Assembly (NCBI RefSeq): GCF_008843145.1
Contig: NZ_CP030265.1
Location: 773,001-837,000, forward strand
DNA length: 64,000 nucleotides
Direction of reading: 5' to 3'
Source of the DNA: Skermanella pratensis
GTDB taxonomy: Bacteria > Pseudomonadota > Alphaproteobacteria > Azospirillales > Azospirillaceae
In this document: positions 1 through 64,000 of the stretch, in pieces
Position numbering within the stretch: position 1 is the stretch's first letter
Layout of the letters: each line of letters begins with the position of its first letter
Notes under the pieces: model-generated
The model's input: only the letters and a program-made list of their open reading frames with translations
What the model was told of the DNA's origin: nothing
Database searches by the model: none
Position numbers and translations under genes: made by a program

Positions 1-165
1 CTGGCGCGATGCCCAGGGATCGACGCTGCCGTTGGCCGCCGAATAGAGCATCGCCCAGCCGATCGAGGCGATGGCGGTCAGCAGGAGGATCAGCTTCCAG
101 TTGATCTGCCACAGCTTCTCGCTCAACGAGAGTTCCGGCTGGTGACCCAGGAAGTCGCCGTTCAT
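1..165 (-). CDS. rodA: RodA, SEDS-family peptidoglycan polymerase of the elongasome (N-terminal part only)
   Basis: Only the first 55 codons are in the window; the gene runs off the left edge. The peptide starts MNGDFLGHQPELSL and continues into a first membrane helix (INWKLILLLTAIASIGWAML) followed by YSAANGS, the usual beginning of RodA/MrdB. RodA polymerises glycan strands together with penicillin-binding protein 2 during rod-shape growth. Its ATG overlaps the TGA of the PBP2 gene by four bases (ATGA), so translation of the two is probably coupled. Position at the end of mreBCD-mrdA supports rodA rather than ftsW. The rest of the protein cannot be checked here. Confidence 0.88.
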   Translation of the reverse strand, partial: MNGDFLGHQPELSLSEKLWQINWKLILLLTAIASIGWAMLYSAANGSVDPWASRQ

Positions 166-2069
166 CCGCCGATCCTCCCCGGCTTGTCACCCGGCGCCGG
201 CTGGACCGGCTCCGCCGCCGGGACCGCGCTGGACACCTGGGGCACGCCCCGCGCGCTGTCGCGGCGCTGGACCTCCAGCAGGATGTCGCGGGCGATCGGC
301 GCCGCCACAGCCGAACCGCCGCCGCCATGCTCGACGATCACGGCGCAGGCGTAGCGCGGCGCGTGCAGCGGCGCGAAGCCGACGAACAGCGCGTGGTCGC
401 GCTGGCGCCACGGCAACTGCTCGTTCTTCAGGACGCCGGTGCTGCGTTCCGCCATGGTGATCCGGCGGACCTGGCTGGTGCCCGTCTTGCCGCCCATCTC
501 GAAGCCGGCTTCGGCTATGCGCATCTTGTACGCGGTGCCGCCGGGCTGGTTCATCACGGCGTTCATGCCCTGGAGCACCATGTCCAGATGGGTCTTGTTG
601 ACCCCCAGCGACGGCCAGGCGGTCTGCTCCGCCGGTCCGCGCTCGATCTGCTTGGTCAGGTGCGGCTTGACCGCGAAGCCGCCGTTGACCAGCCGGGACA
701 GCATGACCGCCAGTTGCAGCGGGGTCGCCAGGACGTAGCCCTGGCCGATCGCGGCGATCAGGGACTCGCCCTGGGTCCAGGACTTGCCGAGATTGGCCTG
801 CTTCCATTCGCGGCTGGGTATCAGCCCCGGCCGTTCGCTGGGCAGGTCGAGCTGGGTCCGCTGGCCCATGCCGAACCTTTTCGCCATGTCGTGGATGCGG
901 TCGATGCCGATCCGGCGCGCCAGGTCGTAGAAGAAGGTGTCGCAGGAGTGCTTGAGCGCGCCGACCAGGTCCAGCGTGCCGTGCCCGCCCTTCTTCCAGC
1001 AATGGAAGCGGTGGTCGCCCAGGTCCATGTGGCCGGGGCAGAACACGGTGTGGCGCGGCCCGACGATGCCGCTGTCCAGCGCCGCCAGCGCCACCAGCAT
1101 CTTGAAGGTGGAGCCCGGCGCGTACTGCCCGGCGACCACCTTGTTGGTCAGCGGCGTCGTCGGGTCGGACAGCAGGTCCTCCCAGGTCTCCGCGTTGATG
1201 CCCGTGGTGAACAGGTTGGGGTCGTAGCTGGGGTTCGACGCCATGGAGTAGATGCCGCCGGTATGCACGTCCATCACGACGGCCGCGGCGCTCTTCTCCT
1301 CCTTCAGGCGGTCCTGGGCGTACTGCTGCAGGCCGATGTCGACGGTCAGCGTGATGTCGCGGCCGGGCTTGCCCTCCTGCCGCGACAGCTCGCGGATCAC
1401 CCGTCCGACCGCGTTGACCTCCAGCTGGCTGGTGCCGGCGACGCCGCGCAGGCTGGCGTCGTGGAACTTCTCCATGCCGGACTTGCCGATGCGGAAGCCG
1501 GGCAGCGCCAGGACCGGGTCGCCGTTCAGCTCGGATTCGGACACGGCGCCGACATAGCCCAGGAAATGGGCGGTGGCGGCCTCGTAGGGATAGCTGCGCA
1601 GCTCGCCGACCTCGATCGAGACGCCAGGCAGGTCGGGGGCGTTCACCTCGATCATGGTGACCTGGTCCCAGGTCAGGTTCTCCTTCACCGTGACCGGCAC
1701 GAAGGCGCGCTTGCGCTGGATCTCGCGGGTGATGCGGCGCCAGTCGGCCTCGGTCAGCGGCACGATCTCCGAGATCAGGCTCAGCATGCGGTCGATCTTG
1801 CGCGCCTGCTCCGACACCATTACGACACGGAAATTCTGCTGGTTCACCGCCAGCGGCACGCCGAAGCGGTCCAGCACCTGGCCGCGCGACGGGGCGAGCA
1901 GCCGCATGTTGATCCGGTTCTCGTCGGCCAGGACCGTGTAGCGGTCGGACTCCAGCACCTGCAGGTAATACATCCGGGCGACCAGGGTCGACAGCAGGCC
2001 GACCTGCATGCCGCCCAGCATCAGGGCCCGCCGGGTCAGGCTGCGGTATCTATCGGTATCGCGCTCCAT
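162..2069 (-). CDS. mrdA: Penicillin-binding protein 2, elongasome transpeptidase
   Basis: A 635-residue class B penicillin-binding protein that cross-links peptidoglycan for lateral wall growth. I see an N-terminal anchor helix at about residues 14-36, a PBP dimer domain, and a transpeptidase domain with all three catalytic motifs: STFK at Ser320, SCD at 375 and KTGT at 528. The start chosen (MERDTDRYRS) lies just before the anchor helix and 17 bases after the mreD stop; the open frame extends further upstream but that part is antisense-like GC-rich sequence overlapping mreD. The gene sits between mreD and rodA, as in most rod-shaped Proteobacteria. Confidence 0.95.
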   Translation of the reverse strand: MERDTDRYRSLTRRALMLGGMQVGLLSTLVARMYYLQVLESDRYTVLADENRINMRLLAPSRGQVLDRFGVPLAVNQQNFRVVMVSEQARKIDRMLSLISEIVPLTEADWRRITREIQRKRAFVPVTVKENLTWDQVTMIEVNAPDLPGVSIEVGELRSYPYEAATAHFLGYVGAVSESELNGDPVLALPGFRIGKSGMEKFHDASLRGVAGTSQLEVNAVGRVIRELSRQEGKPGRDITLTVDIGLQQYAQDRLKEEKSAAAVVMDVHTGGIYSMASNPSYDPNLFTTGINAETWEDLLSDPTTPLTNKVVAGQYAPGSTFKMLVALAALDSGIVGPRHTVFCPGHMDLGDHRFHCWKKGGHGTLDLVGALKHSCDTFFYDLARRIGIDRIHDMAKRFGMGQRTQLDLPSERPGLIPSREWKQANLGKSWTQGESLIAAIGQGYVLATPLQLAVMLSRLVNGGFAVKPHLTKQIERGPAEQTAWPSLGVNKTHLDMVLQGMNAVMNQPGGTAYKMRIAEAGFEMGGKTGTSQVRRITMAERSTGVLKNEQLPWRQRDHALFVGFAPLHAPRYACAVIVEHGGGGSAVAAPIARDILLEVQRRDSARGVPQVSSAVPAAEPVQPAPGDKPGRIGG

Positions 2070-2086
2070 GGCGGGCAGGGACCTCG

Positions 2087-2599
2087 TCAGGCCTGGAGAA
2101 AGGCGCGGTGGATGCGGATGAACAGCCAGCCGAACAGCGGGAACACCGCCACCGTCATGGTCGACTGCATCAGGGCGGAATTGGGCGACAGCAGCTGGAG
2201 GTTCAGGATCGACCAGGCGAGCCAGCCGACGAAGCCGGCGCCGAAGGCGATCAGCGCGAAGCCGAACCACAGCATGGCGAAGGACGTGCCCAGGAAGAAC
2301 CGCCGCTGGGTCAGCACGACCCAGTAGACCAGCACATGGATCAGCGGCGTCATTCCCAGCGGGGTCCCGCTCAGCAGGTCCTGCAGCAGGCCCAGGCCGA
2401 AGGCCATGCTGGGGCGCAGCAGGTCGGGCCGGTGGATCACCCAATAATAGAGCGCCATCAGCGGCAGCATGGGTGCCACCGGGGCGTAGTTGGGCAGGTG
2501 CAAGGGCACCATGCCGACCAGCATCAGACCCGCCGTGACCGCCACCGGCGCGATGTTGCGCCCGGTCTGGTCGACCCTGCTCCAGAAACCGCCGGTCAT
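2087..2599 (-). CDS. mreD: Rod shape-determining protein MreD
   Basis: A 170-residue integral membrane protein with about five hydrophobic helices, the typical size and profile of MreD. It contains the family's short loop region LLQDLLSGTPLGM, where helix three meets the conserved Asp/Gly-rich turn. MreD works with MreC in the inner membrane to link the MreB filament to the PBP2/RodA synthase. It follows mreC by 19 bases and precedes mrdA by 17, consistent with one transcript. Identification rests on membrane profile plus position, since MreD sequences diverge widely. Confidence 0.9.
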   Translation of the reverse strand: MTGGFWSRVDQTGRNIAPVAVTAGLMLVGMVPLHLPNYAPVAPMLPLMALYYWVIHRPDLLRPSMAFGLGLLQDLLSGTPLGMTPLIHVLVYWVVLTQRRFFLGTSFAMLWFGFALIAFGAGFVGWLAWSILNLQLLSPNSALMQSTMTVAVFPLFGWLFIRIHRAFLQA

Positions 2600-2618
2600 G
2601 GGATTGGTCCCGCCGGCG

Positions 2619-3503
2619 TCAGTTCAGGCCGCCGGCGGCGTCCGCCGGGGCGTTGGCGCTCAGGCCGCCGGGCAGCCCGAAATTGACGAGCTGGACATGC
2701 TCGACCCGCCCGGGATCGACGAAAGGCTGCACGCGGATCGCGCTCTCTCCCACTCCCGCGATCAGGCCGACCGGCAGTCCCGGGGGGAACATGCCGCCAT
2801 GGCCCGAGGTCATCACCCGGTCGCCCACCGCCGGCGTGGCGTCGCCCGGCAGGTATAGCAGGCGCGGCTGGCCGGAATTGTCGCCGCTCATCACCGCCCG
2901 CTGGCGCGACGGCTCGATCACCACCGGAATGCGCGAATTGAGGTCGGTGATCAGCAGGACGCGCGACGACCATTCTCCCGCCTGGACCACGCGGCCCATC
3001 AGCCCTCGGCCGGACACGGCCGCCTGGCCGGGCCTGACGCCGTCGCGCCGGCCGGCGGTGACCACGACGGTCCGGACGAAGGCACCGCCGGGATCGGCGA
3101 CGACGCGGCCCGTGATGTAGGAGGCCGCCAGCTCGGGCTTGTAGTTCAGCAGGCTGCGCAGGCTGCGGTTCTCGGCGTCGAGCCGCTGGGCCGCCTGCTG
3201 CCATTGCAGCAGGGCCGCGTTCTCCTGCCGGAGCCGCTCGTTCTCGCCCCGCAGGTTGACGATCTCGTGCATGCTCTCGACGAAATGGGCCGCCGTCGCC
3301 GCGGGGCGGGAGATCGCGTCCAGGATCGGGGTGAAGGCGTCGGTCACCCGGCTGCGGATCCCCTCCACCAGAACGGTATCGACCTTGCCGACCATCATCA
3401 GGGCTATGGCGGCGAACACCAGGAGAAGGAACGAGAACCGTTGGGCCAGCGCACGCAGGGGTGCGGCGAGACGAACCACGGATCCGGTGGCACGTGTCTT
3501 CAC
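2619..3503 (-). CDS. mreC: Rod shape-determining protein MreC
   Basis: A 294-residue bitopic protein with one transmembrane helix at about residues 23-41, then a coiled coil (about residues 85-125, rich in Glu, Arg, Leu and Gln) and a beta-barrel domain containing the family signature region around GRVVADPGG and VTAGRRDGV. MreC is a periplasmic scaffold that activates PBP2/RodA. It lies 101 bases downstream of mreB and 19 upstream of mreD. The length and domain order match the family. Confidence 0.94.
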   Translation of the reverse strand: MKTRATGSVVRLAAPLRALAQRFSFLLLVFAAIALMMVGKVDTVLVEGIRSRVTDAFTPILDAISRPAATAAHFVESMHEIVNLRGENERLRQENAALLQWQQAAQRLDAENRSLRSLLNYKPELAASYITGRVVADPGGAFVRTVVVTAGRRDGVRPGQAAVSGRGLMGRVVQAGEWSSRVLLITDLNSRIPVVIEPSRQRAVMSGDNSGQPRLLYLPGDATPAVGDRVMTSGHGGMFPPGLPVGLIAGVGESAIRVQPFVDPGRVEHVQLVNFGLPGGLSANAPADAAGGLN

Positions 3504-3604
3504 GGGGCCTTTCCTGTGCTCTGAGGGGCCGAAAGCCGGATGTCGGGAGGTCGCACGGGCGGCTGCCCTCCTGGAAGGAGAGTGTGCCGCGCCGATGATG
3601 AATA

Positions 3605-4720
<1,116 letters not shown>

Positions 4721-4791
4721 CGGAGGTAATCTGGATGGAGGCTCGGGGCACGAACCACCATCCGTTTGAATAGAGCAACGCCGCAAACCAC

Positions 4792-6381
<1,590 letters not shown>

Positions 6382-6530
6382 GGGAACTGGATCCTTCTGT
6401 GCTTACCGGCGCTCCCGGCCCCTTTGCCGGAGGCCGGTGTGCGGGCAGCGCCGAAATCAGTGATGCGACGGTGACGGATGGCGCGAGCGCCATGATCCCC
6501 CTGAACACCTGTCAATGACGACGGCGGCGC

Positions 6531-6721
6531 TCAGGGGCGCATAAGTCGCAGAAGGAGAGCCCCATGCAGCCCACGGGCAGACGGCAGCGCTTCCGGCAGG
6601 GGCAGGACGGTGCCCGTGCTGGCGATGGCAAGGGCGCGCGCACCGATCCGGTCCCCGCGGGGGGCCTTCATGATGTCGGACGTGCGATCCTGCGTAATCA
6701 CCAGTTTCTACCTTCGGTCAA
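6531..6721 (-). promoter_or_regulatory. Candidate promoter and leader peptide upstream of leuA
   Basis: On the minus strand a TTGACC -35-like box (6716-6721) is followed 16-17 bases later by a weak -10 (6694-6699). An ATG at 6671 then opens a 46-codon frame ending at 6531 whose last residues are GALLLRLMRP: the Leu codons CTC CTT CTG, then CTT after one Arg, just before the stop. Hairpin-forming sequence (atggcgcgagcgccat at 6478-6493, and a G+C-rich stem near 6407-6438) lies between this frame and leuA. That is the layout of a leucine attenuator, but the ribosome site is poor and the match could be chance. Confidence 0.33.
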
Positions 6722-7169
6722 TCGGTCCGCACCGCCGGGGTGCCGGAGCCGGCTGCTGGTGCCAAGGTGGCGCCGTTATGGTTAAATTTGCGTTAAAGCG
6801 TCTGACCGGCTATCCTGACCGTCAGCGCCCAGGCCCGGTATGTCTAAAGCAAGGGCAGGGTGTCCCGCAACCGTTTTCAGACTGAAGCCCCGGATGCCGC
6901 GGGACAATTCGGGGGCCGTCCCGAGGCGCGGGAACGGGGTCGTGACATGGAAATAGCTGCAAACCGCCAGAATATGACGTTGGGGGTAGCGTTTTGTTTC
7001 TTAAAGATAGGTCGTGTTGCGGGGCCGGGGTCCCATATCCTACAAATAACGACGACGCTCCATCGATCCGGCGCCGGAGAGTCACGCAGGATGTAAACCG
7101 CTGATATCGCAAAAGATCACGCGATCTACACCGCATTCTCACGGAGCAGGGATTTTTTCGCGGGTCGTT
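6722..7169. other. Intergenic stretch without a recognised gene
   Basis: This part of the gap between leuA and the sigma-factor gene holds only short frames with no family resemblance. It becomes locally A+T-richer after 6960. The only functional signals I can support in the whole gap are the leuA leader candidate to the left and the ECF-type promoter at 7170. Confidence 0.5.
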
Positions 7170-7193
7170 GGAACAAAGCGGCGTCCCAAGGTT
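7170..7193 (+). promoter_or_regulatory. EcfG-type promoter of the sigma-factor gene
   Basis: GGAAC at 7170-7174, a 16-base spacer and GTT at 7191-7193 match the known alphaproteobacterial general-stress consensus GGAAC-N16/17-(C)GTT. It lies about 200 bases before an ECF sigma gene, suggesting autoregulation. Only the consensus match supports it; start-site data are lacking. Confidence 0.6.
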
Positions 7194-7393
7194 TTACTGC
7201 CCAGGAGTTCGTGCGTCTGACGCGCGGTGCGTGTCCAGTCGCGGAACCGGGCGGTGGTTCATCCAAACAGGCCGGCGTCGCCGATCCGAGGCGGTGGCCG
7301 GCTGATCAGGAAGTGGAAAAATGGTGTTGCGCTCAACCATCCCATCCTTAGTCAACAGCGCGAAGACGAATATGTCCGGGGAGGCTGTCACAC

Positions 7394-8035
7394 ATGTCTG
7401 AGAACACGCTTGACCGGTTGGAACAGGAAATTCCCGCTCTGCGCCGTTTCGCGCGGGCTCTGGTCGGCCATCCCGAACGGGCCGACGACCTTGTCCAGGA
7501 CACCCTCGAGCGGGCCTTGACCCGTCTGGACAGCTATACGCCGGGCACCAACATGCGCGCCTGGCTCTTCACCATCCTTCGCAACGCCCATATCAACGAA
7601 CTGCGCCGCGCCCGCACCACCGCGACCCCGGACGAGACGCTGGAAGCGCTGAGCCCGCCGGCCCCGGCCGCCCAGGAGCACGGCCTGGCCGTCCGCGACC
7701 TGGAGCGGGCCCTGGCCCGGCTGACACCGGAAATGCGCGAGGTGCTTCTGCTGATCGGCCTCGAAGGCATGAGCTACGAGGAAGCGGCCGACGTGCTGGG
7801 CGCCAAGGTCGGCACCGTCAAGTCGCGTCTCTGCCGTGGCCGCGAGGCGCTCCGTCGGCTGATGGACGGCGAAGTGGGAGAGGACGGCGTGACCCGGTTG
7901 CCCGGTCGCCCGCTGACCCCCGCCACCAGCCGCGAGATGGCCGCCGTCGTCCTGGCCTTCCAGCGCTCGGCCGCCGCCGCCGCGCGGACCGTGCACATGG
8001 GCATGGACATCGAGGAGCGCCGCACCGGTACCTGA
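7394..8035 (+). CDS. ECF RNA polymerase sigma factor, EcfG/RpoE-like
   Basis: A 213-residue group 4 sigma factor. Region 2 (about residues 12-75, with RADDLVQDTLERAL) binds the -10 element and core polymerase; region 4 (about 105-155, with MSYEEAADVLGAKVGTVKSRL) is the helix-turn-helix for the -35 element. About 50 extra residues follow region 4. An EcfG-type promoter sits upstream, which fits a general-stress sigma factor, but neither NepR nor PhyR is adjacent as they usually are for the main EcfG. It may therefore be a secondary paralogue. A strong hairpin ends the unit at 8065-8098. Confidence 0.85.
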   Translation: MSENTLDRLEQEIPALRRFARALVGHPERADDLVQDTLERALTRLDSYTPGTNMRAWLFTILRNAHINELRRARTTATPDETLEALSPPAPAAQEHGLAVRDLERALARLTPEMREVLLLIGLEGMSYEEAADVLGAKVGTVKSRLCRGREALRRLMDGEVGEDGVTRLPGRPLTPATSREMAAVVLAFQRSAAAAARTVHMGMDIEERRTGT

Positions 8036-8064
8036 CCCGGCATCGTCCGCAAACCCGAAATTGA

Positions 8065-8098
8065 AAGAGGCCGTCGTTCTTAGGAGCGACGGCCTCTT
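8065..8098 (+). terminator. Transcription terminator hairpin after the sigma gene
   Basis: Perfect 12-base arms (8065-8076 and 8087-8098) enclose a ten-base loop, about 30 bases past the sigma-factor stop. No T-run follows on this strand, so strength as an intrinsic terminator is uncertain. Confidence 0.7.
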
Positions 8099-8308
8099 GA
8101 CATACTTTGCTTCAATTTATCTTATTGCTATTTAAGTGATAGATCAGTTTTATGAACTCGGATGAGAGAAGCTTCTGAGCATATAAATTCGCAGTATATA
8201 AGCCTGATGACCGGCGGCTTCTATCGCTGGTTTGAACGTATCAGAGTATCGCTTGTCGAACTACCGGCGCGAGTCGCGGCCTGACGGCGGCGCTGGCGTA
8301 GCGAATGA

Positions 8309-8905
8309 CTACGACGAACTCCATGTGCTGCCAATGGCTGCCGGATCATCGACCCCATCCGGCAGGTCGGCGAAGGCACGCGTGTCCGCAGGGCGCCGGT
8401 CCGCCTTCGACGGATGCGTCATGTCGTGGATGATGGCGTCCGCCGATGGGATAACGCCGACCCGCTCCAGGCCCCGTAGCAGTCCAACGGTCGAAAGCAG
8501 GTGAAGGTTCGGCGGCTTGTTGAAGACGCGGATCCCGGCGTCCTCGAACAGGATGGCCACGGGTTCGCCAACGCTGACATACTTGCGCAGGCCATCGTCC
8601 GATGACATGAAGTCAACGATGGCAAGTTCGCCGGCGTTCTTCTTGAACTTCTTCCCCGTGCGCCGTTTTTCGCGCTCCTGTTCGCCAATCTCAGTGTTCT
8701 CGATGATGAATGGTGGCTGGTTGCTGTCGATGAACGCCTTCACGGCCCGGTCCTTGGGATAGGATAGGTCGCTGGTCAACTCGTCGTAGACTGCATCGAC
8801 CACGATCAATCGCATGTCGAGAGCCAGTAGCAGATCCAGCCGGTCGGCCACCCAGAGACTGTTGAACGGCCCCGCATCGGGAATGATGACGGTGCATCGC
8901 TTCAA
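8309..8905 (-). CDS. PIN-domain toxin, VapC-like ribonuclease
   Basis: A 198-residue protein whose N-terminus (TVIIPDAGPFNSLW) and conserved acidic positions (VVDAVYDEL, GELAIVDFM, LFEDAGIRVF) fit a PIN-fold RNase that chelates metal. It would cleave RNA when freed from its antitoxin. The start must lie before the first aspartate; the only suitable codon is TTG at 8905, which overlaps the antitoxin stop as TTGA, so translation is likely coupled. It is longer than classic VapC (about 130 aa) and has an extra tail. No catalytic residue is obviously lost. Confidence 0.75.
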   Translation of the reverse strand: MKRCTVIIPDAGPFNSLWVADRLDLLLALDMRLIVVDAVYDELTSDLSYPKDRAVKAFIDSNQPPFIIENTEIGEQEREKRRTGKKFKKNAGELAIVDFMSSDDGLRKYVSVGEPVAILFEDAGIRVFNKPPNLHLLSTVGLLRGLERVGVIPSADAIIHDMTHPSKADRRPADTRAFADLPDGVDDPAAIGSTWSSS

Positions 8906-9234
8906 GACTGCTTCCAGAGTTTGGCGAAAGTCACAGCCTGGTTTTCGACGTCATGGGGTGGCGGCAGCGGCATCGGCAGGTCGGCATCCCCAAGCGCGAC
9001 GAGCAATTCGGCGTAGTCGCGCAGCCCGAGAAGTCGAATGGCCTCGTTCCTAGCCAAGCGTCCCTGCGAATACGCCAGCAACGGATCGTCCGTGACGGGG
9101 GCGGTGCCATCCGAGGTCACCGCCTCCAAGTGCTCTCGGACAATTGCCGTCATCGTCGTCCCATGCGCGGCGGCATACGATTTAGCCCGAGCCACAAGAT
9201 CGTCTGGTAGGTTGAGCGTCGTGTTCCTCAGCAT
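8902..9234 (-). CDS. Antitoxin of the PIN-toxin pair
   Basis: A 110-residue protein beginning MLRNTTLNLPDDLVARAKSY, a ribbon-helix-helix-like DNA-binding start common in VapB/type II antitoxins. The C-terminal half, ending LWKQS, should wrap the toxin. The ATG at 9234 is preceded by a good ribosome site (GGGAGGT, five to six bases away); an upstream in-frame ATG at 9291 would run through the operator palindrome and is rejected. The toxin gene follows with a four-base overlap. Confidence 0.75.
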   Translation of the reverse strand: MLRNTTLNLPDDLVARAKSYAAAHGTTMTAIVREHLEAVTSDGTAPVTDDPLLAYSQGRLARNEAIRLLGLRDYAELLVALGDADLPMPLPPPHDVENQAVTFAKLWKQS

Positions 9235-9250
9235 ATCGCACCTCCCTACG

Positions 9251-9266
9251 TCACATATATATGTGA
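9251..9266. promoter_or_regulatory. Palindromic operator of the toxin-antitoxin operon
   Basis: TCACATATATATGTGA is a perfect 16-base palindrome immediately upstream of the antitoxin ribosome site. A palindrome here is where antitoxin or antitoxin-toxin complexes usually bind to repress their own operon. Binding itself is inferred. Confidence 0.6.
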
Positions 9267-9357
9267 AAGCCGCTTCCGGGATCAATGCCATGCCGGAAGC
9301 CAGACCAACGCAAGGTGCGAACAGAGCCCTTTATTCGACGTTCGCCGGCCGGAGCCT

Positions 9358-9384
9358 GGGAACCGGGGTCCGACCCCGGTTCCC
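9358..9384 (-). terminator. Terminator hairpin downstream of ilvC
   Basis: Perfect 12-base arms (GGGAACCGGGGT and complement) with a three-base loop, 30 bases past the ilvC stop. It also lies upstream of the toxin-antitoxin operator, so it insulates the two units. No strong T-run on the minus strand. Confidence 0.65.
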
Positions 9385-9413
9385 CTCGTCGGCACCGACG
9401 CAGGGCGCCCCGA

Positions 9414-11031
<1,618 letters not shown>

Positions 11032-11136
11032 GGGACGGGCTCCAGCAGGGATGGCAGTGTGGCGGTTGGTATCGGCGCATGACGACCGGCCCCGCTCCGT
11101 CGCGGGGCCTGTCCTTCTACCGCGGAAAGCGGCGCC

Positions 11137-12912
<1,776 letters not shown>

Positions 12913-13050
12913 CTTTGACTACCTTCGTGTGTAGCGCACCCGCGCGCACCGCGGATGCCTCGTCTCCGTCTATGAAAATCCCGCTGTTTCTCAGGAATTT
13001 CAGCAAGTTGGTACTTCGGCCCGGGGCTGTGCCGAGGGCCGGGAAGCCGC

Positions 13051-13079
13051 AACCTAATCAAAACATTTTCCAGGGTCAA
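13051..13079 (-). promoter_or_regulatory. Promoter of ilvBNC
   Basis: On the minus strand TTGACC (13074-13079) and TAGGTT (13051-13056) are separated by exactly 17 bases, a good housekeeping promoter. The -35 box overlaps the miaA stop codon. The leader of about 130 bases to ilvB shows no run of Ile, Leu or Val codons followed by a stop. Confidence 0.6.
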
Positions 13080-14038
13080 CCTGTTTTGCGAATTATGTTG
13101 CGAACGGCTTGTTGCATGCTTTCTGAATCTTGCGCGTTAATCACATGGCTGCCATGCGCGGGGCCGAGTTGGTGGCGGAACCAGGTGCCCTGCCGTTTGG
13201 CGTAGCGCCGGGTCGCCGTCTTCGCGGCGGCGACGGCGTCCTCCAGCCCGCCCTCGCCGCGCAGATAGGCCGAAAGCTCGGGCACGCCGAGCGCCTTCAT
13301 GGCCGGCAGGCCGGGGGACAGGCCCAGCTCCAGCAATGCTCGGACCTCGTCCAGAGCGCCGCGCTCCATCATGGCGTCGAAGCGCCGGTCGCAGGCGGCG
13401 TACAGCGCGCCGCGCGGCGGATCGACCACGAACGGCACGAAGCGCAGGCCGGGCGGCGGGCCGGCCGCCGGGTCGGACTGCCAGTCGGTGATCGACCGGC
13501 CGGTCGCCTCCAGCACCTCCAGCGCGCGGCTCAGCCGCTGGCTGTCGCCCGGCTTCAGACGGGCCGCCGTGGCGGGGTCGCGCCCGGCCAGCAGCGCGTG
13601 CAGGCCGGGTCCGCCCAGCGTCTCCCGGCGCTCCCGCACGGAGGCGCGGACCGCCTCGGGGATCGGCGGGATGTCGGCCAGCCCCTCCATCAGCGCCCGG
13701 ATATAGAGGCCGGTGCCGCCGACCACGATCGGCAGCCGTCCGGCCTTGTGGGCCTCGCGGATCTCCGCCAGGGCCAGCGCCTGCCAGCGCGCGGCCGAGC
13801 AGCGTTCGGCGGCGGACAGCGCGCCGTAGAGCCGGTGCGGCGCCCGCGCCTCGTCCGCCGCGGTCGGCCGGGCGGTCAGGACCGGCAGCTCGGCGTAGAT
13901 CTGCATGCTGTCGGCATTGATGACGGTGCCGCCGAATTCCTCGGCCAGATCGAGCGCCAGCGCGGATTTGCCGCTGGCGGTAGGTCCGCCGACGACGACT
14001 ACGGGTTTATCTGGCATGGACAACGCTTGGTGAGACAT
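13076..14038 (-). CDS. miaA: tRNA dimethylallyltransferase
   Basis: Transfers a dimethylallyl group to A37 of tRNAs reading UNN codons. The 320-residue protein has the P-loop GGPTASGKSAL near residue 16, the catalytic/tRNA-contact segment NADSMQIYAELPVLTARP near 40, and a basic C-terminal region. The start could be at MSHQALSM or eight codons later at MPDKPVVVV, directly before the P-loop; I keep the longer form. Divergent from serB, whose start is 38 bases away. Confidence 0.94.
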   Translation of the reverse strand: MSHQALSMPDKPVVVVGGPTASGKSALALDLAEEFGGTVINADSMQIYAELPVLTARPTAADEARAPHRLYGALSAAERCSAARWQALALAEIREAHKAGRLPIVVGGTGLYIRALMEGLADIPPIPEAVRASVRERRETLGGPGLHALLAGRDPATAARLKPGDSQRLSRALEVLEATGRSITDWQSDPAAGPPPGLRFVPFVVDPPRGALYAACDRRFDAMMERGALDEVRALLELGLSPGLPAMKALGVPELSAYLRGEGGLEDAVAAAKTATRRYAKRQGTWFRHQLGPAHGSHVINAQDSESMQQAVRNIIRKTG

Positions 14039-14076
14039 TTCATAAAGGCGGCCGACCCTCGCCCGCGGATACTTCC

Positions 14077-14988
14077 ATGAACAATGTCCTGACCCTGATC
14101 GCCGATCCCGCCGCCGCCGACCTGGACGATAGCACGGTAGCGCTCGCGCGCGCCGCCCTGAAGGACCTGGGCGCCGAAACCGGCGCTCCGGACTGGCTGG
14201 CCGGCGGCATCGCCTGCGACGTCCCGTTCGACGGGCTCAACTGCGACCAGGCCGACGCGGCGCTTCACACCGCCTTGCCCGGGCGTCCGGTGGACCTGAT
14301 CACCCAGCCGGTCCAGGGCCGCCGCAAGCGGCTGCTGGTGGCCGACATGGAATCCACCATCATCCGGCAGGAGATGCTGGACGAACTGGCCGAGCTGGTC
14401 GGGCTCAAGGACCTGATCGCCGGGATCACCTGGCGCGCGATGAACGGCGAGATCGACTTCAAGGACGCGCTGCGCGAGCGGGTGGCGCTGCTGAAGGACC
14501 TGCCGGTCGAATCCCTGGAGCAGGTTTACGGCAGGGTCGAGCTGATGCCGGGCGCGCTGGCGCTGGTCGCGACCATGAAGGCGAACGGCGCCTACTGTAT
14601 CCTGGTGTCCGGCGGCTTCAAGTTCTTCACCGAGCGGGTGCGCGCCACGGTCGGCTTCGACGAGGACCAGGCCAACGATTTCGAGATCGCGGACGGCCGG
14701 CTGAGCGGCCGGGCGGTCGAGCCGATCCTGGACAAGGACGCCAAGGTGGCGGCCCTGATCCGGGTCGCCGGCGCCCGGCGGATCCCGATCCGGGAGTCCA
14801 TCGCGGTGGGCGACGGCGCCAACGACCTGCCGATGCTCCAGGCCGCCGGGCTGGGCGTCGCGTTCCACGCCAAGCCGGCGGTGGCGGCCCAGGCGCGGGC
14901 TCGGGTGGAGCGCTCCGACCTGACCGCGCTGCTCTACGCCCAGGGCTACCGGGCCGAGGGGATCCAGGCGCCCCGCCAGATCTCCTGA
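14077..14988 (+). CDS. serB: Phosphoserine phosphatase SerB
   Basis: A 303-residue HAD-family phosphatase for the last step of serine synthesis. The nucleophile loop reads DMESTIIRQEML (DxExT form seen in alphaproteobacterial SerB), motif II is LVSGGFKFF, and motifs III/IV are in VGDGANDLPML. The N-terminal ~85 residues form the ACT-like regulatory part. Divergently transcribed from miaA across 38 bases. Confidence 0.93.
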   Translation: MNNVLTLIADPAAADLDDSTVALARAALKDLGAETGAPDWLAGGIACDVPFDGLNCDQADAALHTALPGRPVDLITQPVQGRRKRLLVADMESTIIRQEMLDELAELVGLKDLIAGITWRAMNGEIDFKDALRERVALLKDLPVESLEQVYGRVELMPGALALVATMKANGAYCILVSGGFKFFTERVRATVGFDEDQANDFEIADGRLSGRAVEPILDKDAKVAALIRVAGARRIPIRESIAVGDGANDLPMLQAAGLGVAFHAKPAVAAQARARVERSDLTALLYAQGYRAEGIQAPRQIS

Positions 14989-15004
14989 CGCCCGGCGCTC
15001 TCCG

Positions 15005-16177
15005 TCACGCCGACTTCCGCTCCGTGTCCGGAGAGTCCCCGGACGCGGGCTGGGTCGGTGCCGGCGCGTCCGCCGGCGGGGCCGTCTCCGGCTCGCCGGC
15101 GGCGGGCGCCATGGCCGCCGCCGCAGCCGTCGCCGCCGCGGCGACCGCCGCCGCGGCGACCGCCGCCGCCGCCGCGGCGCTGGTCGCCAGAGAGCCCGGG
15201 GCACCGTCCGCCGGAGCCTGCGCGTCGGCCGGCGCTGCCGCGGGAGCGGGGGAGGGGGCCGGGGCGGGTGCCGGGGCCGGGGCGGGTGCTGGAGCGGGCG
15301 CGGGGATCGGGGCCGTGTCCGAAGCCGCCGGGGCCGGGCTCTGGGCGGGGGCCGCCGGCGCGTCCGTCTTCTGCTTGAACAGGGATTCCACGGTGTCCAC
15401 CAGCCGCTGCAGGATCGTGTAGACCAGCGTCGCCGAGAAACCGCCGAGCAGCGCCAGCAGCGGCTTGCTGAAGGTGGCCGCCGCCGAGGTCGAGGTGACC
15501 GCCCCGGTCGCCTGGTCGATCTCCGGCCCGATCGGGATCATCTGCGACAGGACGAGCCCGGCGATCACGCCCAGGCCGATCCGGATCCAGTAGGAGGATT
15601 CGAAATGCGGGTCGTAGGTGCCGGCCCCGATATAGGTGTGGGCGATGAACAGGGCGTGGAAGCACCCGCCCATCGCCGCGGCGCTCATCAGGAAGAGCAG
15701 CACCAGGAGGCTTTCCATCCCGCTCATGGAATAGATGTCGGACGCGAGGTTGGTGAGGTTGACCGAGTCCGACAAGCTGGTCAGCACGAACAGCAGGGTG
15801 AACAGCGTGGCGCCGACCACCAGCCGCCGGATCGCCGGCAGCGGTCCCAGGCAGGAGACCCAGCCGTTCCGCGCCCGGTCGATCTGGAGCAGGTAGATCG
15901 TCCGGGGCGACGCCGGCGCCACCACCTTGGCCAGCTGGGTATGGATCGCGCCGAGCGTCGCGAGCGGCACCCCTCCGGAATTCACCGCCGTCTCGACCAG
16001 GTCCAGCGACTGCATCAGCGGCTCCGGTATCGCGGTCCCGGTGCCCATGGCATGCCGGGCCATGGCATCGCATTCCAGGGCGATCCGCCGGGTCAGGGTG
16101 ACTTCCCCCCGCTCCGCTTCGGGCAAGCCGTTCGCGGCCGCCAGCTGGGCTATTCTGTTGACCGATATATCCGTCAC
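15005..16177 (-). CDS. Membrane protein with long Ala/Pro-rich tail, function unknown
   Basis: I do not recognise the family. From the GTG at 16177 (ribosome site GGAG seven bases upstream) it encodes 390 residues. A soluble N-terminal part of about 120 residues precedes three to four hydrophobic segments (LVVGATLFTLLFVLTS; LLVLLFLMSAAAMGGCFHALFI; IGLGVIAGLVLSQM; LLALLGGFSATLVYTIL). The last ~130 residues are almost only Ala and Pro, with an (AP)n run and long Ala runs. An upstream ATG at 16225 is in frame but lies in A+T-rich sequence without a ribosome site. The tail could be a flexible periplasmic or cytoplasmic linker; this is inference. Confidence 0.6.
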   Translation of the reverse strand: MTDISVNRIAQLAAANGLPEAERGEVTLTRRIALECDAMARHAMGTGTAIPEPLMQSLDLVETAVNSGGVPLATLGAIHTQLAKVVAPASPRTIYLLQIDRARNGWVSCLGPLPAIRRLVVGATLFTLLFVLTSLSDSVNLTNLASDIYSMSGMESLLVLLFLMSAAAMGGCFHALFIAHTYIGAGTYDPHFESSYWIRIGLGVIAGLVLSQMIPIGPEIDQATGAVTSTSAAATFSKPLLALLGGFSATLVYTILQRLVDTVESLFKQKTDAPAAPAQSPAPAASDTAPIPAPAPAPAPAPAPAPAPSPAPAAAPADAQAPADGAPGSLATSAAAAAAVAAAAVAAAATAAAAAMAPAAGEPETAPPADAPAPTQPASGDSPDTERKSA

Positions 16178-16374
16178 GGTCCGTCTCCAGGAGATTGACA
16201 ACCGAAAGAATATGAAAATTCGCACGAAATATAAATAAATATATAAAAATCATTTGAAATGCCACCGGGGCGTGTCCGGTTGCGCCGGAAAACTGCAACC
16301 GCCTGCCGATGTTCTTGATTTGTTTGCGCGCACCCCTTAGTATCGGCCCGTCATCACAGCCCGGCATGCTTCCC

Positions 16375-18482
16375 ATGGCGACCGTCATCATCACGGAAAA
16401 ATCCAGTCAGGCCAAAGACCTGCGCGCCGCGCTGGGCGACCGGTTCGGCCGCATCCTGCCGGCGGAGGGGCACCTGCTTCGGCTGGCCGAGCCGGACGAG
16501 GTCAATCCCGCCTGGAAGCGCTGGTCCTCGGCCCTGCTCAAGCCCGACGGGCTGTACCCGACTCGGCCGGACCCGAACGGCAACAAGCCGGCCAAGTTCC
16601 AGGCCATCGCGGCGGCGCTCAAGGGCTGCGACCGGGTGATCCTGGCGACCGACTGCGACCGCGAGGGCCAGCTGATCGGGCAGGAGATCCTGGAGCATGT
16701 GGGGTTCCGCGGGCCGGTCCTGCGCGCCATCTTCACCGCGCAGGACCCCAAGACGATCCGCGACGCCTTCGACCGGCTGAAGCCCAACGCCGAACTGCGC
16801 CCGGTCTACGAGGCGGCGGTCGCTCGCCAGCAGGCCGACCAGATCTTCAACCTGTCCCTGACCCGCACGGCGACCACGACCCTGCTGGCGCCGGGCGTCA
16901 AAGGCGTCATCGGCATCGGGCGGGTCAAGACGCCGACCCTGGCGATCGTCTGCCTGCGCGAGCTGGAGATCCTGAACTTCAAGCCGGAGGATTATTTCGA
17001 GGTCACGGCCACCGCGACCGTTGAGGCCGGCAGCTTCCTGATGCGCCACGCCCCGCCGCCCAAGGACCGGATCAAGGACCGCGCCCGGGCGGAGGCGATC
17101 GCCGCAGCCGCCGAAGGCTGCCGGGGACCCTTGGCGGTGACGGTGGAGGAGAAGCGGCAGGGTCCCCCCCGCCTGTTCGACCTGCCCGCGCTCCAGAAGA
17201 CCTGTGGCCAGCGCTGGGGCTGGAACGCCGACAAGACCCTGGCGGTCGCCCAGGAACTGTACGACGGCGACGGCAAGAAGCTGATAACATATCCGCGCGC
17301 CGAGGCCCGGTACCTGTCGGAGAACCAGATCGACGACGTGCCGGCGATTGTCCGGGCGCTGACCGCGCTGCGGGGCTTCGCCCACCTGGACATTTCCCGC
17401 CCGGTGATCCGCAAGGGCAAGTCCGGCCACTTCCACGACAAGTCGCTGGAAGGCGTTTCGCACCACGCGATCGTTCCCAACGTCAACGTCCTGAACGACC
17501 TGGAACCCCGGCTGGCCCGGCTGAGCGACGACGAGAAGCGGCTGTTCGCCCTGATCTGCCGGTCCTACCTGGCGATCGTGATGCCGGACTACGAGTACCG
17601 CCAGACCACCATCACCATGCCGGTGCCGGTGCCGCCGGGCAAGTCGGTGGAGTTCCGCACAATCGGCCGCGTGCCGATCCGGCTGGGCTGGAAGCAGGTC
17701 TTCGGCGGCAACGAGCCGGGCGCCCCCGCCGAGCCCGAGAACGAGCAGACCCTTCCCCCGTCAACGACGGCGACCCCGCCACCCTGTCCGACGCCAAGGT
17801 GGAGGCCAAGCGGACCCAGCCGCCGCCCCGCTACAACGAGGGCACCCTGATCGACGCCATGCAGAACGCCTGGCGCTTCGTCGAGGACGCGGCGCTCCGC
17901 GACCGGCTGAAGGAGGCCAAGGGCATCGGCACGCCGGCGACCCGCGCCGAGGTGATCAAGGGGCTGAAGCGGCAGAACATGCTGGCGGCCGACGGCAAGC
18001 TGGTGGTTCCGACGCCGGCCGGGCTGCACCTGTTCGAACTGCTGCGGACATCGGCGCCCGTGCTGGTCGATCCCGGTACGACGGCCGTCTGGGAGATGCG
18101 CCTGGACGAGATCGTGACCGGCCGGGCCGAGTTCCGCCACGTCATCGACGGCATCGCGACGGAGGCCGAACGCCTGATCGGCGCCCTCCGGTCCCGCCGG
18201 GGCACCGCCCTCGACCTGGGCGCCCCAGCCCCTCCCGTCGGCAAGACCCCGTCGAAGCGCCGCGCCGCAGCCCCCAAGGCACCGGGAGCCCCCCGCAAGC
18301 GCAAATCCGCCGCACCGCGCAAGGCCGCGCCCAAGCCGTCCGGCAAACCACCCACCGACAAGATGCTGGCCTTCGCCAACAGCCTGGCCACCCGCAAGGG
18401 CGTCCCGCTGCCACCGGACGTCAAGACCGATTTCGATGCCTGCCGCAAGTTCCTGGACGAGCACGCCAAGGTCTCGTCCTGA
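16375..18482 (+). pseudogene. topB: DNA topoisomerase III-like (type IA), single-base frameshift
   Basis: Type IA topoisomerase relaxing or decatenating single-stranded DNA. The first part has the Toprim glutamate in IITEKSSQAKDL, the acidic DCDREGQLIG motif and the catalytic tyrosine in LITYPRAEARYL. After ENEQTLPP the frame leaves homology and ends at 17850; the natural continuation (VNDGDPATLSDAKVEAKR ... GIGTPATRAEVIKGL, then a Lys/Ala/Pro-rich tail) is in the next frame and runs to 18482. Adding one C to the run at 17755-17759 joins both into one protein of about 702 residues. The defect may be real, a sequencing error, or a slippage site. The ATG at 16375 starts directly at the Toprim strand. 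Confidence 0.82.
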
Positions 18483-18490
18483 TACAACCT

Positions 18491-18596
18491 TAGGTCGGCC
18501 TTCGCCCGTCAGGGCGAACGCCGACACCCTGCGTCAAGGCTCCGGCCACGCTGTCGGCGTCGGCCTTCGGCCGAGGCCGACCTACGATAAATCAAT
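18491..18596. repeat. 106-bp palindromic intergenic element, copy 1
   Basis: Two head-to-head hairpins: the outer ends TAGGTCGGCC and GGCCGACCTA are inverted, with an inner TTCGCCC-GTCA-GGGCGAA stem in the left half. It begins eight bases past the topoisomerase stop. A copy with one mismatch in 106 bases lies at 32792-32897. This is a REP/BIME- or MITE-like structure and may act as a 3' hairpin. Confidence 0.85.
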
Positions 18597-18618
18597 CAAA
18601 ACCACGGTGCCGAGCCAC

Positions 18619-18677
18619 TAGAGCGAAGCGGCAGCCGACACCCACGCGCCGGCTTCGTCGGGTGCCGCTTCGCTCTA
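18619..18677. terminator. 15-bp inverted repeat between convergent genes
   Basis: TAGAGCGAAGCGGCA and its exact complement (18663-18677) enclose a 29-base loop with a smaller CCGAC/GTCGG stem. It sits between the plus-strand topoisomerase and the minus-strand SOD gene, a typical place for a bidirectional terminator. It shares the CCGACACC end with the 106-bp elements, so it may belong to the same repeat family. Confidence 0.55.
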
Positions 18678-18710
18678 CCCGACCTGCATCCACAACCCCG
18701 AATACATGCC

Positions 18711-19442
18711 TCAGACCGTCAGCGTCCCCGCCTTGGCGGCGGCGTAGCGTTCGCCGACCTTGGCCCAGTCGACGGTGTTCCACCAAGCCTTCAGGTAATC
18801 CGCACGCCGGTTCTGATAGGTCAGGTAATAGGCGTGCTCCCAAACGTCGTTGCCCATCAGGACGCGCTTGCCGTCCATGACAGGCGTGTCCTGGTTCGGC
18901 CGGCTGTCCAGCGCCAGCTTGCCCTGGCGGTCCACCGTCACGAACACCCAGCCGGACCCGAACACCCGAGTACCGGCGCCGTTGAACAGCTCCTTCATGG
19001 ACTCCAGGCCGCCCAGGTCGCGGTCGATCGCCGCCTTCAGGTCGCCCGCCGGGGCACCGCCGCCCGGCCCCATGATCTGCCAGAACATGGTGTGGTTGGC
19101 ATGGCCGCCGCCATTGTTCCGGATCGCCGTCCGGACCGCCTCGGGCATCTCGCCGAGCTTCGCCAGGATGTTCTGGAGCGGCATCTCCGCGACCCTGGAA
19201 TGGTCCTTCACCGCCGCGTTCAGATTGTTGACATAAGCCGCGTGATGGCGCCCATGGTGGATCTCCATGGTCTTCGCGTCGATATGCGGCTCCAGCGCCG
19301 ACGGCGCATAGCCCAGCGGCTCCAGCTTGAACGGCCCCGACGGCGCCTGGGCCCACGCCCGGCCCACCGCTCCGTCCACCAGCGTGACCATCGAGACAGC
19401 CCCCGCAGCCGCAAGAAATCCGCGGCGCCCCAACATCAGCAT
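18711..19442 (-). CDS. Superoxide dismutase (Fe/Mn family), Tat-exported
   Basis: A 243-residue enzyme that dismutates superoxide. Metal ligands are visible: His in HHGRHHAAYV, His in GGGHANHTMFW, and Asp/His in NDVWEHAYYL. Unlike cytoplasmic SODs it starts with a twin-arginine signal (LGRRGFLAAAGAV, then hydrophobic residues and a cleavage site near AWAQA), so it should fold inside the cell and act in the periplasm. The first ATG has GGGAGG eight bases upstream. The NQD segment before the last ligands suggests manganese or cambialistic use, which sequence alone does not settle. Confidence 0.9.
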   Translation of the reverse strand: MLMLGRRGFLAAAGAVSMVTLVDGAVGRAWAQAPSGPFKLEPLGYAPSALEPHIDAKTMEIHHGRHHAAYVNNLNAAVKDHSRVAEMPLQNILAKLGEMPEAVRTAIRNNGGGHANHTMFWQIMGPGGGAPAGDLKAAIDRDLGGLESMKELFNGAGTRVFGSGWVFVTVDRQGKLALDSRPNQDTPVMDGKRVLMGNDVWEHAYYLTYQNRRADYLKAWWNTVDWAKVGERYAAAKAGTLTV

Positions 19443-19720
19443 CGCTCGTGCCCTCCCTGATGCAGTCCTCGACCGGCGCCGGTATCCCTTGGGCGGGTCT
19501 CAGCGCCACCGATTGCTAGATGGGATCGGTTGCTGCTTCTACGAGGCGGGACAAGATGCCTTACCCCACCGTTCCGAACATCGCGGTAGGATGCCGACCG
19601 ATCTTGCGGAGAGGACCGTGAAATGGCGATGAGCCGGGGGAGTGCTGGGAGTACCCAGAAAAAGCTGCGCCCTGGGCGCATGCCGAAGGCAGAGGCGGGT
19701 CCAGGGCGTACCAAACGATA

Positions 19721-20440
19721 ATGTCTATTGGACCCGACTCCGTCAAGAAGGCTTTTACCTACACCGAAGAGAGGCTTGCCGTCCTCACGGCTTCGCTATC
19801 GCCCCAGCGGCTGAGGTCATACCTTTCCAGTATGGACGGCGATCGGGAACGTGCGATCCGATTGTACGCGTGGAATGCGACTGTCAGCGCCGCCTTCTAT
19901 GAACCGCTCCAAGGACTCGAGATCGCATTGCGGAATGCGATGCATCGTGAGCTCACGGCGAAGTTCGGCCTCCTCTGGTACGAGAATCCCCTATGCGGGC
20001 TGGACACCAAGACCCTTGCGAAGCTCGCCGCGACCCGGGCCGAACTGCTGCGGGACAGGTACGACGACACTCCGCCCCAGATCGTGTCCGCTCTCTCGTT
20101 CGGCTTCTGGATCGCGTTGCTGGGACCGGGCGGGCAGAGTCCCTTTTCCGGACGGGCCAATTATGAAATGACGCTCTGGCGGCCAGCGCTGTTCAAGGCA
20201 TTCCCTCACAAGAGGATCAGCCGCAAGGCGGCGCATGCGCCCCTGGATTATCTCAGGGTATTCCGTAACCGGATCGCACACCATGAACCGATCTTCAACC
20301 GGCATCTGGCCAGGGATTACGAGTCCATCCTCGAAGTCACGGGCTGGATCTGCCCGGCGACCAGGGACTGGATCGCGCACCACAGCCGTGTCGGCGAAGT
20401 CCTTGACGCCCGGTACAACGATCCGGCCCCGGAGATCTGA
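19721..20440 (+). CDS. Abi-like protein with HEPN ribonuclease motif
   Basis: A 239-residue protein of the Abi_2/AbiD-F-like type. The C-terminal helix contains FRNRIAHHEPIF, an R-x4-H HEPN motif that forms the active site of many toxin and anti-phage RNases. The helical N-terminus (YTEERLAVLTASLSPQRLRSYL) and the region LEIALRNAMHRELT are typical of the family. It stands alone between SOD and a cupin gene and has no obvious antitoxin partner. The ATG has no clear ribosome site. Role in phage abortive infection is inferred from family resemblance only. Confidence 0.7.
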   Translation: MSIGPDSVKKAFTYTEERLAVLTASLSPQRLRSYLSSMDGDRERAIRLYAWNATVSAAFYEPLQGLEIALRNAMHRELTAKFGLLWYENPLCGLDTKTLAKLAATRAELLRDRYDDTPPQIVSALSFGFWIALLGPGGQSPFSGRANYEMTLWRPALFKAFPHKRISRKAAHAPLDYLRVFRNRIAHHEPIFNRHLARDYESILEVTGWICPATRDWIAHHSRVGEVLDARYNDPAPEI

Positions 20441-20464
20441 AAGCCACCCCGGAACTCCCGCCTC

Positions 20465-20833
20465 CTACTCCACCGCCTCGAACGTCGCATAAAGCTTCCG
20501 CGCCCGCTCCACCACCTCCCACGTCCCCACGAACCCCGCCGGCATCACGAAGGCGTCTCCCGCCTTGAAGGTCCGCTCGCCGCCGGCCTCGTCCCGCACC
20601 ACGACCACGCCGGACAGCAGGTGGCAGAACTCGTTCTCGGTGAAGTTCACCCGCCACACGCCGGGGGCGCCCTCCCAGACGCCGGCCGAGAACTGGCCGG
20701 TTGCATCGGTGAAATGGTTCCACGCCAATTGATCGGGAGACCCGGCCAGGATGCGCTCTTCGTCCGGGCGTATCATGTACTCCTCGGATGGCGTCTCCCC
20801 GATCACGGCGAGGTCGGAGACATGTTTCGACAT
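20465..20833 (-). CDS. Cupin-domain protein (ureidoglycine aminohydrolase cupin type)
   Basis: A 122-residue single-domain cupin. It contains WEGAPGVWRVNFTENEF followed by HLLSGVVVVRDEAG and GDAFVMPAGFVGTWEV, matching the two cupin motifs of the Cupin_3 (DUF861) group. Many members have no known substrate; some bind small nitrogenous or sugar ligands. Divergent from leuC across about 185 bases. No operon partner suggests a role. Confidence 0.8.
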   Translation of the reverse strand: MSKHVSDLAVIGETPSEEYMIRPDEERILAGSPDQLAWNHFTDATGQFSAGVWEGAPGVWRVNFTENEFCHLLSGVVVVRDEAGGERTFKAGDAFVMPAGFVGTWEVVERARKLYATFEAVE

Positions 20834-21018
20834 GAAATTTCCTTTTTCCGGTGACGCCGTACACCCGGTGCCCCGAAATGCACGGGCTGTATTGCATTAA
20901 AGTCTAGTCCCTTGAGACGCGAAGGGGCAGGGGCTATGTTGACGCCCAGAGGCGAGTCCGGCCGCTGGGCCGGGCAGTTCGGGTCCCCCGATGGAACGTG
21001 AATCAGAGAATTAAACAA

Positions 21019-22425
<1,407 letters not shown>

Positions 22426-22440
22426 GGAGCGTCCCGCATC

Positions 22441-23052
22441 ATGGAAAAATTCACCACGCTGACCGGGGTCGCGGCCCCGCTGCCGATCATCAACGTCGAT
22501 ACCGACATGCTGATCCCCAAGCAGTTCCTCAAGACGATCAAGCGCACCGGGCTGGGCAAGCACCTGTTCGACGAGATGCGCTACACCCCGGAAGGGGAGG
22601 AGAAGCCCGACTTCGTGCTGAACAAGCCGGCTTACCGCCAGACGAAGATCCTGGTTGCCGGCGACAATTTCGGCTGCGGCTCCTCGCGCGAGCACGCCCC
22701 CTGGGCGCTGGCCGATTTCGGCATCCGCTGCGTCATCGCTCCCAGCTTCGCGGACATCTTCTACAACAACTGCTTCAAGAACGGCATCCTGCCGATCATT
22801 CTGCCGCCGGAGCAGGTGGACCTGCTGATGGACGACGCCGAGCGGGGCTCCAACGCCGTCGTCTCGATCGACCTGGAGAAGCAGGAGATCACCGGTCCCG
22901 ACGGCGGCAAGATCCGGTTCGAGGTGGATGCCTTCCGGAAGCACTGCCTGCTGAACGGCCTGGACGACATCGGGCTGACGCTGGAGCACGCCGGCTCGAT
23001 CGACACTTACGAGACATCGCAGCGCGGCACGCAACCTTGGCTGTGGGCATAG
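22441..23052 (+). CDS. leuD: 3-Isopropylmalate dehydratase small subunit
   Basis: Swivelling-domain subunit of isopropylmalate isomerase, 203 residues, the usual length. It starts [15 protein letters not shown] and has the conserved [14 protein letters not shown] and [17 protein letters not shown] segments. It is separated from leuC by 15 bases and from leuB by 78, within which lies a hairpin. Confidence 0.96.
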
Positions 23053-23059
23053 CGCATCA

Positions 23060-23102
23060 GGGGAGCTTTTCAGGAGCGCCGCGGCGCACTACAAAGCTCC
23101 CC
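23060..23102 (+). terminator. Intercistronic hairpin between leuD and leuB
   Basis: Ten-base perfect arms (GGGGAGCTTT at 23060 and AAAGCTCCCC at 23093) enclose a 23-base loop that itself contains the palindrome GCGCCGCGGCGC. No T-run follows. Placed inside the leuCDB unit it may set relative expression or stabilise the upstream message rather than stop all transcription. Confidence 0.45.
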
Positions 23103-23130
23103 AACAGAAAATCCATGGAGTGAACACGCG

Positions 23131-24243
23131 ATGTCCGCCAACAAGAAGCTGCTGATACTGCCCGGTGATGGCATCGGCCCGGAAGTGATGCGCCAGGTGC
23201 GGCGTGTGATCGACTGGATGGATCGCAAGAGGCGTGTGACTTTCGACGTTCAGGAAGGTCTGGTCGGCGGTGTCGCCATCGACCACTACGGCGTTCCCAT
23301 TTCCGACGAGACGATGGCCGACGCCATGGGCGTCGATGCCGTGCTGCTGGGTGCCGTCGGCGGCCCCAAGTGGGACAATATCGGCTTCGACAAGCGGCCC
23401 GAGGCCGGCCTGCTGCGCCTGCGGAAGGAACTGGGCCTGTTCGCCAACCTGCGCCCGGCGATCGTGTTCGACGCTCTGGTGGACGCCTCCACCCTCAAGC
23501 CGGACATCGTCCGCGGCCTCGACCTGATGATCGTCCGCGAGCTGACCGGCGGCGTCTATTTCGGCGAGCCCCGCGGGATCGAGGACCTGCCCGACGGCCA
23601 GCGCCGCGGCGTCAACACCCAGGTCTACACCACGTCGGAGATCCACCGCGTCGCCCGCGTCGCGTTCGAGCTGGCGCGCAAGCGGCAGAACAGGCTCTGC
23701 TCGGTCGAGAAGGCCAACGTGATGGAATCCGGCCTGCTGTGGCGGCAGGAAGTGACCAAGCTGCACCAGGCCGAGTATTCCGACGTCGAGCTGACGCACA
23801 TGTACGCCGACAACTGCGCCATGCAGCTGATCAAGAACCCCAAGCAGTTCGACGTCATCGTCACCGACAACCTGTTCGGCGACATGCTGTCGGACGAGGC
23901 GGCGATGATGACCGGCTCGCTCGGCATGCTCCCCTCGGCCTCGCTGGGCGCCCCCGACGATACCGGCCGCCGCCGCGCCCTGTACGAGCCGGTCCACGGC
24001 TCCGCCCCCGACATCGCGGGCCGCGACCTCGCCAACCCGATCGCGACGCTGCTCAGCTTCGCCATGATGCTGCGCTACTCGTTCGACATGAACGAGGACG
24101 CCGACCTGATCGAGAAGGCGGTCCAGACCGTGCTGAACGGCGGCACCCGCACCTCCGACATCATGGCGCCGGGCATGGCCCGCTGCTCCACGTCGGTGAT
24201 GGGCGACTCGATCGTCCGCGTGCTGGACAAGATCGCGTCCTGA
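23131..24243 (+). CDS. leuB: 3-Isopropylmalate dehydrogenase
   Basis: NAD-dependent oxidative decarboxylase, the third leucine-specific step; 370 residues. Conserved features: [14 protein letters not shown] near the start, the substrate arginines in [12 protein letters not shown], and [20 protein letters not shown] with the metal-binding aspartates. It follows leuD and is closed by a strong terminator hairpin at 24253-24280. Confidence 0.96.
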
Positions 24244-24252
24244 ACCGATCCG

Positions 24253-24280
24253 AAGCGCGGGCCGGCCCCGGCCCGCGCTT
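24253..24280 (+). terminator. Terminator after leuB
   Basis: Perfect 12-base arms (AAGCGCGGGCCG and complement) with a four-base loop, followed by TTT. It lies ten bases past the leuB stop. Confidence 0.75.
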
Positions 24281-24376
24281 TCAGGATTCCCGATACGCCT
24301 CGCGTCACCGCGCCGCATCGACCATCGCGCGCAGAACCGCCATCAGATGCATGCGGAAGCATGCAGGGGGCGGCTG

Positions 24377-25222
24377 GTGGGTCACGATTACGATGCGACG
24401 ATCAAGGCGCTGGTCTGGACCGGCACCCCGGCCCTGCTGCGCATGCTGACCGGCGCCGACGTCGAGCGCTTCGTCCCCACCGAATTCGCCAGCATCCGCC
24501 TGCGCCGCCCCGACATGGTGGCCGAGCTGGCCGGCGGCGGCGTCTTCCACCTGGAATTGGAATCGGGCAGCTCCCCCGGCATCGTCTGGCGGATGTACGA
24601 GTATTACGGCCTATTCTCCGAGCGCTACGGCAACGCGCCGGTCACCCAGCTCGTGCTGCGCCTCGGCGAGCGCCGGGCCGACGAGCCCGCCGGCATCTTC
24701 CATCCCAACCTGAACTTCCGCTTCGAGGTCCGCTACATCGCCGACTTCGACGCCGGCCCGCTGCTCGACAGCCCGTCGCCCGACGACGCGGTACTGGCAA
24801 TCCTGTGCAAATGCGACGATATTCGAGAGCGCGTGCGCGCGATCCTGAAGCGGCTCGCGACACTCGGCAGGCGAGACCGGAACGACGCGGCCAACCGGCT
24901 CCTGACCCTGTCGAAACTGCGGAAAGCCGCCCCGGTCGTGGTAGAGGAGGTCAGGAACATGGCAGTGCAGTTCACCCTGGAAGAGTACCCGCTGTACGAC
25001 GAGGCGTTTGCGAAGGGCATGGCCACGGGCATGGCCAAGGGGAAGGTGAAAAGGCTGCTTCGCCTTATCGAGCGCCGTGTCGGAACGGTTCCCGACAGTG
25101 TGGCCGAGCGCGTTCGCAACGGTTCGGCCGAAGATCTTGACCGTTGGTTCGACGCCATCGACGACAGCCGGAACCTGACCGCCGCCGATCTCGACTCTAT
25201 TCTCGACCTGCGGACGAACTGA
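24377..25222 (+). CDS. Rpn-family recombination-promoting nuclease / PD-(D/E)XK transposase-like
   Basis: 281 residues from the GTG at 24377, which has an AGGGGG ribosome site; an upstream ATG at 24347 is less likely. The nuclease core shows RRPDMVAEL followed by FHLELESGSS, the D...ExE arrangement of Rpn/DUF4351 proteins. The C-terminal half (EEYPLYDEAFAKGMATGMAKG; then a helical DUF4351-like region ending NLTAADLDSILDL) is also family-like. Such genes are mobile or phase-variable in many bacteria. A decayed copy of the last ~85 codons lies 130 bases downstream. Confidence 0.78.
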   Translation: MGHDYDATIKALVWTGTPALLRMLTGADVERFVPTEFASIRLRRPDMVAELAGGGVFHLELESGSSPGIVWRMYEYYGLFSERYGNAPVTQLVLRLGERRADEPAGIFHPNLNFRFEVRYIADFDAGPLLDSPSPDDAVLAILCKCDDIRERVRAILKRLATLGRRDRNDAANRLLTLSKLRKAAPVVVEEVRNMAVQFTLEEYPLYDEAFAKGMATGMAKGKVKRLLRLIERRVGTVPDSVAERVRNGSAEDLDRWFDAIDDSRNLTAADLDSILDLRTN

Positions 25223-25275
25223 CATGCCGCTTCCTGGCAGACGACCTCCCTGATCGGCAGAGCACCCCATCCTCG

Positions 25276-25312
25276 TAGGTCGGACTTCGCCCGCAGGGCG
25301 AACTCCGACACC
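25276..25312. repeat. Half copy of the intergenic palindrome family
   Basis: A single hairpin (TAGGTCGG-A-TTCGCCC ... GGGCGAA-C-TCCGACACC) closely resembling the left half of the 106-bp elements at 18491 and 32792. It lies between the Rpn gene and its broken 3' copy. Confidence 0.7.
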
Positions 25313-25347
25313 AGCCACCGACTTGTCCATCATGGAAGACCGGTGCG

Positions 25348-25590
25348 ATGGCAGTGGAGTTCATGCTCGAAGAATACCCGCTTCTACGACGAGGCGTTCG
25401 CCAAGGGCTATGCCAATGGCCAGATCAGGTGCCTGCTCCATGCGATCGAATGCCGCTGTGGATCAGTTCCCGACCACGTGCCTCACCGCATACTCGCCGG
25501 CTCGAACGAAGACCGCGACCGCTGGTTGACGCCATCACCGGCGCCGACAACCTGACCGCCGCCGAACTCGACGCGATCCTGACCCTGCAA
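25348..25590 (+). pseudogene. Decayed copy of the Rpn gene 3' end
   Basis: This stretch mirrors codons from the internal ATG at 24959 of the intact Rpn gene: MAVEFMLEEYPL, then YDEAFAKGYANGQ, then DRW and DAITGADNLTAAELDAILTL. The three blocks are in different frames. A one-base insertion follows EEYPL and a one-base deletion follows DRW. No nuclease core is present, so this is a remnant of a tandem duplication or of a second Rpn gene. Confidence 0.8.
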
Positions 25591-25634
25591 CCGGCCAGAC
25601 ATCGCCACCCACTACGCTTGCAGACGTTCGGGAC

Positions 25635-26371
25635 CTATCCGCGCTTGCCCATGATCTCGCCTGCTTCCCGCTTAGCCGCCTCCGCTCCCGCCGGATCACC
25701 CATTCGCTCAAGACAGCGGGCCGGATTGGAAAGGCTTTGTGCCAGATCACGCGCGAACCGGGCGGGTAACGCCCCGGCGAGCCGCCGCCGTATCTCGACG
25801 GCATCGCGGATGGTGTCGAGCGCCGCGCCATTGTCGCCGGCAGCACCGAGGCGGCCGGACAGGTTATCCAGAAGGCGGGCGCGCTTCCCCTCCTCAATAC
25901 CATCCACTTTCAGAAGCGCACGGCCAATGGCCGCCAGTGGAGCCAGCCGGAAAGTCACCTGCTCCGAAGAGGCCATCGCCCTCCAGCACCCGGCCACGCC
26001 CGGATACGCTCCACCGCCTCGATCAGCCACGACACCAGTGACCGGGGACTCTCCCCATGCAGCGTCGCGATGTCATGCGCGAGGCGCCCGAGACGGTCGA
26101 TCTCGACCGTTTCCGCATGGGCGAGTGCTGCGGCCAGCCAGTCGGGCGCGGCTTGCGGACGTTTGTAAGGCACCCGATGCAGCAGTTCGGCAGCTACTAG
26201 ATCGGGCTGCGGCGCCGGGACCCGAGCGCCCTTTCACCAGCCCAGCGCATCGACCTTGTCCACGACCCGGTCCGGACCCGGCAGGCCGATGTCGGGCGCC
26301 GTCGCGGCCTTGGGCCATCCGTTCGCCTCCGCCACCTTGTCGAGCAGGCGCCCGCGATCATCCCCCTTCAC
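25635..26371 (-). pseudogene. Broken TPR-repeat protein gene
   Basis: Reading from a GTG at 26371 that overlaps the upstream stop as GTGA, the frame gives GDDRGRLLDKVAEANGWP ... VDALGW, hits a TGA at 26234-26236, and then continues in the same frame (KGARVPAPQPDLVAAELLHRV ... SWLIEAVERIRAWPG). Near 25990-26010 it shifts frame and goes on as VAGCWRAMASSEQVTF ... RLLDNLSGRLGAAGDNGAAL and AVEIRRRLAGALP, a tetratricopeptide motif. One nonsense codon and one frameshift therefore break a protein of about 245 residues, which resembles the C-terminal repeat part of STAND-type TPR proteins. Confidence 0.65.
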
Positions 26372-26631
26372 GGGAATTTCCGGCTGTTCTCCACCAGCAG
26401 CACATACAGTTCCTTGATGAAGTCCTGCTGCTTCAGCCGGCCGAACGGCAGGTTGTCGCAGGCGAAGTCCACCAGCCCGTCCGAGGCCCTGGTCGGGACG
26501 ATCTCGAACCCGGCCTTGCGCAGCGCGATGATCACCGCCGTGGCTTGCTTGACGTAATCCTCGTTGAAGAACGACTTGTCCGCGTCCTTGATCGCCAGGG
26601 CGATCGTGTCGCGCAAGAGATTGGTGCTCAC
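26368..26631 (-). CDS. Small conserved-looking protein, function unknown
   Basis: 87 residues from a GTG at 26631, starting [20 protein letters not shown]. It is mixed alpha/beta by eye and has no signal peptide or membrane segment. Its start overlaps the DUF962 gene stop (GTGA), and its own stop overlaps the GTG of the broken TPR gene, so three genes form a translationally coupled chain. I do not recognise the family; the phrase [20 protein letters not shown] suggests a domain that accompanies TPR/STAND proteins, but this is a guess. Confidence 0.6.
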
Positions 26632-26978
26632 GCCGGCTCCCGTCTGGAGGTGTGGTCCGCGTGACGGCGCATCTCGGCATCCAGGCGCCCCGTCACGAAC
26701 AGGAAGAACATGCGGAAATCGCTCGCCAAAGACCAGAGCGGATAGGTGAAGGTGGCCGGCCGGTTGCGTTCGATCGCCAGGTGGCTGATCCAGGCGAAGG
26801 CATAGCCGGACACGACGGCTGCCAGCGCCAGCCACGGGTCGAGCGTGATCGCCGCCGCCGCCAGCAGGACGAGGGCCAGCGCGGTGCCGGCGAAGTGGAA
26901 GGCCCGGGTGCCCGGCCGGCTGTGCTCAGCCAGGTAATGGGGCCAGAACTCGCGATACGTGGAGTAGTCACGCGCCAT
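26628..26978 (-). CDS. DUF962 / Mpo1-like membrane protein
   Basis: 116 residues with the DUF962 layout: [22 protein letters not shown] near the start, two or three hydrophobic helices, then [28 protein letters not shown]. Family members include the yeast 2-hydroxy fatty acid dioxygenase Mpo1, whose iron-binding histidines correspond to the His residues seen here (HYLAEH, HFAG, SHLAIE). Bacterial function is not established. Heads the three-gene coupled chain. Confidence 0.8.
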
Positions 26979-27138
26979 ATGGTCCTCCAGGGATCATCCC
27001 GCCGATCCCACCGAATCGCCCCCGTCCTTGCAAACAGGCGGCGCGGGGCATAAGTCAAGTACCCTTGACGGATAGTCACGGGCGCCGCCGCACGGCGCGC
27101 GTCCGGCCCGATACCCAGAAAAGAAACAGGAACGCATC

Positions 27139-28158
27139 ATGGGCTACAAGGTCGCGGTCATCGGCGCCACCGGCAATGTCGGGCGCGAGATGTTGACCAC
27201 CCTGGCGGAGCGCAATTTCCCGGTCGACGCCGTCGCCGCCCTCGCGTCGGAGAAGTCGATCGGCACGCAGGTCTCGTTCGGCGAGAAGGACATCCTGGAT
27301 GTCCAGGACCTCGCCAAGTTCGACTTCCGGGGCTGGGACATCGCGCTCTCGTCGCCCGGCAGCAAGGTCTCCGCCCAGTTCTCGCCCAAGGCCGCCGGCG
27401 CCGGCTGCGTCGTGATCGACAACACGTCCCATTTCCGCATGGAACCGGACGTGCCCCTGGTCGTGCCCGAGGTCAATCCCGAGGCGCTGGCCGGCTACAC
27501 CAGGCGCAACATCGTCGCCAACCCCAATTGCTCGACCATCCAGATGGTGGTGGCGCTGAAGCCGCTGCACGACCTCGCCCGCATCAAGCGCATCGTGGTC
27601 TCGACCTACCAGTCGGTATCGGGGGCGGGACGTGACGGCATGGACGAGCTGTTCAACCAGACCCGCGCCATCTACGTGAACGACCCGGTCGAGAAGCGCA
27701 AGTTCGACAAGCAGATCGCCTTCAACGTCATTCCCCACATCGACAGCTTCATGGAGGACGGCACCACCCGGGAGGAGTGGAAGATGATGGTCGAGACCAA
27801 GAAGATCCTCGACCCCCGCATCACCGTCACCGCCACCTGCGTGCGCGTGCCGGTCTTCATCGGCCACGCCGAGGCGGTGAACGTGGAGTTCGAACGATCG
27901 ATCAGCGCGGACGAGGCGATCGAGGCGCTGCGGGAGGCGCCCGGCATCACCGTGATCGACCACCGCACCGATGAGGGCTTCGTCACCCCGGTGGAATGCG
28001 CCGGCGACGACCCCGTGTTCGTCTCGCGGATCCGGGAGGATTTCTCGGTCGAGAACGGCCTGAACCTGTGGATCGTCGCCGACAACCTGCGCAAGGGCGC
28101 CGCCCTCAACGCGGTGCAGATCGCCGAACTGCTGATCCAGGATCACCTGCGGAAGTAA
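27139..28158 (+). CDS. asd: Aspartate-semialdehyde dehydrogenase
   Basis: Reduces aspartyl phosphate to the semialdehyde used for lysine, diaminopimelate, methionine, threonine and isoleucine. The 339-residue protein shows the NADP motif VIGATGNVGREML, the catalytic cysteine in NPNCSTIQM and the catalytic His region FIGHAEAVNVEF. Start MGYKVAVIGATG is normal. Monocistronic by position. Confidence 0.96.
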   Translation: MGYKVAVIGATGNVGREMLTTLAERNFPVDAVAALASEKSIGTQVSFGEKDILDVQDLAKFDFRGWDIALSSPGSKVSAQFSPKAAGAGCVVIDNTSHFRMEPDVPLVVPEVNPEALAGYTRRNIVANPNCSTIQMVVALKPLHDLARIKRIVVSTYQSVSGAGRDGMDELFNQTRAIYVNDPVEKRKFDKQIAFNVIPHIDSFMEDGTTREEWKMMVETKKILDPRITVTATCVRVPVFIGHAEAVNVEFERSISADEAIEALREAPGITVIDHRTDEGFVTPVECAGDDPVFVSRIREDFSVENGLNLWIVADNLRKGAALNAVQIAELLIQDHLRK

Positions 28159-28181
28159 CGGGCGGTAACACGCCTCCTTCA

Positions 28182-28275
28182 TCATGACCGGACTTGATCC
28201 GGTCATCCACGCGCGAACTCCATCATGCTGGTTCGCGCGTGGATGCGCGGGTCAAGCCCGCGCATGAGGAGATCA
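28182..28275. repeat. Nested inverted repeats after asd
   Basis: Three stems follow each other: GACCGGACTTGATCCGGTC, a longer CACGCGCGAAC/GTTCGCGCGTG pair, and GCGCGGGTCAAGCCCGCGC. The first and last are short near-perfect palindromes of the kind 'GGACTTGATCC', common in intergenic DNA of related bacteria; similar ones appear at 50394-50575. They may serve as terminators between asd and the convergent pdxY. Confidence 0.6.
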
Positions 28276-28339
28276 GGTGCCGGATCACCGTGGATCATCC
28301 CTGTCCATCGCCGTAATCTGTGGCAAAAATTCCTTTTCC

Positions 28340-29200
28340 CTACCGCACCTTGGCGACGTCGAACAGCCGTCCCGGGCGCACCAGCTCGTCCTGGGCGGCG
28401 ATCAGCTGAAGCTCCCGCGTGCCGGCCTTCAGGGTCGCGGCGAACACGGCATAGATCGCCGCCGCGGCGTGGCCGAGCGCCGCCGCCGCATCGCCGGTCT
28501 CCAGGTACTTCGCCAGGAACACCGCGGCCACGCAGTCGCCCGCCCCGTTGGGCGGCGGGTCGAGCGGCAGGCGGGGGGTCGCCACCACATAGGCGCCGTC
28601 CGGCGTGTCCAGCAGCATCTCGATGGTGTCGGAGGCAGCTTCCGCACGGGTCAGGCTGGTCAGAAGCACCAGCTTCGGCCCCAGCGCGCGGACGGCCGAC
28701 GCGGCGGCCAGGGCGTCCTCCATCGAGCGGATCTCGTGCCCGGTCAGGAACTCCAGCTCGAACTGGTTGGGGGTGATGATGCCGGCGGCCGGGACCGCAT
28801 GCGCCCGCATGAAGCTCCGGATGTCCTCGCTGACGAAGAAGCCACGCCCAACGTCGCCCATCACCGGGTCGCAGCAATAGACCGCCCGGGGGTTGCCGGC
28901 CTGGACCCGGCGGACCGTCTCGACGATCACCTGGCCCAGGGCGGCCCCGCCCATGTAGCCGGACAGCACGGCGCCGCAGCGGTCCAGGCCGCCGCGCTGG
29001 CCGATGCCGTCGATCACGTCCGCGATATGCTCGGGCGTGAAGACCTGGCCGGTCCAGGACCCGTAGCCGGTATGGTTGGAGAACTGGACGGTATTGACCG
29101 CCATCGCGTCGAACCCGAGGCGCTGGAGCGGGAACACGGCCGCACGGTTGCCGACATAGCCGAAGGCGACGTGGGACTGGATGCTGAGGATCTGTTTCAT
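28340..29200 (-). CDS. pdxY: Pyridoxal kinase PdxY
   Basis: A 286-residue ribokinase-superfamily enzyme that phosphorylates pyridoxal to PLP in the B6 salvage pathway. Signature pieces: ILSIQSHVAFGYVGN at the start, YCCDPVMGD in the middle, and the anion-hole/catalytic-base motif NGAGDCVAAVF near residue 220. Its ATG overlaps the stop of the GGDEF gene by four bases (ATGA), so the two are co-transcribed and possibly coupled. Confidence 0.93.
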   Translation of the reverse strand: MKQILSIQSHVAFGYVGNRAAVFPLQRLGFDAMAVNTVQFSNHTGYGSWTGQVFTPEHIADVIDGIGQRGGLDRCGAVLSGYMGGAALGQVIVETVRRVQAGNPRAVYCCDPVMGDVGRGFFVSEDIRSFMRAHAVPAAGIITPNQFELEFLTGHEIRSMEDALAAASAVRALGPKLVLLTSLTRAEAASDTIEMLLDTPDGAYVVATPRLPLDPPPNGAGDCVAAVFLAKYLETGDAAAALGHAAAAIYAVFAATLKAGTRELQLIAAQDELVRPGRLFDVAKVR

Positions 29201-30573
29201 GGCGCCGCCAACGGTGCCACAAGCTCGCGCGCCGCACCAGCCCGCATGACGCGGTTCCGCCCCGCGGCCTTGGCCTCGTAGAGCGCCTGGTCTGCCCGCG
29301 CCAGCGGCTGCTCGATCCGGCTGTCGTCGCGCCGGCCCTCGGCCACGCCCAGGCTGACGGTGAAGCGGATCCCGGCGTCGGGCGCGCCTGCGGCGGACAT
29401 GGCGGGCAGGCGCAGGCCGGCGACATGGTGGCGGACCCGCTCCGCCACGGCCACGGCCTCGTCCTCGCGGGCCTCGGGCAGCAGGACGGCGAACTCCTCG
29501 CCGCCCATGCGGCCGGCCAGGTCGTTCTCGCGGATCACCGGGCGGAAGGCGGACGCCAGGAGCATCAGCGCCTCGTCGCCGACCGCGTGCCCGTAGGTGT
29601 CGTTGATCCGCTTGAAATGGTCGACATCGGCCATGATCAGGCTGAACGGGGTGCCGGACCGGCGCAGCCGCGCCATCTCGCGCTCGGCGCAGTCGAGCAG
29701 GTGGCGCCGGTTTGCGATGCCGGTCAGCGGGTCGGTGGTCGCCAGCAGCACCAGCTCCGCCTCGGTCCGCTTGCGGCCGGTGATGTCCCGGATCATGGCG
29801 GTGAAGATCGGGCCTTCCGGTCCCGCGGAGCGGGACAGCGAGATCTCGACCGGGAAGCCGGTGCCGTCGCGGTGCCGGCCGCTTACCTCCGGCCGGTCGG
29901 CCATGACCTGCGAGGTCACGGCGTTGCGCAGGAACTCGCCGAAATGGGCGGAATGCCGGGCGTGAAGCGGTTCGGGGATCAGGCGCGACAGCGGCTCGCC
30001 CAGGATCTCGTCGGTGCGGTAGCCGAACATCAGTTCCGCCGCAGGATTGAACAGGACGATGCGCTGGCCGGCATCGACCGACACGACCGCGTCGTGGGCG
30101 AGGTCCAGGATGTTTTTCAGCCGCGCCTCCGACCGGCGCAGCCGCTCCTCCAGCTGGCCGCGCGCGATCGCGTGCCGCACCGCGCGCTCGATCATGGCGT
30201 CCTCGAACTCGCCCTTGACCAGGAAGTCCTGGGCGCCGGCCTCGACCGCGGCGAGCGCCATGTCGTTGTCGCTCAGCCCGGTCAGGACGATCAGGGGCAC
30301 GGTGGGGGCGGCGCGGCGAATCACGCCGATGGTCGGGAAGCCCTGGCTGTCCGGCAGCGACAGGTCGAGCAGGACGACGTCGAACCGCATCTCCGCCAGC
30401 AGCTTCAGCGCATGCGCCAGCGTCTCGACCCAGGTCACCTCGAACTGGCCGCGCCGGCCTCCAAGTGCCCGGGTGACGAGACCGGCGTCGCCCGGCTGGT
30501 CCTCGACGAGCAGGACGCTTATGGTCTCGACGGTATGGCCTGCGGGAGTGAACATTCTATGGCGGTCCGCCAT
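29197..30573 (-). CDS. Response regulator with PAS and GGDEF domains, probable diguanylate cyclase
   Basis: About 458 residues from the ATG at 30573 (MADRHRMFTP; a second ATG six codons later is equally possible). The receiver domain (SVLLVEDQPGDA, VVLLDLSLPDSQG, VKGEFEDAM) has the phosphoacceptor Asp. A PAS domain follows (LDLAHDAVVSVDAGQRIV ... IRDITGRKR), then a GGDEF domain with an intact active site MGGEEFAVL and an inhibitory RxxD site (REND) five residues before it. It should make cyclic di-GMP in response to a partner histidine kinase, which is not in view. Overlaps pdxY by four bases. Confidence 0.9.
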   Translation of the reverse strand: MADRHRMFTPAGHTVETISVLLVEDQPGDAGLVTRALGGRRGQFEVTWVETLAHALKLLAEMRFDVVLLDLSLPDSQGFPTIGVIRRAAPTVPLIVLTGLSDNDMALAAVEAGAQDFLVKGEFEDAMIERAVRHAIARGQLEERLRRSEARLKNILDLAHDAVVSVDAGQRIVLFNPAAELMFGYRTDEILGEPLSRLIPEPLHARHSAHFGEFLRNAVTSQVMADRPEVSGRHRDGTGFPVEISLSRSAGPEGPIFTAMIRDITGRKRTEAELVLLATTDPLTGIANRRHLLDCAEREMARLRRSGTPFSLIMADVDHFKRINDTYGHAVGDEALMLLASAFRPVIRENDLAGRMGGEEFAVLLPEAREDEAVAVAERVRHHVAGLRLPAMSAAGAPDAGIRFTVSLGVAEGRRDDSRIEQPLARADQALYEAKAAGRNRVMRAGAARELVAPLAAP

Positions 30574-30786
30574 CCGCCAGGGGGAGCGGAGCCTCCCGGG
30601 CATGGGCGATTCAACGGTGGAAACGACGATATCATAACAAATTGCGAGGGAGGTAGGGCGCAAAATTCACCACCTGAAGGTGGCGCGTCATTGTGCTGCA
30701 CCTCCGCCCATGTCGCCGATTGCCCTTTGCCGCACCTGCGCTGTAAGGTCCCGGCCAATCAGAACGGCATCTTCGGGAGACCACCC

Positions 30787-31668
30787 ATGGCAATGACTGT
30801 CCGCCCCCGTCGCAGCGTCCTTTACATGCCGGGGTCCAACCCCCGGGCCATGGAGAAGGGGAAGACCCTGCAGGCAGACGGGCTGATCCTCGACCTGGAG
30901 GATGCGGTCGCTCCCGATGCCAAGGCCCAGGCCCGGACCCAGATCGGCGACGCGATCCGGGGCGGCGGCTACGGCCGGCGCGAGCTGATCGTCCGGACCA
31001 ACGGGCTCAACACCCCCTGGGGCTACGAGGACCTGGTGTTCGCCGCCACCTCGGGCGCCGACGCGGTGCTTCTGCCCAAGGTCGAATCGGCCGACATGGT
31101 CCGCCAGGCGGAGCAGGTGCTCGTGGTGTCCGGGGCTCCGGCCGACCAGAAGATCTGGTGCATGATGGAGACCCCGCTGGCGATGCTGAACGTCAAGGAG
31201 ATCGCCGGCGCCTCGCCCCGCCTGGGCGGCCTGGTGATGGGGACGTCCGACCTCGCCAAGGACCTCCACGCCGCCCACACGCGCGACCGCCTGCCGATGA
31301 TCACCAGCCTGGGCTTGTGCCTGCTGGCGGCGCGGGCCTACGGCCTCGCCATCCTGGACGGCGTCTATCTCGACCTGAACGACGACGACGGCTTCGCCGC
31401 CAGCTGCCGGCAGGGGCTGGAGCTGGGTTTCGACGGCAAGACCCTGATCCACCCCAAGACGCTGGCCGCCGCCAACGCGGTGTTCGGCCCGTCGGCGGAG
31501 GAGGTGGCCTGGTCCCGCCGGATCATCGACGCCTACCAGGCCGCCGTGGCCGAGGGGAAGGGCGTGGTGCTGGTGGACGGCAAGCTGGTGGAGAACCTGC
31601 ATGTCGAGAACGCCCGCCGCCTGGTGTCGCTCGCCGAGGCGATCGAGGCCATGGACGCCGCCGCCTGA
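30787..31668 (+). CDS. HpcH/HpaI-CitE family malyl-CoA lyase or malyl-CoA thioesterase (Mcl2-like)
   Basis: 293 residues with the CitE-like fold: RRSVLYMPGSNPRAMEKG at the start, LILDLEDAVAPDAK (metal/CoA site), LLPKVESADMV, and GFDGKTLIHPKTL. The short N-terminus and these motifs look closer to Mcl2-type (3S)-malyl-CoA thioesterase/CoA lyases than to the longer Mcl1. The gene lies 41 bases before mesaconyl-CoA hydratase, so its substrate is likely malyl-CoA or beta-methylmalyl-CoA in C2 assimilation. Lyase versus thioesterase cannot be decided by eye. Confidence 0.82.
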   Translation: MAMTVRPRRSVLYMPGSNPRAMEKGKTLQADGLILDLEDAVAPDAKAQARTQIGDAIRGGGYGRRELIVRTNGLNTPWGYEDLVFAATSGADAVLLPKVESADMVRQAEQVLVVSGAPADQKIWCMMETPLAMLNVKEIAGASPRLGGLVMGTSDLAKDLHAAHTRDRLPMITSLGLCLLAARAYGLAILDGVYLDLNDDDGFAASCRQGLELGFDGKTLIHPKTLAAANAVFGPSAEEVAWSRRIIDAYQAAVAEGKGVVLVDGKLVENLHVENARRLVSLAEAIEAMDAAA

Positions 31669-31709
31669 CACCCCCATCCCAGTTCCCGCGTCAGGAGAGA
31701 GCCAAGGCC

Positions 31710-32768
31710 ATGACCAAGACCAATCCCGGCAACTATTTCGAAGATTTCCGCCTGGGCCAGGAGATCGTCCACGCCACGCCGCGCACGGTGACCGAAGGCG
31801 ATATGGCGCTCTACGTGGCGCTCACCGGTTCCCGCTTCGCCCTGCATTCGGCCGATACCTTCGCCCAGGACCTCGGGTTCGAAGGGGCGACGATCGACGA
31901 CGTGCTTGCCTTCCACGTGGTGTTCGGCAAGACCGTGCCCGACGTCTCGCTGAACGCCGTCGCCAACCTGGGCTACGCCGCCTGCCGCTTCGGCGAGCCG
32001 GTCTATCCCGGCGACACCCTGTCCTCGGTCTCCCAGGTGATCGGCCTCAAGGAGAATTCCAACGGCAAGACCGGCACGGTCTATGTCCGCTCGGTCGGCG
32101 TCAACCAGCGGGACGAGATGGTGCTGGACTATTGCCGCTGGGTGATGGTCCGCAAGCGCGACGAATCGGCGCCGGCGCCCGACCCGGTGGTTCCCGAGCT
32201 GCCCGACGCCGTCGCGGTCCACGACCTGATCGTGCCGACCGGCGCCGGCTTCGCCGTGTACGACACGGTCGCGGCGGGCTCCCCGCACCTGTGGGACGAC
32301 TACGAGGAGGGCGAGCGGATCGACCATGCCGACGGCATGACGATCGAGGAGGCGGAGCACGCCATGGCGACCCGCCTCTACCAGAACACCGCGCGCGTCC
32401 ACTTCAACCAGCATACCGAGAAGGACGGGCGGTTCGGCCGGCGGCTGATCTATGGCGGCCATATCATCAGCATCGCCCGCGCCCTCAGCTTCAACGGGCT
32501 GGCCAACGCGGTCCGCATCGCCGCGATCAACGGCGGGCGCCACGTCGCCCCGACCTTCGCGGGCGACACCATCTACGCCTGGAGCGAGGTGCTGGAAAAG
32601 CACGAGCTGCCCGGCCGCCACGACATCGGCGTGCTTCGCCTGCGCACCGTCGCCGCCAAGGACCGGCCCTGCGCCGACTTCCCCGGCACCGGGGCGGACG
32701 GGAAGACGGACCCATCCGTCGTGCTCGACCTCGACTACACCGTGCTGATGCCGCGCCGGGTGTCCTGA
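31710..32768 (+). CDS. mch: Mesaconyl-CoA hydratase (beta-methylmalyl-CoA dehydratase)
   Basis: A 352-residue double hot-dog MaoC-type hydratase of the ethylmalonyl-CoA pathway, converting mesaconyl-CoA to beta-methylmalyl-CoA. The N-terminal MaoC half starts NYFEDFRLGQEIVHATPRTV; the second half carries TARVHFNQHTEKDGRFGRRLIYGGHIISIARAL (quoted in pieces: ARVHFNQHTEKDGRFG and RRLIYGGHIISIARAL), with the catalytic Asp/His region. AGGAGA lies ten bases upstream of the ATG. Pairing with the malyl-CoA lyase-like gene is the usual arrangement for this pathway. Confidence 0.9.
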   Translation: MTKTNPGNYFEDFRLGQEIVHATPRTVTEGDMALYVALTGSRFALHSADTFAQDLGFEGATIDDVLAFHVVFGKTVPDVSLNAVANLGYAACRFGEPVYPGDTLSSVSQVIGLKENSNGKTGTVYVRSVGVNQRDEMVLDYCRWVMVRKRDESAPAPDPVVPELPDAVAVHDLIVPTGAGFAVYDTVAAGSPHLWDDYEEGERIDHADGMTIEEAEHAMATRLYQNTARVHFNQHTEKDGRFGRRLIYGGHIISIARALSFNGLANAVRIAAINGGRHVAPTFAGDTIYAWSEVLEKHELPGRHDIGVLRLRTVAAKDRPCADFPGTGADGKTDPSVVLDLDYTVLMPRRVS

Positions 32769-32791
32769 CCGGCCCAGAAGCCGGAGTGTCG

Positions 32792-32897
32792 TAGGTCGGC
32801 CTTCGCCCGTCAGGGCGAACGCCGACACCCTGCGTCAACGCTCCGGCCACGCTGTCGGCGTCGGCCTTCGGCCGAGGCCGACCTACGATAAATCAAT
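32792..32897. repeat. 106-bp palindromic intergenic element, copy 2
   Basis: Differs from the copy at 18491-18596 at one position only (GCGTCAACGC here, GCGTCAAGGC there) and in the same orientation. It begins 24 bases after the mch stop. Both copies follow directly behind a plus-strand gene and precede a minus-strand gene, consistent with preferred insertion or retention at convergent 3' ends. Confidence 0.85.
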
Positions 32898-32913
32898 AAG
32901 AAAATTGTGCCGT

Positions 32914-34326
32914 TCACGAGGGCTCGCGGTCCTTCCCCGCTTCGGGATCGCGGGCCAGCGTGAGCACGGCATGGGCCGCGGCGTCTGCCATCTGGTGGAG
33001 CACGGTGGCGTCGATGTTCGTCAGGTCGTCGCAGGCTTGATGGTAGCAGGGGTCGTACGGCTGCCCGGCGGTGCCGCCGAACCGGGCGGCCGACTCCTCC
33101 GACTTGATCTCCCCGGCGCCGGTATAGAGCCCGCCGGTCGGGATGCCCGCCCGGGCGAAGGGCGCGTGGTCCGATCCGCCGCGCATCGGGGTGGATCCGG
33201 CCTCCAGCCCGATCGAGGCGAAATAGTCCCTGAACACCCGTGCGATCGCGGCCGGGCCGTCATAGATCAGCCGGCCCGGATTGGGCGAGCCCAGCATGTC
33301 GAAGTTGAGCACGGCGGCCAGCCTGCCGCGCTCCTCCTCCGTCAGGGACTGGAGATGGTGGCGGGAGCCGACCAGCCCGACCTCCTCGGCGCCCCAGAAG
33401 GCGAACCTGACCCGGTTGGCCGGGGGCTCGCCGCCACCGAGCCCGCCCTCGCCGAGCCCGGCCATGCGGAGCGCGGTCTCCAGGACGACGGCCGAGCCAC
33501 TGCCGTTGTCGTTGATGCCCGGTCCCTCGGGCACGCCGTCCAGGTGCGCTCCGACCAGAACGGTCTTTCCGGTGGTCCCCTCCGGCCCGTCGGCCAGGAC
33601 GTTGCGGCTCGACCGGGTGCCGGTGCGGGCATCGACCGCCAGCCGGATCTCCGGCCGGGCCTCGCGCAGCCGCGCGCCATAGTCCGCCGGGACGCCGACG
33701 ACCGGGACCGGCGCCGGATCGCCCAACTGGCCGCGGAAGGCGCCCGTGCGCCCCTCCGTGCCCTCGTTGTAGATCACGACGCCCTTGGCCCCGGCCGCCG
33801 CGGCGTGGCCGACCTTGGTCTGGAAGGTGCAGGTGCCGCGCTGGACCAGGGCGACGGCGCCGCGGGTGAAGCCCTGGAAGTCGGACGCCTCGCAGGCGAG
33901 CGGCGAGCCCGACGGAGGGACCGCGGGAGCGGTCACGTCGCCGCTGCCGGAATTGGCGAGGGTCCTGAGCAGGTCCCGCTCGATCGCGATGCCCGGCGCG
34001 GTCAGCACGGGTGGCGCGTTCTCCTCGAAGAAGGGGAACTCGAACTCTTCGAAGCGGACCGCGTAGCCGGCCTCTTCCAGCATGGCCGCGACATGGTCGG
34101 CGGATTGCTCGTGGCCGGGCCGTCCGGCGGCCCGGTTGCCGCCGTTCTCCTCGGCGATCCGCTGGAACGAGCGGAGATGAGTCATGACGCCGTCTTCCGT
34201 CACCGCGTCCCGGAGCGCCTCGGTGGCCGCCATGTCGGCAACGGCCGGGACTGCGGCGAGACACAGGGCGCCGGCCAGGACGGCATGGCGCGCGGCGGAC
34301 ATCCACGTCGACGCTCCATCTCGCAT
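32914..34326 (-). CDS. Secreted M28-family zinc aminopeptidase with PA domain
   Basis: 470 residues from the ATG at 34326 (GGAG eight bases upstream). A signal peptide (RHAVLAGALCLAAVPAVADM) precedes an N-terminal lid, a protease-associated domain at about residues 130-240 (RGAVALVQRGTCTFQTKVG), then the M28 core with VGAHLDGVPEGPGINDN, FWGAEEVGLVGS, NFDMLGSPN and CYHQACDDLTN giving the zinc ligands. It should cleave N-terminal residues from peptides in the periplasm or outside. No export partner is visible. Confidence 0.9.
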   Translation of the reverse strand: MRDGASTWMSAARHAVLAGALCLAAVPAVADMAATEALRDAVTEDGVMTHLRSFQRIAEENGGNRAAGRPGHEQSADHVAAMLEEAGYAVRFEEFEFPFFEENAPPVLTAPGIAIERDLLRTLANSGSGDVTAPAVPPSGSPLACEASDFQGFTRGAVALVQRGTCTFQTKVGHAAAAGAKGVVIYNEGTEGRTGAFRGQLGDPAPVPVVGVPADYGARLREARPEIRLAVDARTGTRSSRNVLADGPEGTTGKTVLVGAHLDGVPEGPGINDNGSGSAVVLETALRMAGLGEGGLGGGEPPANRVRFAFWGAEEVGLVGSRHHLQSLTEEERGRLAAVLNFDMLGSPNPGRLIYDGPAAIARVFRDYFASIGLEAGSTPMRGGSDHAPFARAGIPTGGLYTGAGEIKSEESAARFGGTAGQPYDPCYHQACDDLTNIDATVLHQMADAAAHAVLTLARDPEAGKDREPS

Positions 34327-34441
34327 CGGATCTGCTCCAGGTTCGGGAAGGCACGATCCGATACATAGGGCCATGGCGCGGATTATCCGCCGGGCACGGG
34401 AAATACCTTGGTTTCGCCCCAATCCCGGGCTTGGGGCCGGG

Positions 34442-35332
34442 TCAGTCCAGTTCGGCCACCTCGGAGGAGGCGAAGACTCCGGACGCCTTGGCGATGCTGG
34501 GTTCGTAGGGATGACGCTTGCGCGGGTAGACGCCGCTCAGGCGCTTCACATAGGCCTCGGTCTCGCGGTAGGGAGGAACGCCGCGGTGGCGCTCCACGGC
34601 GCCCTCGCCGGCATTGTAGGCGGCGGCGACCAGAGCCACGTCGCCCCGGAAATAGGCCATCAGCCAACGCAGGTAGCGCATCCCGCCCTGGATATTCTCC
34701 TTCGGGTCGAAGGGGTCCTTGACCCCGAACCGCTCCGCCGTGTCCGGGATCAGCTGCATCAGCCCCTGGGCGTTGCGCGGCGACACGGCGTCGGCCCGGT
34801 AGCCGGATTCGATCTGCATGATCGCCAGCACGAAATCGGGGTCGAGGCCATAGGTCGGCGCCATCGACCGGACCATCTTCTCGATCTTCGCCGGAGCGGG
34901 AAGGTGGCCGGCGCCGCGGACGCCGGGGACGTAGCAGCCCGGCGGCTGGACCTGCCTGACGCCCGCGACCTGGGTTGTCAGCTCGCGGGCCTCGATGTGG
35001 CCCAACTCGATCGCGCGGCGGACCCAGGCGGCCGCCATGGCCTGGTCGCGCGGCGCGCCCTTGCCGGTGAGATAGAGCCGGGCGAGCCGGTATGCCGCGA
35101 TCGGATGCCCCTTCGATGCTGCCTGGCAGTACAGATTGAACGCCCTGCCGTAATCGAGGGCGACGCCGACGCCGTTCTCAAGCCGCCGGCCCAACTCGAA
35201 CTGCGCCCGGGTGCTTCCGGAATTGGCCAAGGTTTCAAGGGCAAGTACAGTGCGATCCGGCGTTGCGGCATATGCGGGAATAGTACTGAAGCAAAGGCCG
35301 AAAATAATCAACGTTCGTCGGATTGCCTTCAT
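34442..35332 (-). CDS. Lytic transglycosylase with Sel1-like repeats
   Basis: 296 residues, secreted (signal peptide ending PAYAA). The N-terminal ~110 residues contain Sel1/TPR-like units (LGRRLENGVGVALDYGRAF; YRLARLYLTGKG). The SLT domain has the catalytic Glu175 in MQIESGYRADAVSP, then AQGLMQLIPDTAERFGV and AAAYNAGEGAVERH. It would cleave peptidoglycan glycan strands to anhydromuropeptides. Similar enzymes serve secretion machines, but no such genes are adjacent. Confidence 0.9.
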   Translation of the reverse strand: MKAIRRTLIIFGLCFSTIPAYAATPDRTVLALETLANSGSTRAQFELGRRLENGVGVALDYGRAFNLYCQAASKGHPIAAYRLARLYLTGKGAPRDQAMAAAWVRRAIELGHIEARELTTQVAGVRQVQPPGCYVPGVRGAGHLPAPAKIEKMVRSMAPTYGLDPDFVLAIMQIESGYRADAVSPRNAQGLMQLIPDTAERFGVKDPFDPKENIQGGMRYLRWLMAYFRGDVALVAAAYNAGEGAVERHRGVPPYRETEAYVKRLSGVYPRKRHPYEPSIAKASGVFASSEVAELD

Positions 35333-35508
35333 TGCCGAGCGACTTTCCTTTGATCAAGACTGACCTATTCGAAGTAACACAGGGCGTCTCGTCGCCCAAG
35401 AGCAACTTTCGGCTATCGGGAAGCCCATCCGGTTCACCCCGATGTTCGCCGCCGGCCGCACCCGCCTCTCCGGTCGATACCATGCGAAGCGGGGCGCGCC
35501 TGGCCGGC

Positions 35509-36684
35509 TCAGGCCTGGAGGGGCGCCGTCTCACGCTCCAGCAGTACCGCTTCCGCCTCCGCCGCGATGGCGAGCGAGGCGGTGATGCCGGGCGATTCGA
35601 TGCCGTAGAGGTTGAGAAGGCCCGGCACGCCGTGCTGGCGCGGCCCCTGGATCATGAAGTCGGCGTCGGCCGCTCCGGCGGCGACCAGCTTCGGCCGGAT
35701 GCCCGCATAGCCTGGCTGCAGCGCATTGTCCGGCAGGTCCGGCCAGTAGCGGCGGATCGCTCCGTAGAACTTGTCGGCGCGCCGGATGTCCACGTCGTAG
35801 TTGATCCGGTCGATCCACTCCACGTCGGGGCCGAACCGCGCCTGCCCGGCCAGGTCGAGCGTCAGATGGACGCCCAGGCCGCCCGGTTCCGGCACCGGAT
35901 AGATCAGCCGGCTGAACGGCGCCCGCCGCGCCAGCGAGAAGTAATTGCCCTTGGCTAGATGGATCGGCGGGATCGTCTCCGCCGGGACGCCTTGGATCGA
36001 CCGGGCGATCTCCTGGGCGAACAGCCCGCCCGAATTGACCACCAGATTGGCGAGCAGGCGGAACGGCTCCGGGCCGCCCGTCTCGATGATGATGCCGTCG
36101 TCGGTGACCCGCCCGCCGGCGACCGGGCTGTTGAAGGCCACCATGCCGCCATGGTCCTCCAGCTCGCCCTGGTACGCCAGCATCAGGCCGTGGGTATCGA
36201 CGATCCCGCTCGACGGGGAATGCAGGGCGCCGACGGTGTGCAGCGCCGGCTCCAGCGCCGCGACGTCGGCGGCGCTCAGCCATTCCAGGTCGGTCACGCC
36301 GTTGGCCCGGGCCTTGGCGTCGATCTCGGAGAGCTTGCCGCGCTGGCCCTCGTCGGTCGCGACAAGCAGCTTGCCGCAGCGGCGGTGGGGAACGCCCCGG
36401 TCGGCGCAGTAGGCGTAGAGCGCGTCGCGGCCCCGGACGCAGAGCCGCGCCTTCAGGCTGCCCTTGGGATAATAGAGGCCGGCATGGATGACCTCGCTGT
36501 TGCGCGAGCTGGTGCCGCTGCCGATGCAGTCCGACCCTTCCAGCAGGACGACGTCCCGGCCGGCCAGCGCCAGCTGGCGGGCCACCGCCAGCCCGATCAC
36601 TCCCGCGCCGATCACCACGCAATCGACTCTCTCCGGGGCCACGCCTTCCAGGGCGAGGTTCGGCTGATTTTCGCTCATCATCAC
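35509..36684 (-). CDS. FAD-dependent oxidoreductase, L-2-hydroxyglutarate oxidase-like
   Basis: A 391-residue DAO-family flavoprotein. The FAD motif DCVVIGAGVIGLAVARQL is near residue 20, and the segment EGSDCIGSGTSSRNSEVIHAG is typical of L-2-hydroxyglutarate dehydrogenase/LhgO homologues; YGIESPGITASLAIA near the end closes the FAD site. It probably oxidises a 2-hydroxy acid and passes electrons to quinone or oxygen. Substrate is inferred. Confidence 0.85.
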   Translation of the reverse strand: MMMSENQPNLALEGVAPERVDCVVIGAGVIGLAVARQLALAGRDVVLLEGSDCIGSGTSSRNSEVIHAGLYYPKGSLKARLCVRGRDALYAYCADRGVPHRRCGKLLVATDEGQRGKLSEIDAKARANGVTDLEWLSAADVAALEPALHTVGALHSPSSGIVDTHGLMLAYQGELEDHGGMVAFNSPVAGGRVTDDGIIIETGGPEPFRLLANLVVNSGGLFAQEIARSIQGVPAETIPPIHLAKGNYFSLARRAPFSRLIYPVPEPGGLGVHLTLDLAGQARFGPDVEWIDRINYDVDIRRADKFYGAIRRYWPDLPDNALQPGYAGIRPKLVAAGAADADFMIQGPRQHGVPGLLNLYGIESPGITASLAIAAEAEAVLLERETAPLQA

Positions 36685-37289
36685 CTGACTGATCGCTGAA
36701 ACCCGCGGATCGGTTCGCCTGCGCGCTAAGCCGGTCCGCCAATCTGTCCAGCGGTCACTATGCCGCGCGACGAAGGGGTGCGTCCATGGCTCCGACGAAC
36801 GCGCCCAAGAAAGAGGGCGGCGTCCCCTTCGGGGAACACCGCCCTTGACAGTGCGAGGCTAAACATCGAGAGGCATTGGGATAGAGAATCGGTCCGAACC
36901 CCACTTCGTTCGGACCCGGCGCCGGGTATTGCAGGAAACGACGGTCCGGCGGCACCGATCCAGCCCGTCATCCGCTGTACGACGGCAATCATGTCGATCA
37001 TGGCTGGAGGATCTGCGGCGGATACCTTCCGCTTTACTCCTGGGAGGACGAAGAACTATTCGACATCCGGCCTTGATCCAGTGACTACCGAAGTTATGCA
37101 CCGTTAACATTGAAGGTCGGTGCCGCGTTCCCTTTGCGACTCAAAATTTTCCTTTTCAACTCCTCGTGCCTGTCTTCGCCTTGCTGAGCGCGTTGGCCGG
37201 AGTCCATGTCGGCCGGCCGCGGCCGGTCCCGTTGGTGCCGGTCCGCTGCGGCGTGGTCTTGGCCGCGGCCGGGGGCTTCGGCGGAGCCG
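36685..37289. other. Intergenic stretch with one strong hairpin
   Basis: About 600 bases without a convincing gene. At 36811-36846 an AGGGCGG stem closes on a CCCC-TTCG-GGGG tetraloop hairpin, which could terminate transcription from either side. The remaining sequence has only short unsupported frames. Confidence 0.5.
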
Positions 37290-37535
37290 TCACCCGCGCC
37301 GGCGCCGGTCTCGGCGGGGCGGCCGTCCGCGCGGGGCCGCGGGCTTGGCGGGGCCGGGCGCCTTCCGCTGCGGGGCGGCGGCTTCCCGCGGCGGTTCGGC
37401 GCAGGAGAGCAGCCCATGGTAGGCTGTGCGGAAAAGCTGCGGGAAGGCGTCGAACGTCTCGTTGTGGGATCGGGCATACGACAAGGCGATCTTCGTGGCC
37501 ATCCTGTGGATGTCTGCACGCTCGCTGATGCTCAT
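37290..37535 (-). CDS. Small basic protein, function unknown
   Basis: 81 residues from the ATG at 37535 (GGAG nine bases upstream), starting MSISERADIHRMATKIAL. The first 50 residues look like a small helical domain (SYARSHNETFDAFPQLFRTAYHGLL) with a faint similarity to N-termini of MucR/Ros-type regulators. The rest is Pro/Ala/Arg-rich and ends PPRRDRRRRG; no zinc finger is seen. The Pro/Arg-rich tail continues in another frame, so a frameshift is possible. Confidence 0.45.
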   Translation of the reverse strand: MSISERADIHRMATKIALSYARSHNETFDAFPQLFRTAYHGLLSCAEPPREAAAPQRKAPGPAKPAAPRGRPPRRDRRRRG

Positions 37536-37732
37536 CGGTGGGGGCTCCTCAGTGTCCGCCCGGACAGGGCAATCCTGCCCATTCGGCTGATTAACGCCGG
37601 CCATGTCCCTGTGTTCCCACAAGGACTCGCCGAAATTGCGGAAACCGCAGCGGTTCTCCGGGACTGTTCGCAACCGCCTTCGCCTGTGATGGTTAACGTA
37701 TTGGAATCCACTCAACCAGAGAAAGCCTGGCC

Positions 37733-38719
37733 ATGCGAAGTATTCGATACGAGCGCTTCGGCGAGCCGTCCGACGTCCTGTTCCTGGAAGAGCGGGAAAA
37801 ACCCCGGCCCGGTCCCGGCGAGGCGCTGGTGCGCCTCCGGCTGCGCTCGATCAACCCGGCGGACCTGCTCCAGGTCCGCGGCCTCTACGGGCAATTGCCG
37901 CAGTTGCCGGCGACCGCCGGGATGGAAGGCGTCGGGGTGATCGAGGAGCTGGGCGAAGGCGTCGCGGAGCGGCCGGGCCTGACGGTCGGCAGCCGGGTCA
38001 TGCCGCTGGGGAGCCCGGCCTGGCAGGAATACGCCTGCGTCAAGGCGGCGGCGCTGCTCCCGATCCCGGACGCCATGCCCGACCAGGTCGCGGCGCAGGC
38101 CTTCGTCAACCCGGTCACCGCGTGGCTCATGACAGTGGAGGAGCTGAAGCTCAAGCCGGGCGATACCGTTCTCGTGACGGCAGCCGGCTCCGCCCTGGGG
38201 CGCATCGTCATCCAGCTCTCCCGGCGTCTCGGCTTCAAGGTGATCGGCACCGTCCGCCGGTCGGCCCAGGCCGACGAGCTGATGCCGCTCGGCGCCCACG
38301 CCATTGTCTCGACCGCGGACGACGACCTGCGCGGGCGCGTGCTGGAACTGACCGGCGGCCGGGGTGCCGACGGCGCGATCGAGGCGGTCGGCGGCGCGGT
38401 CGGGGCCGCGGCGGCCAGCGCGCTGGCGCCCGGAGGCACGATGCTGGTCTATGGCCTGATGTCCGGCGAGCCGATCCCGGTCCCGGTGTCCGACATGATC
38501 TTCAAGACCCTGTCGATCAGGGGGTTCTGGCTGGCCGACTGGGCTCGCAAGGCGCCGGACGACGTGCGAAGCGACGCGATTTCCGAAGTTTTCGGCCTGC
38601 TGGCGGAAGGGGGGATCGATCTTCCGGTGGCCGCCGTCTATGATCTGGCCGAGATCCGCGACGCGGTCATGGCCGCGGAATCTTCCGGCCGTCCCGGCAA
38701 GGTCCTGCTGGGCGGGTAG
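37733..38719 (+). CDS. MDR-superfamily oxidoreductase (enoyl reductase/quinone reductase-like)
   Basis: A 328-residue medium-chain dehydrogenase/reductase. GLYGQLPQLPATAGMEGVGVI and FVNPVTAWLM resemble trans-2-enoyl-CoA/ACP reductases (MECR type), and the NADP fold is VTAAGSALGRIVIQLSRRLG. The structural zinc cysteines of alcohol dehydrogenases are absent, favouring a zinc-free reductase. The substrate is not evident, and no pathway gene is adjacent. Confidence 0.82.
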   Translation: MRSIRYERFGEPSDVLFLEEREKPRPGPGEALVRLRLRSINPADLLQVRGLYGQLPQLPATAGMEGVGVIEELGEGVAERPGLTVGSRVMPLGSPAWQEYACVKAAALLPIPDAMPDQVAAQAFVNPVTAWLMTVEELKLKPGDTVLVTAAGSALGRIVIQLSRRLGFKVIGTVRRSAQADELMPLGAHAIVSTADDDLRGRVLELTGGRGADGAIEAVGGAVGAAAASALAPGGTMLVYGLMSGEPIPVPVSDMIFKTLSIRGFWLADWARKAPDDVRSDAISEVFGLLAEGGIDLPVAAVYDLAEIRDAVMAAESSGRPGKVLLGG

Positions 38720-38822
38720 TCCGCCGGAATCCGGGGACGGGATCTTCGGCAGCGTTCGAGGCTTTCCCCCGTCCGACCGCCCTGGTGCATAGACCTGTCG
38801 CAAGAAAGAGGAGGATTTCATC

Positions 38823-39314
38823 GTGAAAGCGAATCGCGCTCCCGTCATGGCGGTTCCCGTCATGCTCGGAGCCATCATCCTCGGTGCCGCCGGGCCCGTG
38901 GCGGCCCAGCAGTCCGCTCCCGCGCAGCCCTACGGCCAGGAAGCGGCGCCCGGCGTCACTGCGACCCCCAACCGCCAGATGCAGCCGAGCGGCATGCCCA
39001 CGGGTCTGTCCGCCGGCCGGACGCAGGCTCCGCCGGCAACCCCGACCGCTCCCTCTTCCGGCGCCTCGACCGGGACCCAGCTCAGCCTGGAGCAGGGGCG
39101 CCCGTCCGTCGCCGATCGCATGGACAAGGACCAGCGCGAGATGGAGCTGGTGCAGACCAGCCTGCTGAACCGCTTCGGCGGCATGGGCTTCGCGGAGATG
39201 CGCAACTTCCGCAAGATCGGCGAGACTTACGCGGCCGAGGTGCGGACCGTCGAGGGCGTCTGGATCAACGTCGTGATCGACCCCGTGACCGGCGCCGTCA
39301 CCGTCCAGCAATGA
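38823..39314 (+). CDS. Secreted protein with PepSY-like C-terminus, function unknown
   Basis: 163 residues from a GTG with AGGAGG eight to nine bases upstream. A signal peptide (about 28 residues, ending GPVAAQQ) precedes a Pro/Ala/Thr-rich linker to about residue 80. The last 60 residues (NRFGGMGFAEMRNFRKIG ... VWINVVIDPVTGAVTVQQ) have the strand-helix-strand look of a PepSY domain. A periplasmic binding or inhibitory role is inferred. It converges on the yjbH-like gene. Confidence 0.7.
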   Translation: MKANRAPVMAVPVMLGAIILGAAGPVAAQQSAPAQPYGQEAAPGVTATPNRQMQPSGMPTGLSAGRTQAPPATPTAPSSGASTGTQLSLEQGRPSVADRMDKDQREMELVQTSLLNRFGGMGFAEMRNFRKIGETYAAEVRTVEGVWINVVIDPVTGAVTVQQ

Positions 39315-39345
39315 CCAGGTCCCCGGAGCCCGCCGTCCGGCCGCC

Positions 39346-41367
39346 TCACTCCAGCAGGCGGTTCCAGGTCCCCATGATCCGGCCGACGCCGGAACGGCCG
39401 GTCAGGTCGTACAGGCGCAAGGGCTGGTCGACCCTCTGGCCGGCGTCCCGCCCCAGGGATCTGACCGCGACTTCCGATGCCAGCCCGCGGCCCGGGCCGG
39501 AAAGGGGTCCCGGCAGCAGTCCGAGCGGTATGCGGATGCTGATCCCCTGGTCCATCGCCCCGGTTCCCGCATCGGTGACCGTGGCATAGGCGCCGATGCG
39601 CACGCCGCCTTCGAAGGCGCGGCTCAGTTCCACCGTCGCGCCGAGGTCGCCCGCCAGGTAGCGGCCGGCCCTGATCGTACCGTGGGTCAGGCCGTCGCCG
39701 CTCTCGTAATACAGGCTGGCATGGGCCGAGGCGTAACCCTGGGCCTCGAAATAGAGCAGGTTGCCGGGAACCCGCTTCGCCACCAGGTCGGCATCGACGC
39801 CGACCGCCCAGCGGGCGCCGAACGGCCGGTACAGCACCTCGCCTTCCCAGCCACCGAACATCTCGTCCAGGTGTCCCGCGGACAGGCGGGTATGCCAGTC
39901 GGAGACCGGGTTCCACAGCCACGCGGTGTACAGGTGGTCGGCCGTGACGGCGACGCCGTCGGCGTACCGGGCGATATCGCCGCGCACCGTGGGCAGGCCC
40001 GCGTCGGGCTCGTCGCGCTCACCGGCCTGCGGCCCGGCCAGATCGCTGCCCAGGTTGAAGCGCAGCCCGGCGCCGGTGACGAAGCCGCCCGACAGCCCGC
40101 TCACCACGGCGGCGTCGAAGGTCGCGCGGTGGGCCGGCGGACCGGACCGGAAGGCGGGTCCCAGTTCGAGCCGCGGGGTCAGCCTGAAGTCCCAGCGCTC
40201 GCCCGGCGCCCGGGGCGGGGCGTCGGTGCTCCCGGCCCGGTTCAGCTCCGCCGTCCGCCAGATTTCGGCGGGCGAACCGGCATGGCGGCTGGCGCGCTCC
40301 AGGTCGGCGCGTAGGATGGACACTGCGGTCCCGTTCAACTCCGCCGGGCCGAGCACCACGGTGAGCCGCTCGATCTCCGCCGGCGCGCGCGCCGCCATGA
40401 TCCGGGCCGCCCGGCCGGCCGTGCGGGCGGGCGGCCCGTCGGGAACCTCGTCCAGCCAGGCCGTGGCCTCCCCGTCGTCGACCCTGACCGCCCGGGCGGG
40501 CAGCCCGCCGGAGCGGAGCGCCGCCAGGATGCGCCGTTCGGCGGTTCGCGGCGTCGTCCGGGCCGGGCGGGCTCCGAGCGGGGGGTGGGCGTCTTTCCCG
40601 GGCGGAGCGGCGGAGGCGCGACCGTCCAGCCCGGCGGCGTCGAGGACGAGCGCTGCCCGCAGCATGGCGAAATGCCCCTGCTCCAGCCCGGCGCCGACCT
40701 CGATCCAGGGCAGCGGACGCCACGCCAGCCCGACATTCACTGGGAAGGGGCGGGACAGGCCGGGATGGGCCGCCCGCTCGGCCCGCAGCGGATCGCCGGT
40801 ATAATCGGCCTTCAGCGACAGGCCATCGACCGGGGTCCGGACTTCGACACCGCCGATCGGCGAGAGGCCGGAGCCGAACAGGTTTCCCTGTCCGAACCGG
40901 CCCCAGCCGAGCCCCAGGGTCCAGTCGGTGTCGAACCACCGCCGGCTCATCACGAGATAGCGGGCGGCCTGCCCGCCGCTCTGGAACAGGCCGCGGGCGC
41001 CGATCGAGACCTCGGGCCGGGCGGCGTTCTCGCGCAGCAGCCTGAGCTTCAGGTCCAGCCCGCCCGACTGCCCGCCGGGACGTTGATAGGTCGCGATTCC
41101 GGTGGATTGCCGGAGCGTCGCCTCCAGGTCCGGCAGGGCCTGGAGCGTGACGAAGCCGTGCCTGTACAGCGGCGTCCAGGCCGCGCCGGTGGCCAGGGTG
41201 TCGGGCGGCAGCATGCGGGCGCCGGGGACCTGCAGCAGCCCGGCCCCGCCGGTGTCGGTCAGGGACGGCCCGGCGCCGACGGAGGCCGGCAGGGCGGCAG
41301 CCGCCAGCGCCGCGAGGCCGGCGAGAGCGCGTTTGCAGGACCCGGTGGATGGAACCGTTGCGGACAC
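39346..41367 (-). CDS. YjbH/GfcD-like outer-membrane beta-barrel protein
   Basis: 673 residues from a GTG at 41367, with a signal peptide (LAALAAAALPASVGA). The mature start LTDTGGAGLLQVPGARML and later repeated amphipathic strands (PFGARWAVGVDADLVAKR; FEAQGYASAHASLYY) match YjbH-family exopolysaccharide export proteins. Such proteins usually sit in yjbEFGH operons; none of the other members is here. The start codon is uncertain by a few residues. Confidence 0.8.
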   Translation of the reverse strand: MSATVPSTGSCKRALAGLAALAAAALPASVGAGPSLTDTGGAGLLQVPGARMLPPDTLATGAAWTPLYRHGFVTLQALPDLEATLRQSTGIATYQRPGGQSGGLDLKLRLLRENAARPEVSIGARGLFQSGGQAARYLVMSRRWFDTDWTLGLGWGRFGQGNLFGSGLSPIGGVEVRTPVDGLSLKADYTGDPLRAERAAHPGLSRPFPVNVGLAWRPLPWIEVGAGLEQGHFAMLRAALVLDAAGLDGRASAAPPGKDAHPPLGARPARTTPRTAERRILAALRSGGLPARAVRVDDGEATAWLDEVPDGPPARTAGRAARIMAARAPAEIERLTVVLGPAELNGTAVSILRADLERASRHAGSPAEIWRTAELNRAGSTDAPPRAPGERWDFRLTPRLELGPAFRSGPPAHRATFDAAVVSGLSGGFVTGAGLRFNLGSDLAGPQAGERDEPDAGLPTVRGDIARYADGVAVTADHLYTAWLWNPVSDWHTRLSAGHLDEMFGGWEGEVLYRPFGARWAVGVDADLVAKRVPGNLLYFEAQGYASAHASLYYESGDGLTHGTIRAGRYLAGDLGATVELSRAFEGGVRIGAYATVTDAGTGAMDQGISIRIPLGLLPGPLSGPGRGLASEVAVRSLGRDAGQRVDQPLRLYDLTGRSGVGRIMGTWNRLLE

Positions 41368-41457
41368 GCGTCGTTTCCGGATAGGTCCAGGACAATGCGT
41401 CCTTTTTAGCTGCAGGCTGCATGCGTGCGCAACCGGCGAGACGCCGCACCGGTCCGA

Positions 41458-42705
41458 TCAGCGGAGATAGGTCGCTCCGGGCAGCTTGGCGCCGGTCAGG
41501 TCGGCGCCCTCCAGGTCGGCAAGGTCGAGGTTCGCCTCGCTGAGATTGGCCGAGGCCAGCAGCGTGCCCACCAGATGGGCCCGGCGCAGGTCCGCCCCGA
41601 GCAGGGAGGTCGCCCAGATCCGGCCGCCCGGCTTGCCGTTGCCGTCCAGGATCTGGGCCGGGCACAGCAGCGCGTCGTGCAGGTCCGCGCCGACCAGGCG
41701 CGCGTAGCTGAGGTTGGCGCCGGACAGATCGGCGCCGCTGAGGTTGGCCCCTTCGAGGTTGGCGCCGGACAGGTCGGCCATGATCATCTTGGCGCCCGCC
41801 AGCAGGGCCTTGACCAGCGACGCTCCGCGCAGGGTGGCGCCGCTCAGGTTGACGTTGCGCAGGTCGACGCGGTTGAGGTCGGCGCCGTCCAGTTCGGCCC
41901 GGGCGCCCCGCGCGCCGCCGCTCTCGATCCAGCGCTCGTGGTTGTTGATCACCCGATGGATCTCCAGCCCCAGGGTGTCCAGCATCTTCGTGAAATGAGC
42001 GCCCGCCAGGTCGGCATGGGTCAGGTCGCAGCCGGACAGGCGGGTGCCGACCAGGTCGGCGTTGTGGAACCGGGTGCCGACCAGGGCCGCGCCATCCAGG
42101 TTCGCACCGCACAGGCGGCATTCCGACAGGTTCGTGCCGGTCAGGTCGGCTTCGCTGAGATCCGCGTTCTGCAGGTTGCACCCGGTCAGGTCCGCCCCGG
42201 TGAGGTCGGCGCGCCGCAGCGACGCGGCGGTCAGGTCCGTCCGCGAACAAAGTCCGGCGGGCACCGGCAGCCGGGACGGCGCCGTCCTGTCCCGCGTCGG
42301 CAGGCCGTGCCGGGATGCGCGCGGCATGGCCGTCAGGTCCGGCGGGCCGCCGTCGGCGGGGGGCACCAGGGTTCCCTCGCGCAGGTCGGCATCCCGGAAG
42401 TTCGCCCCGGTGCAGTCCGCCGAATGGAGCCGGGCGCCGCGCAGATCGGTGCCGGAAAGATCGGCGCCGCGCAGGTCGCAGTGGCGCAGGTCGACGCAGA
42501 ACAGGTCGGCGCCGGACAGATTCGCGCCCGCCAGGTTGGTCCTGGCAAGCTTGGCGCCGCCCAGCATGGCGCCGCGCAGATCGACGTCCCGGAGATCCAG
42601 TCCTTCGAGGTTCGACAGGGAAAGATCGGCGCAGGCCCCGCCCGCCAGACCCCTGACCCAGCGCGAGTGCTTGTCCAACGCATCCTGCAAGAATTCGGGC
42701 GTCAT
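41458..42705 (-). CDS. Pentapeptide-repeat protein
   Basis: A 415-residue right-handed quadrilateral beta-helix protein built of A(D/N)Lxx units: for example ANLSGADLFCVDLRHCDL, ADLTGTNLSECRLCGANL and ANLEGANLSGADLSGANL. The helix is interrupted near residues 125-160 by a Pro/Arg-rich segment. Two related entry segments (LDKHSRWVRGLAGG near the start and INNHERWIESGGARG near residue 255) suggest an internal duplication. Some relatives mimic DNA and inhibit gyrase; others have no known role. Confidence 0.88.
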   Translation of the reverse strand: MTPEFLQDALDKHSRWVRGLAGGACADLSLSNLEGLDLRDVDLRGAMLGGAKLARTNLAGANLSGADLFCVDLRHCDLRGADLSGTDLRGARLHSADCTGANFRDADLREGTLVPPADGGPPDLTAMPRASRHGLPTRDRTAPSRLPVPAGLCSRTDLTAASLRRADLTGADLTGCNLQNADLSEADLTGTNLSECRLCGANLDGAALVGTRFHNADLVGTRLSGCDLTHADLAGAHFTKMLDTLGLEIHRVINNHERWIESGGARGARAELDGADLNRVDLRNVNLSGATLRGASLVKALLAGAKMIMADLSGANLEGANLSGADLSGANLSYARLVGADLHDALLCPAQILDGNGKPGGRIWATSLLGADLRRAHLVGTLLASANLSEANLDLADLEGADLTGAKLPGATYLR

Positions 42706-42939
42706 CGTCTTCCGTCGGCGGATCGCAGCGCCAGGCGAGCCACCTGGTGGCCGCTCATGCTTTGCGTGCAGAATGGCCGTAATTCATTACAGAACAATAA
42801 ACCCTTATGTTTTTACGGTTGCCCGCGAAGCCTGCCCGACGTGGTCCCCGGGCCACGATCCGGGACAAAGTTGGAACCAAGGTGCCTACCACTTCATTTA
42901 GGTGTATAGTCAAGCCGAAAGAGTGGTGGTGGAAAGTCG

Positions 42940-44628
42940 ATGAGAGTCCTTTTCCGTAGAGTCCTGGTCCTTTGCGCTCTCGGCGGCGGCTTGCCGGGCG
43001 CGGCTCCCGCGCCGGCGCAGGCGGTCGAGCCGTTCCTTCCGGCATTGGCCGAGGCGACCGAAGCCGATGTCGCGATCGCGCGCCGGCTCAGCAAGGACGG
43101 TCCGCTCGAGGTGGACGGCCAGCGGCTGCGCAATCTCGCGGCACTCCGCCGATTCTATGCCGAGCGCGGCTTCGATCCGGCCTGGACCGAGGCTGCCGGC
43201 CTGGCTCCGGCGGCACCCGGGCTGGTAGCACTGGTCAGGCAGGCGGAGCGGGAAGGGCTGGAGCCGCAGCATTACCATCCCGACGCGATCGAGCGGCGGC
43301 AGGGCATGGCCGATTTGGCGACGCTGGCCGACCTGGACCTGCTGATCACCGACGCGGTCATGGAATACGCGGTCGACCTGCGCGCCGGGCGCCTGACGCC
43401 CCGGCAGATCGCCCCTGAACTGGCCGCGGTGCCGCCTCGCCTGGACCCGCAGGAGATCGCGCGGGCCGCCCTGGCGGCGCCCGACCTCGCCGCCTTCCTG
43501 GCCGGCTTCACGCCGCACCATTCCCAGTACGCGGCCCTGCGCGAGGTGCTGAAGCACTACCGGGCGGTCGCGGCGGGCGGCGGCTGGCCCGCCGCGGGCG
43601 ACGGGCCGGTGCTGAAGCCGGGCATGCAGGATGCCGGCGTGCCGGCCTTGCGGCGGCGCCTCGCCGCGACCGGCGACTATGCCGGAAAGGACCTTTCCTC
43701 CACGTTCTACGACGCACCGCTCCAGACGGCGGTGAAGCGGTTCCAGTCCTACAACGGCCTCGACCAGGACGGCGTGGTCGGCGTCTCGACGCGGGCTGCC
43801 CTCAACGTCCCCGCGGCCCGGCGGGTCGGCCAGATCATCGCCAACATGGAACGCTGGCGCTGGCTGGAGGACGACCTGGGCGAGCGGCACGTCATGGTGA
43901 ACATACCCGGCTATACGCTCAAGGCGGTGGCCCCGGGCGTCGAGCCGCTGCGCATGCCCGTGATCGTCGGCACCGTGGAACGGCCGACGCCGGTGTTCAG
44001 CCACCGCATCAACCATCTGGTGTTCAATCCGACCTGGACGATCCCGCCGACCGTCGCCCGCAACGACATCCTGCCGAAGCTGATCCGCAATCCCGGCTAC
44101 CTGAAGGAGCACGGCATCACCCTGTACGAGAGCTGGGCGGCCGGTGCCCGGAAGCTCGACGCGCGGGGGATCGACTGGCGCGGCGTCGGGCCCAGGATCA
44201 CCCGGTACCGGATGCGCCAGGACCCCGGGCCGAAGAACTCGCTGGGCCAGGTCAAGTTCATGTTTCCCAACGATTTCGACGTCTACCTGCACGATACTCC
44301 GGCACGCGACAAGTTCAACCGCAACGCCCGCGGCCTGTCGTCGGGCTGCGTCCGCGTCGGCGATCCCGACGCCCTGGCCCGGTTCCTGCTGGAGGGGATG
44401 GAGGACTGGACGGCGGAGCGTCGCCGGCAGGTGCTCGACGCCGGGGAAACGAAGACCGTCTGGCTGCGGCAATCCGTCCCGGTCCACCTGACCTATCAGA
44501 CCGTCTTCGTCGACGACGCCGGCCGGACCCAGTTCCGCGACGACATCTACGACCGCGACGGCGCCTTCATGAGCGCCCTGATGAAACGGTTGCCGGTCCA
44601 GCAGACGGTGGCGCAGGCGGTGAACTGA
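42940..44628 (+). CDS. YcbB-type L,D-transpeptidase
   Basis: 562 residues, secreted. A long N-terminal scaffold domain (FYAERGFDPAWTE, GLEPQHYHPDAI) is followed by a peptidoglycan-binding domain at about 225-285 (PGMQDAGVPALRRRL ... GLDQDGVVGVSTRAAL) and a YkuD catalytic domain with His in YLHDTPARDKFN and catalytic Cys470 in RGLSSGCVRV. It makes 3-3 cross-links or attaches proteins to peptidoglycan. The DUF882 peptidase-like gene follows. Confidence 0.92.
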   Translation: MRVLFRRVLVLCALGGGLPGAAPAPAQAVEPFLPALAEATEADVAIARRLSKDGPLEVDGQRLRNLAALRRFYAERGFDPAWTEAAGLAPAAPGLVALVRQAEREGLEPQHYHPDAIERRQGMADLATLADLDLLITDAVMEYAVDLRAGRLTPRQIAPELAAVPPRLDPQEIARAALAAPDLAAFLAGFTPHHSQYAALREVLKHYRAVAAGGGWPAAGDGPVLKPGMQDAGVPALRRRLAATGDYAGKDLSSTFYDAPLQTAVKRFQSYNGLDQDGVVGVSTRAALNVPAARRVGQIIANMERWRWLEDDLGERHVMVNIPGYTLKAVAPGVEPLRMPVIVGTVERPTPVFSHRINHLVFNPTWTIPPTVARNDILPKLIRNPGYLKEHGITLYESWAAGARKLDARGIDWRGVGPRITRYRMRQDPGPKNSLGQVKFMFPNDFDVYLHDTPARDKFNRNARGLSSGCVRVGDPDALARFLLEGMEDWTAERRRQVLDAGETKTVWLRQSVPVHLTYQTVFVDDAGRTQFRDDIYDRDGAFMSALMKRLPVQQTVAQAVN

Positions 44629-44867
44629 CCCGCCTGCGCCGGTCGCCCTGGCGCGTCCCGCCCGCGCCGGAAGACCCGGCACTCTCGCCATGTCTCGAAA
44701 TGGTCACTCCGCGGCCGCTGGAATGTTGCGGTATCAGCGGCTTCTCCCGTGTATGTAAACCTTTGCTTAACCCGCCCCGGCAATGCTGGGGCCGTCGCGA
44801 CGACATATTGATACCGTCGCGGGGATTTATTTGGAATTTTAGGCGTTTTTTTGCTGGGGGCGGGAAG

Positions 44868-45446
44868 ATGCGGGACGAACGCGCGGAGCAGTGCCGGGCA
44901 GATGCGGTCGGGCGGCGTTCATTCCTCGGCTTTGGTCTTGCCGCCGCCACCGCAGTCATCCTGGATCCCGTGCAGGCTCTGGCCGCCAGCCGCGTCGCCA
45001 CGCCCCGCCGGGTGTCGCTCCTGAACACCCACACCGGCGAGCGCCTCACCACGGAGTATTGGACCCGCGGGCGTTACCAGCGCGACGCGCTTCGGGCTAT
45101 CGACAGGATCCTGCGGGACCACCGCACCGACGCGGTACACCCCATCGACCCCGGACTGCTGGACACGCTCCACGCGCTGCAGTCCCGGCTCGGCGTTCGC
45201 GCCCCGCTCCATGTCATTTCCGGCTACCGCTCGCCGGAGACCAACGAGATGCTGCGGGAGACCGGCGGCGGCGGGGTCGCCCGGAGCAGCTTCCACATGC
45301 GCGGGATGGCGATCGACATCCGGGCGCCGGGAATCGACTCCCGGATGGTCAGGCGCGCGGCGCTGCGCTTGCGGGCGGGCGGCGTCGGCTTTTATCCCCA
45401 GAGCGATTTCGTCCATGTGGACGTCGGGCCGGTCCGCTCCTGGTGA
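44868..45446 (+). CDS. DUF882/YcbK-family M15-like protein, Tat-exported
   Basis: 192 residues from the ATG at 44868. A twin-arginine signal (GRRSFLGFGLAAATAV) is followed by the DUF882 domain: ISGYRSPETNEML, the zinc-binding FHMRGMAIDIR and FVHVDVG, which resemble D-Ala-D-Ala carboxypeptidases of M15. Together with the neighbouring L,D-transpeptidase it suggests a wall-remodelling pair, the same order as ycbB-ycbK in Escherichia coli. Confidence 0.88.
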   Translation: MRDERAEQCRADAVGRRSFLGFGLAAATAVILDPVQALAASRVATPRRVSLLNTHTGERLTTEYWTRGRYQRDALRAIDRILRDHRTDAVHPIDPGLLDTLHALQSRLGVRAPLHVISGYRSPETNEMLRETGGGGVARSSFHMRGMAIDIRAPGIDSRMVRRAALRLRAGGVGFYPQSDFVHVDVGPVRSW

Positions 45447-45956
45447 AGACGGCGACAACGGCGGACCCGAAGTAGTTCTGCCGCTTTTTTCATCATTACA
45501 TTAGGTTTTTTCTGCAGCCGCCCGTTCCATCGATAGATGAATCGAGGGCGGGGGCTTCTGGCTTATCGGGTGGAACCATGCCCGGCACCTTCGTATAAGG
45601 TGAGCGACGCGCCCGCAAGTCTAGTCCTGCTTAGTGGATATCGTAAATTACTGAAAGAGCGACAGTGTATTGAAATACTTTGAATTAAACATCTGTTCTG
45701 ATCGAAGAAACGTTTGCTGGCTTTTTACGCCCGAAATAAAAAGCATAACAGGGAGGTGCAAACGTTTTCTGCGATCGGGGTAGCCGATTTTCTTCCGGCT
45801 GCCGGCCCTCGTAGGGCATTCCTGACGCTTTAAGTGAAATAGCGGGTAACTTGGTAACTTCCTCCTACCAAAGCAATGTATTGCTTCGTAGAATGGGGAC
45901 AGACAGCTGTTTTCGTGGTTGTCTATGCAGGCAATTTCAGCCCAGGGGAACATTCG
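45447..45956. other. Intergenic stretch, partly A+T-rich
   Basis: About 510 bases without a supported gene. I see a T6 run after a weak GC stem near 45480 that could end the DUF882 transcript, a small CACCTT/AAGGTG hairpin near 45588-45604, and an A+T-rich block at 45640-45760 likely to hold the promoter of the next gene. Confidence 0.5.
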
Positions 45957-46997
45957 TTGGGTAAATTCATCATCACGATAGATACCGAGGGCGATAACAT
46001 ATGGGACGGCCTGCGTGAAACCACGACGCGCAATGCTGCGTATCTGCCGCGGTTCCAGGATCTTTGTGAACGGCACGGGCTGAAGCCGACATACCTGGTG
46101 AACCACGAGATGGCCGTTTCGCCGGCCTTCGTCGAATTTGGCCGGGACGTCCTTGCGCGGGGCCGGGGCGAGATCGGCATGCACCTGCACGCGTGGGACT
46201 CCCCGCCGTTGGTGCCGCTCACCAGGGACGACCACAAGTACAAGCCGTATCTGATCGAGTATCCGGTCGAGGCCATGAGGGCCAAGATCGACTATATGAC
46301 CAAGCTGCTGCAGGACGTGTTCGATACGCCGATCACCAGCCACCGCGCCGGCCGGTGGGCGATGAACGAGACCTATGCCGGCATCCTGATCGAGCACGGC
46401 TACCTGGCCGACTGCTCGGTGACGCCGCATGTGGACTGGCGCGGGACCCCGGGCAATCCGGCCGGCGGCGGCGGCACCAACTATCAGGGCTATCCCGACG
46501 TTCCCTATTTCGTCGATCCAGCCGACATCAGCCGGCCTGGCCAGTCGCAGCTGCTGGAAGTCCCGATGACGGTGTCCAAGCGCCTGCCGCTGGCGTTGCG
46601 CGACGTCTTCGGCGGTTACCTGCAGCAGGGCGGCGTCCCGGCGCGACTGCTCAACCGGATGCTGAAGAACTACTGGCTGCGCCCGAACGGCAGGAACGGT
46701 GCCGCCATGATGAGCCTGGTGCGGTCCGAGGCGGCGGCCGGGGCCGCCCATGTGGAGTTCATGCTGCACTCCTCCGAGTTCATGCCGGGGGGCAGTCCGA
46801 CGTTCCGCGACGCCGACGCGATCGAGCGGCTCTATGCCGACATCGACGCCGTCTTCGCCGAGGGTGCCGCCAGGTTCGAAGGCGCCACCCTGGCCGAGTT
46901 CCGGTCCAGCTTCGCCACGGCGGTTCAGCCGATCTCCGACCCTATCGAGGCGATGGCGTCGGGCGGCAACGTGGTTATTGATGGCTTAAGGAGTTGA
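45957..46997 (+). CDS. Polysaccharide deacetylase-like (WalW-type) protein
   Basis: 346 residues from a TTG at 45957 (LGKFIITIDTEGDN) with AGGGG eight to nine bases upstream; the ATG at 45876 is an alternative without a ribosome site. The NodB-like barrel begins with ITIDTEGD; metal ligands appear as EIGMHLHAWDSPP, and SHRAGRWAMN forms the next motif. No signal peptide is visible, so it probably acts in the cytoplasm or at the inner membrane on a polysaccharide precursor. Substrate unknown. Confidence 0.8.
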   Translation: MGKFIITIDTEGDNIWDGLRETTTRNAAYLPRFQDLCERHGLKPTYLVNHEMAVSPAFVEFGRDVLARGRGEIGMHLHAWDSPPLVPLTRDDHKYKPYLIEYPVEAMRAKIDYMTKLLQDVFDTPITSHRAGRWAMNETYAGILIEHGYLADCSVTPHVDWRGTPGNPAGGGGTNYQGYPDVPYFVDPADISRPGQSQLLEVPMTVSKRLPLALRDVFGGYLQQGGVPARLLNRMLKNYWLRPNGRNGAAMMSLVRSEAAAGAAHVEFMLHSSEFMPGGSPTFRDADAIERLYADIDAVFAEGAARFEGATLAEFRSSFATAVQPISDPIEAMASGGNVVIDGLRS

Positions 46998-47060
46998 CCG
47001 CTACGGTATAGTCCATCAGGAATGGATGGACCGGCTCGGCCGGGGCAGGATGAGGACGGC

Positions 47061-48875
47061 ATGAACACTCTCTTCGTCGCTCTGAAGCGCGGCTTTCTCG
47101 CCAGTACCATCGTGGGAGCCCTCGCCGCCGGCGGGACGCCGGCTCCCGCCCGCGCGATGACGGCGCAGGAGGGGACCGAGGGCCGCCTGTCCGCCGAGAC
47201 CCTGTCCGCGGTCACGACGGTCACCGGCAGCTACCTCGCCGGCCGGCACGCGCAGCAGGCCGACGACTGGGCCGCGGCGGCCGAGTTCATGGCCCGGGCG
47301 CTGGCCGACGATCCGGAAAACCTGGCGCTGCTGCGGCGGACATACCTGCTGCAACTGGGCGACGGCCGGATCGGCGATGCCGCCGGCTTGGCCCGCCGGC
47401 TGACCGCGGCGGAACCCGGCAACCATCTGGCGGCGACCCTGCTGGCGGCCGACGACGTGATCGCCGGCCGCTTCGCGGAGGCGCAGGCGCGGCTTGCCGG
47501 GGGGACCGACGATGCGCTGGCCCGCTATGTCGAGCCGATCATGCTGGCCTGGATCGCCGTCGGCCGGGGCGACCTGCCGGCCGCCTGGGCCGCGCTGGAG
47601 CCCATGTCCAAGGCGCAGGGTTTCGCCGTCCTGCACAACTTCCATGCCGGGCTGATCGCGGAGCACACGGGCGACGCCGTCGCCGCCGAGAGCTGGTTCC
47701 TGAAGGCGATCGGCGCCGGGGCGCCGCTGCGGATCGTCCAGACGGTCGGGGGATTCTTCGAGCGGGCCGGACGGCCGGAGGAAGCCCGCGCCCTCTATGG
47801 GAAGTTCATCGCCGACAATCCCGGCACCCTGCTGCTCCAAGCCGACCTGGACCGGCTGGCGCGCGGCGAGAAGCCGGCTCCGACCGTCTCCGATCCGCGC
47901 CAGGGCATCGCCGAGGCGCTGTTCGACATCGCGAGCGCCCTGAACCAGGAGGGGGCGGGCGAACTGGCGCTGATGTACGGTCGCATCGCGGTCCATCTGC
48001 GCGCCGACCTGCCGCTCGCCCGCCTGATGATCGGCGACATCCTGGCACAGCGCACCCGCCATGAGGCGGCACTGGCGGAGTACGCCGCCGTCGGAGGTGG
48101 CGACGGGCTGCGCTGGACCGCCCGGCTGCGCAGCGCCGGACTGCTGGAGAAGCTGGGCCGGACAGACGAGGCCGTGGCCCTGCTGGACGCCATGGCGGCC
48201 GAACGGCCCGACCGGGCCGATGCGCTGATCGAACTGGGCGACGTGCAGCGCGGGGCCGAGCGGTTCGACCAGGCGATCGCCGCCTACGACGCCGCGCTGT
48301 CGCGGCTCGGCGAACCGCAGGCGCGCCACTGGCTGCTCTATTACACGCGCGCGATCTCATACGATAAGACCAAGCGCTGGACCGAGGCCGAGCGGGACCT
48401 TCAGCGGGCGCTGGAACTGTCCCCCGACCAGCCGCTGCTGCTGAACTACCTGGGATATTCCTGGATCGACCGGGGCATGAACCTGGATCGCGGCCGGTCC
48501 ATGATCGAGCGGGCGGTCCAGCTGAAGCCGAGCGACGGCTATATCATCGACAGCCTGGGCTGGGCGCTCTACCGCCTGGGCGATTTCGGCGGCGCCGTCA
48601 CCCACTTGGAACGCGCGGTGGAGCTGAAGCCGCTCGACCCGACCATCAACGACCATCTGGGCGACGCCTACTGGCAGGTCGGCCGCCGGGCGGAGGCTCG
48701 CTTCCAGTGGCGCCGCGCCCTTCAGAACGCGGAGGAGGCCGAACTGGCCAGGGCGATCCAGGGCAAGCTCGACAACGGGCTGCCGCGCCACCAGACCGCC
48801 GCCGACCTGAACGCGCCGGCTCCGCAGTCCCCGGCTCCCCAAGGTTCCGCGCAAGGCCAGCCCGCCGCCCGATGA
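47061..48875 (+). CDS. Exported tetratricopeptide-repeat protein
   Basis: 604 residues from the ATG at 47061 (AGGATGAGGACGGC upstream), with a signal peptide (LASTIVGALAAGGTPAPARA). At least ten TPR-like units follow, the clearest near the C-terminus (ERDLQRALELSPDQPLLLNYL; IERAVQLKPSDGYIIDSLGW; LERAVELKPLDPTINDHLGD, the first quoted only in part). It should be a periplasmic scaffold. The stop overlaps the ispE start (ATGA); this TPR-ispE pairing is common in Rhodospirillales. Confidence 0.88.
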   Translation: MNTLFVALKRGFLASTIVGALAAGGTPAPARAMTAQEGTEGRLSAETLSAVTTVTGSYLAGRHAQQADDWAAAAEFMARALADDPENLALLRRTYLLQLGDGRIGDAAGLARRLTAAEPGNHLAATLLAADDVIAGRFAEAQARLAGGTDDALARYVEPIMLAWIAVGRGDLPAAWAALEPMSKAQGFAVLHNFHAGLIAEHTGDAVAAESWFLKAIGAGAPLRIVQTVGGFFERAGRPEEARALYGKFIADNPGTLLLQADLDRLARGEKPAPTVSDPRQGIAEALFDIASALNQEGAGELALMYGRIAVHLRADLPLARLMIGDILAQRTRHEAALAEYAAVGGGDGLRWTARLRSAGLLEKLGRTDEAVALLDAMAAERPDRADALIELGDVQRGAERFDQAIAAYDAALSRLGEPQARHWLLYYTRAISYDKTKRWTEAERDLQRALELSPDQPLLLNYLGYSWIDRGMNLDRGRSMIERAVQLKPSDGYIIDSLGWALYRLGDFGGAVTHLERAVELKPLDPTINDHLGDAYWQVGRRAEARFQWRRALQNAEEAELARAIQGKLDNGLPRHQTAADLNAPAPQSPAPQGSAQGQPAAR

Positions 48876-49756
48876 CCTTCGACCGGCCCGTGATCGTCGA
48901 GCACGCCCCGGCGAAGCTCAACCTCTATCTGCACGTGCTCGGCCGCCGCCCGGATGGCTATCACGAACTGGACAGCCTGGTCGCCTTCGCCGATATCCAC
49001 GACACCGTGACGGTTCGCCCGGCCGAGCGCCTGACGCTGGAGATCGACGGCCCCTTCGCGCCCGCCCTGGCCGTGGAGGCCGCCGGCGACAACCTGGTGA
49101 CCCGGGCCGCCGTCCTGCTCGCGCGAGCGCTGGGGAAGGACGAGCCCGGCGTCACGATCACCCTGACCAAGCGCCTGCCGGTGGCGTCCGGCATAGGCGG
49201 CGGATCGGCCGACGCCGCCGCCTGCCTGCGGGCGCTCGCCCGGCTGTGGGACATCGGCGGAGACGACTCCCGGCTGGCAACGCTGGCGGCCCGGCTGGGG
49301 GCCGACGTGCCGGTCTGCCTGAGCGGCACGTCTGCCTATTTCGGCGGGATCGGCGACATCGTCGATCCGGCGCCGCCGCTGCCGGCCTGCGCCGTGGTGC
49401 TGGTGAACCCCGGAACGCCGCTGGCGACCCCGGCGGTGTTCAAGGCCCGGAGCGGCCCGTTCTCCGCCCCGGCCCGGTTCGACGGGGAACCGCCGGCCGA
49501 CGCCGCAGCCCTGGCGAGGCTGCTGGCCGGCCGGGGCAACGACCTGACCGCCCCGGCGCGGATCCTGGTTCCGGAGATCGGCGACGTGCTGGAAGCGCTG
49601 GGCCGGACGCCGGGATGCCTGCTCGCCCGCCTGTCGGGCAGCGGCGCCACCTGCTTCGCGCTCTATGCGGACCGGGAGGGGGCCGAGGCCGCGGCCGCCG
49701 GCCTGGTGAGCGGCCATCCCGGTTGGTGGGTGAGGGCGGGCGGGCTGCTGGCCTGA
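48872..49756 (+). CDS. ispE: 4-Diphosphocytidyl-2-C-methyl-D-erythritol kinase
   Basis: A 294-residue GHMP kinase of the MEP isoprenoid pathway. It starts MTFDRPVIVEHAPAKLNLYL with the usual APAKLNLYLHV motif; the ATP loop is PVASGIGGGSADAA near residue 105, and the C-terminal LSGSGATCFALY motif is present. The ATG overlaps the TPR gene stop by four bases, indicating coupled translation. Confidence 0.95.
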   Translation: MTFDRPVIVEHAPAKLNLYLHVLGRRPDGYHELDSLVAFADIHDTVTVRPAERLTLEIDGPFAPALAVEAAGDNLVTRAAVLLARALGKDEPGVTITLTKRLPVASGIGGGSADAAACLRALARLWDIGGDDSRLATLAARLGADVPVCLSGTSAYFGGIGDIVDPAPPLPACAVVLVNPGTPLATPAVFKARSGPFSAPARFDGEPPADAAALARLLAGRGNDLTAPARILVPEIGDVLEALGRTPGCLLARLSGSGATCFALYADREGAEAAAAGLVSGHPGWWVRAGGLLA

Positions 49757-49849
49757 GAGGGTTTTCTTTTCCGGTTCTTCACGATTGGTAAGCCCGTGCC
49801 GGTGTATGGAAGGGAACGGCTACCCGATCCCCCCGTCAACGGTGCGTCC

Positions 49850-50278
49850 ATGAGCGATTTCGTGAAGTTCCTGCGCGCGGGCCTCGTCCTCGCGGGCGTC
49901 CTCGTTTGCGCCGCCCCTGCATCCGAGGCGCAGGCGTCCGAGAAGAAGGAAGGGCCGGTTTCGCTCAGCGTGCCGATCACCAACCTGACGCTGCCCCTGC
50001 TTCTGGAGGACCGCAGCATGGTCGGCCGCCTGGACCTGGTTCTGGACGTCCAGGCGACCGACGCCGCCGCCGTGACCCGGATCGAGGAGCAGCTTCCCCG
50101 CATCCGCGACCTGCTGCTGACCCGCGTCACGCCGACGCCGATCCCCGGCAGCAGCAACGTATCGGCCGAAACGCTGACCGACATGAAGAGCCGCATCCTG
50201 GCCCTGCTGCGCGAGGTGGTCGGGGCCGACGCGGTGAGGGCCGTCTACATCGTCAAGGCGATGACCCGGCGGAGCTGA
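49850..50278 (+). CDS. Secreted FliL-like small protein, function unknown
   Basis: 142 residues from the ATG at 49850 (MSDFVKFLRAGLVLAGVL); the frame is open further upstream but that part has no signal. A signal peptide or anchor ends near SEAQAS. The body (VSLSVPITNLTLPLLLEDRSM; then VLDVQATDAAAVTRIEEQLP; then LTDMKSRILALLREVVGADAV, each quoted only in part or in full as short pieces) has the strand pattern of the FliL periplasmic domain. No flagellar genes are close, so I treat the similarity as structural only. Confidence 0.6.
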   Translation: MSDFVKFLRAGLVLAGVLVCAAPASEAQASEKKEGPVSLSVPITNLTLPLLLEDRSMVGRLDLVLDVQATDAAAVTRIEEQLPRIRDLLLTRVTPTPIPGSSNVSAETLTDMKSRILALLREVVGADAVRAVYIVKAMTRRS

Positions 50279-50324
50279 ACCGCCCGTTGGGGCATGCGCC
50301 ACGTCATCGCCGGGTCACCAGCAT

Positions 50325-50640
50325 GGCTGTCCGGCACGGTGTTTGCGTTATATTCAAAAGGCTCAATCATGGGCTGAAGCGCTCCCCTTTTCGTCATGCC
50401 CGGACTTGATCTACGGCTGTCCGGCACGTTTTTTGCTAATCACCTATTGAGAACATTCCTGGCGACCGTTTTCTCCTTCGGTTCGTCATCCGCGGGCTTG
50501 ACCCGCGGATCTCAAGGCACGGAGGCTTCGATGCTTCCCGCGAAAGATGGCCGGATCAAGTCCGGCCATGACGAAAACGGAGTGCTTCTGCCCGCGATTA
50601 ACCCTTTCCCGTAATAAGCAATCGCCGTGCCGGACAGCCG
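50325..50640. repeat. MITE-like repeats with a GCTGTCCGGCAC terminal motif
   Basis: Three copies of GCTGTCCGGCACG-N4-TTGC occur in the ~365-base gap before metQ: two direct copies at about 50326 and 50415, and one inverted copy ending at about 50638. The 50415 and 50638 copies therefore form terminal inverted repeats around a ~225-base core that holds two palindromes (CCGCGGGCTTGACCCGCGG and GGCCGGATCAAGTCCGGCC). No gene lies inside. This looks like a non-autonomous mobile element or a nested pair. Confidence 0.6.
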
Positions 50641-50644
50641 TGGG

Positions 50645-51454
50645 TTACCAGCCGGCGACCACCGAGCCCTTGAACTTGTCCTGGACGAACTGCTTGACCT
50701 CCGGCGAGTGGTACGATTCCACCAGCTGCTTGACCCAGGGCTTGTCCTTGTCCTGCTCGCGCACCGCGATGACGTTGGTATAGGGGGAATCCGCGCTTTC
50801 GCGGGCGATCGCGTCGGTCAGCGGGTTCAGGCCGGATTCCAGCGCGTAGTTGGTGTTGACCGCCGCCGCCGTCACGTCGCCCAGCGAGCGGGGAAGCTGC
50901 GCCGCGTCCAGCTCGACGATGCGGATGCCCTTGGGGTTCTCGACGACATCGATCGGAGTGGCCTTCAGCCCGGCGCCCTCGGCCAGCTTGATGACGCCCT
51001 CGGCCTCCAGCAGAAGCAGCGCGCGGCCGCCGTTGGTCGGGTCGTTCGGCACGGCGACGGTGGCGCCCTCGGGCAGCTCGGCCAGGCTCTTCACCTTGTT
51101 GGAGTAGATCCCCATGGGGAACACCACGGTCTTGCCGACCGAGACCAGGTCCAACCCCCGGTCCTGGACCTGGTTGTCCAGGTAGGGCTGGTGCTGGAAC
51201 GAGTTCGCCTCGATCTCGCCGGCGGCCAATGCCGCGTTGGGAATGACGTAGTCGGTGAACTCGATGACCTTGATCTCCAGCCCCTGCTTGGCGGCGATCG
51301 GCTTGACCGCGTCCAGGATCTGGGCGTGCGGGCCGGCCGAGACGCCGACCCGGACGGTCTCGGCGGAGGCCGCGCCCGCGAGGGCGATGGCGGCGGCGCC
51401 GACCAGGGCGGCACCGAAACGCCGGGACAGGATCTTGGCGGACGGGATGTTCAT
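50645..51454 (-). CDS. metQ: D-methionine ABC transporter substrate-binding protein
   Basis: A 269-residue NlpA-family periplasmic binding protein. The signal peptide (GAALVGAAAIALAGAASAET) lacks the lipobox cysteine found in the enterobacterial lipoprotein, so this one is probably free in the periplasm. The mature region VRVGVSAGPHAQILDAVKPI and YSNKVKSLAELPEGATVAVPND (quoted in pieces) are typical of MetQ. Third gene of metN-metI-metQ, under SAM-II control. Confidence 0.93.
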   Translation of the reverse strand: MNIPSAKILSRRFGAALVGAAAIALAGAASAETVRVGVSAGPHAQILDAVKPIAAKQGLEIKVIEFTDYVIPNAALAAGEIEANSFQHQPYLDNQVQDRGLDLVSVGKTVVFPMGIYSNKVKSLAELPEGATVAVPNDPTNGGRALLLLEAEGVIKLAEGAGLKATPIDVVENPKGIRIVELDAAQLPRSLGDVTAAAVNTNYALESGLNPLTDAIARESADSPYTNVIAVREQDKDKPWVKQLVESYHSPEVKQFVQDKFKGSVVAGW

Positions 51455-51530
51455 GAGGGTCCCACTTTCTTAAGGCTGTTGGATTTCAGGCTATCGGACT
51501 TCAAGCTGTCGAATTCGTTGTTCGTCTTGA

Positions 51531-52199
51531 TCAGCGGGTTCCGATGGCCCGCTTGTTGAGCTTGCGGGCGAGCCGGTCGCCCAGGCTCTGGACGATCTGG
51601 ACCAGCACGATCAGCACCAGGACCACGGCGGCCATCACCTCCGGCAGGAAGCGCTGGTAGCCGTACCGGATGCCCAGATCGCCCAGGCCCCCGCCGCCGA
51701 CCGCGCCGACCATGGCCGAGTAGCCGATCAGGCTCACCACCGCGAGCGTCAGGCCCAGCACGATGCCGGGAAGCGCCTCGGGCAGCAGGAACTTGGCGAT
51801 GATCTGGAGCGGCGTGGCGCCCATGGCCTCGGCCGCCTCGATCAGGCCGCGGTCCACTTCCCGGATGGCGCCCTCGATCAGCCGCGCGATGAACGGGATC
51901 GCCGCCACGGTCAGCGGCACGATCGCCGCCGAGGTCCCGATCGAGGTGCCGGCGACCAGCCGGGTGAAGGGGATGATCGCGACGACCAGGATGATGAAGG
52001 GGGTGGATCGGGTGGCGTTGACCACCACGCCGGCGATCCGGTTGAACGCCACGTTCTGGAGCAGTTCGCCCCGGCCGGTGGTCGCCAGCAGCACGCCCAG
52101 CGGCAGCCCCAGCAGGGTGCCCAGCAGCGCTGCCAGGCCCACCATGTAGAGCGTTTCGACGGTGGCGTTAACCAGCAGCGCGTAGACTTGCGGGGACAT
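51531..52199 (-). CDS. metI: D-methionine ABC transporter permease
   Basis: A 222-residue permease with five hydrophobic helices and the ABC-coupling EAA loop (EAAEAMGATPLQIIAKFLLPEA). It starts MSPQVYALLVNATVETLYMV. It overlaps the metN 3' end by 32 bases, a frameshifted overlap that implies coupled translation. Confidence 0.94.
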   Translation of the reverse strand: MSPQVYALLVNATVETLYMVGLAALLGTLLGLPLGVLLATTGRGELLQNVAFNRIAGVVVNATRSTPFIILVVAIIPFTRLVAGTSIGTSAAIVPLTVAAIPFIARLIEGAIREVDRGLIEAAEAMGATPLQIIAKFLLPEALPGIVLGLTLAVVSLIGYSAMVGAVGGGGLGDLGIRYGYQRFLPEVMAAVVLVLIVLVQIVQSLGDRLARKLNKRAIGTR

Positions 52200-53229
52200 G
52201 TCCGAGGACCTCTACCGACAGGTTGTTGACTTGGATGAACGAGATGGCGGACTGCACCGCCTCGGCGCCGCCGACCGCCTCGACCACCAGGATGCCGAAC
52301 GGGGCGCCCTGGATATGGTCGATCCGTCCGTGCAGGATGTTCACGTCGAGCCCGAAGCGCCGGGTCAGCTGGCTGATGATCGGCGTGTTGGCCATGGCGC
52401 CCTTGAAGGTGATGCGCAGCACCGGGTTGCCGCCGGGCAGCGGCTCCGCCACCAGCCGGGCGGCCAGGGTCTCCGGCAGTTCGGCCCCGGCCACGGCCGA
52501 GACGAAGCTGCGGGTCGTCGGGTGCCGGGGCGCCGTGAACACGTCGAACACGTCGCCGCGCTCGATGATGCGGCCGGCCTCCATGACGGCGACGTGGTGG
52601 CAGATCTCCTTGATCACCGCCATCTCGTGGGTGATCAGGACGATGGTCAGGCCGAGCTTCTCGTTGATGTCGGCCAGCAGGCGCAGGATCGACGTGGTGG
52701 TTTCCGGGTCGAGCGCCGAGGTCGCCTCGTCGCACAGCAGCACCTTGGGCTCGCTGGACAGGGCGCGGGCGATGCCGACCCGCTGCTTCTGGCCGCCGCT
52801 CAGCTCGGCGGGATAGCGGTCCCGCTTGTCGCCGAGGCCGACCAGGTCGAGCAACGGCTCCACCTTCGCCTTGATCTCCGCCTTGCGCAGCCCGGCCAGT
52901 TCCAGCGGCAGCGCCACATTGTCGTACACGGTGCGCGACGACAGCAGGTTGAAGTGCTGGAAGATCATGCCGATGCCGCGCCGGGCGGCGCGCAGGCCGG
53001 AACCGTCCAGCGCCGCCATGTCGACCCCGTCGACCGTGACCCGCCCGGCGGTCGGCCGCTCCAGCATGTTGACCACGCGGATCAGCGTGCTCTTGCCCGC
53101 CCCGCTGCGGCCGATGATCCCGAAGATCTCGCCGCGGCCGACGGAAAGGTCGATCCCGTCGAGAGCGCGAACCTCGGGACCGCCGCCCCGCCCGGGAAAC
53201 ACCTTCTCGACACCGTGAAACTCGATCAT
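52168..53229 (-). CDS. metN: Methionine ABC transporter ATP-binding protein
   Basis: 353 residues from the ATG at 53229, chosen because GGGGT lies seven bases upstream; an ATG two codons earlier is too close to it. Walker A is IIGRSGAGKSTLI, the signature is ELSGGQKQRVGIARAL, Walker B is VLLCDEATSALD. The C-terminal ~100 residues form the NIL regulatory domain (VLRITFKGAMANTPIISQL), which in MetN senses internal methionine and inhibits transport. Thus uptake is controlled both by the riboswitch and allosterically. Confidence 0.94.
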   Translation of the reverse strand: MIEFHGVEKVFPGRGGGPEVRALDGIDLSVGRGEIFGIIGRSGAGKSTLIRVVNMLERPTAGRVTVDGVDMAALDGSGLRAARRGIGMIFQHFNLLSSRTVYDNVALPLELAGLRKAEIKAKVEPLLDLVGLGDKRDRYPAELSGGQKQRVGIARALSSEPKVLLCDEATSALDPETTTSILRLLADINEKLGLTIVLITHEMAVIKEICHHVAVMEAGRIIERGDVFDVFTAPRHPTTRSFVSAVAGAELPETLAARLVAEPLPGGNPVLRITFKGAMANTPIISQLTRRFGLDVNILHGRIDHIQGAPFGILVVEAVGGAEAVQSAISFIQVNNLSVEVLGHVPASLRAAG

Positions 53230-53241
53230 CCCCATACCCCG

Positions 53242-53282
53242 CAAAAACAAAAATCCGCCCACAGCAGCTACGCCGGGCGGAT
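53242..53282 (-). terminator. Intrinsic terminator downstream of the SAM-II aptamer
   Basis: On the minus strand an ATCCGCCC/GGGCGGAT stem with a 14-base loop is followed at once by TTTTTGTTTTTG. It lies between the aptamer and metN, only 13 bases before the start codon, so it is an expression-platform terminator rather than the end of another gene. Confidence 0.85.
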
Positions 53283-53288
53283 CCCCAC

Positions 53289-53340
53289 GCTCTTTAGCTG
53301 CATTTATAAAGCGCCCGCAATCTGGTGCTCAAATCGGCGC
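53289..53340 (-). ncRNA. SAM-II riboswitch controlling metNIQ
   Basis: The minus-strand sequence reads GCGCCGATTTGAGC ... GATTGC-GGGCGC, closing the P1 stem (GCGCC/GGCGC), then TTTATAAATGCAGCTAAAGAGC (partial quotes), the pseudoknot-forming tail. It matches the SAM-II consensus CGATTTG ... TTGC ... ATAAATG ... GCTAAA closely. SAM binding should favour the downstream terminator and stop methionine uptake gene expression. Confidence 0.9.
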
Positions 53341-53350
53341 TGTGAATTGC

Positions 53351-53378
53351 TATATAATCACATGCTGCGCTGCGTCAA
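53351..53378 (-). promoter_or_regulatory. Promoter of the SAM-II-metNIQ transcript
   Basis: TTGACG (53373-53378) and TATATA (53351-53356) on the minus strand with a 16-base spacer. The predicted start falls within a few bases of the first aptamer nucleotide, as expected for a riboswitch leader. Confidence 0.6.
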
Positions 53379-53549
53379 ATGGAATTTCCGACGCATCTCC
53401 CATGTGGTTTGTGCAGGCCACCGCTCCGGCACCTCTCGGGAATTCCTCTGGAATCTCTCCGGGACGAGGGCTTCCCGCACCGGAGAGGGAGCCAAGCAGC
53501 CGCTTGCGGAAGCACGCTTTTGTGGCTATGGTCCGCCCCACCTCAAGGC

Positions 53550-53624
53550 TGGGGCGTCGCCAAGCGGTAAGGCAGCGGTTTTTGGTACCGCCATACGCAG
53601 GTTCGAATCCTGCCGCCCCAACCA
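53550..53624 (+). tRNA. tRNA-Gln (anticodon UUG)
   Basis: A complete cloverleaf: acceptor TGGGGCG/CGCCCCA, D arm GCC-AAGCGGTAA-GGC, anticodon stem GCGGT/ACCGC with loop TTTTGGT (anticodon TTG at 53582-53584), T arm GCAGG-TTCGAAT-CCTGC, discriminator A and encoded CCA (53622-53624). A promoter-like TTGCGG-N17-TATGGT lies at 53504-53532. Its 3' end faces an accessory region, but I found no repeated copy of the tRNA end that would mark an attachment site. Confidence 0.97.
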
Positions 53625-53829
53625 GCTCATTTAAGGCTAAGAAGCAAAAGCTTATCTGAGGTTTTGGCAAGCGGGTGGTACACAATGGCGACTGCCTCGA
53701 GCTGGCACTCCCTTTCGGGGCTAATTTGAGAATGGGTGTGTACCAGTTGCCGCGCTGAACGGGCACCCGCAGCGCTGCTTGAACGTGAACCGCGTTTTAC
53801 GGGCATTGTCGGCATCAATAAAGTAGGAG

Positions 53830-54248
53830 ATGATGTCGCTCATCAGTTTCCTCTCCTCTGCGGATGTTTTGATGCCGGCTCTTGTGTTCATTGAGGTTGC
53901 GGTGCCCCCCGATACTAGCACCACTGAGCGAGGTCGTGTTCTCGAGAGGTTCGCTCGGAAGTTCTTGGTAACACAGAATTTTGAGGTTACGGAAGAACTC
54001 CGGATCACCGGAATGGAGGTCGATCTGCTTGCGACAGAACGCACAACTGGTGAGAGAGTTCTTGTCGAATGCAAAGCGCATCGCGCGAATATCGCTGCAG
54101 AGGTTCTCTTCAAAATCCTCGGGCAAGTCATGGGGAAGAGCTTCTCCGCTGGCTGGCTGATCTCAACGTATGCATTAAGCAAGGATGCAAAGGGCTTCTG
54201 TGACGAATGGAATGCTAAGTCACCCGAAGAACGGCGCCGGTTGCAGAC
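53830..54248 (+). pseudogene. 5' part of a PD-(D/E)XK nuclease-STAND NTPase gene, cut by IS66
   Basis: The first 137 codons of a larger gene. The nuclease core is visible as GMEVDLLA (Asp65) followed by VLVECKAH (Glu80, Lys82), the D...ExK pattern of Mrr/restriction-type endonucleases. The frame then runs ERRRLQT and enters the inserted IS66 element, ending 30 codons later. The continuation (LQTYDPGRLIRRLVDAG) starts at 55971 in exactly the matching frame. Start is either of two adjacent ATGs (53830 or 53833) with AGGAG right before; an in-frame ATG at 53872 is a further option. Confidence 0.82.
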
Positions 54249-55970
54249 GGACTTGGTCAGTTTCGTCGGCGGATAGCGGCCACGGCGGTTTGCTGTGGAC
54301 TACGCTGAGGCGTTTTGGCGGATGAGATCGGGGAGCCAGGGCACGCGGTCGGCGTCCGGGATATTTAGCCGAGCCCCGAGGTAGTCCCAGAACGAGATGG
54401 CGAGCTTGGAGCAGGTTTTCAGTAAACTGAGGAAGGTGTCCCGCGCCTGCTTGCCGGCCGCGGAGCGGGTCTCGCCGGAGATCCTGCGTTTGGTGACGAA
54501 GCTGCGGACGTCGTTCTCCGAGCCGTTGGTGTGCAGCGGGATATCTGGCCGGTCGAGGACAAGCAGCAGCTCGTCCTTGTTGGCAAGGGTCCGGGCGACG
54601 GCCTCATCGAGTTCGGCAAAGCCGGTGACCCGGGTGAAGATCCGATCGAAGCGCCGCCTCAACGCCGTTCGGCGGATGGCGTTCGGGTCGTCCTTGTAGA
54701 GTTTGAGATCGGCGTAGAACCACCAGACCAGCTGGCGCTGCAGCGCGACCTGGCGCTGCTGCTCGTTGGTCACGCAGACGATCCGGCGGAGATGGCGCTC
54801 GGCGTGGATCCAGCACAAGGCGTGCTGGAAAACGTCGAACTGACCGGCATCATCGGAGATGATCACGGTGTCGGTCAGCAGGCCGCGGGCGACGATGGCT
54901 CCGACCATGGCCGCCTCGGTGACCCGCCGACGATGACCGGCGCCGAAGCCGAAGCTGTCCAGCTGGGCCTGCCACGCCGCATCGTCGGCAAAGCTCCGGG
55001 GTCCGGCGGCGAGCAGAGCGGCGACGATGCTTTCCGGCACGCCGTGTTCGACCAGGTAGGCCAGCGCCGTGGCATTGATCACGTAGTCGGGATGGCCGGC
55101 ACGGAGTAGGTCGAGGAAGTTCAGTCGGCTCTTCGACGGCCGGGTAGCGAACCAGGCGAAGCGGTCATTGCCAATGTGCGTCGTGTACTCGTTGGCCCCA
55201 GCGTGGCGGGCGCCGGTATCATCGACCGTCACCCAGGCGGCAGTTGCCAGCCCGGCCTCCAGGATGGCGTCCTTCTCGGCATGGAAAGCATCCTTGTTGG
55301 CCGTCAGGAGGGTGATAATCTGACCCTTGGAAATGCGCACGCCCAGGCCTCTCAGCTGGGCGCGCAGGCGCTCCACCGTCACCTGCCCCTGGACGTGCTG
55401 CATCAGCACGAAGCGCACGATCCCGGGGCCAAAGTGGCCGCGCACCTCGGGCGGCAGCGGTGCGATGATCTCCTGGCCGTCCGGTGTCACCCAGCGCTCG
55501 CGGCGGAAGCGGATGACCTGCGGCGCCAGGATCAGATCCTGCACGGTGAAGGGCTCGAAGCCGCGCCGGCGCGAGCCCGCCGGGGCCTCGATGACAAGGG
55601 TGCGCTCCGTGGTCACCGGCGGGGTGCGCCGGCCACTCTGCCGGTTGCGCCGCTGCCGGCGCGCCTCCTTGGTCCTGGCCCGCCTGTCCGGCTCTGTCGC
55701 CTTGTCCATGCCGCCCGGTGCCAGCTTCGGTTTCTTCGGTAGATCCTTCAGCTGGGCGTTCTCTGCCCGCAGCTGCTGGTTCTCCTCTTCCAATGTCGAT
55801 ACGCGAACCAGCAGCTCGACCACCAGCTTCTTCAGCTCGGCGAGAGACAGGGCGTCCAAGTCTGGAAGCGGCGCTACGGACATGGCTTAGACAACCATGT
55901 CCACCCTCATCATGGGAAGCCCTCACATCACCTCGACACACCCGCCGACCGGGGAAACTGACCAAGTCCG
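54248..55970 (-). mobile_element. IS66-family insertion sequence (single-gene type)
   Basis: A 1.72-kb element with inverted ends CGGACTTGGTCAGTTTC (left, from 54248) and its complement at the right end (to 55970). TTGCAGAC occurs on both sides (54241-54248 and 55971-55978), a 7- to 8-base target duplication depending on whether one C is counted in the inverted repeat. Only the large transposase is present, as in the ISBst12-like subgroup that lacks tnpA and tnpB. The perfect ends and duplication indicate a recent insertion. Confidence 0.92.
54300..55883 (-). CDS. IS66-family transposase
   Basis: 527 residues. A Leu/Glu-rich coiled-coil N-terminus (ELLVRVSTLEEENQQLRAENA, partial) and a basic region precede the DDE catalytic core: WVTVDDTGARH, VIISDDAGQFD with CWIHAERHLRR, and LHTNGSENDVRSF. 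The C-terminal RISGETRSAAGKQARDTF is the conserved IS66 end. All catalytic acids are present and the frame is intact, so the element may be active. Confidence 0.95.
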   Translation of the reverse strand: MSVAPLPDLDALSLAELKKLVVELLVRVSTLEEENQQLRAENAQLKDLPKKPKLAPGGMDKATEPDRRARTKEARRQRRNRQSGRRTPPVTTERTLVIEAPAGSRRRGFEPFTVQDLILAPQVIRFRRERWVTPDGQEIIAPLPPEVRGHFGPGIVRFVLMQHVQGQVTVERLRAQLRGLGVRISKGQIITLLTANKDAFHAEKDAILEAGLATAAWVTVDDTGARHAGANEYTTHIGNDRFAWFATRPSKSRLNFLDLLRAGHPDYVINATALAYLVEHGVPESIVAALLAAGPRSFADDAAWQAQLDSFGFGAGHRRRVTEAAMVGAIVARGLLTDTVIISDDAGQFDVFQHALCWIHAERHLRRIVCVTNEQQRQVALQRQLVWWFYADLKLYKDDPNAIRRTALRRRFDRIFTRVTGFAELDEAVARTLANKDELLLVLDRPDIPLHTNGSENDVRSFVTKRRISGETRSAAGKQARDTFLSLLKTCSKLAISFWDYLGARLNIPDADRVPWLPDLIRQNASA

Positions 55971-58340
55971 TTGCAGACCTACGATCCTGGCCGACTCATT
56001 CGGCGGCTTGTCGACGCGGGGTTGATCCGTTCACCGGAGATACTCGAGCGGCCCGTAGGGCTCCGAATTGCGGAAGAAGCATATCTACTACTAACTCCAT
56101 CGGGAGAGTATTGGGCCCTTCCTGTTTCCGATGCCAGCACGGGTGTGCGACAGTCTGCGCTGCTGTTCGATGCTGTTACTGGCGCCAGGGTGCATGATGA
56201 AGGAACATTAGACACTGTCGCCCAAACAGATACATCGCTGGCGGATCTAACGTGGCTCTCAGGTCGAACTGAGAAACTCAACGCTGATTCAGATCGCCTG
56301 CGGGAAGAGCTTCAGAGCATCGTTCGAGTTCCGGTTGCTGACCACTGGGCAGACTACCGGCCAGCAAGACCTGAAGACTTTGTAGGGCGCGATAAGATTC
56401 TGTCAGGCGTCTTTTCGTTGCTGGAGCGCGTACGAGGCCGAGAAACGCGCACGCGTCTGCTGGCGATCAAAGCTCCATCTGGTTGGGGTAAGAGTTCTTG
56501 CGTATTGAAGATCGCGGCACGTGGCGAGCGGCCACGAGACCAAAAGCGGTATTTCATCTTCGCGGTTGATTGTCGTGCCGCAGCTTCACGGCGCTTCGGC
56601 GAACTTGCACTATTCCGCACGTTTGAAGAGGCGATCCGGCATAAATTTGTTTCGAACCCTGGCGAGTTTACGTTCGGTGGTGCCGACAATCCATTTGCTA
56701 CCGAAGCAATGCGAACAATAGCTGCCGAACTGAAGCAGGAAGGTAAGGTCGTCTGTCTCCTTTTTGATCAGTTTGAGGAGCTACTCTACAAGGATGAACT
56801 CTCTACAGTTTTTGATGAAATCAAAACATTGTGTAACGCCGTTGATGAAGCGCAAGAAAACGTAGTGATAGGCTTTTCATGGAAGACTGACGGAGCCATT
56901 CCGCCAGAGCACAAGGCGTATCATTTATGGCATTTGCTCGCAGATCGACGGCTTGAATTCGAGTTGACTCCATTCTCAGTTCATGAAGTCTCGACAGCCC
57001 TGAACAGGTTTGGCCAAGAACTAGGTCAACCTTTGGTGCCACAGCTGCGACGGTTATTGCAAGACCACTGTCAAGGGTATCCTTGGTTGCTGAAGAAACT
57101 TTGCATACACATCCTGGCACAAGCAAGGGCAGGGCTTGACCAGAATGATGTCTTGGTTCGGTCTCTAAGTATTCAGGAGTTGTTCGAGAAGGATGTTGAG
57201 CTCCTTAGTTCTGCTCAGCTTGCTTGTCTGAAAGCAACTGCTAATGATGCTCCGGCAGAATTTTTTAAAATTGTTAATACTTTTGGGGAAGAGGTAGTCT
57301 CAAGTCTCATAGATAGAAGACTTTTGGTAAAGACCGGCCCAAGATTGAACATATATTGGGATATATTCCGTGATTATATTTTGACTGGCAAGGTCCCGCA
57401 AATCCCGGTCACTTACGTTCCCCAAGCCAGTTACCATCGGTATGCCCAGGCGCTATCATTTCTTCTCAATAAGGACGAGGTGACTTATGGTGCGCTTGCT
57501 GCTGTTTTGGGCCTCAGTGAGGGGGCGACTGATAACATAGTCCGGGATTTGGTCAGCATCGGCAATGCAGAAGCCAACCGCAAAGCTGAGGTGGTGAAGG
57601 CCTTGCAAGAGGATGAGACGACAGCAGCGCGGGTTGTACACGAGTTTTGCCGATCACATGTCGCGTACCGAAGGATAGTGTCGGAGGTTGGAGTAGGCGG
57701 CACATTTTCGGAGGACGGATTTAGGCACATGCTTCGGGACAACCCGGGCATTGCTGCTGCCACTGAACATACCTGGGAAGTATACGCTCAGCGCATGCTT
57801 AGGTGGTTCATGGGCGTTGGCCTGATTCAGCCTGACGGAGCGACGTATCTGTTGCGGGAGGGCTCGCAGAAAGGGCTACGCTCGCAGCATCTCGACAGTG
57901 GAAACGAGCGTCGCGGCGAGCACCTTTTTCTTGGCGAGTCGCCTCCGGCAAAGGTGGTCGCCGCGCTCATTGAAGCCCGGGAGCGACCGACTTTGTCTCA
58001 TTCAGAGCTTTCAACACGTCACGGCCGAAACGCAGTGAGGGCTCTAAGGAACCTTCGTCTGTACGGGCCTTCTGGCATTTCCAACTTAGTAAATTCTACT
58101 GACGCAGTCACGCTCGTCCAAGGTGCCGCTGCAGCGGGTCGCGCTGTAGATCTTGCACGGCAATTGCTCGCCGACCAACCGAGGATTACGGGAGAAGCTA
58201 TTGGGGAGGCAATTTCAGAAAAGTTGGGGCGAGATTGGTCGCGAGGTTCTATGAGGCGCTGCGGTAACGCGTTGCGCCAATGGGCGGCATGGATAAACGC
58301 TAGTAATGGTATGGTAACGGGAAACGATCCCAATGTCTAG
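55971..58340 (+). pseudogene. 3' part of the nuclease-STAND NTPase gene, cut by IS66
   Basis: 789 codons continuing the gene interrupted at 54248; rejoining the parts gives about 926 residues. A linker domain of ~130 residues (LTPSGEYWALPVSDA) leads to a STAND-type NTPase: FVGRDKILSGVFSLLE, Walker A KAPSGWGKSS, Walker B VCLLFDQFEELL. The C-terminal ~400 residues look like winged-helix and helical repeats (YGALAAVLGLSEGATDNIV; HSELSTRHGRNAVRALRNL). Base composition is clearly lower in G+C than the neighbours, indicating transfer. Architecture (nuclease effector, STAND switch, sensor-like tail) resembles anti-phage Avs-type proteins but is shorter. Read alone from the TTG it lacks its nuclease. 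Confidence 0.8.
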
Positions 58341-58406
58341 TGGAGGCGTTGGTCAAATGCGTTTGCAGTGTCAACCGGAAGGATGTTCGACACCGGAGAG
58401 AAGCCT

Positions 58407-58733
58407 ATGATTGAGACGCTCACGATTTCCCGCGCCGAGTACGACGCGCTCACCGAGCGGGTTGCGGACTTGGAAGACATCCTCGCCGCGATGAACGCGC
58501 GCGGCGGTCAGCCGATGCCGCTGGAGTGGGCCGGGCGCATCATCAATGGGGAGAGCGCCGTCCGCGTTTGGCGCGAGTTCCGAGGACTGTCGTTGCGGGC
58601 GCTCGCAGCCAAGTCGGGAGTGAGCGCGGGTTATCTGTCCGAGATCGAGGCGGGCAAGAAGCCTGGGTCGGTGGAGGCTTACAAGGCGCTCGCCGAGGCC
58701 TTGGACACATCCGTCGATTGGCTGGTTCTGTGA
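58407..58733 (+). CDS. XRE-family helix-turn-helix regulator, antitoxin-like
   Basis: 108 residues from the ATG at 58407 (GGAGAG eight bases upstream). The first 30 residues (LTISRAEYDALTERVADLED) resemble the N-terminus of antitoxins paired with RelE-like toxins, and the HTH is VWREFRGLSLRALAAKSG with VSAGYLSEIEAGKKPGSVE. No toxin gene is present on either side, so it is an orphan or a regulator of the neighbouring nuclease-STAND gene, whose stop is 66 bases upstream. Confidence 0.8.
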   Translation: MIETLTISRAEYDALTERVADLEDILAAMNARGGQPMPLEWAGRIINGESAVRVWREFRGLSLRALAAKSGVSAGYLSEIEAGKKPGSVEAYKALAEALDTSVDWLVL

Positions 58734-59397
58734 CCGCAGGGCGGGATGAGCGGCGGCCCGCTCGATAGGGGCGGGGTACAAGGGCGACGGGCTGAGGGAT
58801 GCCGCCTGCGCCGTGGTCTTCAAGGAGAAGGAGAGCCACGGCAAACCATTTCCGGTTCTGAAATGTGTTTCCGGATTTCGGTTCCACGGCAGGATTGAGG
58901 ATTGCAATCCTGAAGATTTGAGGATAAAAAACCTTGCAAGCTCCGTTATCCTTCTCTTCATCCACCGGCGCACGCTCATTGGAGCGGTTTCCGACCAAGT
59001 TGACCAGCTCCGGTCCCTGCGGCCTGCCGTTCCACTCGCCGCGATGCGTTGGGCCACGGCCCAACCTATGGTTTGACGCGAAGCGGCGGTGATGCGGGCC
59101 GTCGAGCGTAGCAACTGTTTTTGTGAGCCGCATCGTTGGGTGTGGATATACAACTTCAAGCAGCATGCATGGTCACGGGAAGACGCCGCCGTCAGCGGTT
59201 TGCCGCGGCGGTTGTCGGACGTGCTCTTGGCCGCCCCCACCTCGGTCCAGCGGGCGGCGGGCGGAGCGGCCATCAAGGACGCTGCGCGCCGCTCCGCGGT
59301 GGCCTTCGGCCCTCCTTGACCGCCGCTCCGCCCGCCGCCCGCTGGACCGAGGTGGGGACGGAGGGATGGTGCCGCCGGTCGAACAAAGGGATGGGGC
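58734..59397. other. Gene-free stretch with large inverted repeat
   Basis: About 660 bases without a supported gene. It holds a small palindrome AGGATTGCAATCCT (58898-58911), one arm of the 26-base inverted pair (59042-59067) and the 45-base hairpin at 59235-59357. Parts may be decayed insertion-sequence DNA. Confidence 0.5.
59235..59357. repeat. 45-bp inverted repeat, very stable hairpin
   Basis: Arms at 59235-59279 and 59313-59357 match at 43 of 45 positions, around a 33-base G+C-rich loop. It lies 41 bases beyond the IS110 transposase stop. It could be the element's structured non-coding end or a terminator protecting it from read-through. Confidence 0.75.
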
Positions 59398-60604
<1,207 letters not shown>

Positions 60605-60715
60605 AGGTTGGGCCGTGGCCCAACGCATCGGCCCGGCTGTCCCGGCCGGATCGACCTGATCGGGCAGCGTTAGTCGCGTGCTGGCGGAGGACTGGGGAAC
60701 ATAAAGTTTCCAGGT

Positions 60716-61070
60716 ATGAATCACGACTTTTGTTGACATCCCCGAGGGGGTGTAGCCATCGCCGACACGGTCGCCCGCGCCGTTTCCGGCAGCTCCAGAC
60801 ATCACGTTAAGGAGTACGCATGACGACTTTTGCTGACATCCCCGTGGGGGCGTAGCCACCGCCGGCACTGTGACCCGGGCATCTGTGGCGGTTCCTGACA
60901 GTCACGCGAAGGAGTACGCATGATGACGTTCGCTGACATTTTTGGGGGTGGGGGGCCACCGCCGGCACCCTATCCCCGGAACGTGCCGGCAACTCCGGAT
61001 GATCAGGGCGAGGCGAACGGATGATCACGTTTGTTGACATGCTCCCGGGGGGTGAGCGGCATGGCGGGCA
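60716..61070. repeat. 100-bp tandem repeats, about 3.5 copies
   Basis: The segment ACGACTTTTG-TGACATCCCC recurs with a period of 100 or 101 bases (TGACAT at about 60734, 60834, 60934 and 61035). The second and third junctions carry AAGGAGTACGCATGA, a ribosome site and start codon, so the units open tiny frames such as MTTFADIPVGA and MMTFADIFGGGG, and the last opens MITFVDMLPGG. The array lies between the IS110 region and the DUF4384 gene. It is not a CRISPR array: there are no short identical repeats with unique spacers. Confidence 0.8.
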
Positions 61071-61083
61071 CCCCGCCGCCCGA

Positions 61084-62346
61084 TTACTCGCTGCCCGCCG
61101 ACAGACCGGCGTTCTGAAGATAGGGGGAAAGACGTGCCGCCGCCGTGACGGTGATGGGCATGGTGGCGCTGTCCACCCCCGGACCCGACAGCCTCGCGAA
61201 GGCGCCCAGGATGTCCTGCAACTCCAGCCCGGGGATCGGGAGCAGGTCGTCGGTGCGGACGCCGTCGATCCCGTCGAGCGCGGCACCGTCCACCTCGGTC
61301 GGGGATGCCAAGCAGGCGACCACCTCCGGTCGTCCCGGCGTGTCCAGGCGGATGTGGAAGGGCCGTTCCGGTCCGGGTGGCACCTCCACGACCCTGCCGG
61401 CCGGAACCAGGGCGTCGGGCTGGAAGCGGTTGGGGAAGAGCCGCGCCACCTGGCCGAGCCCGTCCGTGTAGTAGCAATAGACGAAGCTGTCCGAGGCGGT
61501 CTCGACCCGCACCACGATGGTCTCCCCGGCGGGCAGCACCGGGGCCGCGCCGTGGTCGCTGGAAACCAGCAGGCCGACAGCCGCCTCCGCCGGTTCCGGC
61601 GCTTCCGCTGCTTGGACCGCTTCCGCCGTTTGGACTGCTTCCGTGTGAACCGGGGAGGGCTCCGGCCCGGTGGCGACAAGCCAGCACGCCGCAGCGGCGG
61701 CAGCGACGCAGGCCAGGGCGGGGATGCTAAGGCGGTGCGGACGGGAAGGGGCCGGGGGCGGCCGTTCGCCGGGGGATGCCTGCGGAAGGCCTGCGTCCCG
61801 CGGCGGGGCGAGATGCCATCGGGACACCGGGCCGTCCGGATCCAGGTCCAACCCTGCGGTCCCGGCCAGCAGCACCTGGAGCAGGCGGCCCTCTCCCCAA
61901 TCCGCCTGGGACAGCGCCACCAGCCTGCCCAGCAGGTCCGCGTCCAGGGCATGGGCCTGCAGGACGAGGAGAAGCCCGGCATCCTCCCCCCGGAGCAGGC
62001 GGGAGGCCAGCGCCGCGGGGCCGCCGGCGGACTCCCCTCCGGCCGGAACGGTCCGCGAGGGAGCCGCCTGGTCGAGCAGATCCTCCAGCGTCATGCCGGG
62101 CTGGGCGACGGCGGTCATGACCACGGCACCCGCCGCCTCCAGGCGCGATCCGACGGCCTGAGCCAGAAGGGCGGCGTCGTCCTCCCGGTCGGCGGTCACG
62201 GCCAGGGCCCTGCGCCCCGCCATGGCGGAGAGGAGCACGGCGTTCAGGATCTCCCCGGCATCCGCTGGGGCGCCGTCCTGGCCGCCGCCCGGGTGCCGCG
62301 TCCCGACCGAGGGCACCCCAACCGATGTAGTCCGCGCCGTCGCCAT
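61084..62346 (-). CDS. Membrane protein with degenerate AAA-like domain and DUF4384
   Basis: A 420-residue protein. The N-terminal ~180 residues follow the plan of ExeA/GspA-type ATPases (ALAVTADREDDAALLAQAVG; GLLLVLQAHALDADLLGRLV; LLQVLLAGTAGLDL), but no Walker A lysine or Walker B acids are left. One membrane helix (SIPALACVAAAAAACWLVAT, about 225-245) precedes a periplasmic DUF4384 domain (GETIVVRVETASDSFVYCYY; LFPNRFQPDALVPAG), which in other proteins binds partners or the wall. Function unknown. Divergent from tetR. Confidence 0.75.
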   Translation of the reverse strand: MATARTTSVGVPSVGTRHPGGGQDGAPADAGEILNAVLLSAMAGRRALAVTADREDDAALLAQAVGSRLEAAGAVVMTAVAQPGMTLEDLLDQAAPSRTVPAGGESAGGPAALASRLLRGEDAGLLLVLQAHALDADLLGRLVALSQADWGEGRLLQVLLAGTAGLDLDPDGPVSRWHLAPPRDAGLPQASPGERPPPAPSRPHRLSIPALACVAAAAAACWLVATGPEPSPVHTEAVQTAEAVQAAEAPEPAEAAVGLLVSSDHGAAPVLPAGETIVVRVETASDSFVYCYYTDGLGQVARLFPNRFQPDALVPAGRVVEVPPGPERPFHIRLDTPGRPEVVACLASPTEVDGAALDGIDGVRTDDLLPIPGLELQDILGAFARLSGPGVDSATMPITVTAAARLSPYLQNAGLSAGSE

Positions 62347-62462
62347 CCCGATGCCTCGCGTTCCGGAGTTCCGCGTTCTGCGCAGCCGGGGCCAAAGGCC
62401 CGGACGCCTTGTTCCGGATTGGTTAAAGCCGATCCCGCCCGCCCGCTATGAACCGGTTCACA

Positions 62463-62528
62463 TCCCGGCCCAGTCCCGGCCCAGTCCCGGCCCAGGTCCC
62501 GGCCCAGGTCCCGGCCCAGGTCCCGGGG
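62463..62528. repeat. 11- to 12-bp tandem repeat (VNTR-like)
   Basis: Five consecutive units, TCCCGGCCCAG twice and TCCCGGCCCAGG three times, plus a partial sixth. They lie between the divergent DUF4384 and tetR genes, where copy-number changes could alter promoter spacing. Confidence 0.9.
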
Positions 62529-62663
62529 TGGCGTCGGTGACGAATCAACGCTATCATCACCCATAACGACCGGCAGCCGGGCCGGTGGCCGGTGGTCACC
62601 CGGCCCGCCGCCCAGGCCCTTTCGGCCAGACCCTTTCAGAGCGTTCGGGAGAACCCAGCGACC

Positions 62664-63299
62664 ATGACCGGCATGATCGATGACAAGAGCCCGCAGCCGC
62701 CGCCGTCCGGCCGGCGCGGACCGGCGGAGCACGAGCGGCGCGGGCAGATCCTTGCCGCGGCGGACGAGCATTTCCGCCACTACGGCTACAAGAAGACCAC
62801 GGTCGCCGACCTGGCCAAGGCGATCGGACTGTCGACCGCCTACGTCTACAAGTTCTTCGAGTCGAAGCAGGCGATCGGGGAGGCGGTCTGCGGCCGGTGC
62901 CTCGGCTCCATCGAGGCCGAGCTGCGCGCCATCGCGGGGGAGCCGAAACCGGCGGCCGACCGGCTGCGGCGGATCTACAAGACGCTGGGCAAGCGCAGCG
63001 CCGAGCTGTTCTTCAACGACCGGAAGCTCCACGACATCGTCCAGGCCGCGGTGGAAGAGGACTGGCAGGCGCCCATGACCCACAAGACCGCCCTGCAGGA
63101 TATCGTCCGGCAGGTGGTCGGGGACGGCAGGGACGCCGGGGAGTTCGAGCGCAAGACACCGCTGGACGAGACCTGCCGGGCCATCATCCAGACGATGCTG
63201 CCGTTCTGGCATCCCCTCATCCTGGAGCGGACCCTGGACGACCTGGACGACAATACGACCGCCGTGGCGACCCTGGTCCTGCGGGGGCTGAGCGCATGA
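62664..63299 (+). CDS. TetR/AcrR-family transcriptional regulator
   Basis: 211 residues from the ATG at 62664 (MTGMIDDKSPQPPPSGRRG). The DNA-binding domain is clear: RRGQILAAADEHFRHYGYKK, TTVADLAKAIGLSTAYVYKF, FESKQAIGEAV. The C-terminal ligand domain ends LVLRGLSA. It is followed after 114 bases by an RND adaptor gene, so it probably represses that efflux operon. A suitable operator palindrome lies in between. Confidence 0.92.
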   Translation: MTGMIDDKSPQPPPSGRRGPAEHERRGQILAAADEHFRHYGYKKTTVADLAKAIGLSTAYVYKFFESKQAIGEAVCGRCLGSIEAELRAIAGEPKPAADRLRRIYKTLGKRSAELFFNDRKLHDIVQAAVEEDWQAPMTHKTALQDIVRQVVGDGRDAGEFERKTPLDETCRAIIQTMLPFWHPLILERTLDDLDDNTTAVATLVLRGLSA

Positions 63300-63355
63300 C
63301 CGGCCGGACGGCGGAGAGCTCCCTATCCTTTGGGTGATGAGTAATAAGTGACGGA

Positions 63356-63384
63356 TTGACAAATTCATCACTCGTGAATTAGTG
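63356..63384 (+). promoter_or_regulatory. Promoter and operator of the efflux operon
   Basis: TTGACA at 63356-63361 and TTAGTG at 63379-63384 with a 17-base spacer. The spacer contains the inverted repeat AATTCA-N7-TGAATT (63362-63380), placed so that a bound TetR would block polymerase. Confidence 0.55.
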
Positions 63385-63413
63385 TGGTCTTCGATGTCCC
63401 ACGGAGGCCCGCC

Positions 63414-64000
63414 ATGACGCGTTCCAGCAGGTTCAGTACCTCCACCGCCTTCTCCCCGCTCGCCTTTCTTCCGGCCACCCGCCGCATCCCGGCGGCCCTC
63501 CCCCTCATGGCATTGGCGCTCGCGCTCGCCGCCTGCACCCCGTCGCAGTCGGCCGAAGAGGCGCCGGCCGATCCCCGGACCGGTCCCCAACTGGTCCGCG
63601 TCGCGGCGGTGCAGCCCGCCGGCCCCGCGGTCCGCGGCTTCACGGGCACCGTCTCCGCCCGCATCCAGAGCAACCTGGGCTTCCGCGTGCCGGGCAAGAT
63701 CGTGGAGCGTCTGGTCGATGCCGGCCAAGTGGTCCGTTCCGGCCAGCCCCTCATGCGGATCGACCGCACCGGGTACGAGCACGCCATCGCGGCGCAGCTC
63801 GGCAACGTCGCGGCGGCGAAGGCGCGGCTGATCCAGGCCGCCGCCGACGAGACCCGCCTGCGCGGGCTGGTGGCGTCCGGCGCCGTCTCCACCGCGGCCT
63901 ACGACCAGGCGAAGGCGGCGGCCGACAGCGCGCGGGCGCTGCTGGCCGCCGCCGAGGCGACCCTGAAGATCGCGCGGGACGAGGCCGACTACGCGACCCT
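63414..64000 (+). CDS. RND efflux periplasmic adaptor lipoprotein (N-terminal part)
   Basis: The frame starts at ATG 63414 and is still open at the right edge, giving 195 residues. A lipoprotein signal (LMALALALAACTPS) places it on the inner membrane. The HlyD/AcrA-like barrel-sandwich begins VRGFTGTVSARIQSNLGFRV with PGKIVERLVDAGQVVRSGQP and LMRIDRTGYEHAI, followed by an Ala-rich helical hairpin (LGNVAAAKARLIQAAADE). It should link an RND pump to an outer-membrane channel; those genes would lie beyond the window. Confidence 0.92.
   Translation, partial: MTRSSRFSTSTAFSPLAFLPATRRIPAALPLMALALALAACTPSQSAEEAPADPRTGPQLVRVAAVQPAGPAVRGFTGTVSARIQSNLGFRVPGKIVERLVDAGQVVRSGQPLMRIDRTGYEHAIAAQLGNVAAAKARLIQAAADETRLRGLVASGAVSTAAYDQAKAAADSARALLAAAEATLKIARDEADYAT

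Follow-up and report, generated by a model that had tools for sequence, protein, structure and literature searches.

The gene that an IS66-family element splits in the window (the 64,000-nucleotide stretch of the Skermanella pratensis genome that was analysed) probably represents a widespread one-gene family, in which an Mrr-type nuclease, an nSTAND1/ORC-like switch and a winged-helix sensor make up an invader-triggered protein that sometimes serves as a second layer within restriction-modification (R-M) or BREX operons. The new element here is the linkage of some relatives to R-M or BREX genes; among open-licence PMC titles and abstracts we found none on this nuclease-STAND family in R-M operons, a listing in a supplementary table being possible. 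The copy in the window is itself a recent pseudogene, inactivated by the IS66 insertion.

The 5' piece of the gene (53830..54248, plus strand; open reading frame and Pfam) encodes the Mrr-type PD-(D/E)XK nuclease, with its Mrr_cat match at 53932-54207 (plus strand, Pfam). The 3' piece (55970..58340, plus strand; open reading frame and Pfam) encodes a linker, the NTPase, a winged helix and a C-terminal array; its nSTAND1 match, which covers the Walker A and DQFE motif region, lies at 56352..56876 (plus strand; Pfam, residues 128-302 of the 789-residue piece), and the winged-helix array of 310 residues at 57408..58337 (plus strand). The corresponding open frames, 53830-54276 (148 residues, the final eight encoded entirely by the IS) and 55971-58340 (789 residues), bracket the minus-strand gene of the 527-residue IS66 transposase (54300..55883; open reading frame and Pfam DDE_Tnp_IS66). 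Delimited by comparison with other genomic copies, the element occupies 54249..55969 on the minus strand and measures 1,721 bp between its inverted-repeat ends, matching the 1.72 kb proposed in the earlier note. It is flanked on the plus strand by the target duplication GTTGCAGAC at 54240..54248 and by a second copy at 55970..55978, and it is the transposase, the inverted-repeat ends and this duplication that identify it as IS66. The target duplication of IS66 elements is usually 8 bp; the duplication noticed earlier is indeed present on both sides, with a length of 9 bp and not 8. Six copies of this kind were found in the genome by equal score, and the three other copies that were compared with the one in the window share 99.59-99.94% identity with it over 1,718 bp; a 9-bp repeat flanks all three of them, exact in two cases and with one mismatch in the other. 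In the alignment, the window row crosses the junction without a gap relative to its relatives (EERRRLQTYDPGRL versus EERRKLRIYPPERL in the relative L009), and the two pieces match intact relatives end to end. Since the gene pieces, the IS ends, the duplication and the homologues are all concordant, we rejected chance or artefact as the origin of the split gene. Reading through from ATG 53830 gives the 926 residues that had been estimated, but the true product probably has 912 residues and starts 14 codons downstream, at ATG 53872, because most relatives begin near the equivalent of that codon. The G+C content is also lower than that of the surroundings, as had been remarked: 52.9% and 52.8% in the gene pieces versus 67.4% in the window (66.2% in the IS), and 59% and 51% at third positions versus 92% in the adjoining transporter gene.

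The split gene and its IS fill a strain-specific slot (53627..58384; blastn of the window against the congener loci L091 and L092), edged by a tRNA-Gln (TTG) gene (53550..53624, plus strand; ARAGORN); in four congeners this tRNA gene likewise adjoins that transporter gene. According to the same comparison, the slot holds 379 bp and 1,490 bp of different DNA in congeners G001 and G002, respectively. The tRNA 3' end does not recur within the window, with up to three mismatches allowed, and no integrase was recognised adjoining the split gene. Hence, we rejected an island with tRNA attachment sites and term the slot variable rather than an integrated element. Just past the split gene lies an HTH gene (58368-58733), which was rejected as cargo because two congeners have matching DNA at the same site. 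Plasmid matches to Azospirillum, Skermanella and Indioceanicola, among others, mostly at about 78% identity, suggest an Azospirillaceae-like kinship of the strain, whereas a 16S search of its genome found nothing.

Both enzymatic assignments made from the sequence were confirmed by Pfam, with Mrr_cat (4e-10, 40.3 bits versus a cut-off of 21) and nSTAND1 (2e-7, 31.5 bits versus a cut-off of 27.1) recognised in the window protein, and in 51 and all 52 homologues, respectively (E<=0.01). The intact relatives are spread across bacteria and archaea and follow one domain order, in which a linker joins the Mrr-type PD-(D/E)XK nuclease to an nSTAND1-type NTPase, and a winged helix and a predicted winged-helix array of about 300 residues come next. 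The nuclease is fused to the NTPase in 54 of 54 near-complete homologues, so that the fusion read from the interrupted gene is upheld by its relatives; the main alignment omits 10 of the 64 homologues, which are cut or broken, among them the decayed L026 without a nuclease part. The nuclease residues E49, D51, E66 and K68 are invariant in 52/52 homologues, as are G295, G297, K298 and S299 of Walker A, and D390, Q391 and E393 of the DQFE motif; the NTPase has both Walker A and an acidic Walker B. The Pfam family of inactive nucleases NA-iREase1 matches 26 of the 52 members, whose catalytic residues are retained. Mean pairwise identity amounts to 30.9% in the nuclease, 36.5% in the NTPase and 19.1% in the C-terminal array, the lowest value falling where it would be expected of a sensor. 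Searched by sequence, the PDB yielded 38 matches with E<=1, of which the best had an E-value of 1.3e-4; the whole protein was covered by none of them. A phage origin was rejected, as a search of 50,697 phage records gave no match for the gene; two loci of the family lie in viral contigs.

Avs proteins possess a long, TPR-like C-terminal sensor and recognise the phage terminase or portal. The window family resembles the nuclease types of Avs/AVAST (e.g., Avs4) in combining an N-terminal nuclease effector and a STAND NTPase in one chain, but differs from them in length (about 910 residues versus 1,579 positions of the Avs4 model) and in its tail, modelled as winged helices instead of TPR-like repeats. 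Neither an Avs model nor any whole-protein match appeared among the NCBIfam and PADLOC families listed for the 52 homologues (25 of 29 and 25 of 27, respectively), and the Avs4 model NF041815 had no match in the genome of the strain at E<=0.001; as far as tested, the proposed separation of this compact family from Avs thus stands. PMC9122126 describes, in P4-satellite hotspots, STAND proteins that carry Mrr_cat effectors as well as repeats at the C-terminus, and PMC12839542 lists a PD-(D/E)XK REase fused to a CR-ATPase among auxiliary BREX effectors, proposed to be auxiliary restriction factors, which our family resembles in having an REase and a related NTPase close to BREX genes. By the description in PMC10853773, CR-effectors and their prokaryotic relatives have the REase at the C-terminus, whereas the window family has it at the N-terminus, ends in a winged-helix tail and occurs in type II and type III R-M operons too. 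PrrC with EcoprrI, PARIS and Ronin appear in PMC12409349 as extra effectors tied to restriction or anti-restriction sensing; the window family differs from these in its effector (a predicted DNA nuclease fold) and in its switch. With its NTPase above the Pfam nSTAND1 cut-off, the family is also akin to the nSTAND1 clade, one of several NTPases in systems built on effector-associated domains according to the sections of PMC8195603 at hand, which make no mention of a nuclease-nSTAND1 protein in R-M operons. The PADLOC candidate PDC-S02 corresponds to the family only in part of the nuclease: its model PDLC04815 matches 17 of the 52 homologues (best 6.5e-8), and in L009 the profile (positions 206-320 of 346) aligns with residues 20-138 only, with no NTPase part.

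The winged-helix/helical tail suggested in the earlier note is predicted to contain winged helices, and the models correct the description to an array of them, not TPRs, both for the C-terminal 310 residues modelled with AlphaFold2 from their own sequence (pLDDT 90.5) and for L009 (pLDDT 88.3). Foldseek matches to the array were weak (best E 1.1e-3) and pointed to tandem winged-helix DNA or RNA readers and, weakly, to FokI; winged helices could bind protein, RNA or DNA. Together with the Mrr-type nuclease, and with the three helicase-associated (HA) domains that follow the C-terminal module in the split member L053, these matches are consistent with an ATP-dependent restriction enzyme, whose winged helices would read DNA sequence, structure or modification and whose nuclease would cut the invader without cell death. 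We consider such an enzyme possible but rather doubtful, as the motor is STAND-like and not that of a helicase or translocase, and the tail matches known folds only weakly. The Foldseek list for the L009 model includes STAND/ORC-type NTPases (NLRP9, ORC/Cdc6 and Apaf-1) as well as RuvB and clamp loaders, and among the 50 matches listed from a viral fold library there were generic NTPase and restriction-nuclease matches. A housekeeping regulator of DNA replication or transcription, of the ORC/Cdc6 or MalT type, would account for the ORC/Cdc6, RuvB and clamp-loader folds, for the winged helices and for the weak resemblance of 24 of the 52 homologues to an orc1/cdc6 model. However, it appears highly improbable given the patchy occurrence of the gene (2 of 99 genomes match it, its own included, and the other by the C-terminal module only), the invariant nuclease site, the different DNA in the slot of two congeners and the breakage of the gene in this strain.

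A same-strand gene lies within 60 bp of the family gene at 15 of the 52 loci with listed neighbours (near-duplicates L017 and L062 skipped), and at nine of these 15 (9/52 overall) it belongs to an R-M or BREX system of NgoPII, DpnII, BsuBI/PstI, type III, Eco57I or BREX-3-like type. At L044 (from Sulfurospirillum) and L070, the gene lies between that of an NgoPII-type endonuclease and that of the methylase, with overlaps of 4 bp, and elsewhere it follows DpnII, BsuBI/PstI or type III genes or lies inside BREX-3-like operons; PF01555 methylases occur at at least 6 of 45 loci versus 0.73 expected. These numbers derive from 147 of the 190 listed neighbours, scanned as a set (25 commonest families listed), and from 43 proteins scanned singly, the upstream genes of L027 and L048 being typed via clustering with L025 and L021. 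On the tree, the R-M/BREX label requires five changes, every one forced by starred branches (six with an earlier label that included GmrSD at L033); the label is clustered, the changes do not separate gains from losses, and related pairs inflate the counts. Such placements and label changes, along with the logic of PrrC as outlined in PMC12409349, argue for a guard of restriction, i.e., a protein that is kept quiet by a resident R-M or BREX system, or monitors it, and fires when a phage anti-restriction factor or DNA damage disturbs that system, in the style of PrrC and EcoprrI. We put this forward only tentatively, since 43 of the 52 loci have no tightly linked R-M or BREX gene, the copy in the window is solitary, its closest relatives (L009 from Hydrogenophaga, L010 from Alsobacter, L014 and L075) have no recognised R-M gene among the scanned neighbours, and all-against-all blastp of the neighbours revealed no conserved partner gene, the largest cluster covering eight loci. 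Integrases or recombinases adjoin some loci (L075 and L100), with Phage_integrase in 3 of the 147 neighbours, as would suit mobile-element cargo or an addiction gene that chiefly aids element competition and protects against phages as a side effect; this is unlikely, however, as no conserved partner could serve as an antitoxin and placement in R-M operons fits defence better.

We favour the invader-triggered nuclease with its switch and sensor. The resting protein would be nucleotide-bound and in the off state until the fast-evolving winged-helix array binds an invader-made cue, which may be DNA or a protein complex bound to DNA. The NTPase would then swap its nucleotide and oligomerise, and the clustered nucleases would cut DNA to stop the invader itself or the cell it has infected. 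Within R-M or BREX operons, family members would form a second layer should those systems fail. The 43 loci without tight R-M or BREX linkage, the solitary window copy, the RuvB and clamp-loader folds and the NA-iREase1 matches weigh against this reading. The analysis establishes the domains, the invariance of the catalytic residues, a predicted fold, the place of some members in operons, a slot that varies among strains and the break by the IS; oligomerisation, DNA cleavage, the trigger and phage defence are what we infer for the family. The C-terminal module is also found on an OLD-like ATPase protein in a congener, and sharing of this module gives a direct handle on what is sensed. More speculatively, compact nuclease-STAND guards might join unrelated R-M and BREX operons and sense infection or restriction failure through their array of winged helices on nucleic acid, with its terminal module a portable sensor that OLD-like nucleases also use.

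Descriptions of known bacterial STAND immune proteins mostly feature sensors of the repeat type, which bind phage proteins; the same nuclease and switch joined to a winged-helix array would add another type of sensor to this scheme. Type II R-M systems are usually treated as two-gene machines; the insertion of the family gene beside R-M genes of unrelated specificity suggests that they can carry an NLR-like back-up. The relatives across bacteria and archaea, several of them within R-M operons, suggest that bacterial immunity includes an uncharacterised layer.

The gene is interrupted by an IS66 element, as the earlier note had claimed: its first open frame (53830-54276, 148 aa) matches Pfam Mrr_cat (4e-10) and its second (55971-58340, 789 aa) matches nSTAND1 (2e-7), both above cut-off, and no gap marks the junction in the window's row when it is aligned with 54 homologues. 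The element between the two frames (54249-55969, 1,721 bp) has inverted-repeat ends with nine identical bases at either side, and carries a transposase gene (Pfam DDE_Tnp_IS66) on the minus strand. A search for IS66 revealed six copies of the same kind in the genome, judged by equal score, besides more IS66 relatives. Since the three other copies that we fetched share 99.59-99.94% identity across 1,718 bp, the insertion is probably recent. The lower G+C content proposed for the split gene was also confirmed (about 53% vs 67% for the window).

With the 789-aa piece as query, genome contigs yielded 64 loci, a lower bound given by search patterns derived from one sequence, which span Pseudomonadota, Bacillota, Bacteroidota, Actinomycetota, Campylobacterota, Verrucomicrobiota, Acidobacteriota, Chloroflexota, archaea and others. 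The proposed fusion of nuclease and NTPase is borne out by these homologues: a near-complete frame is present in 54 of the 64 loci, and all 54 carry the nuclease in-frame. Among the other ten, five keep it in their first piece (L022, L024, L035, L052, L053), four begin at a contig start and are cut there (L029, L064, L068, L072), and one (L026) is a decayed copy without the nuclease. The domain content and catalytic residues of the family are directly observed; the nuclease E, D, E and K, the Walker A motif and DQFE are invariant in the 52 aligned members. The PADLOC phage-defence candidate PDC-S02 (PDLC04815) matches the nuclease part in 17 of these 52. Acinetobacter baumannii entries of a plasmid collection (H38-H41) also contain homologues for which no gene is listed, covering 98% of the query at about 29-30% identity.

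An AlphaFold2 model of the intact homologue L009 (52-row alignment, mean pLDDT 88.3) can be read as nuclease, beta-rich linker, NTPase, winged helix and winged-helix array, the domains being named from secondary structure together with domain and structure matches. The window's own last 310 residues, modelled with 53 homologues (pLDDT 90.5), give the same winged-helix picture. With the whole protein, the Foldseek matches listed (50 of 1,584) include STAND/ORC-type NTPases (NLRP9, ORC/Cdc6, Apaf-1) as well as RuvB and clamp loaders; the tail has no Foldseek match at E<=0.001, and its weak tandem winged-helix matches are SelB, RPC62, a Wadjet subunit and FokI. Tail and linker evolve fastest (mean pairwise identity 19.1% and 20.4%, respectively, vs 36.5% for the NTPase). 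Moreover, the last about 150 residues of the tail recur in a different kind of congener protein (L074, 1222-3258, minus strand; 1.2e-15 in a profile search of this single sequence, 9.2e-13 by genome search), which we call OLD-like because of its weak AAA_21/AAA_15 ATPase matches and a TOPRIM-like stretch recognised by eye. At L053 (9439-11067, plus strand) the tail module lies in a separate overlapping frame joined to three HA domains, which would reflect either gene splitting or a frameshift.

At 56 loci we considered neighbouring frames no shorter than 90 aa, with a maximum of two per side, and listed 190 from 52 of these loci. A same-strand neighbour lies within 60 bp at 15 loci, and at nine of these it is a restriction-modification (R-M) or BREX gene. 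Two loci (L044, L070) have an NgoPII endonuclease upstream and a C5 methylase downstream with 4-bp overlaps; others have an N6/N4 methylase with DpnII (L020), an Eco57I-like methylase with a BsuBI/PstI endonuclease (L016), Eco57I (L042), or an N6/N4 methylase with ResIII, assigned to type III by the PADLOC MTase_III tally and gene order at L021 and by clustering at L048. At L025 and L027 a PglX-like methylase is followed by a helicase and PglZ, and PADLOC recorded PglX/PglXI and PglZ in two members each; we presume these operons to be BREX-3. Of the other six loci, L014 adjoins a glutaminyl-tRNA synthetase gene, and the tight neighbours of L033, L063, L067 and L069 and the upstream gene of L036 gave no Pfam match. 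About 53 bp downstream of the L036 member lies a prokaryotic E2 family D (E2-like) gene (10393-11103, plus strand), with which it possibly forms a ubiquitin-like defence operon. PADLOC mad2 and mad3 matched four and two of 147 scanned neighbours, and MADS loci near the family are possible.

PF01555 methylases, with 145 matches in 198.6 Mb (45 genomes searched), would be expected at 0.73 loci, vs at least six of 45 seen (L020, L021, L025, L027, L047, L048; assigned by coordinates, four confirmed by Pfam); the Poisson P is 1.2e-4, or 0.007 with two related pairs counted once. The R-M/BREX label (9 of 54 tree rows) requires five changes, gains and losses together, all forced by starred branches, and is clustered on the tree (0 of 500 shuffles as low). 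Counted against this linkage is the window clade (L009, L010, L014, L075), whose scanned neighbours included no gene recognised as R-M; a KAP NTPase and an integrase do lie near L075.

The split gene follows a tRNA-Gln gene ending at 53624. Two congeners (G001, G002) align with the window at 98% as far as 53626 and resume at 90-91% from 58385, their flanking transporter and DUF4384 proteins being 99% and 95% identical; in them the interval is occupied by 379 bp and 1,490 bp of different DNA, respectively, the latter with a DUF2335 membrane-protein gene. Hence these alignments suggest that the split gene is strain-specific cargo carried in a variable slot. Two congeners that are more distant match on the transporter and tRNA side only. 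Among 99 genomes searched, its own included, the gene is present in its own only, and the match in congener G004 is restricted to 130 C-terminal residues. Further along the window, a 49-nt inverted repeat (59231-59361; 94% complementary, 33 nt apart) adjoins an IS110 transposase gene (59398-60483), and at 60702-61051 a repeat reaching 78 nt in length occurs three or four times, for the most part every 100 nt. One or more of its copies contain a short reading frame after a ribosome-site-like AAGGAG, recognised by eye; similar repeats occur in congeners.

We propose that the winged-helix array would act as sensor, STAND as switch and the nuclease as effector, all within one gene; trigger, oligomerisation, DNA cleavage and a role in defence are inferred. 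Separately from this sensor-switch-effector reading, it may be a guard-type protein or act by direct restriction. The family resembles Avs-type proteins in its presumed way of working but fails the Avs sequence tests, both among the NCBIfam and PADLOC families listed for 52 homologues and with the Avs4 model against the own genome. STAND proteins with Mrr_cat and repeat tails are already known (PMC9122126), and a 2026 BREX survey (PMC12839542) places REase-CR-ATPase fusions among auxiliary effectors, a set that may or may not include our family. Sometimes joined to R-M or BREX, the sensor-switch-effector protein would act as a second layer.

Other members are broken too: an IS110-like element splits L035 (Sphingobium, 7620-12059) near residue 465, and L103 (Allocoleopsis, cyanobacterial plasmid, 4437-8674) has an ISKra4-like element between nuclease and NTPase, resembling the window case. 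Such repeated breakage by mobile elements may reflect a cost of the gene.
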